A stretch of 38,622 nucleotides of DNA, from the NCBI GenBank assembly GCA_001799635.1, contig MGTV01000003.1, positions 40,335 to 78,956 of the forward strand, given 5' to 3'. Below, piece after piece: positions 1-38,622 of the stretch. A program made the position numbers and the translations under genes. The number at the start of each line of letters is the position of its first letter. The first letter of the stretch is position 1. Source of the DNA: Elusimicrobia bacterium GWA2_62_23. Lineage in GTDB: Bacteria; Elusimicrobiota; Elusimicrobia; Elusimicrobiales; UBA9959. The notes beneath the pieces were generated by a model. It made no database searches, was not told the origin of the DNA, and saw only the letters and a program-made list of their open reading frames with translations.

Positions 1-34
1 GACAGGACCCGCGCACTTGCAGGCCTGCCGTCTG

Positions 35-376
35 TTATTTGGGTTTGCGGGCGAAGTGGGGCATTTCCAGCGGGATCTCGAGGGAGAGTTCCACTAGGCC
101 GGCGGGTTTGCCGTCTTTGAGCCACGGGGTCTGGTAGATGAGTTTCTTAACGCCGTTCTTTTCTATGGTGTAGGCGTTGGTGAAGGGCTCGGCGAGCATT
201 TTTTTGACCTTGGTTTTGGAGGGCTCGGGGTGGCAGTCCAGCAGGCTCTTGCCGATTAGGCTCCCGCCGCCGCTTTTAGCGAACGTGGCGGAGGATTTGG
301 CGTTCATCTCCAGTATCCTGCCTTCCGCGTCGCAGACCGTTATGGCGAAATTCACGCCGTCTTTCCAGTTATCCAT
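35..376 (-). CDS. Single-domain PAS protein
   Basis: A 113-residue protein that is essentially one PAS fold. The N-terminal part (ITVCDAEGRILEMNAKSS, about residues 12-29) is the usual PAS opening, and the GKSLLDCHPEPSKTKVKKML stretch resembles the PAS_10 type found at the C-terminus of DUF438 proteins, where a DCHPP motif is common. No kinase, HTH or membrane segment is attached, so it can only sense or bind a partner or ligand. The start is supported by GGAGAG a few bases upstream of ATG on the minus strand. It is divergent from the nitroreductase gene with overlapping -10 boxes. The ligand (heme, flavin or none) cannot be read from the sequence. Confidence 0.8.
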   Translation of the reverse strand: MDNWKDGVNFAITVCDAEGRILEMNAKSSATFAKSGGGSLIGKSLLDCHPEPSKTKVKKMLAEPFTNAYTIEKNGVKKLIYQTPWLKDGKPAGLVELSLEIPLEMPHFARKPK

Positions 377-408
377 GGTTCTCTCCGTGGCCGTCCAAGA
401 TCTCCGTC

Positions 409-417
409 TATATTATA
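409..417. promoter_or_regulatory. Overlapping divergent -10 boxes
   Basis: TATATT on the plus strand (409-414) lies 7 nt before the nitroreductase ATG. TATAAT on the minus strand (412-417) lies about 35 nt before the PAS start, which has its own ribosome site. The two boxes overlap, so the two promoters would compete for polymerase. Neither has a clear -35 hexamer at the expected distance. Confidence 0.45.
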
Positions 418-421
418 AAAT

Positions 422-976
422 ATGGCTATGCCCGCATCACCGTTCCTCTCGCTGGCCGCCGGCCGGCGCAGTATAAGGAAATACAAGCCTGCGCCCGTGG
501 AGCGCGAGAAGCTGGACCTTTGCCTGGAGGCGGCGCGGCTGGCCCCGTCGGCCTGCAACGCCCAGCCCTACAGGTTCATAGTTCTCGATGAGCCGGCGTT
601 GAAGGAGAAGTTCTGCGCCGCGGCGTTCACGGGCGTTTACGCCGTGACCAGGTTCGCGGCCAAGGCGCCGGCGCTGGTGCTGGTGACCGCCGAAACCGGC
701 AAGCTTTCCGCCTGGCTGGGCAACCAGATGCAGGACACCAATTTCCGGCTGGTGGACATTGGCATAGCCGCGGAGCATTTCGTGCTGGCCGCCGCCGAGC
801 AGGGGCTCGGCACCTGCTGGATAGGCTGGTTCGACGCCAAGGCCGGGGCGAAGGCCCTGGGCCTGGGCTCGGGAAAGAAAATAGAGGTGCTGCTGTCGGT
901 GGGCTATCCCGACGAGGCGCCCGCCGCCCGGCCGCGCCGCGCCGCCGGAGATTTCAGTTCCTACAACAAGATATGA
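422..976 (+). CDS. Nitroreductase family protein
   Basis: A 184-residue FMN-dependent nitroreductase-fold oxidoreductase. It opens with the family signature RRSIRKYKPAPVE (about residues 16-28), where Arg and Ser contact FMN phosphate, followed by ARLAPSACNAQPYRFIVL. It has the late motif AAEQGLGTCWIGWF (about 125-138). The length matches small nitroreductases of this type. The substrate is unknown; relatives reduce nitro compounds, flavins or quinones with NAD(P)H. ATG has no Shine-Dalgarno but has a -10-like box 7 nt upstream, so the mRNA may be leaderless. The stop overlaps the next start by 4 nt (ATGA). It heads the run leading into pyrC. Confidence 0.9.
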   Translation: MAMPASPFLSLAAGRRSIRKYKPAPVEREKLDLCLEAARLAPSACNAQPYRFIVLDEPALKEKFCAAAFTGVYAVTRFAAKAPALVLVTAETGKLSAWLGNQMQDTNFRLVDIGIAAEHFVLAAAEQGLGTCWIGWFDAKAGAKALGLGSGKKIEVLLSVGYPDEAPAARPRRAAGDFSSYNKI

Positions 977-1332
977 AAACATCCGCCGCCCTGCTGCTCG
1001 CCCTGTTCTTCTCGCCGGCTTTCGCCGCGGACTGCCCCAAGAATTCCGACGCCTGCTCGGGCGGCGCAAGAAGCTCCTCCCCGTTCCTCGCGGCGTCGCT
1101 CGGCGCCGCCGTGAGCGAGGCCGCCGCGCCGGTGAAAACGGCTCCCGCCGCGGCTAAGGCCGCCCCGGCGCAGGCACCGGCCGTGCAGGTCTCCTCCGTC
1201 ACCGCCGCCGACACCTCCGCTCCCGCCGCCAGCAAGGTTTCCAGCCCCGCCTGGCTGTTCCTGGTGGCCGGCGGCCTGGCCGGGCTCTACTTCTATCTCG
1301 CCGGGCTCCCCCGGAAAGGCAAACGCAAATGA
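973..1332 (+). CDS. Small Ala-rich exported membrane-anchored protein
   Basis: A 119-residue protein of unknown function. It has a signal peptide (about residues 1-18, ending FAA before DCPKNSDAC), a low-complexity Ala/Pro/Ser/Val region (about 45-90) and a C-terminal hydrophobic segment (about 92-110) followed by the basic tail RKGKRK. This topology would place the Ala-rich part outside the cytoplasmic membrane. A Cys pair sits just after the signal peptide. It overlaps its neighbours by 4 nt on both sides, so it is translationally coupled to the nitroreductase and to the membrane protein that follows. No family is recognised. Confidence 0.7.
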   Translation: MKTSAALLLALFFSPAFAADCPKNSDACSGGARSSSPFLAASLGAAVSEAAAPVKTAPAAAKAAPAQAPAVQVSSVTAADTSAPAASKVSSPAWLFLVAGGLAGLYFYLAGLPRKGKRK

Positions 1333-2009
1333 CGCTGGACTACGGCAGCTTCGCTAAGGCTTCCACGCTTATACACCTCGTACAGGGTTCGGCCCTGGTG
1401 CTGCTGGGCGCCGCCGAGGCTTACTCGCTGGACAATCCCGGCCGCAAAGCCGCCCTGGCCGGCCCGGCCGCGCTGCTGCTGGCCGCAGTGGCCATGCCGG
1501 CGCTGATCATGGCGCTGCCGGCCGGCTGGAGCCTGGACGGGCTGCGCCTCGCGCTCGAAGTGCGGCGCGGCTTCATGATCTTCTTCGCTTTCGCCTGCCT
1601 GTTCGGGGCCGCGGGGCTCAGCCGCCTGACGCAGCTGGCCCTGGGCAAAACCAACGGCGGCTGGCAGACCATGTTCTTCGGCTTCCTGGTCCTTATCGGG
1701 CTGCTCTATTTCCTGCTGCCTTACCGCGTGAACGAGGAGGCCATGCGCGAAGTGCTGGTCTGGCACGCCGCCGTGGGCGCCACCCTGCTGCTGGCGGTGG
1801 CCCTCAAGGCCGCCCACTCTTTTTCCGGCCGCCGCGCCCTGCACGTGGCGTGGGCCGTGCTGCTCATGATGGCCGGGCTGCAGCTGCTGACCTACCAGGA
1901 GAGTCCTGGCTCTTACGGCCTGCGCCTGGTGACCATGGAGTCCGCGCCGCCGCCCGTGCCCGCCCTTAAAAATGCCAGACCTGCTGATAAAGAACGGCCT
2001 GCTCGTTGA
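1329..2009 (+). CDS. Polytopic membrane protein, unknown function
   Basis: A 226-residue integral membrane protein with roughly five to six hydrophobic segments (about residues 12-30, 40-62, 80-98, 115-130, 145-160 and 168-185) and a short polar tail. No catalytic motif is recognised. It overlaps the upstream small protein by 4 nt and runs 38 nt into pyrC in another frame, which indicates one transcript. The C-terminal tail falls in the overlap and is Pro/Ala-rich, as expected for sequence constrained by two frames. Confidence 0.65.
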   Translation: MTLDYGSFAKASTLIHLVQGSALVLLGAAEAYSLDNPGRKAALAGPAALLLAAVAMPALIMALPAGWSLDGLRLALEVRRGFMIFFAFACLFGAAGLSRLTQLALGKTNGGWQTMFFGFLVLIGLLYFLLPYRVNEEAMREVLVWHAAVGATLLLAVALKAAHSFSGRRALHVAWAVLLMMAGLQLLTYQESPGSYGLRLVTMESAPPPVPALKNARPADKERPAR

Positions 2010-3240
2010 CCCGGTCCTGGGCGAGCGCCGCGGCGACCTGCTGCTGCGCCGCGGCAGGATCGCGCGTTGCGGCGGACGCGTGGCCGCCCCGCGGGGCGCG
2101 GAAGTTTTCGACGTCTCCGGCCTCTGGGTCTTTCCCGGTTTCATAGACGCCCACGTGCACGCCCGCGAGCCGGGCTGCGAGGAGGCCGAAACCATCGCCT
2201 CCGCCGCCGCGGCGGCCGCCGCCGGCGGCATCACGTCCGTGCTGCTGATGCCCAACACTTCCCCGGCCCTGGCTTCGCCGGCCCTGCTGCGGCGCTACCG
2301 CGCCCGCGCCGCCGCGGCGCCTGTTAACGTCTATTTTTCCGCCGCGGCCACGGCCGGCCGTCAGGGGCGCGCGCCCAGCTCCGCCGCGGCCCTGAAAAAG
2401 GCCGGCGCCAGGGCGCTTACCGACGACGGCTCCGCCCTGCCGCACCGCCTGCTGCCGGAACTCATACGCCTGGCCCGCCGGGCCGGCCTGCCGCTCCTGG
2501 ACCACCCCGAGGACTTTTCGCTGACCGGGCCCGGGGTCTGCCACCCGCGGGCCGCCGCCCGGCTCGGCCTGCGCCCCATCTCCGACAGGTCGGAGTGGCT
2601 GGCCGTGCTGCGCGATATTTTCGCCGCGGCCGGCTGCGGTCCCCTCCACCTGCAGCATCTGAGCCTGGCGGCTTCCGTGGCCGCGCTGAAGGCCGCCAAG
2701 GCGGCCGGCTGGCCCGTCACCGGCGAGACCTGCCCGCACTATTTCACCCTCTCCGAGCGCGATATCCGGCAAGACGACGCCGCCTTCAAGATGAAGCCGC
2801 CGCTGCGTTCCGCGGCGGACAGGCTGGCCGTACTGAGCGCCCTGGCCGACGGCACCGTGGACTTAATAGCTTCGGACCACGCGCCGCACACGGCCGCGCG
2901 CAAGGCCGGCGGGTTCAAGACCGCCCCCTTCGGCATTATAGGCCTGGAGACGCTGGCGCCGCTCTGCGTCACCGAACTGGTGCTAAAAAAAGTGATCACC
3001 CGCCGGCGCCTGGCCCAGCTGCTCTGCGCCAATCCCGCCCGCCTGCTCTCGCTGAAGAACAAAGGGTCGCTGCGGCCCGGCTCGGACGCCGACGTGGCCG
3101 TGCTGGACCCGCGCCGCGCCAGGCGCGTGCCCGAGGTCTTCGTTTCCAGGTCCCGCAACTCCCCGTTCACGGGCCGCCTCCTGCGCGGCTGGCCGGCGCT
3201 GACCGTGGTTCGCGGCCGCGTCGTTTTCCGCGGGGCCTGA
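1972..3240 (+). CDS. pyrC: Dihydroorotase (class I)
   Basis: Interconverts N-carbamoyl-aspartate and dihydroorotate in de novo pyrimidine synthesis, in the cytoplasm. At 422 residues it is a typical class I amidohydrolase-fold enzyme. The metal-binding HVHAREPG motif is at residues 61-68, the TDDGSAL segment carries the Asp that bridges metals in Aquifex/Bacillus-type enzymes, and DHAPH is near residue 302. The start MPDLLIKNGL matches the family N-terminus; there is no clear ribosome site, in line with coupling to the upstream gene it overlaps by 38 nt. pyrB is not adjacent, although class I enzymes often partner with it. Confidence 0.95.
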   Translation: MPDLLIKNGLLVDPVLGERRGDLLLRRGRIARCGGRVAAPRGAEVFDVSGLWVFPGFIDAHVHAREPGCEEAETIASAAAAAAAGGITSVLLMPNTSPALASPALLRRYRARAAAAPVNVYFSAAATAGRQGRAPSSAAALKKAGARALTDDGSALPHRLLPELIRLARRAGLPLLDHPEDFSLTGPGVCHPRAAARLGLRPISDRSEWLAVLRDIFAAAGCGPLHLQHLSLAASVAALKAAKAAGWPVTGETCPHYFTLSERDIRQDDAAFKMKPPLRSAADRLAVLSALADGTVDLIASDHAPHTAARKAGGFKTAPFGIIGLETLAPLCVTELVLKKVITRRRLAQLLCANPARLLSLKNKGSLRPGSDADVAVLDPRRARRVPEVFVSRSRNSPFTGRLLRGWPALTVVRGRVVFRGA

Positions 3241-3254
3241 CCCCGGGCATTTGC

Positions 3255-3260
3255 TAGAAT
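3255..3260 (+). promoter_or_regulatory. Possible -10 box for pyrD
   Basis: TAGAAT lies 12 nt upstream of the pyrD ATG in a 32-bp gap that is AT-richer than its surroundings. It would give a leader of about 5 nt. No -35 is evident, and read-through from pyrC is equally possible. Confidence 0.3.
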
Positions 3261-3272
3261 TGTGCTACAACT

Positions 3273-4316
3273 ATGGGATTCTTATACCGGAAACTCGTCC
3301 GCCGCCTGCTCTTCAACCTGAACCCCGAACTTGTCCATGACGCAGTTATGAAAGCCGCCCGCGGCGCGCAAAGCGTGCCGCTGGTGAACGCCCTGGTGGG
3401 CCTCATGGCCAATCCCCGCAGCATCCCGGTGACGGTGGCCGGCATAAAGTTCCGCAACCCGGTAGGCCTCGCCGCCGGGTTCGACAAGAACTGCGAGGCC
3501 GCCCGCTTCCTGGCCGGCCTGGGTTTCGGGTTCCTGGAGCTGGGCACGGTCACGCTGCGGCCCCAGCCGGGCAATCCCAAGCCGCGCCTGTTCAGGATCC
3601 GCGAGAGCAAGGCCATCATCAACCGCATGGGCTTCAATAACGTAGGGGCGTGGCAGGCCGCGCGCTCGCTGGAGCGCCTCATGCCGGTGCCGGTCCCGGT
3701 GGGCATCAGCGTGGGCAAGAACGCCGACTGCTCCATAGAGGACGCCCCCAAAAATTACCTCGAGACCCTCAAGATCATGTACCCGTTCGGCGACTATTTC
3801 GCCGTGAACGTGAGCTCGCCCAACACGCTGCAGCTGCGCTCGCTGCACGCCGGGGAACGCCTGCGCCGCCTGGTGGAGCCCATGCTGGATTTCGCCTCGG
3901 GCCAGAAACGGGTAAAGCCGTTCTTCGTCAAGATCGCCCCGGACCTGGAGCAGTCGGAACTGGAAGCCGCAGTGGAACTTTCCGCGGAGATGGGCTTCGG
4001 GCTGATAGCCACCAATACCACGGTGAGCCGCGCTTCCGTGCCCGAGCGCTGGCGCACCTACGAGGGCGGCCTCAGCGGCCGCCCCCTGCGCCAGCTTTCC
4101 AACGAGGTGCTGGCCAGGACCGCGGCTCTGGCCAAGGGGCGCGTGCCCATAATGGGCTCGGGCGGCATTTTCGACGGGGAATCCGCCCTGGAGAAGCTGC
4201 GCCTGGGCGCCGACCTGGTGCAGGTCTATTCCGGCCTGGTTTACGAGGGGCCGTTCCTGGTAAAGGAGATACTCGACTATCTCTACCGCTTTGGCTGGCA
4301 CCCCGCCCGCCGCTGA
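3273..4316 (+). CDS. pyrD: Dihydroorotate dehydrogenase, quinone-dependent (class 2)
   Basis: Oxidises dihydroorotate to orotate and passes electrons through FMN to membrane quinone. At 347 residues it has the class 2 N-terminal extension (about 1-40) that binds the membrane and forms the quinone tunnel. Visible family motifs are NPVGLAAGFDKN (62-73), FLELGTVTLRPQPGNPKPR (87-105), INRMGFNN (116-123), NVSSPNT with the catalytic Ser of class 2 (179-185), TNTTVSR and the FMN-phosphate site MGSGGIFDG. Presence of this enzyme implies a respiratory quinone pool. It lies 32 bp after pyrC and 25 bp before pyrF. Confidence 0.96.
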   Translation: MGFLYRKLVRRLLFNLNPELVHDAVMKAARGAQSVPLVNALVGLMANPRSIPVTVAGIKFRNPVGLAAGFDKNCEAARFLAGLGFGFLELGTVTLRPQPGNPKPRLFRIRESKAIINRMGFNNVGAWQAARSLERLMPVPVPVGISVGKNADCSIEDAPKNYLETLKIMYPFGDYFAVNVSSPNTLQLRSLHAGERLRRLVEPMLDFASGQKRVKPFFVKIAPDLEQSELEAAVELSAEMGFGLIATNTTVSRASVPERWRTYEGGLSGRPLRQLSNEVLARTAALAKGRVPIMGSGGIFDGESALEKLRLGADLVQVYSGLVYEGPFLVKEILDYLYRFGWHPARR

Positions 4317-4322
4317 CTTATA

Positions 4323-4328
4323 TATAAT
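4323..4328 (+). promoter_or_regulatory. Possible -10 box for pyrF-pyrE
   Basis: A TATAAT inside an AT-rich island (TATATAATTAG) in the 25-bp pyrD-pyrF gap, 13 nt before the chosen pyrF ATG. It would give a very short leader. No convincing -35 is present because the upstream bases are pyrD coding sequence. Confidence 0.35.
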
Positions 4329-4341
4329 TAGTGTAGCCCGT

Positions 4342-5019
4342 ATGCATAAAACAGAACTGATAGTGGCGCTGGACACCCGCACCCTGAAAGCCGCCGAGAC
4401 TTTGATGGAAAAGCTCGAGGGGCAGGTAAAATATTTCAAGATCGGCTCCGTGCTGTTCACGGAAACCGGGCCCGCCGCCGTGGAGCTGGTGCACAAGCGC
4501 GGCGGCAAGGTCTTCCTGGACCTCAAGTTCCACGACATCCCCAATACCGTGAAGGGCGCCGTGCGCAACGCGGCCGCCATGGGCGTCTATTCCGTTTCGC
4601 TGCACCTTTCCGGCGGCGCCGAGATGCTCAAGGCCTGCGCCGAGCTCGAGAAGCGGCCCAAGCTTTGGGGCATAACCGTGCTGACCAGCATAGACGAACA
4701 CGATCTGTTCCGGGCGGGTTTCCGCTGCGGCATCACCAAGACGGTCAAGCAGCTGGCGGCCCTGGGCAGGGAATGCGGCGTGGACGGCGTAGTCTGCTCC
4801 CCCCTGGAAGTCCACATTCTCAAAAAACTGCACGACGGGAAACTCTGCCTGGTCACCCCCGGCATACGCCCGGCGGCGGCCGGCGACGACCAGAAGCGCG
4901 CCGTTACCCCGGCCGAAGCCAGGCAGTCCGGTTCCGATTTTATAGTGGTAGGCAGGCCTATCATAGAGGCCGAAGACCCGGCGGCCGCCGCGGCGGCGGT
5001 GCTGAAGGACCTGAAATGA
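4342..5019 (+). CDS. pyrF: Orotidine-5'-phosphate decarboxylase
   Basis: Decarboxylates OMP to UMP, the last step of the pathway. The 225-residue product fits the family. It starts MHKTELIVALDT, with the catalytic DLKFHDIPNTV (Asp-Lys-X-X-Asp core), the phosphate-binding TPGIRPA and the late IVVGRPI motif. An in-frame GTG-type start 51 nt upstream would run through pyrD's stop region and the TATAAT box and would add residues absent from the family, so the ATG at 4342 is preferred. The stop overlaps the pyrE start (ATGA), indicating coupling of the last two pathway enzymes. Confidence 0.95.
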   Translation: MHKTELIVALDTRTLKAAETLMEKLEGQVKYFKIGSVLFTETGPAAVELVHKRGGKVFLDLKFHDIPNTVKGAVRNAAAMGVYSVSLHLSGGAEMLKACAELEKRPKLWGITVLTSIDEHDLFRAGFRCGITKTVKQLAALGRECGVDGVVCSPLEVHILKKLHDGKLCLVTPGIRPAAAGDDQKRAVTPAEARQSGSDFIVVGRPIIEAEDPAAAAAAVLKDLK

Positions 5020-5585
5020 CGGAACAAGAGCTTAAGGACTACCTGGCTTCGAGCGGCGCTTTCCTGGAAGGCCATTTTCTGCTATCTTCCGGCCTGCACA
5101 GCCCCAATTACGTGCAGTGCGCCCTGGCCCTGAAGAACCCGGCCTGGGCGGGCCGCATGGGCGACGCGCTGGCCAAAGCCTGGCAGGGCCCCAAGCCGGA
5201 GCTGATACTTTCCCCCGCCATGGGCGGGCTGATAATCGGCCACGAGGTGGCCCGCGCCTTCGGCGTGGACTTTGTTTTTACGGAGCGCGAGAACAACGTG
5301 ATGACCCTGCGCCGCGGCTTCTTGCTGCCTCAGGGCGCCAAACTGATAATTGTGGAAGATGTTTTTACCACCGGCAAATCCACGCTGGAGACCGCCGAGG
5401 TGGTGAAGGCGGCCGGCGGAGAAGTACTGGGCGCCATGTCCGTGATAAACCGCATGGGCGCCAAGACCCTGCCTTTCCCGTCGGTGAGCCTGCTTAAGCT
5501 CGGCCTCACCGCCATGCCGCCGGAAACCTGCATGCTGTGCCGCACCGGCCTCCCCGTAGTAAAACCCGGTTCCAGAAAATTCTAA
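5016..5585 (+). CDS. pyrE: Orotate phosphoribosyltransferase
   Basis: Joins orotate to PRPP to make OMP. The 189-residue product has the PRPP-binding loop LIIVEDVFTTGKS (about residues 109-121), the flexible-loop region FVFTERENNVMTLRRGF (about 87-103) and an early ALALKNP substrate segment. A much longer open frame exists upstream but is a shadow of pyrF; the ATG inside the 4-nt overlap gives the family-length protein. It is last in the pyrimidine run and is followed by the inverted-repeat element at 5596. Confidence 0.95.
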   Translation: MTEQELKDYLASSGAFLEGHFLLSSGLHSPNYVQCALALKNPAWAGRMGDALAKAWQGPKPELILSPAMGGLIIGHEVARAFGVDFVFTERENNVMTLRRGFLLPQGAKLIIVEDVFTTGKSTLETAEVVKAAGGEVLGAMSVINRMGAKTLPFPSVSLLKLGLTAMPPETCMLCRTGLPVVKPGSRKF

Positions 5586-5595
5586 TAAGCGAAAA

Positions 5596-5753
5596 GGCGG
5601 GCAAGGGCATGGGCCCTCCGGGCACGCGGTCGTCCGCATAGCGGACGCCGCTCTTGGCTCGGCCTTCGCTCTTACGTAAGCTCAGGGCAAATTGTGTCGT
5701 TCGCTTCGCGAACTCCACCCCGCTGTCCCTCCGGACCCATACCCTTGCCCGCC
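5596..5753. repeat. Inverted-repeat element, copy A
   Basis: A 158-bp non-coding element bounded by 18-bp terminal inverted repeats: left arm 5596-5613 (GGCGGGCAAGGGCATGGG), right arm 5736-5753, with one mismatch that would be a G-U pair in RNA. Inside are a 7-bp hairpin around 5630-5648 (CGTCCGC/GCGGACG), the palindrome CTTACGTAAG (5671-5680) and a TTGTGTCG...CTCCACCC core (5692-5720). It fills the gap between convergent pyrE and ccdA and could end transcription on both strands. A diverged relative in the same orientation lies at 33632-33784. Confidence 0.8.
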
Positions 5754-5754
5754 T

Positions 5755-6438
5755 TCAGCCCACGATCATTAATTTGTCCATGAACAGCAGGACGCCGGCG
5801 GCGGCCAGCACCACGCCGGCCACAATCTCCACGTAGCGCATGGCGCCGCGGAACCTCGCCATGAAGGCGAAGAAGCGGGCCGTCATGAAAGCCGCCAGCA
5901 GCAGCGGTATGGCCATGCCGGCCGAGTAGGCCAGCAGCAGGGCCACGCCCTTGGCGGCCGTGCCCGACACGGCAGCCATGCCCAGGATCACTGCGAGGAT
6001 GGGGCCTATGCACGGCGACCAGCCAAGCGCGAAGGCGAAGCCCATGAGGAAGGACCCGGCCGGCCCCTGGGCGATATTGCGCATGGAGAAGCGCTTTTCG
6101 TAATTCAGGAAATTCAGGTTGAACACTCCGGTCATGTGCACGCCGAGCAGCACCATAACTACCCCGAACACCTTCATGAGCAGGTCCTTGTGCGTGGCCA
6201 GCAGGTCGCCTATGCTGGAGGCGGCCGCGCCCATTATGGAGAAGGCCAGCGTGAAGCCGGCTATGAAGATGGCCGCGTTGAGCACCACCTTGCGCGTCAC
6301 CACCTTGGCGTCGCCTTTCACTATTTCAGCCGCCGAGAAGCCGGACAGCATGGAAAGGTAGGCCGGCAGCAGCGGAAGGATGCAGGGCGAAAAGAAAGAC
6401 ATGACGCCCGCGCCGAAAGCAGCCCAGAATTGTCCCAT
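5755..6438 (-). CDS. ccdA: CcdA/DsbD-type thiol-reductant transporter
   Basis: A 227-residue six-helix membrane protein of the CcdA family, which moves electrons from cytoplasmic thioredoxin to extracytoplasmic thiol proteins. Both redox Cys are present in matching SPC motifs, one in helix 1 (FFSPCILPLLPAY, Cys19) and one in helix 4 (GWSPCIGPILAV, Cys143), which is the pseudo-symmetric hallmark of the family. ATG is preceded by AAAGGAGGC, a near-perfect ribosome site. It is the last gene of the run 19723-5755, 10 bp after the PorV-like gene. Its usual partner (a ResA-like thioredoxin or DsbD domain) is not in the window. Confidence 0.9.
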   Translation of the reverse strand: MGQFWAAFGAGVMSFFSPCILPLLPAYLSMLSGFSAAEIVKGDAKVVTRKVVLNAAIFIAGFTLAFSIMGAAASSIGDLLATHKDLLMKVFGVVMVLLGVHMTGVFNLNFLNYEKRFSMRNIAQGPAGSFLMGFAFALGWSPCIGPILAVILGMAAVSGTAAKGVALLLAYSAGMAIPLLLAAFMTARFFAFMARFRGAMRYVEIVAGVVLAAAGVLLFMDKLMIVG

Positions 6439-6448
6439 GATGCCTCCT

Positions 6449-7420
6449 TTAGAACTTCTTTTTTAAGGTTATTCTCTGCGTACCGCCCAGTTTACCCTCC
6501 TGGCTCATGGCGTAGTCCAGGTCGGTGTTCATAAACTTCACGCCCGCGCCCGCGCTGAACGCGCCCGCGGCACTCTGGTTGGGCATGCCGTTCACGCCGC
6601 CGCGCAGGCTTAGCCCGTAGGCGCTGCCTGCGCCCCCAAACATTGCATACTCGCTGCCAAGGCTGTAGGTGGTGTACTTGTCGTACACGTAGCGCCTGGC
6701 GTCGAAATTCAGCATTACCCCGGCTATAGGCATAAACACTATGCCGGCACTTACGCTCAACGGCAGTTGGTCACGCTGGGAAATGTACTTTATGCCCGGG
6801 CCTATGTTCTGCACCGCCACGCCTATGGTAACCGGCACGGCCCTTAACCCGCGCTTTAAGCCCAGGTCTACGGCATAGCCAGTTCCTTTCACGCCCGCTA
6901 TGGAACTTTCTATGTACTTCACGGCCCCGCCCGCGCTGTAGGCCCCGAATTGCTTAGCCACGGCCAAACCGGCCGCCTGATCATAGGCGCTATAGCCGCC
7001 GGTCTTGGCCCTTGTGGCCGTGCGGCCTTCCATGTCCCCGGCGGATAGTCTGGTAAAGCTCAGGCCCAGCTTCCACCCCTGCGGCATCCCGAATCCTGCA
7101 CCCACAAAGTCGTGCATGGAACCCAGGTACCAAGAACTATGGCTCAAGGCCGCCTCGCCCTTAGCCATGGACGCCAGCCCCGCCGGGTTATAACTTATGG
7201 CGCTTATACCCATGGCCGAAGCCGCCCCCGCAGAAGACATAGCCCCTGCCCGGGCGTCAGTATCAATGCGCAGGAACTCGGCGCCGCTTTCAAGGGCCTC
7301 GCTTATTTTGGGCGAAGGGATAAGCAGGAACAGCAGCAACAAGGAGAACACCCACGGCCGCGACAGCAGGTAGACCACGCGGTTTGCGGCATCATGTTGA
7401 GGGGTAGTTTTGTTTTCCAT
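6449..7420 (-). CDS. PorV/PorQ-like outer-membrane beta-barrel protein
   Basis: A 323-residue protein with a long positively charged N-region, a hydrophobic signal core (about residues 22-36) and then the PorV/UPF0164-style opening LRIDTDARAGAMSSAGAAS, with ISYNPAGLASM typical of FadL/PorV barrels. Alternating hydrophobic strands continue to a terminal Phe (KKKF), the usual C-terminal outer-membrane barrel signal. In type IX secretion PorV is the shuttle that receives C-terminal-domain cargo. Here the upstream gene, 12 bp away, encodes a cargo-like giant protein. AGGGGG lies before ATG. The family call is from motifs; the partnership is inference. Confidence 0.8.
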   Translation of the reverse strand: MENKTTPQHDAANRVVYLLSRPWVFSLLLLFLLIPSPKISEALESGAEFLRIDTDARAGAMSSAGAASAMGISAISYNPAGLASMAKGEAALSHSSWYLGSMHDFVGAGFGMPQGWKLGLSFTRLSAGDMEGRTATRAKTGGYSAYDQAAGLAVAKQFGAYSAGGAVKYIESSIAGVKGTGYAVDLGLKRGLRAVPVTIGVAVQNIGPGIKYISQRDQLPLSVSAGIVFMPIAGVMLNFDARRYVYDKYTTYSLGSEYAMFGGAGSAYGLSLRGGVNGMPNQSAAGAFSAGAGVKFMNTDLDYAMSQEGKLGGTQRITLKKKF

Positions 7421-7432
7421 ATTTCCCCCTTC

Positions 7433-10400
7433 CTACCGGACCACGGCGAACTTGCCGGTCTTTTTAATTTTCTGCCCGCCCTTGCGCGCCTCTATGAAGT
7501 AAAGGTAGACACCGCTGGGGATATGGCCCCGCCAGACATATTCATAGGCGTAACGCTGGTCTATTGTGGCCGGCATGGCAGTAAGCGTGGCTTCATGCGC
7601 CTCACGGCCGCTTACCGTGTACACCTTAATATCTACAGAATCGGCCAGGCCGCACTCTATGTGGAATATGGGCGCGTCACCGCCCTTGGCAGGGTTGGGG
7701 TAAACATACACCTCGCCCAGGGTGAAGGCCGTTGAAGGGCCGGCGTCCTGTACGCTTACCAAGGGCTGCTCACCGGCGGGGCGGACTAGTTTTGCCTCCG
7801 CTATGGTGCTAACCAGCACCTGGTACAGCGAGAAGTGTCCCACCTTGGCCTTTACTACTTTCTCGGCAGGGTCTATGGTGGAGGCTAAGGGCTCCCAGTC
7901 TTTGGAAGACGGGTTCCAGTAGGCGACCTGAAGTTTTTCCTTTTGGGCGTCGAAGCTTTCGTAAGGCAGCGATATCTCCACGGGCTCGGCGAATACCGTG
8001 CCCTCGGGACCGAACTCGAAAGGCTCGCCGCGCCGCGTCAGCGCCTTTGCCGCCGCCTTGGCGTTGCGCTCGCGGCGTTCGCTGTCGCGCTCGAAGACGC
8101 TTGCCAGACTTATCTCCTCATCGTTCTTCAGCGCCTTGCCGCCGATCTCAACACAAGCGCGGGACTTATGCGCCAACTTCCCGCCTTTACCCTTGCCCAT
8201 CCGCTCCGGGTTCATAACGCGCAGGTTATCCTCGGCGATAAAGGCCGTATCGTCGTCAAAGGAACCCTCCACCGTCACCACGCTCACCGCGTTAACGGGC
8301 AGCACCGCCAGCAGCGCCTGCCTGTCGAACTTAACAGCGACGCTGTGCTTGCGCTCGCGGAGCCTGTCTTTTTTGCCCTGGCCGCGCTCCATTAGGGCGT
8401 ACAAAGGCTCCGCCAAAGCGACGTCATTTATGCGGGTGATGCGGATGGTTTCCTCGTCAAAACCGGCACCCGCCGCGCTCGACACCGTAAGCCGGGCCTC
8501 CACATAGCGTCCTTCGCTCTTGAGGTTGACAATCTGCGGAGAGAAGCTAAGCGTTACCTCAGCCAGGCCTGTCTGCCCACGGACCTGTATAGCCGCCATG
8601 CGGGCGGACTCAGCATTGCCGACATTGTCCACCGACCACCAGACCACGTTGTGCGGGCCAGGTGTCAGAGTGAAGCTGCTGGCAAACACTGCCGGCGTGG
8701 AACCATCTATGGAATAGGTTATGGCAGCAATCCCACTATGGGCGTCCGTGCCGGCCAGCCACACATAAGTATCCGACGATATTGTTAGCCGGTTAGCTGT
8801 TTCAGTAGAAGGGGCCAACGAGAAACCCAGCTCCGTGGCGGGCGGCGTGCCGTCGGCAACCAGGGCCAGGGTCTTTACCTGCGAGGCGTTTCCCAGCCTG
8901 TCTTTGGCGTAATAACCATAGATGTGCGCGCCTTCAGCGGCCGTAAAGACGCCGGAATAAGCTACATAGGCATCCGTGGAGTCAGCCACAAAAATGGCCG
9001 CCAGCCCGCTAGCCGCACCCGAAGAGGGCGGTTCCACGGCCGAAAGGGCGATCATGGCTGAAGTCGAAGTATACAACTGTACGCCCTGGAATACCGGACC
9101 GGTAATGGTGTGCTCCGTCTCCGGCGCGCTATTGTCCACGGAGAAGGCCGCGGCTTTGACAGGTTCGACATTACCGGCTTTGTCTACGCTGTAATAGGCG
9201 AGCGTATGGAGACCCTCGCCAAGAATATTGAACGGTCCCGCAACCACGGCCGCGACATTGCCATCTATGGAGGCATAGGAGAAGTCCACCCCCACTCCCT
9301 GCCGGTCGCCGGCAACCAGCATATCGTCAGTGGCCGACAACATCAACGGCGTAGCGGAATTTATAAAGATAGCCTCACCGTCAAACTTCGGCTCGCCGAT
9401 GTTCAGCGTGGTCTGTGGGGCAATGGTGTCGTGTACCACCTCGAAGATCCCGGTGACAGTTCGCGTGGAGTTATCCGCGGCGTCCACGGCTACAACCTCA
9501 AGCCGCCACAGGCCGTCGTCCAGCGCCATCGGATTAAGCGCCTGCCCAGAAGCCGCATTTACGGAGGACGGGCGCTCACCGCGGGGCGTGCCCTTGTCCA
9601 GCACCTGCACCAGCAAGGCGCTTACCGAGGGCGCCTGGTCAAGGTTGTCAACCACTGAGAACCAGATATTTATAGTCCCCTTGCCCGCCACATAGCTGTC
9701 GCCGGCGGTTGGGGATGCAATGACAACGGCGGGTACTGTTTTGTCTATTTTTATCCCGGTCACGAAAGCAGGTCTTAAATTGTCGGCATAGTCCAAAGCA
9801 AAAACCGAAGTGGAAATACCCATTCCCTCCCCAGACAGCAGCATATCTGCCGGGCAGGACTTGATCCCCGAAAGCGCGTCAACGCAGGCAAACTTAATGG
9901 CGACATCGGAATTGTTCCACCCCGCCGCGTTGGGCGCGGGCTCTGCCACATAGGAAACGGCCGGCGGCTCCATGTCTATGTTTACCGTGGCCGTGGAATA
10001 AGAGATGTTCCCTGCCATATCTCGGCATGACCCGGATATACGCTGTTCCCTCCCTTCCGCATCAATTACAGCGGAAGAACACCCGGCTATGCCGGACAAA
10101 GTATCCGTGCCGGCGAAGACCACCCGGACGCTTCCCCTGTTCCAACCTGCCTCATTAGCAAGCGGCTCAAGCAGATGGCTGATCTCCGGCGCCGTTTTGT
10201 CTATGGCAAAGGCCAGTTCCCTCGCGGTCTCTTTATTGCCGGCAGCGTCTTCGGCGTAATATTTCAGGCTATGCCCCCCCTCGGAGGAAACCGCCACCGG
10301 CACCATGTACTCCCTTTCCGCTGCAGTGTCCAATGAATAGAAAACGCGTTTAACACCGGACAAGGGATCTTCAGCCGCAATCGCGATTTCGACATTGGAG

Positions 10401-13400
10401 GAATACCAGCCACCCCCCTGGACCCCGGAGAGCGTTGCCGTGCTGACGGGACTCGCCTTATCGATTTTCAGCCCGGACACCAGTGTTGCTACTGAATTAT
10501 CTGCGTAATCCACGGCGGCAACACTAGTAGATATCTCCATCCCCTCACTCGTCATGACAATATCGGCCGGGCAGGATTTGACTCCGGACAGTCCGTCCGA
10601 GCAGGCGAACTCAATATTCACGTCGGAATTGTTCCAGCCGGCCGCATTGGGGGCAGGCTCAGTCGTATAGGCGATACCGGGCGGTGTAGTATCAATATTT
10701 ACCGTAAATGCGGCCGTGGAGGCCCAGCCGGCAAAATCCTGGCAATAGCCGCTTACCGCAATACCCGCGCCTTCCGCGGACACTGTAATGGTAGATGAAC
10801 AGTAGTCAATCCCGGAAACCGCATCTGTGCCGTTAAATACCACCATGACAGGGGAACTATTCCAGCCAGCTGTATTTTGCGACGGAGACAGAGAATAATG
10901 CACAATGGGAGCGACCGTATCTATCTTCACATAAAACAGCCCTTCGCGCTCTTTGTTTCCTGTGTTATCCTCCGCATAATATCTAACCGTGGCAATCCCC
11001 TGGGAAAGTATGGAGAAAGTGCCAGGGGATGTTTCAAATCCATCCCCATTAAGCGCGTAGTATACCGTCCCGACCCCACTCAAACTATCAGCAGCGGAGA
11101 TATTCACAACCACAGTGGAGACATGCCACCCATTAAACCCTTGCGTCGAGTTGAGCGCCGCAGTAGAAACCGGCGCGGTTCCGTCTACATACAACATTGA
11201 CACCTTTTCCGCCTCAACATTGCCAGCATTGTCAGCGCTACGGAATCCGATCATTCTCTCGCCTTCTTCCAATCGGAATGGAGCAGAGTACTTTTCAAAC
11301 ACCGTTTCCGTGCCGGAACCGATCCGGAATTCAGTATAACCTACTCCTGTGAAAGTCCCGAAAACCACGGGATCTTGCGCGGAGAACGCCACTGAACTTT
11401 TTGCGGCAACAAACCGCCGCCCTTCTCCAAAATAGTCCGGCCCCAATATCTCCAGCGTCGTTACAGGGGCAGCGCGGTCCTTAACCACCCCGAAAATTGC
11501 GAAAAGGGACGCTATTTGCGTTACCGGAACCGTAATTCTAAAGTTATCGCGATCCAGACTCTGATTCTCCAGTTCGACCCAGCCCCTGCCCGCGAAATAT
11601 TCATAAACAGCCAAATCGTCAATGGTAAGGCCTGACCCCTCAAAAGTGGCCGTAGAGAACGAGAATGTAAGCACGGCAGGAGGGTCATAGGAACCGTCCG
11701 GACCGATCAGATACAAGTTGCTTATCGGCAACAGGCCCGCCACTGCAGCGGAACCCATAACCACCACCGCCCCCGAAGACTCCGCAGGAATGTGGGCAAT
11801 GAACATTTCCTTCCGCGCAGCGAGACTCAACTCGGGAACCCCATTGACCATATCCGTACTGGCGACTATTATCACCTCGTTCTTGCCTGTTACCGCATAT
11901 CCAAGAGAGAGGTTTTCCGTCTCAAGCCCGGTGGCATTACGCGCCTTCACCCTTGCGTAATACGTCGCAGCCTCGGCCAGGCCAGAGAAAACCTCGGTTG
12001 TTCCTGTCATCCACCCGCTATCCGCTGTCAGGGGAGCAAAGAGCTCAGAAGTAGAGACCTCGACCCGATACTCCGTTCCAGAAGGATTCAGGTTCCCCGT
12101 CCAGACAACGCTCATAGAGGATAGGCCGACCCAGGAAAAAGCACTGCGACGTTCTTTAAAACCAAGCACACGATTGTAACCGATATCCGCAACGAACAAC
12201 ATCCGCTTGCCGCCAACCACCAGCTCCTCCATGGAAGACGGCGAATACACCCCGGCGGGGGAAACGGCCGCGTTAGCGGCGTTAAAATCCGGCTGTCCCA
12301 GAACCAGCGAAGCCGCCGAGCCCGAATTCAGCGGCGGCGCGAATTTCAGCACCCGCCTGTTACCTGTGTCAGAGACATAGAGCGCGCCACTATTGGCCAC
12401 AGCTATCTTCTGTGGAGAACAGAACTCTGCCGCCGTCGTGGCACAAGTGTTGGTTCGCGTCGGAGGAGTTGCCATATCCGGCTGCCCCAGAACAGCGGCG
12501 GCTGGCATCTTTGTGTAGAACGGCGGATTAAAGACCAGCACCCTGCCCGGAGCGGATTCGGATATTAGAATATTTCCCAGGTTGTCCGAACTTATGCCTT
12601 TAGGTGCAAATGTATCGGCTGACGTGGCAGACTGATATTTTTTTGTGACGAAATCACTCTGGCCCAATACTATGTCCGCGGCTTTACCTGTGTGGAACGG
12701 CGGAGAGAATCTTACGGCGCGATAATTGTATCCATCTGCAACCCACAACGCCCCAACCGCGTCGAACGCGAAGTCAACCGGGCCGTTTAGCCTGTTGGAA
12801 GCCGTGCCGGCAAGATTGGAGGTAAAATTGTCCTGACCTATTACCAGGTCGGCGCTTACCCCGGCATATGGCGCCGGGAACCTAAGCAACCTGTTGGCTT
12901 GGTCCATTACCCACAAATTTCCGGCTGCGTCGAATTTCAGCTTCTGTGGATGATCAAAAGTGTCGGCTGAAACTTGGCAGGAATTGCTATCAAAATCCTG
13001 CTGACCAATGACTATTTCAGCGGCTTTTGAAGTGCTGAACGGCGGTGAAAAGCCAAGAACACGACAATTCCCGAGGTCGGCCACAAACAGCCGGCCATCA
13101 GGAGAAATTGCGGCGCCATCAGGGCTGGACATCTTGTTGGCCGCGAGGCCTCTAGCGGCCGAGTAAAAATCCGGCTGACCAAGCACAACCTCGGCCTCTT
13201 GTCCGTTAAGGAACGGTTCCGGGACAGCGGGGGTCTGTGCCTTAGTAACCGCAACACTTATCGCGGAATCCAGGTTTCCCAAAGACGACATGGTCCGGAC
13301 AAAGCAGGAATAAGAGGTGTTAGGTGTCAGGCCGGTTTGAACATAGGTAGTAGTCCCCTCCCCCAGGACCCCGGAAACAGCGGTGCCTGTCTGATCGTAT

Positions 13401-16400
13401 ATCTGGAACTTCAAGCCCGGTTTGGCGCCTCCCCAGACCCATTGTATCGACGAGGGAGATAGCGCGATACCCCGCATGTCTGCCACCGGCGCGGGCAAAG
13501 TAAACACCGAGTTTAACCCGGCAAAAGAGGTCTCCTCCCCATCTCTGTTGCGGGCCTTAACCCTGGCATAATACCTGGAGGAATCCTCCACACCAAAAAA
13601 CGTGAAGCTGCCTCCCGTCACATATCCGCTGGGGATAACGCCGGAAGAGAAATCCTTGTTTTTTGAGATTTCCACCCAGTATAGCGTGCCGTCCGGGTTT
13701 GCCCCGCGAAGCCAGTTCACAGTAAAGGAACTGCTGCCGACCTCCGTAAATATCCCAGTATGCACGGGTTCGAACATCAGGATCCTGTTGTTGTTCTGGT
13801 CCGAGACCCAAAGCCGGCCGGCAGAGTCCGTGACAACAAAACCAGATGCGTCGGCATCAGAAGGGAAATTGAACGTTGCCTGCAAGTTCATGTTGAACGA
13901 CGACACAAAATCATTCTGCCCCAGAACCAACGAGGCCGGCATGCCATTGGAAAATGGCGACCTGAACTTTAAAACGCGGTTGTTTTTGCTGTCCGCGACA
14001 TACAAATTCTCCGCAGCGTCAAATTCAAGCCCCATAGGCCCTGAAAGGCTCGCTGCCGAGGGTTGCGTGCGGCCCAAAATGGTGTTATTTGTCAGAAAGC
14101 CGTCTTGCCCAAGCACGGTTTGCGCCGGCATCCCGGAATAGAATGGCGGAGAATATTTCAACACCCTGTCGTTCCAGTAATCAGAAACCCACACTTCGCC
14201 ACCGGCGGAAATCTTTACCCCGGCAGGGCCATACAATGTCGACGGACTTGGCGCCCCATATCCACAACTTGAAAATCCTACCTGCCCCAGAACCATGTCA
14301 GCGCCCATTCCGGTAACAAGAGGCGGCGAAAACCTTAAAACCCTATTATTGGACCAATCTGAAATCCAGAGAGCGCCGGCGGCATCAAACGACATTTTGC
14401 CCCAACTATTATATGCCAGCCTGTTCTGCGCGCAGCCTCCCCCCATAGTGGTAAAGTTCCCGGCGCCTATAACAAGGTTCGCGCTCATTCCGGTTAAAAA
14501 CGGCTTGGGGAAACGCAATATACGTCCCATATTATCGGAAACCCACAGGTTGCCCTCGCCATCGGTTGCCAATCCTGATGGATACATAAATCTTGAGGCC
14601 GTTGGAGAAATATCCTCGTTGGAATACAAATTCGACTGCCCTATAACCAGAGAAGCGCTCATACCGCTGGAAAATGGCGGAGCAAATCGCAGCACACGAT
14701 TATTAGCCCTGTCGGCAATCCACAAGTTGCCATCGACGTCGAAATGCAGAGCCGCCGGGGTTGCAAGACGGTTGGGGGCGAGCCCCCCGGCAGTGGAAAC
14801 ATAATTCGGCTGACCTATGACAATGCTGGCGTTCTGCCCCATCGTAAAAACTTCGCTGGCGGCGGGAAGCCCGGCCAAGGTGACGCCTGTGGATACGGCC
14901 GTTGAAAACGTTTGCCCTGGTAATGAAAGGAAAAGATACGCCCCGTATGGGGTATCTGGCGTCAGACCGTTCTGCGCAAACCATGTGGTTCCTGGCGGCA
15001 GCTCTCCGGAAATAGCCCCTCCGCTGGCCGAGAAAACCTGGTAGGCTTCGGCTCCGGCCACACCAACCCACCCCCAGGTGATACTGCTGGATGTTTTCGC
15101 CGTAGCGGAAATTTGGCGCGCCGGCCATACATTTATCCCGGCTGTCTTAACTTCCCCCTGATTGCCAACATTGTCCATAGTTGCATAATAAACAGTATGC
15201 GTGCCGACGGGCAGAGTGAACGGCCCGGAGTATTCCGCCGTATCACAGGCGGCGGGCGGCGTGTCGGAGTCGCACTCTTCGGGCGAAACGTCCACCAAGG
15301 CGTAGCGCGCCGCAACCCCGCTGGCCACGCCGTTGGATTCATGGTCAACGGCAACCAGCGTCAGCGAGTCCCCCTCCACAAGGTAAGCCGTGCCGCCGTC
15401 GGCGACCGGCACGGTGCCCGCAAAGAGCTCCGCCACGGGCGGGGTCCCGTCCGAGAGGAAAGCCGCCGTACTCAGCGACTCATAGTTTTCGGCGGCATCA
15501 ACCGAGGCATACCCCACCCTATGCCTCCCCTCCGCGGCCGTGATACCTGTTGAGAACACAGAAAAGGATGCTTTGTTCTCTTTTGTTAGTCCGGCCGTTT
15601 CCAGCTCGGGTGAGATTTCCAGCTTATAATACGTCTCAACCCCGGCCGCATGGTCATCGATTCCGGCAAGACCCAGAATTGAAGTGGTAGAGACATACTC
15701 CTCTCCGTTGGGCCCGAGGAAATATCCTCCGCTCACGGCCTTCCTCGTATGCGGCGCCCACCTGTCCGGGAAGCTCCGCTCCGGCACCGACTCAGGAGAG
15801 GAATATATAACGAACGGAGAGAGGGCGTTCGGGTATCCGAAGATTATGTCGTTTGCCGTGTCCACTCCGGCAGTCACATCCTCCCAGGCCCCGTTATTCA
15901 GATGGAGCAGGTGGAGCCGGCGCTTTTCTTCCGTACTCAGCCCAGCCGCCGCGAGTTTTACCTGTACGCCGACGGCGCCCGCGTATTGCGCGGTGGTCTG
16001 TATATCGTAGGCCCGGGAGACGGGCGAAGTTTGGTAGCCCGCCGGCGGCGCCCAGGTCATGGGCAGCATAGCGGCGAACTGCTCTCCTGGGGTGGTCTCA
16101 TTCCCGAATGAAAGGGCGATGTCCTCGCCGGCCGGACGGGCCGGCCCGCCGTTGAACATTGCATAAAAATTCGGGACCACGAAAGGCTCCCGCTGAAACG
16201 TCGCATTCCCGTACTCATCCAGTACCGCCAGATACAGAGTATGCGTTCCGGAGTCAACCCAGAAGCTGCCGCCGGAATCCCCGCCTTGAACGACATTGAT
16301 GTTGTCGTTGGTCCAGGACTCAAAAGGGGTGTCCACGGCGAAGAGCGCAAACAACTTCTCCTTGGGGGTGGTGTCATCGTGGAATCCCCAATGGGCCTGG

Positions 16401-18533
16401 GACACAGGCGGGTTGAAGTTCACGCGCTCAAACGGGTCCGGAGGGGAATCGTTGCCCGGCAGATTATAAGCCTTGGGTCCGGCAGAGCGGGAAGGGCTAA
16501 GATTCGGGTCAGATAACTGCCAGTTGCCTGCACGGTCCACTGCTCTGGCGTACAGATTGGGTCCCGGATTGCAGGTGTTCTGTAAGGTGTAATCTACCGC
16601 GCCAAGGTTGTCGGTGTCTACCGTGCCAAGGAATTCTGTGCGCCCCACCGTTGGATGGGTTCTGAGAAAATAATCCACTTTATCTATGCCGGACTCGGAG
16701 TCCTCAGCCAGTACGCTGATATTGAATTTGTCTCCGGCCTGGGCCACCCGCAAATTGGATATCACCGGAACCGAGGAATGAACAGCTTCCCAACGATGCG
16801 CAAGGTCCACAGGAAAATTACTTTTGGGATCGGTATAGCCGGCAACAGCGTCGAAAAGCCCAGTCTGCTTATAGGCATACACCACCAGTCCGTCACATCT
16901 GAAATGCTGCGGCTCCGTCTCACCGGCCCAGTCCGGGCCTATAGGAAAGAACATCTGTTTTGCACCCCTATCCGCATAGGGTTTCCCTAGTTGCAATGAA
17001 GCGAACCAGGCGATTTTATCGCGTCGCAAGTGGGTAAGTCCTGCCCACTCTCTTGCCCCCCAATAAGGGGCATCCATGAAACCCACTGCGGACGTATATT
17101 CCACACCTTCGGGGACCGCATTCACTATAAAATGCGCCGCGTTGGTTTTAAGCAAAGGCAACAAGCGTCCATTGTTGGCCGCCAAGCGAGAGACGAAGGT
17201 CGTAGTTGATACGCCGTTATTCGCGACATACTGCGAATCGCTGACAATATACAACCCCATATGCCCCATATAGACCGGGTCTGTAGTCATTTTCCTGAAA
17301 AGCGCCGTTCCTACCTCAAAAATATCCTCCCCGTTATATGTGGCCGCATATGGGACAGAAGAAGTGCAGGCGTTATAATAAAACTCCCGGACCGCGCTGC
17401 CGCTGTGCCCGAACTTGTCCGTGGCGTATATGGTCACTACATAACGGCTGCCGGAAATTATGTCTTTTGCCTCCAGCCCGGAATATTCCCAGGAAACAGA
17501 CTTTTTTCCGGGCGGGATATCCAGAACTACGGTTTCCGCGGCAGCCTCCCATGCGGTACCGTTCCAATATGTCTTTGTTCCGTTCCAGTCGGCCCGCTCA
17601 AGCTTCAGTTTTGCCGACAAGATCTCGGAAGAATCCACGGCCGTGCCGGCCAGCGTGGTGCTGGGGGCAGCCGCGGAAACGAACGGCACTGTCGAGATCT
17701 GAATTGCTGGCGGGGCTTGGTCAACCACAAAAGAAACGGCTTGCCCCACGGCCGCATTGGAAACACGGTCCGCGGCACCCCACGCTGACCGTAAACCGAC
17801 AATCTTTCCCGGCGGGAAACTCGACGTAATTGTTTAAATCTATCGAAACAGACTTGGCGGCGGAAGCGCCGATGTCCCCCTGCGCCGAGCACTGCGGGTC
17901 CCTTTCCGGCGTATAATGTTCGTGGCTGCAAAACACTGCGACGATCTCCGTACCGCTCGTCTCCCCGTCGAACAAGTCGCGCTTAAATTTACAGGATTCT
18001 CCAGATACGGACAGACTAACCTCTACTACCCCAAGCTTTGCGCCGGCATCGGAAACGTTTCCCAGAATAGACAGGTCGTCCGTGTTTATTGAAGAGGTGT
18101 TCTCCGGCTTTGTTATGGAAATAGCCGGCGCGGTAGCATCCACAGTAAAACCGGATGGGGGGAACGTGTACGGCTTTTCCTCTGCGGTAGGGTAGTCCCT
18201 CAGGGAGAACTCCGCCCACGCCGTATGCGCGCCTTCGCTGTAAACGCGCGGCGCGGTAACCTCGATATTATCCACGAACAACTTGCGGTTTTCGATTGAG
18301 GTGTTCTTGCAGCATAAATAAGGGCAGGTTCTCTCCACACTATAAGCGACGCCGCTGTCCCCACTGATGTAATTATCCGGGCCGAACCCCCACCCTACCG
18401 CCACGTCCGGCCAGACCTCATCGGATTGGTTGCATATCAACTGTGCGGAGACGCCCTGACACAGGAACAAAGCGAGGAAAGCGCAAACGCCGGCCAGGGG
18501 CCGTTTTGATTCTGTTGACATATACTGGCGCAT
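7433..18533 (-). CDS. Giant secreted multidomain protein, one apparent frameshift
   Basis: About 3699 residues once one base is removed from the four-G run at 17778-17781 (minus strand). The uncorrected sequence gives two pieces: 18533-17721 (signal peptide and Cys-rich region, 270 aa) and 17749-7433 (3438 aa). Corrected order: signal peptide (1-30); Cys-rich and Ig-like region (to about 390); permuted NlpC/P60-like domain with His about 424 and Cys about 546; Ig-like spacers; NHL propeller 1 (six blades, about 1230-1595); FnIII-like linkers; NHL propeller 2 (six blades, about 1775-2130); a long Ig-like/OmpL47-like array (about 2450-3330); a ZU5-like segment (about 3500-3590) and a FlgD/T9SS-type C-terminal domain (VYVYPNPAKGG to GKFAVVR). 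Probably a surface or released protein exported with the downstream PorV-like barrel. Ligand and activity are unknown. Confidence 0.85.
9745..11190 (-). repeat. Tandem duplication of a three-domain Ig-like cassette
   Basis: Two consecutive blocks of about 720 bp (about 11190-10465 and 10465-9745) each encode the same order of three Ig-like domains: one with PVSTAxLxxxQG...VxYxL (OmpL47-like), one with an AGWN...CSS...DxAG pattern, and one with EPAPNAAGWNNSDV...CPAD...DYADN. The third domains are especially alike between blocks. The array shows growth by in-frame duplication. Confidence 0.8.
12140..14860 (-). repeat. Two six-bladed NHL propellers coded by tandem repeats
   Basis: Coding repeats of about 55-60 codons with the consensus pattern DAxGNLWVADxxNNRVLRF followed by PPFxxGMxAxxVLGQxxF. 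Six units lie at about 14850-13760 and six more at about 13210-12140, separated by two FnIII-like linkers and a short hydrophobic stretch. The PPF...GQ phrase is the inter-blade strand. NHL propellers usually bind proteins, glycans or nucleic acid. The repetition is at protein level, with DNA copies clearly diverged. Confidence 0.85.
16830..17340 (-). other. Permuted NlpC/P60-like (YiiX-type) domain in the giant protein
   Basis: Within the giant protein the segment EDIFEVGTALFRK...YMGHMGLYIVSDSQYV resembles the His half of NlpC/P60 enzymes (GDxxxF...HVGIYxG). It comes before ASLQLGKPYAD...FRCDGLVVYAYKQTG, which resembles the Cys half (LGxPYxxGG...DCSGLVxYAY). This His-before-Cys order is that of the circularly permuted papain-like family (YiiX, LRAT-like). 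Candidate catalytic residues are His at about nt 17263 and Cys at about nt 16897. Possible activities are amidase, peptidase or acyl hydrolase; none can be assigned. Confidence 0.65.
17778..17781 (-). other. Frameshift site in the giant gene
   Basis: As read, the upstream frame continues SVGCRGPCFQCGRG and stops soon after, while the downstream frame begins inside the domain. Dropping one G from the run restores SVGAADRVSNAAVGQAVSFV, a smooth Ig-like strand joining both frames, and the total length becomes an exact multiple of three. It could be a sequencing or assembly indel, a real inactivating mutation or a slippage switch. Confidence 0.85.
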
Positions 18534-18541
18534 AGCGTTAC

Positions 18542-19723
18542 CTAATCGTATTCCCAGGGCAACCCGACATGCTTTTTATCGTATGGCTCCCCTTTAAGTT
18601 TTTTGAGGCACTCCTGTAAGCCCTTATATACACTAAGCCCCTCCGGATATTTTTTCCCCAATCGTTCGGCAACTTTCTTATTATCCTCCCATCTAGAATC
18701 GTTGGGGATTTTAGTTATGGCTTCCTGCAAATCTGGGATCACCTCTTTGGCATTGAATTCCGCCAGAATATCGAACGCCCAAGTTATATCTGTTTCGTCC
18801 CCCCCCCCCTCCTCTTTCGGCTTTACCCATTTCAGTATCAGGGGAATGGCTTTCCTTTCATTCATCCGCAGTAGCATTCTGGCGGCTTTCTGTCTTGACG
18901 CACCGATATAAGAACGGTCATCAAGCAACTTCATCAGCCGCGGTGTCAGCATGGGCCGCAGTTTCTCCATTTGCTCCGGGCCGCGACGGATAATGAAGGA
19001 AAGTTGTTCCAGCGCCGTCATATTAAAGAAAGAGTCCGGCTGGCTCTCGTCCAGTATCTTAAACAGCATGCCTATCGCCCGAGGGTCCTTTGACTGCCCC
19101 AACGCGCGCACGGCATTTAGATTTATGCCTATGTCATTGTTGGTCTTGGGTTCACGGTTCATAAGCCCGGCCAGCGCATCCACATCGTCTATGCCGGAGG
19201 AACCCACGCTCACCATCACGCTCCAAAGCACGTCGCCGGGCAGGGATTTATCCTTTGCTGCCTTTTCCAGCGCTTTGCGCGCTTTGGGCTCGGTCCGGGA
19301 CGGCTCCATAAGCGCCTGCGCGGCACGCTTGCGCACTTCTTTGTGCTCGCCGGTATCCAGTAGAGCATCCGAATATAGGCCCAATTCCTGCTCTCTGGTT
19401 ATTTTCTTTTTATCACCAGCTTCCACGCGTTCCAAAAGAAGGAATCGAGTTTTCCAGTCAATGGACTTGTCCCGGACAGCCTTAAGAAGATCTCTGTTCA
19501 CCTCCACGGCTTCTATATCCTCGTGAAGCTTGCCCACTAAGCCCACAAGCTCCTCCCTGCTCTCCGCCTTCTCGGCAACGACCGCTGAATTGAATTTCTT
19601 CACTGCGGAACTTCCGTTCCCGGCACCAGCTTGCTTCGCCTGTTCGCCGGACGCTCTATCAGCGGCATATCCCATTGAGACCTTTATGGTCGCCACAAGA
19701 ATTATCAGAAGAAGTTTTTTCAT
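18542..19723 (-). CDS. Exported HEAT-repeat-like protein
   Basis: A 393-residue protein with a signal peptide (about residues 1-20, KKLLLIILVATIKVSMGYAA), a charged helical region and then paired alpha helices resembling HEAT/armadillo units (for example LNAVRALGQSKDPRAIGMLF and RQKAARMLLRMNERKAIPLI) through about residue 370. Such alpha-solenoids act as binding scaffolds. It is the first gene of the run and ends 8 bp before the giant gene, suggesting a periplasmic partner or assembly factor for it. The reading frame crosses an 11-G run (encoding EGGGD), so slippage would switch it off. ATG follows GGAGAGC. Confidence 0.75.
   Translation of the reverse strand: MKKLLLIILVATIKVSMGYAADRASGEQAKQAGAGNGSSAVKKFNSAVVAEKAESREELVGLVGKLHEDIEAVEVNRDLLKAVRDKSIDWKTRFLLLERVEAGDKKKITREQELGLYSDALLDTGEHKEVRKRAAQALMEPSRTEPKARKALEKAAKDKSLPGDVLWSVMVSVGSSGIDDVDALAGLMNREPKTNNDIGINLNAVRALGQSKDPRAIGMLFKILDESQPDSFFNMTALEQLSFIIRRGPEQMEKLRPMLTPRLMKLLDDRSYIGASRQKAARMLLRMNERKAIPLILKWVKPKEEGGGDETDITWAFDILAEFNAKEVIPDLQEAITKIPNDSRWEDNKKVAERLGKKYPEGLSVYKGLQECLKKLKGEPYDKKHVGLPWEYD
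18799..18809 (-). repeat. 11-bp G homopolymer inside a coding region
   Basis: Eleven consecutive C on the plus strand (G on the coding strand) encode the middle of KEEGGGDET in the HEAT-like protein. Runs this long are slippage-prone. Here it lies in the first gene of a surface-protein operon, so length change would frameshift that gene and could have polar effects downstream. Confidence 0.9.
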
Positions 19724-19854
19724 AACGCTCTCCGGTTATCGCCACATAGAAATCACGCACTTGCGCCGGCACTCTTGCGCACTCTGTTTCAGAACAAGTG
19801 CGCCAGCCGGTTACTCACAAGAAATGTATCCCAGGTTGCAAACCCCGCTATCTA

Positions 19855-19883
19855 TATATACCAGACAGGATCCCGACCCGCAA
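19855..19883 (-). promoter_or_regulatory. Candidate promoter for the giant-protein operon
   Basis: On the minus strand TTGCGG (19883-19878), a 17-bp spacer and TATATA (19860-19855), about 130 nt upstream of the HEAT-like gene start. The surrounding 150 bp is strikingly AT-rich. A 10-bp direct repeat (AGGCCTATTT) with 13-bp period lies just upstream at 19883-19905 and could be an operator. Confidence 0.45.
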
Positions 19884-19934
19884 GGCCTATTTTTCAGGCC
19901 TATTTATAATTACATTTTTATATGCGCCTTTTTA

Positions 19935-20398
19935 TCACTTTACCTGGATATCCCTTAAAATATCCGTGGTTCGTCGGTAGAATTCAAGTGCGTGCTTGGC
20001 CGCTTCTTGTCTGGTATCGCCGGGGTGGACTACAATAATGCGGGTGCTTCTAAATTCCATCCTGTTCCCCACATTATCCGCAGCGCTGTGGTAAAGTTAT
20101 GTGTGCCACTGGGCAGGGTGAACGGCCCGGAATACTCGGCGGTATTGCACGCGGCAGGCGGCGTATCGGAACCGCACTCTTCGGGCGAGACATCCACCAA
20201 GGCGTAGCGCGCCGCAACCCCGCTGGCCACGCCATTGCATTCATGGTCAATGTCGCCCAACGTCAGCGAGGCTCACCCCATAACGTAGGTGGTGCCGCCC
20301 AGGTCCTCGTAGTCGCCCGTGGCGGTCCTTATGTAATGTTGCGACACCAGCGTCCCGGGCAACGGGTCACCCGGCCCCGCGTGTTCAGGGAAGGTCTA
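19935..20398 (-). pseudogene. Remnant of a relative of the giant gene
   Basis: Translated on the minus strand this matches an Ig-like segment of the giant protein (coding about 15375-15160): both contain NGVASGVAARYALVDVSPEE and then AEYSGPFTLP. The copy has an in-frame TGA at the position of a Gly codon (GTTYVMG-stop-ASLTLGD against GTAYLVEGDSLTL) and a one-base shift after GTHNFTT, beyond which another frame continues DNVGNRMEFR to ...DILRDIQVK and a stop at 19935. No start, signal peptide or remainder of the protein is present. It is a decayed piece of a paralogue, not a working gene. Confidence 0.8.
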
Positions 20399-20432
20399 TG
20401 GGGAGATTCTTTGGCGGGCTGTTTTTTGTGGC

Positions 20433-20879
20433 TTATCTGGGTTTGCCCGGCGCGGCTTTAAGCTCGATCTTGAAAATGTCCAGGCCGCCCCAGGGGCCGT
20501 TCTGCAGGTGGAACACCGCCGTGTATTTTTTGCCGGCGGCGTCCTTGAACGCGGCGGTCACCAGCTTTACGCCGCCCTCGGCGGCGCCGGCCTTCTGCTC
20601 CACCGAGGCCAGGGTGAGCTTAAGCAGCTTGCGCGAGGTTTTTTCTTCCAGGAAGAAGGCGCCCTTGAGCTGGATGTCCTTGCGGATGTAGTCGGTAACG
20701 AAAGCGGCCAGGTCCTCGTCGTTCTCCTGGATCACGGCCTGCCCCTCTTCCTCGTCGCCGTTCCTGGCGGTGTCGGTGGAGACGGCGGCTTCTGAAAGTC
20801 CTTCGTCTTCGTAGGCCGCCAGCGCGGCGGCGGGGCAGAGCAGCCCGCCCAGCAGCAGAACCGAAAATAAGGTCTTCAT
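20433..20879 (-). CDS. Small secreted protein, unknown function
   Basis: A 148-residue protein with a signal peptide (about residues 1-21, ending ALAA), a short acidic stretch rich in Glu/Asp (about 23-55) and a compact C-terminal part with alternating strands (LLKLTLASVEQK, AVFHLQNGPWGGLDIFKIEL). No family is recognised. The start overlaps the end of the KdsC-like gene by 4 nt (ATGA), so it is the third gene of the epimerase-phosphatase operon. Confidence 0.7.
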   Translation of the reverse strand: MKTLFSVLLLGGLLCPAAALAAYEDEGLSEAAVSTDTARNGDEEEGQAVIQENDEDLAAFVTDYIRKDIQLKGAFFLEEKTSRKLLKLTLASVEQKAGAAEGGVKLVTAAFKDAAGKKYTAVFHLQNGPWGGLDIFKIELKAAPGKPR

Positions 20880-21484
20880 TCCTTTCTCCCCTTCGCCGAA
20901 GCCCGCACCACTTTCATGGGGTCCTTCTTGATGGCGGGCCAGTGCGCCGTCTCGACGTAATTCATTACGGTCTTCCAGTGCCCCTGGCTTTTCAGTATGA
21001 AATCGCAGACTTCCCGCGCCGCGCCCATGCCGCCGTCCTTGGCGGTCACCAGGTGCGCGGCCCTCTTCACTTCAGGCAGGGCGTTGGCCGGCGCGCAGGC
21101 CAGCCCGGCGCGCTTAAGCACCGGGATGTCGGTCCAGTCGTCGCCCATGTAGGCCACGTTCTCGGGCTTGAGGCCGGTATCGGCCAGGATCTGTTCCAGG
21201 GGTTCCAGTTTGGACAGGAAGCCCTGGTAGGCGTAGCTCATGCCCAGGCCCTTGGCGCGTTCTTCCGTGCCGGGGGACTCCCGGCCGGTGATGACGCCGG
21301 TGATGACGCCGAACTGGTTGAGCAGGCGCAGGCCTATGCCGTCGAGCGAGTGAAAGGCCTTCACTTCCACCAGCTCCTTGCCCTTGCCGGGCAGGTAGTA
21401 CATTTTCCCGTCGGTGAGCACCCCGTCCACGTCCATGAGGAAGAGCTTTATTTTGCGCGCGCGCGCGGCGTTGTTCTTTGTCAT
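20876..21484 (-). CDS. KdsC/YrbI-type HAD phosphatase
   Basis: HAD-superfamily phosphatase of the KdsC type, whose known members dephosphorylate KDO-8-phosphate or related nine-carbon sugar phosphates. Motif I is DVDGVLTDG (Asp18, Asp20), motif II is in ITGRES, the Lys is in LSKLEPL, and motif III/IV is GDDWTDIPV. The family ending GGMGAAREVCDFILKSQG is present, with about 35 extra residues after it. ATG at 21484 is chosen because it overlaps the epimerase stop by 4 nt, the usual arrangement here; a GTG 15 nt upstream is possible. The neighbouring sugar epimerase supports a role in envelope polysaccharide or KDO synthesis. Confidence 0.85.
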   Translation of the reverse strand: MTKNNAARARKIKLFLMDVDGVLTDGKMYYLPGKGKELVEVKAFHSLDGIGLRLLNQFGVITGVITGRESPGTEERAKGLGMSYAYQGFLSKLEPLEQILADTGLKPENVAYMGDDWTDIPVLKRAGLACAPANALPEVKRAAHLVTAKDGGMGAAREVCDFILKSQGHWKTVMNYVETAHWPAIKKDPMKVVRASAKGRKE

Positions 21485-22473
21485 AGTTTCATTTTCCACT
21501 TCTGCGCCAGTTCCAGTTCTTTTTTTCTGCCGGCGTAGTTGGCGGGCGCCGGCCCGGTATAGCTGAAAAGATACCAGTTTATGGTCTCCTCAAGCCACTT
21601 GGCCGCCGGCGTGGACTGCCAGTCCAGTTCTTTTTCCGCCCTGGCGATGTCCAGCACGAAGTCGCCGCTCATGGTGAACGGGGCGGCTTCGAAGTTAAAG
21701 CCGTTCTCCTTCAGCCAGCCGTAGTCGGGGTAGAGCAGTTCGGCTTCCTTGTGCATGATCCTCGCCGAGACCTTTACGAAATCGTCCAGCGTCATGGCGG
21801 CGGAGTCGCCTATGTTGTAGGCCCGCCCGAACGGCTCGCGCGCGTAGAGCAGCGCCTCGAAGGCCCGCGCCATGTCCTTGGAGAAGGCGAAGCGGTTCTG
21901 GAAAGCGAAGCCCGGCAGGAACAGCGGGCCGCCGTCGGCCAGGCGCAGCCAGTAGGAGTAGGCGCGCAGGGTGGGGTCGTTGGGGCCCACCACCACCGGC
22001 GGCCGTATTATGGTGACCGGGAATTTTTTCTGCAGGAAAGCGGAGAGGAATTCCTTCTCGGCGGCGTATTTGCCCAGGCCGTAGGCGTATTTTTCCTTGA
22101 GCTGCCCTTTCAGGGGCAGTAGTTCCGCCTGGGTCTCGCGGAAAGGCGAGGAGGAGCCGTCCAGCACGGAATAGATGGAGGCTGAAGAGGTGTATATATA
22201 AAGGCCGACGCGGTTGTTGAAAACGTTTATGGCCTTGCGGGCGTCCTCGGCCGAATAGCAGATATTGTCTATTACCACGTCCCAGGGCTCTACCGCCATG
22301 CGGGACAGGTCTATTTCCACCGTGCGGTCGCCCCGGGTCTGGCGGATGTCCAGCGGCAGGCCGTCCACCGGCGCCCTCCGGGAGAATACGGTTACCTCGT
22401 TGCCGGCTTTTTGCAGGCGTATGGCCGTTTCGCGCCCGAAGAAGCTGGTGCCGCCCAGTATTAATATCTTCAT
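21481..22473 (-). CDS. NAD-dependent epimerase/dehydratase (extended SDR)
   Basis: A 330-residue extended short-chain dehydrogenase/reductase. The nucleotide-binding GGTSFFG is at residues 7-13, VVIDNICY follows strand 4, the catalytic Ser/Thr is in YTSSASIY and the Tyr-Lys pair is in YGLGK (131-135). RPPVVVGPNDPT and the FAFSKDMARAFEALL/RAYNIGD segments are typical of sugar-nucleotide epimerases and related RNA-binding-type homologues. The exact substrate is unknown. It is first in a three-gene operon with the phosphatase and a small secreted protein. AAGGA precedes ATG, with TATACT/TATATT boxes immediately upstream. Confidence 0.85.
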   Translation of the reverse strand: MKILILGGTSFFGRETAIRLQKAGNEVTVFSRRAPVDGLPLDIRQTRGDRTVEIDLSRMAVEPWDVVIDNICYSAEDARKAINVFNNRVGLYIYTSSASIYSVLDGSSSPFRETQAELLPLKGQLKEKYAYGLGKYAAEKEFLSAFLQKKFPVTIIRPPVVVGPNDPTLRAYSYWLRLADGGPLFLPGFAFQNRFAFSKDMARAFEALLYAREPFGRAYNIGDSAAMTLDDFVKVSARIMHKEAELLYPDYGWLKENGFNFEAAPFTMSGDFVLDIARAEKELDWQSTPAAKWLEETINWYLFSYTGPAPANYAGRKKELELAQKWKMKL

Positions 22474-22579
22474 ATTCCTTAATATAGTATATAAATTTTT
22501 TGTCGGAGCGGTTCAGGGGGCGGTTTGGCGGGCCCTGTTTATACCCTGGCTGCCAGCCTGCTTTGCCTGTTAGCCTGCG

Positions 22580-22595
22580 GTTAACATATGTTAAC
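22580..22595. promoter_or_regulatory. Perfect 16-bp palindrome, operator candidate 1
   Basis: GTTAACATATGTTAAC is a perfect palindrome in the divergent region between the epimerase and the HTH gene. A second site matching 14 of 16 bases sits 84 bp away at 22664. The repetition of an uncommon AT-rich palindrome beside a DNA-binding protein gene suggests it is that protein's operator. Confidence 0.6.
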
Positions 22596-22652
22596 TATTA
22601 CAGCTCGGTAATTCTGGTTTTGTGGCGGCTTATTCAATGGCTGGCTTATTAT

Positions 22653-22681
22653 TTGCAAAAATGATTAACATAAGTTAACAT
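22653..22681 (+). promoter_or_regulatory. Candidate promoter of the HTH gene
   Basis: TTGCAA (22653-22658), a 17-bp spacer and TAACAT (22676-22681), with ATG starting 8 nt after the -10. Transcription would start about one base before the ATG. No Shine-Dalgarno is present, so the mRNA would be essentially leaderless. Confidence 0.5.
22664..22679. promoter_or_regulatory. Near-copy palindrome, operator candidate 2
   Basis: ATTAACATAAGTTAAC matches the site at 22580 in 14 of 16 positions. It lies in the spacer between the proposed -35 and -10 of the HTH gene and overlaps the -10, a position where binding would repress. Confidence 0.6.
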
Positions 22682-22688
22682 ACTGCTA

Positions 22689-22973
22689 ATGGTCAGGGAA
22701 TACTATTCCATACCTGAGGTTGCCGCTTTGCTAGGGGTCAGCCGGATCGCCGTTTTTAAACGGGTAAAGAAAGGCCAGTTGGCCGCCCTGCGCTTCGGGC
22801 GCAACTGGGCGGTGCCGGCCTCCGCCCTGGCGGCCGCGTCAGCCGCCGCCGGGCCGGCTGCTCCGCAGAAAACCGCCACCGCCCCCTCCGTTCCCCTTCC
22901 GCAAAAAAAAGGAGAGGCCGTTGAGCCTCTCCCTTCTTCCGACGATGAAATGAACTCGATGGGCTGGGACTAG
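22689..22973 (+). CDS. Excisionase-family HTH DNA-binding protein
   Basis: A 94-residue protein. Residues 4-45 form a MerR/excisionase-type winged helix (YYSIPEVAALLGVSRIAVFK, then the wing LAALRFGRNWAVPASAL). This is followed by a Pro/Ala-rich linker and an acidic tail ending DDEMNSMGWD. No integrase or phage gene is nearby, so a role as a small regulator is likelier than phage excision. Two palindromes in its promoter region are probable binding sites. The start is fixed because the HTH begins at residue 5. The stop lies in a palindrome shared with the convergent gene. Confidence 0.8.
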   Translation: MVREYYSIPEVAALLGVSRIAVFKRVKKGQLAALRFGRNWAVPASALAAASAAAGPAAPQKTATAPSVPLPQKKGEAVEPLPSSDDEMNSMGWD

Positions 22974-22990
22974 GGAGTCCCTAGTCCCAG
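22964..22990. terminator. 27-bp palindrome at a convergent gene junction
   Basis: Arms CTGGGACTAGGGA (22964-22976) and TCCCTAGTCCCAG (22978-22990) are perfectly complementary around one base. The palindrome carries both stop codons: each strand reads TGG GAC TAG, giving Trp-Asp-stop at the end of both proteins. It may block or end transcription from both sides, although it lacks a T tract. Confidence 0.5.
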
Positions 22991-25221
22991 ACCGGCGAGA
23001 AAGCCATGAACCTGGCCAGCGGGAATTCCGTATAGGGCCTGTCGTCCGTCACGGCCGGGTAGGCCGCCGCGGCTTCCTCTACCTGCCTGTTGTCCATGAA
23101 GCGCAGCTTTGTGACGAAAGCCGGCGAGACGAAGGGGACCTCCCTGCGCAGGTTGCCGCGCTTTATTCTGGCCTCCAGGGTCTTGTGGTCCATGGTCAGC
23201 TCTTCGTTGGAGGCCAGCGCCAGGAAACCCGGCAGGCCGGGGAAATTCCAGACGTTCACGTGCGGGAAGGTCTCCCTCAGGCTGCGCAGCATCATGAAAT
23301 AGTCGCTCTCGAAACAGGGCTTGGGTATCCAGATGCTGAAGACGCCGGTTTTGGTCATTTTGCGCCGCGCCAACCGGAAGAAGTCCCGGCTGTAAACGTT
23401 CACCGAGCCCGAGCTGTAGATGGGCGGGGTCACGTCCACTATGATGGCGTCGTAGAGCTTGCGCGAGCGCAGCAGCTCGTTGCGCCCGTCGTTGAGGCGC
23501 ACCGAGAACCGGCCGGCCGCGGCCAGCTCCTTCCAGTCGCCCACGAACAATGGGCCGGCCTCGCGCACCGAGGCCACCAGCTCCGCCACCGTCACCTTCA
23601 CGCCGTGCAGCACGCCCGAGCGCATGGTATTGCCGGCGCCCAGCCCCACAATGAACATTTCCTTGGGGTTCTCCTGGAACAGCAGCGGGAAATGCGACAT
23701 CAGTTTGCCGGCCTCGCCGTTGCCTGAGACCGCCACGCCGTTGATGAACAGGGATTTCACGCTGAGGTCTTTGGAGAACACCACGGAGACGGCGCCGGCC
23801 TTGTCCTCATTGTAATAGGCCAGGATGCCGGGCAGGTTGGCGGACAGGCGGCGGTTGATGATGTTGAAAACAGGGTCCGGCAGGGCGAAGGCCGCTATGG
23901 CCAGGCCGGCCGAGGCGGCCAGCCAGGGGGCGAAGCGGCGCTTCTGCTCTTCTCCGGCCAGGGAGGCCAGGAAGGCGCCGGTGAGGGCCGCCAGCAGGGC
24001 CGTGAGCAGGAAGCTGAACTTGGTGCCCAGCTGCGGCACTAGTATGAAGCCGGCCGCCAGGGAGCCCAGGATGGTGCCCAGCGTGTTGGCCGCGTAGAGC
24101 GATCCTACGGCGCCCACGCGGCCGGCCAGGCGTACGCCGGCCTGCGCCGCCAGCGGGAAGAAGAAACCCATGAGCAGCGTGACCGGGAAGATTATCAGGG
24201 CGGCCCAGCCGAACAGGGAGAAAATGTCGGCGGCTTCGGTCAGCGGCGAGTAAATATATTTGGGGTGCAGGGTATTGCGGCCTATCAGGTAGAACACCAG
24301 CAGCCCGGCCACGGCCAGGATGGCTATGGCGGCCTGCGTGCGGGCCAGGACGGGGAGCGGGTCCTCGTTGCCGGCGGCGCGGCGTTCCGCGTAAAGGCTG
24401 CCCAGGGCTATGCCCAGCAGGTACACGCCGAGCATGGCCGAAAAAGCGTAAACGGAGTTGCCTATGGTGAGCACCAGCGAGCGGGCCCAGAGCACTTCCA
24501 GGGCCAGCGCCGTGAAGCCGGAGGCGCCCATTACGAAGAGCATGCGCCGGTAGCCGGCGCCGGTGCCGGCGGCCGGAATTCCGGCGGCGGCCGGCAGCTG
24601 GCGCGGGGCCGGGGAGAAAAAGCCCACGCGCAGGGCTATGAGCAGGTTCAGCAGGGCCGCCAGGGCTACGGTGCCGCGCTCGCCCAGGTGGCCAATGAGC
24701 AGGTAGCCGGAGGCCAGCACGCCCAGCACCGCACCCAGGGTGTTGAGGGCGTAGAGGCGGGAGATCTTCCCCCCCGAGTCGGCGGTGCCCGAGGAGAGAT
24801 AGCTGGCCAGCAGCGGCAGCGTGGCGCCCATCAGCACGGTGGGAGGCAGCAGCACCGCGGCGCAGGCCGCTATCTGCAGCGCGGCCGTGGCGGCGGCGCC
24901 TTCTGGCAGCAGCGGGGCCATGAATTCCGGGAGTCCGGCCATGAGCATGGTGGCCAGTACGGCGGAGGCGGCCACCAGCAGCTCCAGCACGGCGTAGACC
25001 AGGAGCGGGTTCTTGAGCTTGTCGCAGCGGCGTCCGGCCAGCACGGCGCCCAGGGCCAGGCCGCCCATGAAGACCGCCAGTACCACGCTGGTGGCTTCCA
25101 GCGTGGAACCGAAGACGCGGATGAGCATGCGGAACCAGACGGTCTCATAGACCAGGCCGCTTATGCCGGAAAGAAAAAAAAGCAACGGGACGCTGGGGTG
25201 GGTTTTAAGGAAATTTTTCAT
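22981..25221 (-). CDS. Membrane transporter-like protein fused to spermidine-synthase-like domain
   Basis: A 746-residue protein. The first about 440 residues carry some 12-14 hydrophobic helices in two related halves (FFLSGISGLVYETVWFRML and FVMGASGFTALALEVLWARS start each half, with MGATLPLLASYL and MGFFFPLAAQAG later). The C-terminal part is a Rossmann methyltransferase/aminopropyltransferase-like domain with MFIVGLGAGNTMRSG (about residue 520), KVTVAELVASV, a NDGRNELLR segment and YDAIIVDVTPP. This is the widespread MFS-spermidine synthase fusion, whose substrate is not settled. Whether it makes polyamines here cannot be told; the acidic DxxDP pair of true SpeE is altered to DVTPP. Confidence 0.85.
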   Translation of the reverse strand: MKNFLKTHPSVPLLFFLSGISGLVYETVWFRMLIRVFGSTLEATSVVLAVFMGGLALGAVLAGRRCDKLKNPLLVYAVLELLVAASAVLATMLMAGLPEFMAPLLPEGAAATAALQIAACAAVLLPPTVLMGATLPLLASYLSSGTADSGGKISRLYALNTLGAVLGVLASGYLLIGHLGERGTVALAALLNLLIALRVGFFSPAPRQLPAAAGIPAAGTGAGYRRMLFVMGASGFTALALEVLWARSLVLTIGNSVYAFSAMLGVYLLGIALGSLYAERRAAGNEDPLPVLARTQAAIAILAVAGLLVFYLIGRNTLHPKYIYSPLTEAADIFSLFGWAALIIFPVTLLMGFFFPLAAQAGVRLAGRVGAVGSLYAANTLGTILGSLAAGFILVPQLGTKFSFLLTALLAALTGAFLASLAGEEQKRRFAPWLAASAGLAIAAFALPDPVFNIINRRLSANLPGILAYYNEDKAGAVSVVFSKDLSVKSLFINGVAVSGNGEAGKLMSHFPLLFQENPKEMFIVGLGAGNTMRSGVLHGVKVTVAELVASVREAGPLFVGDWKELAAAGRFSVRLNDGRNELLRSRKLYDAIIVDVTPPIYSSGSVNVYSRDFFRLARRKMTKTGVFSIWIPKPCFESDYFMMLRSLRETFPHVNVWNFPGLPGFLALASNEELTMDHKTLEARIKRGNLRREVPFVSPAFVTKLRFMDNRQVEEAAAAYPAVTDDRPYTEFPLARFMAFSPVWD

Positions 25222-25285
25222 TAGTGTTATATTCTAATTAATTAATGCCCGCGGGCGGCAGGTTTTTTCGGAGGTCTTTTAAAGT

Positions 25286-25291
25286 TATAAT
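25286..25291 (+). promoter_or_regulatory. -10 box immediately before the band-7 gene
   Basis: TATAAT is followed by TCTGCT and then ATG at 25298, so transcription should begin at or next to the A of the ATG. There is no Shine-Dalgarno. The same layout (TATAAT, six bases beginning TCTG, ATG) recurs at 26646. Confidence 0.6.
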
Positions 25292-25297
25292 TCTGCT

Positions 25298-26164
25298 ATG
25301 GATAATTCCTTCTTTGAAGACCTGAAAGGTATTCTGGACGAATTCAAAAAGCAGAACGGAGGCAATATGGAAAAGGATTTCACCGGCAAGCTGCTGGTAC
25401 CCGTGGTGGTGGTGGCTTTTGTGGTGCTGGCGTTCTCTACGTTCTTCATAGTCCCCCCCGGCGAGGTGGCCATAAAGACCCGGCTGGGGTCCATAGTGGA
25501 CTCTTATAGCGAAGGCATGCATTTCAAACTGCCGTTTTTCGAGAGCATCACCAAGTTCTCCATCCAGATCCAGCGCGCCGACATCAAGACGCAGGCCTTC
25601 TCCAAGGACCTGCAGACCATGAACGCCCACCTGGTGGTGAACCACCGCATCCAGAAAGAGACCGCGGTGAGCATCTTCCGCAACCTGGGCCCGCATTACG
25701 TCGAGAACATAGTGGACCCGGCCGTGCAGGAGGTCTTCAAGGCCATCGCCGCCCGCTATTCCGCGGAACGCGTCATTTCCGAGCGCAACGACCTGGTGAT
25801 GGAGATAAATAAGGAAGTGAAGGAACGCCTGACCCTCAAGGAGATAGTGGTTACCGACATTTCCGTGACCGACCTGGACTTCACCGAGCAGTTCCTGAAG
25901 GCCGTGGAAGACAAGCAGGTGGCCGAGCAGCAGGCCAAGATGTCCGAGAAGCTGGTGGAAAAGGCCAAGCGCGACGCCGAGCAGGCCATAGCCAAGTCCC
26001 GCGGCGAGGCCGAGGCCCTGCGCATGCAGCGCGAGCAGGTTACCCCCCAGCTCATCGAGCTGCGCAAGGTGGACGCCCAGCTGAAGGCCATAGAGAAGTG
26101 GAACGGCGTGCTGCCCGGCTATGTCGGCGGCGGCGTGCCCTTCGTCTCCATAGACAAGAAATAA
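25298..26164 (+). CDS. Prohibitin/band 7 (SPFH) family membrane protein
   Basis: A 288-residue SPFH protein with a short cytoplasmic N-terminus, one membrane segment (about residues 31-51, LLVPVVVVAFVVLAFSTFF), then the SPFH opening IVPPGEVAIKTRLGSI and GMHFKLPFFESI, typical of prohibitin and HflC/HflK relatives. A long Glu/Ala/Lys-rich coiled coil (about 200-255, including QQAKMSEKLVEKAKRDAEQA) leads to a conserved-looking tail (WNGVLPGYVGGGVPFV). Family members form ring-like membrane scaffolds around proteases such as FtsH; no ftsH is in the window. Probably leaderless. It is followed by two hairpins. Confidence 0.9.
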   Translation: MDNSFFEDLKGILDEFKKQNGGNMEKDFTGKLLVPVVVVAFVVLAFSTFFIVPPGEVAIKTRLGSIVDSYSEGMHFKLPFFESITKFSIQIQRADIKTQAFSKDLQTMNAHLVVNHRIQKETAVSIFRNLGPHYVENIVDPAVQEVFKAIAARYSAERVISERNDLVMEINKEVKERLTLKEIVVTDISVTDLDFTEQFLKAVEDKQVAEQQAKMSEKLVEKAKRDAEQAIAKSRGEAEALRMQREQVTPQLIELRKVDAQLKAIEKWNGVLPGYVGGGVPFVSIDKK

Positions 26165-26216
26165 CCCCCCCACTGGACACGGCAAGTGTCCAAGGGCCCC
26201 CGGCGCAATAGGGCGA

Positions 26217-26266
26217 AAAATCCCCGCGCGCCGGGACCAAAGTCCCCCGCCCTCGCGGGGGATTTT
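26217..26266 (+). terminator. Long hairpin terminator after the band-7 gene
   Basis: AAAATCCCCGCG pairs with CGCGGGGGATTTT, enclosing a smaller hairpin GGGAC/GTCCC, and ends in TTTT. The A tract opposite the T tract makes it potentially bidirectional. A separate hairpin (GGACAC/GTGTCC, about 26174-26191) lies just upstream of it. Confidence 0.7.
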
Positions 26267-26300
26267 GCTAAAATTACCTTTGTAAATTCACGGGAGGCCT

Positions 26301-26576
26301 ATGAAAAAACTTTTTACCGCTGTTTTTCTGCTGTTCCTCGCGCTCACCTACGGCGCGGTCACCGGCGTGGATCTGCTCTGCGACACCGCTTACGCCAAAT
26401 CTTCCAAGCCCAAGCCCGGTAACGGCGGCCCCGACGACACCGACGACGGTTCCGGCAACGGCGGCGGCGGCAACGGCGGCCCCGACGACACCAATGACGA
26501 CGGCGGCTGCGGCGGTGGCGGTTCGGACGGCGGCGGCGCCGATCCCGACGGCTCCGGCGGCGGCACTGATTTCTAG
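26301..26576 (+). CDS. Small secreted Gly/Asp-rich repeat protein
   Basis: A 91-residue product with a signal peptide (about residues 1-33, MKKLFTAVFLLFLALTYGAV core, ending TAYA) and then almost only Gly, Asp, Asn, Ser and Pro. The phrase NGGPDDTxD occurs twice, coded by a 21-bp identical direct repeat (26421 and 26472). There is one Cys in the mature part. The mature peptide should be disordered and acidic, perhaps calcium-binding, but it lacks the RTX nonapeptide spacing. GGGAGG before ATG is a good ribosome site, and TAAAAT at 26269 is a possible -10. It is bracketed by terminators, so it is its own transcription unit. Confidence 0.75.
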   Translation: MKKLFTAVFLLFLALTYGAVTGVDLLCDTAYAKSSKPKPGNGGPDDTDDGSGNGGGGNGGPDDTNDDGGCGGGGSDGGGADPDGSGGGTDF

Positions 26577-26592
26577 AACACAGCCCGGCGAC

Positions 26593-26625
26593 AAAAGGCC
26601 CGGCCCGCGCCGGGCCTTTTTATTT
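26593..26625 (+). terminator. Rho-independent terminator
   Basis: AAAAGGCCCGGC, loop CCGC, then GCCGGGCCTTTTT: a 12-bp stem followed by T's, 17 bp after the Gly/Asp-rich gene. Confidence 0.9.
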
Positions 26626-26645
26626 CCCCCCCGGCGGCCAAATTG

Positions 26646-26651
26646 TATAAT
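26646..26651 (+). promoter_or_regulatory. -10 box immediately before a membrane-protein gene
   Basis: TATAAT, then TCTGGG, then ATG at 26658, with no Shine-Dalgarno. It is nearly identical to the arrangement at 25286. A TTG start 15 nt upstream would put the -10 inside the coding region, so the ATG is preferred. Confidence 0.6.
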
Positions 26652-26657
26652 TCTGGG

Positions 26658-27797
26658 ATGCAGATCATTAAAAAGATAGCCCAGCCCCTTCTTTACGGTT
26701 CCATCGCCCTTTTCATGGTGGCCGGCAAGTTCGACGGCCTATGGTTGTACTGGGTGGCCGCGGCGGCCATGGCCGCGGGCATGGTCCTGTTCGTGGCGTC
26801 CGCCGTGCTCCCCGACGAGAAAACGGGGCGGTCCGCCGGGGAGCCGCCGCAGGCCTCCACGCCCCGTTCCGCGCATTCCGGTCTCCCGCGCTCCGTCCCC
26901 CGGCCCTCGGGGGTGCAGGTGAAGGACGAAGTCCCGGCGTGGGCCTATATCACCGCTTTTTTGATGTCGCTGGGCGGCCTACTCTCTTTCCTGTTCGGGC
27001 CCAACGGAATTTCCCCCCGCACCGTCATTTCCTTCGGCCTGATCCCCGGGGGCCTGGTCTTCTTTCTCGCCGCCAAGGCCGCTTACGGCGGGGCCATAGG
27101 CCTGCGCAACGTTCTGCGCGGCCTGGTGGCCTTCCTGGGTTTCCTGCTGCTTTTTGCCGGGATCATGGGCGGAGTACTGATCTTTGCCGGCTTTTTTTCC
27201 CGGGAACATAAGGTCTTTTACGCTGTCGGGGCGGCCGCGGCCCTGTTGGCGGGCGCCGGCCTGACCTATTACGGCATGAAATACCAGCAGGGCCCCGAGG
27301 GCGTGGCCATAGGCCGGGAACTGGGTTTCCAGGACGCCGGCGGCGACGACGGCGTGTATGATTCCAAGGGCGCCATGAACGGTGTGGAACTTATGTTTAA
27401 CGTCGAGCAGACGGCCGCGCATAGCACCCGCCACGCCTCCTATCCCGCCCATTTCAGACTGGAGGTGCTGTGCGCCTGCGCTAACCCCCGCGGGCTGCGC
27501 CTGGAGATACAGCCCGAAGGTTTTCTTAATTTCAGCTTCTCCGGGCTGCCTAAGGCGCCGCACGTGGATTATTGGGACAATTATGAGATCCGCGCCAACC
27601 TGCCCGACGTGGCTGTGGGCCCGCTGGCGGCCGCCAAAGCCGGAGAGAACGTGTTCGGCGAGCAGGCCGGCTTTTCCAGCCTGACAGTGGACGGCAATGA
27701 ACTTAAATTGGTTTTTGAGCTGGAAGGTTATGCCGGTACCGCCTATGTGCGCCGCGTGCTGGATGAGGCCTCCCGCCTGGCCGCCGCCTTCAGCTAA
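26658..27797 (+). CDS. Membrane protein with C-terminal soluble domain
   Basis: A 379-residue protein of unknown function. Two N-terminal hydrophobic segments (about residues 12-50) are followed by a polar Pro/Ser linker (55-90), then four more helices (about 93-113, 120-140, 148-170 and 178-198). The C-terminal half (about 205-379) is soluble, with strands such as GVELMFNVEQT, FRLEVLCACANPRGLRLEIQ and LTVDGNELKLVFELEGY, and reads like the C-terminal domain of other bacterial membrane proteins of unknown function. No catalytic motif is seen. It has its own candidate promoter and a strong terminator, so it is probably monocistronic. Confidence 0.7.
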   Translation: MQIIKKIAQPLLYGSIALFMVAGKFDGLWLYWVAAAAMAAGMVLFVASAVLPDEKTGRSAGEPPQASTPRSAHSGLPRSVPRPSGVQVKDEVPAWAYITAFLMSLGGLLSFLFGPNGISPRTVISFGLIPGGLVFFLAAKAAYGGAIGLRNVLRGLVAFLGFLLLFAGIMGGVLIFAGFFSREHKVFYAVGAAAALLAGAGLTYYGMKYQQGPEGVAIGRELGFQDAGGDDGVYDSKGAMNGVELMFNVEQTAAHSTRHASYPAHFRLEVLCACANPRGLRLEIQPEGFLNFSFSGLPKAPHVDYWDNYEIRANLPDVAVGPLAAAKAGENVFGEQAGFSSLTVDGNELKLVFELEGYAGTAYVRRVLDEASRLAAAFS

Positions 27798-27823
27798 AGA
27801 GACCCCCCCTGTCCGCGCAGCTT

Positions 27824-27852
27824 AAAGCCCGCTTTTGGCGGGCTTTGTTTTT
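27824..27852 (+). terminator. Rho-independent terminator
   Basis: AAAGCCCGC, loop TTTTG, GCGGGCTTT, then GTTTTT. The 9-bp stem begins 27 bp after the membrane-protein stop and directly precedes the next promoter. Confidence 0.9.
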
Positions 27853-27856
27853 GCCC

Positions 27857-27885
27857 TTGACAAACAATAAAGCAGATGTTATAAT
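27857..27885 (+). promoter_or_regulatory. Consensus sigma-70 promoter
   Basis: TTGACA (27857-27862), exactly 17 bp, TATAAT (27880-27885): a perfect housekeeping promoter. The expected start is about 27892, giving a leader of roughly 43 nt of very AT-rich sequence before the DUF2089 ATG. Confidence 0.92.
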
Positions 27886-27934
27886 TTATTTAGTCAACTT
27901 AAGTATTGATAATGTTAAGGTAGATATTAATAAT

Positions 27935-28300
27935 ATGAATATTCCTAATAAATGTCCTTCTTGCAGCGGTAGGCTGGTCGTGACCGAGCTTTGCTGCTCG
28001 GATTGTAAGACCACCATCAAGGGAAGTTTCGAGCTGCCGCAGTTCGCCTCCCTCTCGCCGGAAGATGAGAATTTCCTCCGGGTTTTTCTGGCCGCGCGCG
28101 GCAACATAAAGGAAGTGGAGCGGCAGTTGAATATTTCTTACCCGACGGTAAAGGCGCGGCTGGACGCCCTGCTGAACCGCCTGGGGTTGGGCAGCCTGCA
28201 GGCCGAGGCCAAGCGCCGCCGCCTGGAGATAGTGGAGCGCCTGGAGCGGGGGGAGATAGCCGCCGCCGAGGCCGTGGCGCTGTTGAAGGGGCTTGAATAG
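27935..28300 (+). CDS. DUF2089 family zinc-ribbon/HTH protein
   Basis: A 121-residue protein with an N-terminal zinc ribbon (CPSCSGRLVVTELCCSDC, two CxxC pairs within residues 7-26), the family phrase TTIKGSFELPQFASLSPEDE and an HTH (FLRVFLAARGNIKEVERQLN, then ISYPTVKARLDALL). A C-terminal helix pair resembles the start of the next protein. ATG at 27935 is chosen because the open frame further upstream runs through the consensus promoter. DUF2089 proteins are probable transcription regulators usually found beside SHOCT-like or adhesin-shaped proteins, as here. Confidence 0.88.
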   Translation: MNIPNKCPSCSGRLVVTELCCSDCKTTIKGSFELPQFASLSPEDENFLRVFLAARGNIKEVERQLNISYPTVKARLDALLNRLGLGSLQAEAKRRRLEIVERLERGEIAAAEAVALLKGLE

Positions 28301-28309
28301 GAGATATAT

Positions 28310-28669
28310 ATGAACGAAGAGAAAATGCGGATACTCAAACTGCTGGAGGAAAAAAAGATCTCCTCCGCTGAGGCAATGGAACTGCTGGAGGCCCTGGGGA
28401 AAGGGGGGGCTTCGGAGAAGCGCGGCCGCCTGCTGCGCATACGCGTCTATGAGGAAGGCTCCTCCGAGCCCAAAGTGAATATTAATGTGCCGCTGGGCTG
28501 GGCTAAGTTCATGGCGCCCTTCATAGAGGGGAAAATAAAGGCCAAGCTGGCGGACAAGGGCTATAACGTGGACCTGGGCAAGATCCAGGAGGCCATAGAG
28601 AGCCAGGAGCCCATGAAGATAGTGGGCGTGCAGGACGGCGGGGACAAGGTGGAGATATTTATAGAGTAG
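28310..28669 (+). CDS. SHOCT-like/YvlB-N-terminal-type protein
   Basis: A 119-residue protein. The N-terminal helix-turn-helix EEKMRILKLLEEKKISSAEA (residues 4-23) is the short oligomerisation motif seen at the start of YvlB/LiaX-like proteins and matches the C-terminal helices of the DUF2089 partner (RLEIVERLERGEIAAAEAVA). The rest (LRIRVYEEGSSEPKVNINVP, then FIEGKIKAKLADKGYNVDLG) looks like a compact strand-helix domain. GGAGATATAT precedes ATG, 9 bp after DUF2089. The shared helix suggests the two proteins bind each other. Confidence 0.75.
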   Translation: MNEEKMRILKLLEEKKISSAEAMELLEALGKGGASEKRGRLLRIRVYEEGSSEPKVNINVPLGWAKFMAPFIEGKIKAKLADKGYNVDLGKIQEAIESQEPMKIVGVQDGGDKVEIFIE

Positions 28670-28674
28670 GCAGA

Positions 28675-28690
28675 TGTTTCACGTGAAAAC
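28675..28690. promoter_or_regulatory. parS site 1
   Basis: TGTTTCACGTGAAAAC agrees with the Bacillus-type parS consensus TGTTTCACGTGAAACA in 14 of 16 bases, including the whole TTTCACGTGAAA core. It lies right after the SHOCT-like stop. Confidence 0.88.
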
Positions 28691-28693
28691 AAG

Positions 28694-28722
28694 ACCCCTC
28701 TGAAAATACCATGAAGAGGGGT
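28694..28722 (+). terminator. Weak hairpin between parS sites
   Basis: ACCCCTC (28694-28700) pairs with GAGGGGT (28716-28722) around a 15-nt loop, followed by only TT. It may end the DUF2089 transcript; support is modest. Confidence 0.45.
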
Positions 28723-28756
28723 TTGGGCTGGCTTCGCGGCAATTTGGCTGGGCCAG

Positions 28757-28772
28757 GGTTTCACGTGAAAAC
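28757..28772. promoter_or_regulatory. parS site 2
   Basis: GGTTTCACGTGAAAAC, with the parS core TTTCACGTGAAA intact. It is 14 bp upstream of the -35 of the parA promoter. Confidence 0.88.
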
Positions 28773-28785
28773 AAATCCGGGCCTG

Positions 28786-28814
28786 TTGACTTGGCGGGAG
28801 CAAAACTATAGAAT
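28786..28814 (+). promoter_or_regulatory. Promoter of parA-parB
   Basis: TTGACT (28786-28791), 17 bp, TAGAAT (28809-28814), one mismatch from consensus in each box. parS sites lie on both sides, so ParB loading could repress it. Confidence 0.75.
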
Positions 28815-28831
28815 GATTGTGGGCCGTGCGT

Positions 28832-28847
28832 GTTTTCACGTGAAAAC
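28832..28847. promoter_or_regulatory. parS site 3
   Basis: GTTTTCACGTGAAAAC is a perfect 16-bp palindrome around the parS core, within the predicted parA leader, 27 bp before the start codon. Confidence 0.88.
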
Positions 28848-28873
28848 AGGCCGGCAGAGATAAAGGGAGCAAT

Positions 28874-29713
28874 ATGGCTGAAATAGTGGCAATAGCTAAC
28901 CAGAAGGGCGGAGTGGGGAAAACCACTACCGCGATCAACCTTGCGGTGGCGCTGGCGGCCTTCGACTATGAGACGCTGCTTATAGACTTCGACCCCCAGA
29001 GCAACGCTACTTCCGGTCTCGGGGTGGATATAACCAAGAACAACAAGAATATTTACGACGTGCTCTGCGGCCGCGCCCCCATAGAGGCGGCCGTGCATCA
29101 GACGTCCGTAGAGTGGCTCGACATTGTTCCCACGAGCCACAACCTCGCTGGCGCCGAGATAGAGCTGGTGAGCGAGTTCTCCCGCGAGTCCGTGCTCAAG
29201 CGCTCCCTCGACAAGATAAAGGATATGTATAAGTTCATCATAATAGACTGCCCGCCTTCGCTGGGGCTGCTTACGGTGAACGCCCTGAACTCCTCCAACT
29301 CCGTGGTGACTCCCGTGCAGTGCGAATACTACGCCATGGAAGGCCTCGCCTACTTCATGAACACGGTGGAGAAGATCCGCCAGGCCCTTAACCCCGGGCT
29401 CAAGATAGACGGCGGCATTATTACCATGTATGACTCCCGCATAAACCTGGCCAATCAGGTGCGCGAAGAGATAGGCAAGTATTACGGCGAACGCCTCTAC
29501 AAGACGGTGATCCCGCGCAACGTGCGCCTGGCCGAGGCCCCCAGCTACGGCCAGCCCATCTTCGTCTACGACCCCAGTTCCCGCGGCGCGTTGGCCTATA
29601 AAGAGCTGGCGCTGGAGTTCCTCGCCCGGCGCGGCGTGGACATTTCCGTGTATAAGAATTCCAACCTCTACGTTAACGAAGAGGCCGAACTGGAGTACGA
29701 CCTGGGCGGTTGA
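28874..29713 (+). CDS. parA: Chromosome-partitioning ATPase ParA (Soj)
   Basis: A 279-residue deviant-Walker ATPase that moves ParB-parS complexes over the nucleoid. The Walker A box KGGVGKTTT with the signature first Lys is at residues 11-19, Walker A' is in LLIDFDPQSNATSGLG, and Walker B is in FIIIDCPPSLGLLTVNAL. It has no N-terminal HTH, so it is the chromosomal (type Ib-like, Soj) form. AAGGGAG lies 6-7 nt before ATG. Its C-terminus has about 20 extra residues (after GVDIS) compared with Soj. The downstream parB and the three parS sites upstream complete the system. Confidence 0.96.
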   Translation: MAEIVAIANQKGGVGKTTTAINLAVALAAFDYETLLIDFDPQSNATSGLGVDITKNNKNIYDVLCGRAPIEAAVHQTSVEWLDIVPTSHNLAGAEIELVSEFSRESVLKRSLDKIKDMYKFIIIDCPPSLGLLTVNALNSSNSVVTPVQCEYYAMEGLAYFMNTVEKIRQALNPGLKIDGGIITMYDSRINLANQVREEIGKYYGERLYKTVIPRNVRLAEAPSYGQPIFVYDPSSRGALAYKELALEFLARRGVDISVYKNSNLYVNEEAELEYDLGG

Positions 29714-29748
29714 TTTTTTAAAAAGCGCTTGAATTTTAAGGAGAAAAT

Positions 29749-30618
29749 ATGAGAAAAGCTTTAGGCCGCGGTATAGATTCGCTCATCACCAAGGTGCAGA
29801 ATAACGACATTTCCGGGGACATAGTGCAGAAGATCCCCCTGGGCAAGATCCGCCCGAACCGCTACCAGCCCCGCCGCAACTTCGACGAAGGCGCGCTGGC
29901 CGAACTTTCAGAATCCATCCGCAACCGCGGCCTGCTGCAGCCTATCTCGGTCTGGAAAGACCAGAACGACGACCACTACGAGCTGATAGCCGGCGAGCGC
30001 CGCCTGCGCGCCTCCAAGCTGGCCGGCCTGGCCGAAATAGACGCCATAGTGAAGAAGGACCTGAACGACGAACAGAAGCTGGGCCTGTCGCTGATAGAGA
30101 ACATCCAGCGCGAAGACCTCAACGCCATCGACACCGCCCTGGCCTACAAACAGCTGATGGACAAGTTCGAGGTCTCCCAGTCGGAGATCGCCGAGCGCGT
30201 GCACAAGTCCCGCGCGGCCGTGTCCAACACGCTGCGCCTGCTGGAGCTTGACGAGGATATTCGCCAGGGCATCCAGTCCGGCGCCATAAAGGAAGGCCAC
30301 GCCCGGGCGCTCATCTCCATTCCCGATTCCGCCCGCCGCCGCGAGGCCTTCCAGCGGATCATGGCCGAGAAACTGTCCGTGCGCGACGTGGAGACTTTCG
30401 CGCAGACCTTCCACGCCGACCGGCCCCGGACGCAGCGCGCTCCGCGCGCCGGCTCCCGCAAGACCCCCGAGACCGCCGAGCTGGAATCCTCCCTGGAAAA
30501 GACGCTCGGCACCAAGGTGGAGATCCTGCCCGGCGCCGGCCCGCAGAATGGTAAAATAGTGATACATTTCTACTCGCTGGACGATCTGGACAGGGTAACA
30601 CGAATTTTAAGGAAGTAA
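29749..30618 (+). CDS. parB: Chromosome-partitioning protein ParB (Spo0J)
   Basis: A 289-residue ParB, a CTP-dependent clamp that loads at parS. Its N-terminus RKALGRGIDSLI is the ParA-contacting segment; the CTPase region has RPNRYQPRRNFDE, SIRNRGLLQPISV and the GERRLRA motif (about 83-89), followed by ENIQREDLNAID. The parS-reading HTH is KFEVSQSEIAERVHKSRAAV (about 145-170), and a C-terminal dimer domain ends FYSLDDLDRVTRILRK. AAGGAG precedes ATG; the gap to parA is 35 bp. Together with the nearby parS sites it forms a self-contained chromosomal parABS locus, but no gidA/gidB or dnaA flanks it. Confidence 0.96.
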   Translation: MRKALGRGIDSLITKVQNNDISGDIVQKIPLGKIRPNRYQPRRNFDEGALAELSESIRNRGLLQPISVWKDQNDDHYELIAGERRLRASKLAGLAEIDAIVKKDLNDEQKLGLSLIENIQREDLNAIDTALAYKQLMDKFEVSQSEIAERVHKSRAAVSNTLRLLELDEDIRQGIQSGAIKEGHARALISIPDSARRREAFQRIMAEKLSVRDVETFAQTFHADRPRTQRAPRAGSRKTPETAELESSLEKTLGTKVEILPGAGPQNGKIVIHFYSLDDLDRVTRILRK

Positions 30619-30630
30619 CACGAGGTCAAA

Positions 30631-31647
30631 ATGCGTCATTTTATAGCGGCGCTCCTGCTGGCCGCGCTGCCCGCGGCCGCCCGGGCCCAGGCCGCGGCCC
30701 AGCCCGAAGATAAAGGGCCGGCCTTCGCGGCCAAGTCCCCGGTGCCGGCCTACTTCGCGCCGGAGAACAACCTGGGCAAGTATTACCTTTATGCCGACGG
30801 CGGTTTTCACGCCGACTGGTACGTGGGCTACAATAACTGCTGGATAGTGAAGCTGCCGCCGGTGCCCATGGGCAGCTACGCCAAGGCCTTCATAGGCGCC
30901 AAGCTGGGCCGCGCCAAGATCATGTCCTGGCCCGCCTCCTGGGACACCGCCCCCGTTCCCGGCAAGATCTACATGGCGCTCAACCAGGCGCCCACGTTCA
31001 ATTCCGACCATACCTATTTCCTGGCCGAGGCCGCCGACCTGCCGCGCGAGCCGCTGCCCAACGATTCCCTCGACGGAGTGGATTCCGCGCGCTGGCTCTG
31101 GGCCGAGGTGCCGCTGTCGCGCCTTTCCGCCGAGAAGGAGAATTACCTGGCCCTCTGGTCCTCGTCGCGCTATTTCACGGCCGCCTCCAGTTCCCCTATC
31201 ATCGCCGCGGCCCTGAGCGACGGCGAGGAAGAGAACGTCTGGCTGAACCGCTCCATAAAAGGCAATCCTCCTTCGGGCGAGGGCGTGCTTGAAACCCCCA
31301 TTTCCGGCCTGAAGCCGGCCATCGCCGTGAAACTGGTGCCGGCCAACGAGTTCAAGGTCTTCATCAAGGGGTTCGCCGCCGAGGTGGGCCCCGACGACAT
31401 CCAGGTCTCCTTTACGGCCATCGGCGAGGACATCCGCGCCGCCTGGCTGGAGATCTCCTACGACAAATTCGACTGGCAGCGGGTCACGCGCTACATGTTC
31501 AAGGCGCCGTATTTCTGGACCTTCGGCCGGGAGGAGCTGTCCAAGGACATGTTCTACCTGCGGGCCGCGGCGCTGGACAACCTGGAGAACACCGGTTACT
31601 CCATGCCCATAACCGTGCCCGCCGCGCCGCAGCCTAAAGCGGAATAA
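30631..31647 (+). CDS. Secreted protein, unknown function
   Basis: A 338-residue protein with a signal peptide (about residues 1-19, ending ARA-QA). The mature part has no recognised family. Segments with many aromatic residues (NLGKYYLYADGGFHADWYVG, YNNCWIVKLPP) and a C-terminal Ig-like stretch (IQVSFTAIGEDIRAAWLEIS, then SKDMFYLRAAALDNLENTGY) suggest a beta-sandwich protein. It has one Cys. ATG follows CGAGG and starts 12 bp after parB, so it may be co-transcribed with parAB without sharing a function. It could be a periplasmic carbohydrate- or surface-binding protein; this is only a guess from composition. Confidence 0.7.
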   Translation: MRHFIAALLLAALPAAARAQAAAQPEDKGPAFAAKSPVPAYFAPENNLGKYYLYADGGFHADWYVGYNNCWIVKLPPVPMGSYAKAFIGAKLGRAKIMSWPASWDTAPVPGKIYMALNQAPTFNSDHTYFLAEAADLPREPLPNDSLDGVDSARWLWAEVPLSRLSAEKENYLALWSSSRYFTAASSSPIIAAALSDGEEENVWLNRSIKGNPPSGEGVLETPISGLKPAIAVKLVPANEFKVFIKGFAAEVGPDDIQVSFTAIGEDIRAAWLEISYDKFDWQRVTRYMFKAPYFWTFGREELSKDMFYLRAAALDNLENTGYSMPITVPAAPQPKAE

Positions 31648-31660
31648 CTTTCTCGCGCCC

Positions 31661-32665
31661 ATGAAAAAACACAACATTGCCGTAGTCGGGGCGTCCGGTA
31701 TGGTCGGGGGGGAACTCCTGGGCCTGCTGGAGAGCCGCCGCTTCCCCGTCGGGGAATTCTATCCTTTCAATTCCGGCCGCCGCCGCGCCTTCGTGAAATT
31801 CCGCGGCAAAAAATACGCCTGCGCCGCGCCCACGCTCGAAGCTCTTAAAAAGGCTGATATCGTTTTCTTCGTCTCCACCGACGAGGTGGCGGAACGCTTC
31901 GCGCCGCGCCTGGCCGCGGCCGGCGTCTGGTGCGTAGACGATTCCGCCCGCTTCCGCCTGGCCGCCGGCGTGCCGCTGGTGATCCCCGAGGTGAACGGGG
32001 TGGAACTGAAGCCCTCTAAAAAACTCATAGCCGGGCCCAACTGTACCCTTACCGGGGCCGCCGTGGCCCTGGCCGGCATCCATAAAAAATTCCGCATAAA
32101 AGAACTGCGCCTGGCCACCTACCAGGCCGTTTCCGGCGCCGGCAAGGCGGCCATGGGCGAGCTGGAAGACCAGCTGCGCGGTTATCTCCGGCGGGGCGCG
32201 GCCCCGGCGAAGGGGAAAAAATTCCCGCGCCCTATCGCCTTCAACGTTTTTCCGCAGGTGGGCGGTTTCGACGCCGAGGGACATTCCGGCGAAGAGAACA
32301 AGGTGGAGGCGGAGCTCAAGAAGATCTGGGGCGACCGGCGCCTCAAGATAAGCGTCACCGCGGTGCGCGTGCCCGTGCTGCGCGGCCATTCCCTGGCCGT
32401 CTGGGCCAGAACCGCCCGGCCGTTCACGCCCGCCGGGCTCAAGCGCGAGCTGCTGCGCGCGCCGGGGCTGAAGTTCTTCGCCCGGCCGGAAGATTACCCG
32501 ACGCCGCTGGCGCACGGGAACCGCACGGAGATAGTTTACGCCGGGCGCCTGCGCCGGGCCAGGACTTCGCCCGACGAATTCCAGCTCTGGATAGTCTCCG
32601 ACAACCTCTATAAGGGCGCGGCGCTGAATTCGGTGCAGATAGCCGAAAAATTGATCAAGCTTTGA
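31661..32665 (+). CDS. asd: Aspartate-semialdehyde dehydrogenase
   Basis: Reduces aspartyl phosphate to aspartate semialdehyde with NADPH, the branch point for lysine/DAP, threonine and methionine. The 334-residue product has the NADP-binding VVGASGMVGGELL (residues 8-20), the catalytic Cys in AGPNCTL (Cys128; most relatives have NPNC), Gln in TYQAVSGAG (Gln155) and the substrate-binding RVPVLRGHS (Arg236, His243). No clear ribosome site is seen; it starts 13 bp after the preceding stop. It is the only biosynthetic gene among exported-protein genes here and probably serves DAP synthesis for the cell wall. Confidence 0.93.
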   Translation: MKKHNIAVVGASGMVGGELLGLLESRRFPVGEFYPFNSGRRRAFVKFRGKKYACAAPTLEALKKADIVFFVSTDEVAERFAPRLAAAGVWCVDDSARFRLAAGVPLVIPEVNGVELKPSKKLIAGPNCTLTGAAVALAGIHKKFRIKELRLATYQAVSGAGKAAMGELEDQLRGYLRRGAAPAKGKKFPRPIAFNVFPQVGGFDAEGHSGEENKVEAELKKIWGDRRLKISVTAVRVPVLRGHSLAVWARTARPFTPAGLKRELLRAPGLKFFARPEDYPTPLAHGNRTEIVYAGRLRRARTSPDEFQLWIVSDNLYKGAALNSVQIAEKLIKL

Positions 32666-32682
32666 GTTTTCAGGGGGGGAAT

Positions 32683-32949
32683 ATGAAAAAGAGCGTATTT
32701 TTTGCCGCGTTAATGGCCGCGCTGCTGGCCGCCGGGTGCAAAAAGAAGGCCCCGGAGCATATCCCGCAGCCAAAGGCCGAAGAGCAGGTGGCCGCTTCCA
32801 CGGCCGCGCCCGTGGGCCTGCTGGAAGCGCCTGGGGCTTACATTAAAAATACGGTGGGCAGCGTGGAGAAGGCGAAGGCCGCCGCGGCCGTCTATGAAAA
32901 AACGGCCAAGGAGACCTTGGGCGCCGCCACCGAAGTCGGGGGGAACTGA
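32683..32949 (+). CDS. Small lipoprotein
   Basis: An 88-residue protein with a lipoprotein signal: MKKSVFFAALMAALLAAGC, where LAAGC is the lipobox and Cys19 the lipidation site. The mature part is charged then Ala-rich and helical (SVEKAKAAAAVYEKTAKETL). The function is unknown. ATG at 32683 has a strong GGGGGGA site; an in-frame TTG 21 nt upstream would place residues before the signal peptide and is rejected. The stop and the next start share one base (TGATG), indicating coupling. Confidence 0.8.
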   Translation: MKKSVFFAALMAALLAAGCKKKAPEHIPQPKAEEQVAASTAAPVGLLEAPGAYIKNTVGSVEKAKAAAAVYEKTAKETLGAATEVGGN

Positions 32950-33617
32950 TGATCTGCGGAACTGAATTCACTTCGGTGCATTTTTTCCTGCTCGTGGCCG
33001 CCGTGGTGCTGGCCGGGGCGGGCCTCTCTTATTACTTCAGCTATCTGCGCCGCAAGAAGTTGGAGGAACTGGCGTCTTCCATGGGCCTGCTTTTCGGTAA
33101 AGAAGGGCCCGACAACTCTTTCCTTGCCGCTACCGGCCTGGAGCTGTTCCGGCTGGGCCGTTCCCACAACGCCTCCAACCTTATACAGCTGGCCACGCCC
33201 GCGGGGGAACTGTGGTTCTTCGATTACAGCTACACCACGGGGAGCGGCAAGAACCGGACCGTCCACGCTTTTACGGTGGGCCTGGTAAAGAGCGCTAAAG
33301 TTCAGATGCCGGCCTTCGAGCTGAAGCCGGAGAACCTTATGTATAAGTTTGGGGAAATTATAGGTTTCAAAGACATAGACCTGCCGGCCTTCCCGGTTTT
33401 TTCGGATAAATACCGCCTGACCGGTTCCGACGAAGCCGCTGTGCACATGTTCTTCACTCCCGAGCGGGCCGCCTGGTTCGAGCGGAACCTGGGCCTCTGG
33501 ATGCAGGGCGCGGGCAGCTATGCGGTGGTGTTCAAGCGGGAGGGCACTCTCCCCGCCGACGCCTGGCAGGGCTTCATGGAAGAAGTGAAGATCCTCGCCG
33601 CCGAAGTCCTTAAATAA
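32949..33617 (+). CDS. Membrane-anchored protein, unknown function
   Basis: A 222-residue protein with one N-terminal membrane helix (about residues 10-29, FFLLVAAVVLAGAGLSYYFS), a basic stop-transfer (RRKK) and a cytoplasmic domain. The domain reads LEELASSMGLLFGKEG, LFRLGRSHNASNLIQLATPA, a strand pair with FFDYSYTTGSGKNRTVHAFT and later ELKPENLMYKFGEIIGFKDI. This pattern occurs in many uncharacterised bacterial proteins with a small PH-like or DUF3137-like fold; the match is by impression only. It ends 14 bp before inverted-repeat element copy B. Confidence 0.65.
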   Translation: MICGTEFTSVHFFLLVAAVVLAGAGLSYYFSYLRRKKLEELASSMGLLFGKEGPDNSFLAATGLELFRLGRSHNASNLIQLATPAGELWFFDYSYTTGSGKNRTVHAFTVGLVKSAKVQMPAFELKPENLMYKFGEIIGFKDIDLPAFPVFSDKYRLTGSDEAAVHMFFTPERAAWFERNLGLWMQGAGSYAVVFKREGTLPADAWQGFMEEVKILAAEVLK

Positions 33618-33631
33618 TCCGGGTTGGCCTT

Positions 33632-33784
33632 GGCAGGCGGGGGCATGGGCCCCTCGGGCACGGCGTCGGGACACACCGTGCCCGCGCCTCGTCGCTCGGG
33701 CGAGTTGTGTCGCTTCGCTCCACCCGTCGCTTGCGTAAGCCTCGGCCTGCGCGACGGCCCTCGGAACCCATGCCCCCGCCTGCC
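33632..33784. repeat. Inverted-repeat element, copy B
   Basis: A 153-bp relative of the element at 5596, in the same orientation. The terminal arms are a perfect 18-bp inverted repeat: GGCAGGCGGGGGCATGGG (33632-33649) and its complement (33767-33784). Three arm positions differ from copy A, and in each case the opposite arm changed to keep pairing. Inside are GGGCACGG/CCGTGCCC (33656-33663 with 33676-33683), the TTGTGTCG...CTCCACCC core (33705-33725) and the palindrome GCTTGCGTAAGC. It lies between a gene end and the clostripain promoter and holds no plausible ORF. Confidence 0.8.
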
Positions 33785-33797
33785 CGACCTTCACCCC

Positions 33798-33825
33798 TTG
33801 ACAAGTCAAGATATGCCCTTATAAT
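33798..33825 (+). promoter_or_regulatory. Consensus sigma-70 promoter for the clostripain operon
   Basis: TTGACA (33798-33803), 16 bp, TATAAT (33820-33825), beginning 13 bp after the inverted-repeat element. The expected start is about 33832, leaving a leader of about 118 nt that contains the hairpin at 33869. Confidence 0.9.
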
Positions 33826-33868
33826 ATATATTGGGCGCCGTCGATACTCCCTGAATGTGCTTTTTGTG

Positions 33869-33904
33869 GGTCTTTGGTCCTACGCGCCCGTAGGCCGGAA
33901 GACC
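33869..33904 (+). ncRNA. Structured leader hairpin (possible cis-regulatory RNA)
   Basis: Two stacked stems in the leader: GGTCTT (33869-33874) with AAGACC (33899-33904), and CCTACG (33879-33884) with CGTAGG (33889-33894) closing a 4-nt loop, with a 4x4 internal loop (TGGT/CCGG) between them. No T tract follows, so it is not a simple terminator. No known riboswitch class is recognised. Confidence 0.5.
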
Positions 33905-33949
33905 TTTGATTAAAGTCAACCCATGCGCAAGAATATAACTGAGGACATT

Positions 33950-35248
33950 ATGAGGCGGATCTTGCTGGTAACCTTTGCGGCCGTGGCCGCGCTGACGATG
34001 GGCCTGAAAGCCCAGGACGTCTCTTTTGATTCCCTCTACAAGGACCTGCCCCAGCCCGTGGCCGCCGCTCCCGCTGCTGCCCCTGTCGCCGCGGCGCCCC
34101 AGGGCCAGGCCGCGCCGGCCGCCGAGCGCGAATGGCTGGTGCTGGTGTTCATAAACGGCGTCAACGACCTGGGCATACTCGGCTTCGCCAATAAGAGCAT
34201 CAACGACATGGAGAAGATCGGCTCCACCGACCGGGTGGCCGTGGTGGTGGAATACGGGATAATGGGTCAGGACGGCTCGGACGCCCGCAACCTGCAGTTC
34301 CAGCGCGGCTCCAAGACCATTTACGTCACCCGCGACAACGATACCGGCCGCATCACCTCACTGCCGTTCTACGCCTCCAACGACGGCGACATGGGCAGCG
34401 CCGCCAATCTGGTGCGCTTCGTGAAGCGCGCCGCCCGCCGCTACCCCGCCAGGCATACCGCGGTGGTGATCTGGAACCACGGCGCGGGCCGCCTGGGCAT
34501 AGCCTATGACGACGTCACCAAGAACCACATGGAGATAGACCAGCTCGGCCGGGCGCTCGGCCAGGTGCGCCAGTTCCTGGGCCGCAAACTCGACATCTTC
34601 GCCACCGACGCCTGCCTGATGCAGATGGCCGGCGTGGCCTACGAGTTCAAGGATTCCGCCGAAGTGGTGGTGGGTTCGGAAGAGGTGATCCCCGGCGACA
34701 GCTACCCTTATGACGCCTTCCTGGGGCCGCTGGCCGCCAACCCGGGCATGAACGCCGAGCAGCTGGGCGCCCTTATGGTGGACGCCTACGCGGCCTACTA
34801 TTCCGGGGATAATATAACGCTTTCCGCCCTGCGCACTTCCGCCCTGCCCGGCTTCGTGGGCCGGCTCAATAACTGGGTGGAAGCGGTGCGCGCCGATCCC
34901 AAGGCTTTCAAGGCGGCCGCTTCCCGGGCCGCGGCCGTGGCCACTCAGAATTTCTCGATGAAGGACTCCAAGGACCTCTACGATTATCTGGGCAACGTGA
35001 ACGACATGCTGGCCAAGAGCCCCGGGGTAAAGGCCGCCGGCGCGGACCTGCGGGACTATATAGAGGGAGCGCTCATTATAAAGGACAGCGCCAGCCCTTC
35101 GCTGCCTAACGCGCACGGCCTGGCCATCTATATTCCGGCGCTCCGCTACAATTCCGCCAACTACGAAAAGCTTTTGTTCTCGCGGGATTCCCTCTGGGAC
35201 GATTTCCTGCGGGAAGCGATGCAGGCCAGGCTGGACCCTAATTTATGA
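33950..35248 (+). CDS. Clostripain-like (C11) secreted cysteine protease
   Basis: A 432-residue exported protein of the clostripain family, caspase-fold Cys proteases that usually cut after Arg or Lys. Signal peptide about 1-21 (ending LKAQ), a Pro/Ala-rich linker (about 33-58), then the catalytic domain: LVLVFINGVNDLGILGFANK, the catalytic His in IWNHGAG (His177) and Cys in FATDACLMQMAGVAYEF (Cys222), followed by GSEEVIPGDSYPYDAFL. ATG at 33950 has GAGG 7 nt upstream; the ATG at 33923 has none and would put nine polar residues before the signal peptide. It overlaps the next gene by 4 nt, so protease and neighbour are made together. Confidence 0.9.
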   Translation: MRRILLVTFAAVAALTMGLKAQDVSFDSLYKDLPQPVAAAPAAAPVAAAPQGQAAPAAEREWLVLVFINGVNDLGILGFANKSINDMEKIGSTDRVAVVVEYGIMGQDGSDARNLQFQRGSKTIYVTRDNDTGRITSLPFYASNDGDMGSAANLVRFVKRAARRYPARHTAVVIWNHGAGRLGIAYDDVTKNHMEIDQLGRALGQVRQFLGRKLDIFATDACLMQMAGVAYEFKDSAEVVVGSEEVIPGDSYPYDAFLGPLAANPGMNAEQLGALMVDAYAAYYSGDNITLSALRTSALPGFVGRLNNWVEAVRADPKAFKAAASRAAAVATQNFSMKDSKDLYDYLGNVNDMLAKSPGVKAAGADLRDYIEGALIIKDSASPSLPNAHGLAIYIPALRYNSANYEKLLFSRDSLWDDFLREAMQARLDPNL

Positions 35249-36990
35249 ACGCGCTCTCCGCCAGAAAGCCGGTCTTCGCCGCCCTCGCGGCGCTGTTCCT
35301 GCTTTGCGGCGGCACGGCCTTCGCGCAGAAGGCGGCCGACCGCCTGCTGGCCTATGAAGCGGCCATCTCCAGCGGCAACCCCGCGGCCGCAGTGGCTTTC
35401 CTTAAGGACAGGGAGGCCTTCAACCTGGCCGCGGCCGACGATGTGAAAGGGCCCGCGCTGCTGGGCAAGGCCGAAGCCCTGAAGGACCTCCGGGACCTGC
35501 TGGCCATGCCCTGGGACAAGGAAAAGGCCAACAAGCTCAACGGCGCGCTCTCTATAAGGATAGACGCCGACAAACCCCTGGCCAAAGTGGGCGTAGGCCC
35601 CGAGCCGGAGAAACTGCTGCTTTGGCTGGAAAAATACCAGCCCTCTTACCCCCGTACCAAGAAAGCGGTGGTGCGGACCGCCATCCGCCAGTGGGAAATA
35701 GTTTTCGGCACCATGACCGACCTGCGCGAGATGAGCTGGGACCAGGCCAAGACCTGGCAGGGCCGCGGCGTGACCGTGACCAAGGGCAGCTGGGGGAGCA
35801 TGGTGCTGAGCGAGCGCAACGCCGTCATAGCGCAGCTGATGAAACAGGACCAGGCCTTCATCATCTATAACGACCAGGTGCTGGCCGCCAAGAAGGATTC
35901 GGTGGCGCTGCAGGCCTCGGTGGACAAGGTGAAGAGCCGGCTCACCCCGGAGCAGCTGGCCCAGCTCAGCGGCAAACCGCTGGCGGACCAGGCCTACCTG
36001 CTGGGCAATTTCTTCGACGGCGGCGCGGCCAAGGGCGACAGCGACCTGGCCCGCATCCACGCCGCGCGCGATTCGCTGCCCAAAGAGGTGCTGCCGGCGC
36101 AGCAGCGCGACCTGCTGGGCGGCATGATGGGGCCCGCCGTTTCCAAAGAGCTGGCCGGCACCAAGGCGGGACAGAAAGTGCTGGCCTTCTACGCCAAGGA
36201 AGGTCCGCTCAGGATAGAGGTCCGGCCGTTGGACGGCAAATACTCGGCCTATGACCCGGCCACCCGCACTATAGTCCTGAATTCGGAGACCATACAGCAG
36301 TACATGCGCGTAAAAGGCTATACCGCCGACTCCGTAATGCGCAGCCCCGCGCAGGTGGCCGAGATAGCCAAGTACATGTCGCCGGTGGTGGTCTATTCGT
36401 CCGCGCACCATATGCAGGATTCCTGGGCGCGCAAGCAGGGCGTCTACAAGCCGCACGTGCAGGAGGACGAGATAGAGGCCATGTCGCTCGAAGGGCTCTA
36501 CACTTCCGAGAAGCTCCGTAAGGATAAGGTTTTCAGGAATATCATGGCTTCCAGCCGCGGCTTCTCCAGCTACGCCACCAAGCGCGTGGACATAGCCACC
36601 GAGTTCTCCGCCAGCGGCTCCAAGAGGTTCGCCGTCACGGTGCGCCAGCGCTATTTCTCCGGCCTGCCTTCGCTGGACGCCGCGGCCTCGCAGGTGCTGG
36701 GCGCGGTGTCGGACGAACTGGCGCGCCGTTCCGCCCTCAGCGTCCAGCAGCGGGCCCAGAACGATACCGTGAACCTGACCCTGCAGGAAGCCATGGAGAT
36801 GACCCCGGAGGAGCTGGCCGGCTCGGCCGGTGAAATAAGGACCGACGCACTTGCTAAAATAGAGAGGGACCTGTCCGCGCTCGGGGTTTACAAGAGCCGT
36901 TACGCCGCCGCCGAGAGGAACAGCCGCAAGGCGCTTAAGACTATCAAGACCAGCGCGTCGGCAAAGACCGCCGCGCCGCCCGCTTTATGA
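35245..36990 (+). CDS. Secreted protein with possible metallopeptidase-like motif
   Basis: A 581-residue exported protein (signal peptide about 1-27, ending AFAQ). It is mostly helical with charged segments and no confident family match. Around residues 380-415 it reads VVVYSSAHHMQDSWARKQG and then HVQEDEIEAMSLEGLY. Adjacent His residues (388, 389) followed by Asp and Glu-rich helices recall zincin metallopeptidases with altered HExxH motifs, preceded by a strand pair (SAYDPATRTIVLNSE) that resembles the edge strand of such folds. This is suggestive only. Coupled to the C11 protease upstream and to the PsbP-like gene downstream (4-nt overlaps). Confidence 0.65.
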   Translation: MNALSARKPVFAALAALFLLCGGTAFAQKAADRLLAYEAAISSGNPAAAVAFLKDREAFNLAAADDVKGPALLGKAEALKDLRDLLAMPWDKEKANKLNGALSIRIDADKPLAKVGVGPEPEKLLLWLEKYQPSYPRTKKAVVRTAIRQWEIVFGTMTDLREMSWDQAKTWQGRGVTVTKGSWGSMVLSERNAVIAQLMKQDQAFIIYNDQVLAAKKDSVALQASVDKVKSRLTPEQLAQLSGKPLADQAYLLGNFFDGGAAKGDSDLARIHAARDSLPKEVLPAQQRDLLGGMMGPAVSKELAGTKAGQKVLAFYAKEGPLRIEVRPLDGKYSAYDPATRTIVLNSETIQQYMRVKGYTADSVMRSPAQVAEIAKYMSPVVVYSSAHHMQDSWARKQGVYKPHVQEDEIEAMSLEGLYTSEKLRKDKVFRNIMASSRGFSSYATKRVDIATEFSASGSKRFAVTVRQRYFSGLPSLDAAASQVLGAVSDELARRSALSVQQRAQNDTVNLTLQEAMEMTPEELAGSAGEIRTDALAKIERDLSALGVYKSRYAAAERNSRKALKTIKTSASAKTAAPPAL

Positions 36991-37589
36991 AGAAATTGTT
37001 ATCCGCAGTCATGCTGCTCGGTCTGTGCGCCGGCGCGCTCAGCGCCGACGGGCTGCCTGCCGCGCCCGCCGCGGCGGCGGGGCCCAAGTTCAAGAAGTAC
37101 GTAATGGACCACGGCTACTTTTCGTGCACGGTGCCTGTGACCTGGTCCATTAACCGCGAGAAGGACCGCGACGAGGACTACAAGATCTTCGAGCTCCAGC
37201 TGCTGGCCCCCAAGTCCGACAAGGCGCCCACCAGCATCTTCGTGTCCTATTACGCCGCGGAGAACGAGGATTTCGACGGCTACGAGGATTTCATAGACCG
37301 CAACTCCACCAACGCCCTGGGCGAAAGCAAGAGCGAGCGCGAGAATTACGAGCCGGTGAAAAAAATAAAGCTCTGGGGCCGCCGTGCCTTCGAGCTGGCC
37401 CGCGAAAAGCTGGTCTTCCTGCACCCCGAGACCAAGTCCGACGAAAGCGTGCAGCTCAAAGAGAAGATCTACGTGTTGCCGGCCAAGGCCGGGTTCTACG
37501 TGCTGCATTTCTCCGCCGAGAAGCCGGCCTTCGAAGAGAGCCTGCCCGTCTTCGAAAAGGTGGCCAAGAGCTTCAAGGGCAAGCCCTGA
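36987..37589 (+). CDS. Secreted PsbP-like protein
   Basis: A 200-residue exported protein (signal peptide about 1-20, ending LSA). The mature domain begins KYVMDHGYFSCTVPVTWSIN, a PsbP/DUF-type opening in which a strand is followed by a Pro-x-x-Trp turn, and continues through FELQLLAPKSDKAPTSIFVS, LWGRRAFELAREKLVFLHPE and AGFYVLHFSAEKPAFEESLP to a terminal helix FEKVAKSFKG. Such folds are common, small and of varied, mostly unknown function. It is last in the three-gene operon and is followed by a strong terminator. Confidence 0.75.
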   Translation: MKKLLSAVMLLGLCAGALSADGLPAAPAAAAGPKFKKYVMDHGYFSCTVPVTWSINREKDRDEDYKIFELQLLAPKSDKAPTSIFVSYYAAENEDFDGYEDFIDRNSTNALGESKSERENYEPVKKIKLWGRRAFELAREKLVFLHPETKSDESVQLKEKIYVLPAKAGFYVLHFSAEKPAFEESLPVFEKVAKSFKGKP

Positions 37590-37611
37590 CGCTTCAGACC
37601 AGTGCCGTAAA

Positions 37612-37639
37612 AAAAACCGCGCCGAGGGGCGCGGTTTTT
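37612..37639. terminator. Bidirectional rho-independent terminator
   Basis: AAAAACCGCGCC, loop GAGG, GGCGCGGTTTTT: a 12-bp stem with A's on one side and T's on the other. It lies between convergent operons and serves both strands. Confidence 0.95.
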
Positions 37640-37663
37640 CTTTCTCCCGGTCGGGAGCCGCCT

Positions 37664-38536
37664 TCAGCGGAGCTTTTTGGCTTTCAGGTGCTCTACAAGG
37701 TCGGCCGGATAGTCGGTAATGATGGCGTCCACGCCGGCGGCTATGGCCATGTCCCACTCTTTAGGGGTGTTGATGGTCCAGGGCGCCACCTGCAGGCCGG
37801 CGGCCTGCGCTTCCTTTACCGCCTCGGGGGTTATCCACTTGTAGTTGGGGCTCCAGATGTCGGTCTTGGCCGCTTTCAGCGCCGGTACGATATCGAGCAG
37901 TTCCTCGTAGGTCAGCTGCGAGGTGCGGATCTCCGGCGCCAGCTTCTTTACGGCCTTCAGGGTGCGCACGTCGAAGGACTGCACCATGGTCCGTTTCTCC
38001 ATGCCGTGCTTCTTTACCGTTTCCACCACCAGCCGCGCAAATTCCGCCGGCGCCGGGGTGAGTTCCGGTTCGGCGGGGAAGCTCTTGGTCTCTATGTTGA
38101 ACTGCACCGAGGCCGCGCCCTCGTAGGGGGATTTTTTCACCATTTCAAAAACTTCGTCCAGGGTGGGCATGCGCTCGCCCGGCACGGCTATCTGCTGCGG
38201 GAACTTGGGGTTGGCCTGCGCGCCGCAATCGTATTTCTTCAGCTCGGCCAGGGTCAGGGAACGGATGGGGACGGCTTTTTCCAGCTTGTTGCCCTCGGCG
38301 TCCAGGCAGCGTTCCGGCGTGACCTTGGGCTCGTGGGAAACTATCACCGCGCCGTCCTTGGTGACGCCCAGGTCGAACTCCAGCACGTCGGCCCCGCCCA
38401 TCAGCGCGGCCTCGAAAGCGGCCAGCGTATTCTCCGGCACCGTACCGCGGCTGCCCCGGTGCCCGTGCACCAGCGGCCCCGCCGCCCAGGCCGGGGCGGA
38501 AACAGCGAGGAAGAGGAAAGATAATAGGATTCTCAT
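37664..38536 (-). CDS. Secreted glycerophosphodiester phosphodiesterase
   Basis: Hydrolyses glycerophosphodiesters to sn-glycerol-3-phosphate and an alcohol. The 290-residue product has a signal peptide (about 1-19, ending AWAA) and the GDPD TIM-barrel motifs: HGHRGSRGTVPENT (residues 24-37) with catalytic His, LEFDLGVTKDG with metal ligands Glu53 and Asp55, and VSHEP with the second His (68). The tail has APWTINTPKEWDMAIAAGVD and IITDYPADL, standard for the family. Cys90 and Cys118-region residues may form a disulfide. AGGAGC lies 9 nt before ATG. Probably periplasmic, scavenging phospholipid headgroups. Confidence 0.93.
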   Translation of the reverse strand: MRILLSFLFLAVSAPAWAAGPLVHGHRGSRGTVPENTLAAFEAALMGGADVLEFDLGVTKDGAVIVSHEPKVTPERCLDAEGNKLEKAVPIRSLTLAELKKYDCGAQANPKFPQQIAVPGERMPTLDEVFEMVKKSPYEGAASVQFNIETKSFPAEPELTPAPAEFARLVVETVKKHGMEKRTMVQSFDVRTLKAVKKLAPEIRTSQLTYEELLDIVPALKAAKTDIWSPNYKWITPEAVKEAQAAGLQVAPWTINTPKEWDMAIAAGVDAIITDYPADLVEHLKAKKLR

Positions 38537-38622
38537 ATATGGAAGCTCCTGAAGCTATGTTATCTGAATGATACGAAATTGCCGGCCGGTGAAACCATTT
38601 CCCGGCGGCGTAACCGCCCTGC

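Follow-up and report, generated by a model that had tools for sequence, protein, structure and literature searches.

A candidate type IX-like locus in an Elusimicrobia bacterium, with a giant C-terminal-domain protein followed by the gene of a proposed dedicated PorV-family barrel

We analysed a 38,622-nucleotide stretch of contig MGTV01000003.1 from Elusimicrobia bacterium GWA2_62_23, referred to below as the window. Four genes follow one another on the minus strand, from 19723 to 5755, in the order HEAT-repeat protein, giant protein, PorV-family barrel, and CcdA. The gaps between these genes are 8 bp (18534-18541), 12 bp (7421-7432), and 10 bp (6439-6448), as the initial annotation had given them. 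The same window also holds a clostripain (C11) with a signal-peptide-like start, at 33923-35248. The features of the four-gene locus are:

18542 to 19723, minus strand: HEAT-repeat protein, 393 aa (HEAT_2, E 9.8e-16); accessory leader gene
17721 to 18533, minus strand: 270-aa ORF encoding the N-terminal part of the giant, matching positions 1-43 of 70 of the Big_7 profile below the cut-off (part of an Ig-like domain)
7433 to 17749, minus strand: 3438-aa ORF encoding most of the giant; it contains fn3 and Ig-like domains, NHL repeats, and seven repeats of the OmpL47 type
16760 to 17392, minus strand: weak NLPC_P60 match (E 0.095) within the giant, possibly marking a papain-like amidase domain of the NlpC/P60 or C92 type
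7436 to 7714, minus strand: type IX type A-like C-terminal domain (CTD) of the giant, about 93 aa (TIGR04183, profile A2 against the PDB, Ig-like model)
6449 to 7420, minus strand: predicted outer-membrane barrel of the PorV family (PorV_fam, PDB profile, fold), 323 aa, encoded 12 bp downstream of the giant; proposed dedicated carrier and anchor
5755 to 6438, minus strand: membrane thiol transporter of the CcdA/DsbD type (DsbD_TM match), 227 aa with 2 Cys; accessory

The assignment of the first gene to a HEAT-like alpha-solenoid protein, and of the last to CcdA, was borne out by these profile matches; judged by eye, the HEAT-repeat protein has a signal-peptide-like N-terminus. The giant does lie where it had been placed, but it is not the single gene that had been described: in this assembly it is split over two ORFs in different frames that overlap by 29 bp. 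The frame change seems to fall within an Ig-like region, and it may represent either an assembly error or a real mutation. These two options could not be separated, because the 270-aa part, when searched in 32 genomes of the genus, matched only short Ig-like stretches outside its own genome. The 270-aa ORF has a start that looks like a signal peptide by eye and contains 14 Cys, a count that falls to 10 should the final 20 residues be out of frame. The amidase-like region of the giant is 28% identical over 170 residues to a similar region in the paralogous cargo of locus L028, which itself matches Peptidase_C92 with an E-value of 4.6e-4, below the cut-off. Taken as a whole, the giant is a very large modular adhesin-like protein.

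The initial annotation had also proposed that the giant ends in a FlgD/T9SS-type CTD and is followed by a PorV-type barrel, and both proposals agree with our profile searches. TIGR04183 matches the end of the giant weakly (17.9 bits versus a cut-off of 23), and so, at the same place, do the PorZ and M6i models with their C-terminal parts. When profile A2, made from the cargo CTDs, was compared with the PDB, the best matches were 5m11 (E 1.5e-10), which we take to be PorZ, and PorU 6za2 (E 1e-9), in both cases at their C-termini. The CTD profile also matches 8glj, 8glk and, weakly, the gingipain CTDs, and it matches FlgD more strongly than any of these three. Elsewhere in the genome TIGR04183 exceeds its cut-off, the total being 12 places, of which three do so only with neighbouring matches. 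The predicted structure of the giant's CTD is Ig-like, and a Foldseek search with this model gave generic Ig-like sandwiches, with no type IX CTD among the best 50 matches. On sequence grounds we class the cargo CTD as type A-like. For the barrel, PorV_fam scores 122.5 bits versus a cut-off of 90, and the PorV equivalog stays below its cut-off (48.5 of 250 bits). A PorV profile matches PorV 6h3i_F in the PDB (E 2.5e-29), and the predicted barrel, of the PorV/FadL type, is fitted best by PorV, with 8gl6_F and 6h3i_F as top fold matches. Profile and structural model thus both place the barrel in the PorV family.

The short gaps and shared strand had led to the suggestion that the four genes form one dedicated unit for export, folding, and display, in which HEAT and CcdA would be essential. 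A HEAT gene leads three of the seven cassettes whose leaders were scanned (of 18), namely the window's, that of L026, and, at a distance of one intervening gene, that of L028, and in L114 a CcdA gene that is 79% identical to that of the window directly follows PorV. Comparison with other genomes and loci nevertheless speaks against such a unit. The HEAT gene is present in 3 of 32 genus genomes, with its own genome counted, and in the other two the HEAT match lies ~530 bp or less from a contig end, which leaves the gene order beyond HEAT unreadable there. It was also found in one of 18 other genomes, with coordinates and E-value identical to those of one of the three. Of 44 named loci, L114 alone has CcdA directly after PorV. 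In the nearest paralogous cassettes, L024 and L025, the leaders differ from the HEAT leader of the window, and no relative of the window's CcdA was found beside them. Among the cassettes compared, only these two have a leader gene in common, and the five non-HEAT leader genes scanned had no Pfam family match. A Cys-rich N-terminus served by CcdA is likewise ruled out as a general theme, since 22 of the 25 CTD ORFs have at most three Cys in their first 300 residues. We therefore reject the four genes as a conserved entity, and give very little credence to the idea that HEAT and CcdA are indispensable parts of a single unit.

What is conserved is the core of the locus, a type IX CTD cargo gene directly followed by a PorV gene. 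The genome contains 25 CTD genes, as found by a whole-genome search with a profile built from 22 of them, and 27 PorV genes. Eighteen of these PorV genes have a same-strand CTD gene within 400 bp upstream; at the same distance, a same-strand CTD gene lies downstream of none, and an opposite-strand one was seen once. This adjacency is far above chance, given a probability of ~6e-31 in a simple binomial calculation that assumes 2800 genes. The cassette is thus repeated about 18 times in the genome with different cargos, the reverse of what would be expected if giant and PorV-like genes never co-occurred, and the link between CTD cargo and PorV made in the initial annotation holds well. The gaps between CTD and PorV genes cluster at 7-10 bp, or the genes overlap by 4. 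In seven sister genomes, 41 of 56 sampled PorV genes were paired with an upstream CTD gene (40 by the first rule), and in the named loci this was so for 42 of 47 PorV ORFs; of the other five, three are truncated at a locus or contig end. Pairing is not complete: for 9 of the 27 PorV genes the 400 bp upstream hold no CTD gene (for 8 this extends to 3.5 kb), and 7 of the 25 CTD genes lack a PorV gene within 400 bp downstream. Some cargos are therefore likely to share a PorV.

PorV and CTD sequences also diverge in parallel. For the 18 pairs of this genome, the distances correlate with r=0.85 (r=0.49 for 14 non-redundant pairs). For 98 pairs the correlation is r=0.89, and for 24 non-redundant pairs (PorV identity < 50%) it is r=0.55, neither value being reached in any of 5000 shuffles; in the strictest set of 12 pairs (PorV identity < 35%), the observed value was reached by 32 of 5000 shuffles. 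Copying of whole cassettes would also give correlated divergence, and so binding is not proven by this correlation.

Sov(SprA) and PorU were among the proteins whose homologues the initial annotation had advised looking for, and they gave opposite results. A homologue of the SprA/Sov translocon is encoded elsewhere in the genome. A profile of 18 SprA members matched SprA in the PDB with an E-value of 4e-28, and all 18 match TIGR04189 with scores below the curated equivalog cut-off; with a single SprA sequence, nothing was found in the PDB at E<=0.01. SprA matches, all below the curated cut-off, are present in 161 of 198 Elusimicrobiota genomes. The C25 domain of the PorU sortase, on the other hand, had no match in this genome at E<=1, where no control matched either. 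It was found in 1 of 119 genomes of the phylum, so the C25 model is able to detect the domain there. In P. gingivalis, PorU cleaves the CTD (PMC11205867); as no C25 sortase domain was found, we have no support for this usual processing of type IX cargo here. The GldM model gave no match in this genome at E<=0.01, and in 60 genomes the PorM/GldM model had a single weak match, with an internal stop; this model may be narrow.

These observations bear on two other readings of the data. Two-partner systems have tightly paired genes, and both the tight pairing seen here and the lack of a recognised GldM motor in this genome would fit a scheme in which the PorV-family barrel forms the pore for export and the SprA of the phylum has another role. 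However, the barrel model is of the PorV/FadL type, whose bore would not admit a giant protein, and SprA matches are widespread in the phylum. Moreover, the solved translocon has the CTD in the SprA pore, touching the PorV loops (PMC10994853). We consider it highly improbable that PorV is itself the pore. A second reading is an ordinary type IX system, in which few PorV proteins or a single shared one would suffice, an undetected sortase would cleave the cargo, and the neighbouring PorV copies would be redundant paralogues. The unpaired PorV and CTD genes fit this reading, and so, as a speculation, does the clostripain mentioned above, which could replace PorU, given that C11 and C25 belong to one peptidase clan. 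Yet 18 PorV genes standing directly after a CTD gene, the matched PorV-CTD distances, and the near-absence of C25 from the phylum are hard to reconcile with it, and we regard an ordinary system as unlikely.

The reading that we prefer, and consider likely, is a system resembling type IX secretion, in which no sortase is recognisable and the PorV carriers are cargo-specific; each PorV would bind its cargo and probably also anchor it. Giant and PorV would be exported by Sec, as suggested by signal peptides seen by eye, and the giant would then cross the outer membrane via the SprA-type translocon. Its CTD would be captured by the cognate PorV, the product of the next gene, made in matched amount. 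Because no C25 sortase is recognisable, we propose that the CTD remains on PorV, such that the barrel would act as both shuttle and anchor; we put this last step forward tentatively, as one that could well be wrong. HEAT and CcdA would be cassette-specific extras, HEAT perhaps a periplasmic holder and CcdA perhaps a source of thiol-redox supply for the Cys-rich N-terminus of the giant. More tentative still is the extension to a phylum-wide, sortase-free type IX secretion, in which giants are exported via SprA and each stays plugged in its own PorV, giving some twenty giants an independent stoichiometry and anchor each.

Several known systems resemble this arrangement in part. Type A cargo with PorV, as in Flavobacterium johnsoniae and Porphyromonas gingivalis, shares with it a type A-like CTD, PorV, and a SprA homologue. 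In those Bacteroidota a single PorV is reported to serve every type A CTD (PMC12618676), whereas on genomic evidence no such common PorV applies here: of the 27 PorV genes, 18 stand next to a CTD gene, and a C25 sortase is not recognisable. In the literature that we covered on paralogues of PorV and on PorV2, we met no type A cargo that has a PorV gene to itself. In SprB-SprF of F. johnsoniae, a type B CTD with a PorP/SprF barrel, the cargo gene is likewise followed directly by that of the barrel, which is the proposed anchor (PMC9143113, PMC12618676). The locus described here differs in its type A-like CTD and PorV-like barrel, and the matches of the window proteins at E<=0.01 included neither a type B CTD nor a PorP/SprF model. 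A CTD that is kept and bound to its PorV or PorQ barrel is described for PorZ-PorQ and PorU-PorV of P. gingivalis (PMC10202324). The cargo CTD profile matches 5m11 and PorU best, although these pairs are parts of the sorting machine and not bulk surface cargo.

Elusimicrobiota are a poorly known phylum, and our literature search found no report of type IX secretion for them. One article describes such secretion as restricted to Bacteroidota (PMC10202324), and another limits it to the Fibrobacteres-Bacteroidetes-Chlorobi group (PMC11205867). If the proposed system exists, a dedicated PorV with no recognisable sortase would uncouple the translocation step from the attachment step, and naturally matched and mismatched CTD-barrel pairs would serve specificity studies. 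For Poribacteria, one study reports orphan TIGR04183 proteins with eukaryote-like repeats and no Por secretion structural genes (PMC3909097). Those proteins resemble the cargo described here as CTD proteins outside Bacteroidota, and differ in that the latter come with PorV partners and a SprA homologue. The same CTD-PorV pairing could account for the orphan sorting domains of other phyla, and would offer a possible route for CTD proteins where no machinery is known, as in the cases cited from that study (PMC3909097).

The four minus-strand genes of the locus, which encode a HEAT-repeat protein, the giant, a PorV-family barrel and a CcdA-like protein, were separated by gaps of 8, 12 and 10 bp, as the initial annotation described. 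The giant was not a single open gene but was split over two ORFs that overlap and differ in frame:

17721-18533, minus strand: first ORF of the giant, 270 aa
7433-17749, minus strand: main ORF of the giant, 3438 aa, in a frame other than that of the 270-aa ORF
within 7433-17749, minus strand: domains of the main piece, namely NHL repeats, fn3 and seven OmpL47-type repeats

Because a Big_7 Ig-like match in the 270-aa ORF was partial (profile positions 1-43 of 70 only) and the frame change followed shortly after it, the sequence makes one broken gene more likely than two separate genes. Near the N-terminus of the main piece (window 16760-17392) there was a possible permuted papain-like (C92/NlpC) amidase domain, with a counterpart in the paralogous cargo L028.

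The succession of a cargo with a type IX C-terminal domain (CTD) and a PorV-type barrel, noted earlier for the giant, recurred in this genome (2.98 Mb, 51 contigs, completeness 91.8%). The PorV_fam model gave 29 matches corresponding to 26 genes, 20 of them above the curated cut-off (one counted only together with a neighbouring match), and a home-made PorV profile found 27 PorV genes in the fetched loci. A CTD profile built from 22 CTDs of the same genome (A2) recovered 25 CTDs genome-wide, identical to the 25 in the fetched loci. Eighteen of the 27 PorV genes directly followed a same-strand CTD gene within 400 bp, 17 of these within 100 bp. No PorV gene (0/27) had a same-strand CTD gene within 400 bp downstream, and one of 27 had an opposite-strand CTD gene beside it by the same distance test. 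Pairing held for 15 of the 20 genes above the PorV_fam cut-off; conversely, 7 of the 25 CTD genes had no such adjoining PorV. Some cargo frames were very long: at G000:C50 (CTD at 58535-58840; loci L041 and L027) an open frame of 11,806 residues ended in a type IX CTD, with a PorV gene 330 bp beyond it, and CTD matches also lay in frames of 11,824 residues in G013 and 14,446 residues in G018.

Relatives of the window's PorV in the 44 named loci belonged to Elusimicrobiota or to MAGs labelled just 'bacterium', except for one MAG labelled Spirochaetes. PorV_fam matches numbered 19-40 in each of 18 same-genus genomes and 2-6 in twelve genomes that represent a different family within the order. 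In a sister sample of seven genomes, biased to high scores, 40 of 56 PorV places among the matches listed were paired with a CTD gene under the first rule, 41 if a longer start/end overlap was allowed, and for 48 a CTD gene lay no more than 3.5 kb upstream. The 44 named loci, obtained with a PorV subfamily alignment and therefore biased to the window's subfamily, contained 47 plus-strand PorV ORFs, of which 42 had a CTD gene directly upstream; of the remaining five ORFs, those of L115 and L139 and one of L136 were cut at a contig or locus end, one of L152 was a fragment, and L143 had no CTD gene. Going by layout and the length of the contigs, the two sets share at least two loci (L084 with L148, L100 with L149). 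Since the Spirochaetes-labelled MAG (L153) had the same arrangement, a PorV gene 13 bp after a CTD gene, at a PorV identity of just 25%, the pairing may extend beyond one phylum.

Some PorV genes stood at a greater distance from a CTD gene. At L017 in the own genome, a 581-aa gene lay between PorV and a CTD gene ~2.6 kb upstream, and of the 15 PorV genes in the sister sample that had no partner at 400 bp, 7 (in seven loci) had a CTD gene farther upstream, at up to 3.5 kb; these are perhaps three-gene cassettes. PorV-family proteins of ~470-1100 residues with long extra parts (L016, L029 and L030 and, among the sister loci, for example L061, L064 and L079) lacked a CTD gene in the 3.5 kb upstream of them.

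We compared PorV and CTD identity distances by correlation with permutation tests. The 18 own-genome pairs gave r=0.85 (p 5e-5); a limit of 45% on PorV identity left 14 pairs, with r=0.49 (p 1e-4). For 98 pairs (99 minus one with identical PorV) r was 0.89, with none of 5000 shuffles as high. The same held for 24 pairs below 50% PorV identity (r=0.55; 0/5000) and 20 pairs below 40% (r=0.40; 0/5000, the top shuffle falling just under), while 12 pairs below 35% gave r=0.48, with 32 of 5000 shuffles as high. The correlation shows inheritance of the cassettes as pairs; in itself it is no proof of PorV-CTD binding.

The proposal that all four genes form a conserved unit did not hold. Counting the own genome, 3 of 32 genus genomes had the HEAT gene, and the single match in 18 genomes reached via the named loci was, by coordinates and E-value, one of these three. 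In the two other HEAT genomes the contig ended ~350 and ~530 bp from the match; in G032 another ORF started after HEAT, and no match to the window's N-terminal giant piece was found there. HEAT proteins of low mutual similarity led three of seven scanned cassettes (of 18) in the own genome, at L028 with one gene between. Of the 44 named loci, one (L114) had a CcdA gene after PorV, 79% identical to that of the window. The HEAT and CcdA genes vary between cassettes and are not core.

The PorV profile matched PorV of the solved translocon (6h3i_F) at E 2.5e-29, and the structure predicted for the barrel, at a mean pLDDT of 86.6, had 8gl6_F and 6h3i_F as best fold matches. The CTD profile matched the C-termini of 5m11 (PorZ, deposited as immunoreactive 84-kD antigen PG93; E 1.5e-10) and of PorU (E 1e-9). 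Weaker matches were to FlgD (E 3.8e-7 at best), to segments of NHL proteins (E ~1.6e-4), to two CTD chains, 8glj_D (E 6.5e-4) and 8glk_D (E 3.7e-3), and to gingipain R2 (E 0.026). The predicted CTD structure was a seven- to eight-stranded sandwich for which the fold search was unspecific. Of the machinery that the initial annotation suggested looking for, a Sov(SprA) homologue of ~1.8 thousand residues was present. A profile of 18 such homologues matched PDB SprA at E 4e-28, and TIGR04189 matched all 18. Across the phylum, 161 of 198 genomes, from 57 of 64 genera, had a SprA match, in no case above the curated cut-off. The search for the C25 peptidase domain of PorU gave no match in the own genome and 1/119 in the phylum. 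Across 60 genomes the GldM model matched once, weakly, and not in the own genome.

Cargo would be exported via SprA, and its CTD could be bound by the neighbouring PorV, which might retain the cargo as an anchor. Cognate PorV-like barrels may shield CTDs from cleavage, as a review itself suggests (PMC10202324). For type B cargo, cognate barrels have been shown, and type A CTDs are stated to be all recognised by PorV (PMC12618676). The arrangement in Elusimicrobiota applies type B logic, a cognate barrel, to type A parts. Type IX/Por secretion in Elusimicrobiota was not described in the literature searched (a minority of the subscription journals, no bioRxiv preprints), including passages of PMC7031533, PMC12204202, PMC8542988, PMC3909097, PMC8857248 and PMC8026616. 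Because NCBI family models already label the parts ('PorV/PorQ family', 'T9SS type A sorting domain'), it is only the system as a whole that seems undescribed within this literature.

In this genome without a recognisable PorU (C25), the window also encodes a clostripain (C11) with a signal-peptide-like start (33923-35248). Clostripain belongs to the same clan as C25, and this protein is a candidate for CTD processing.
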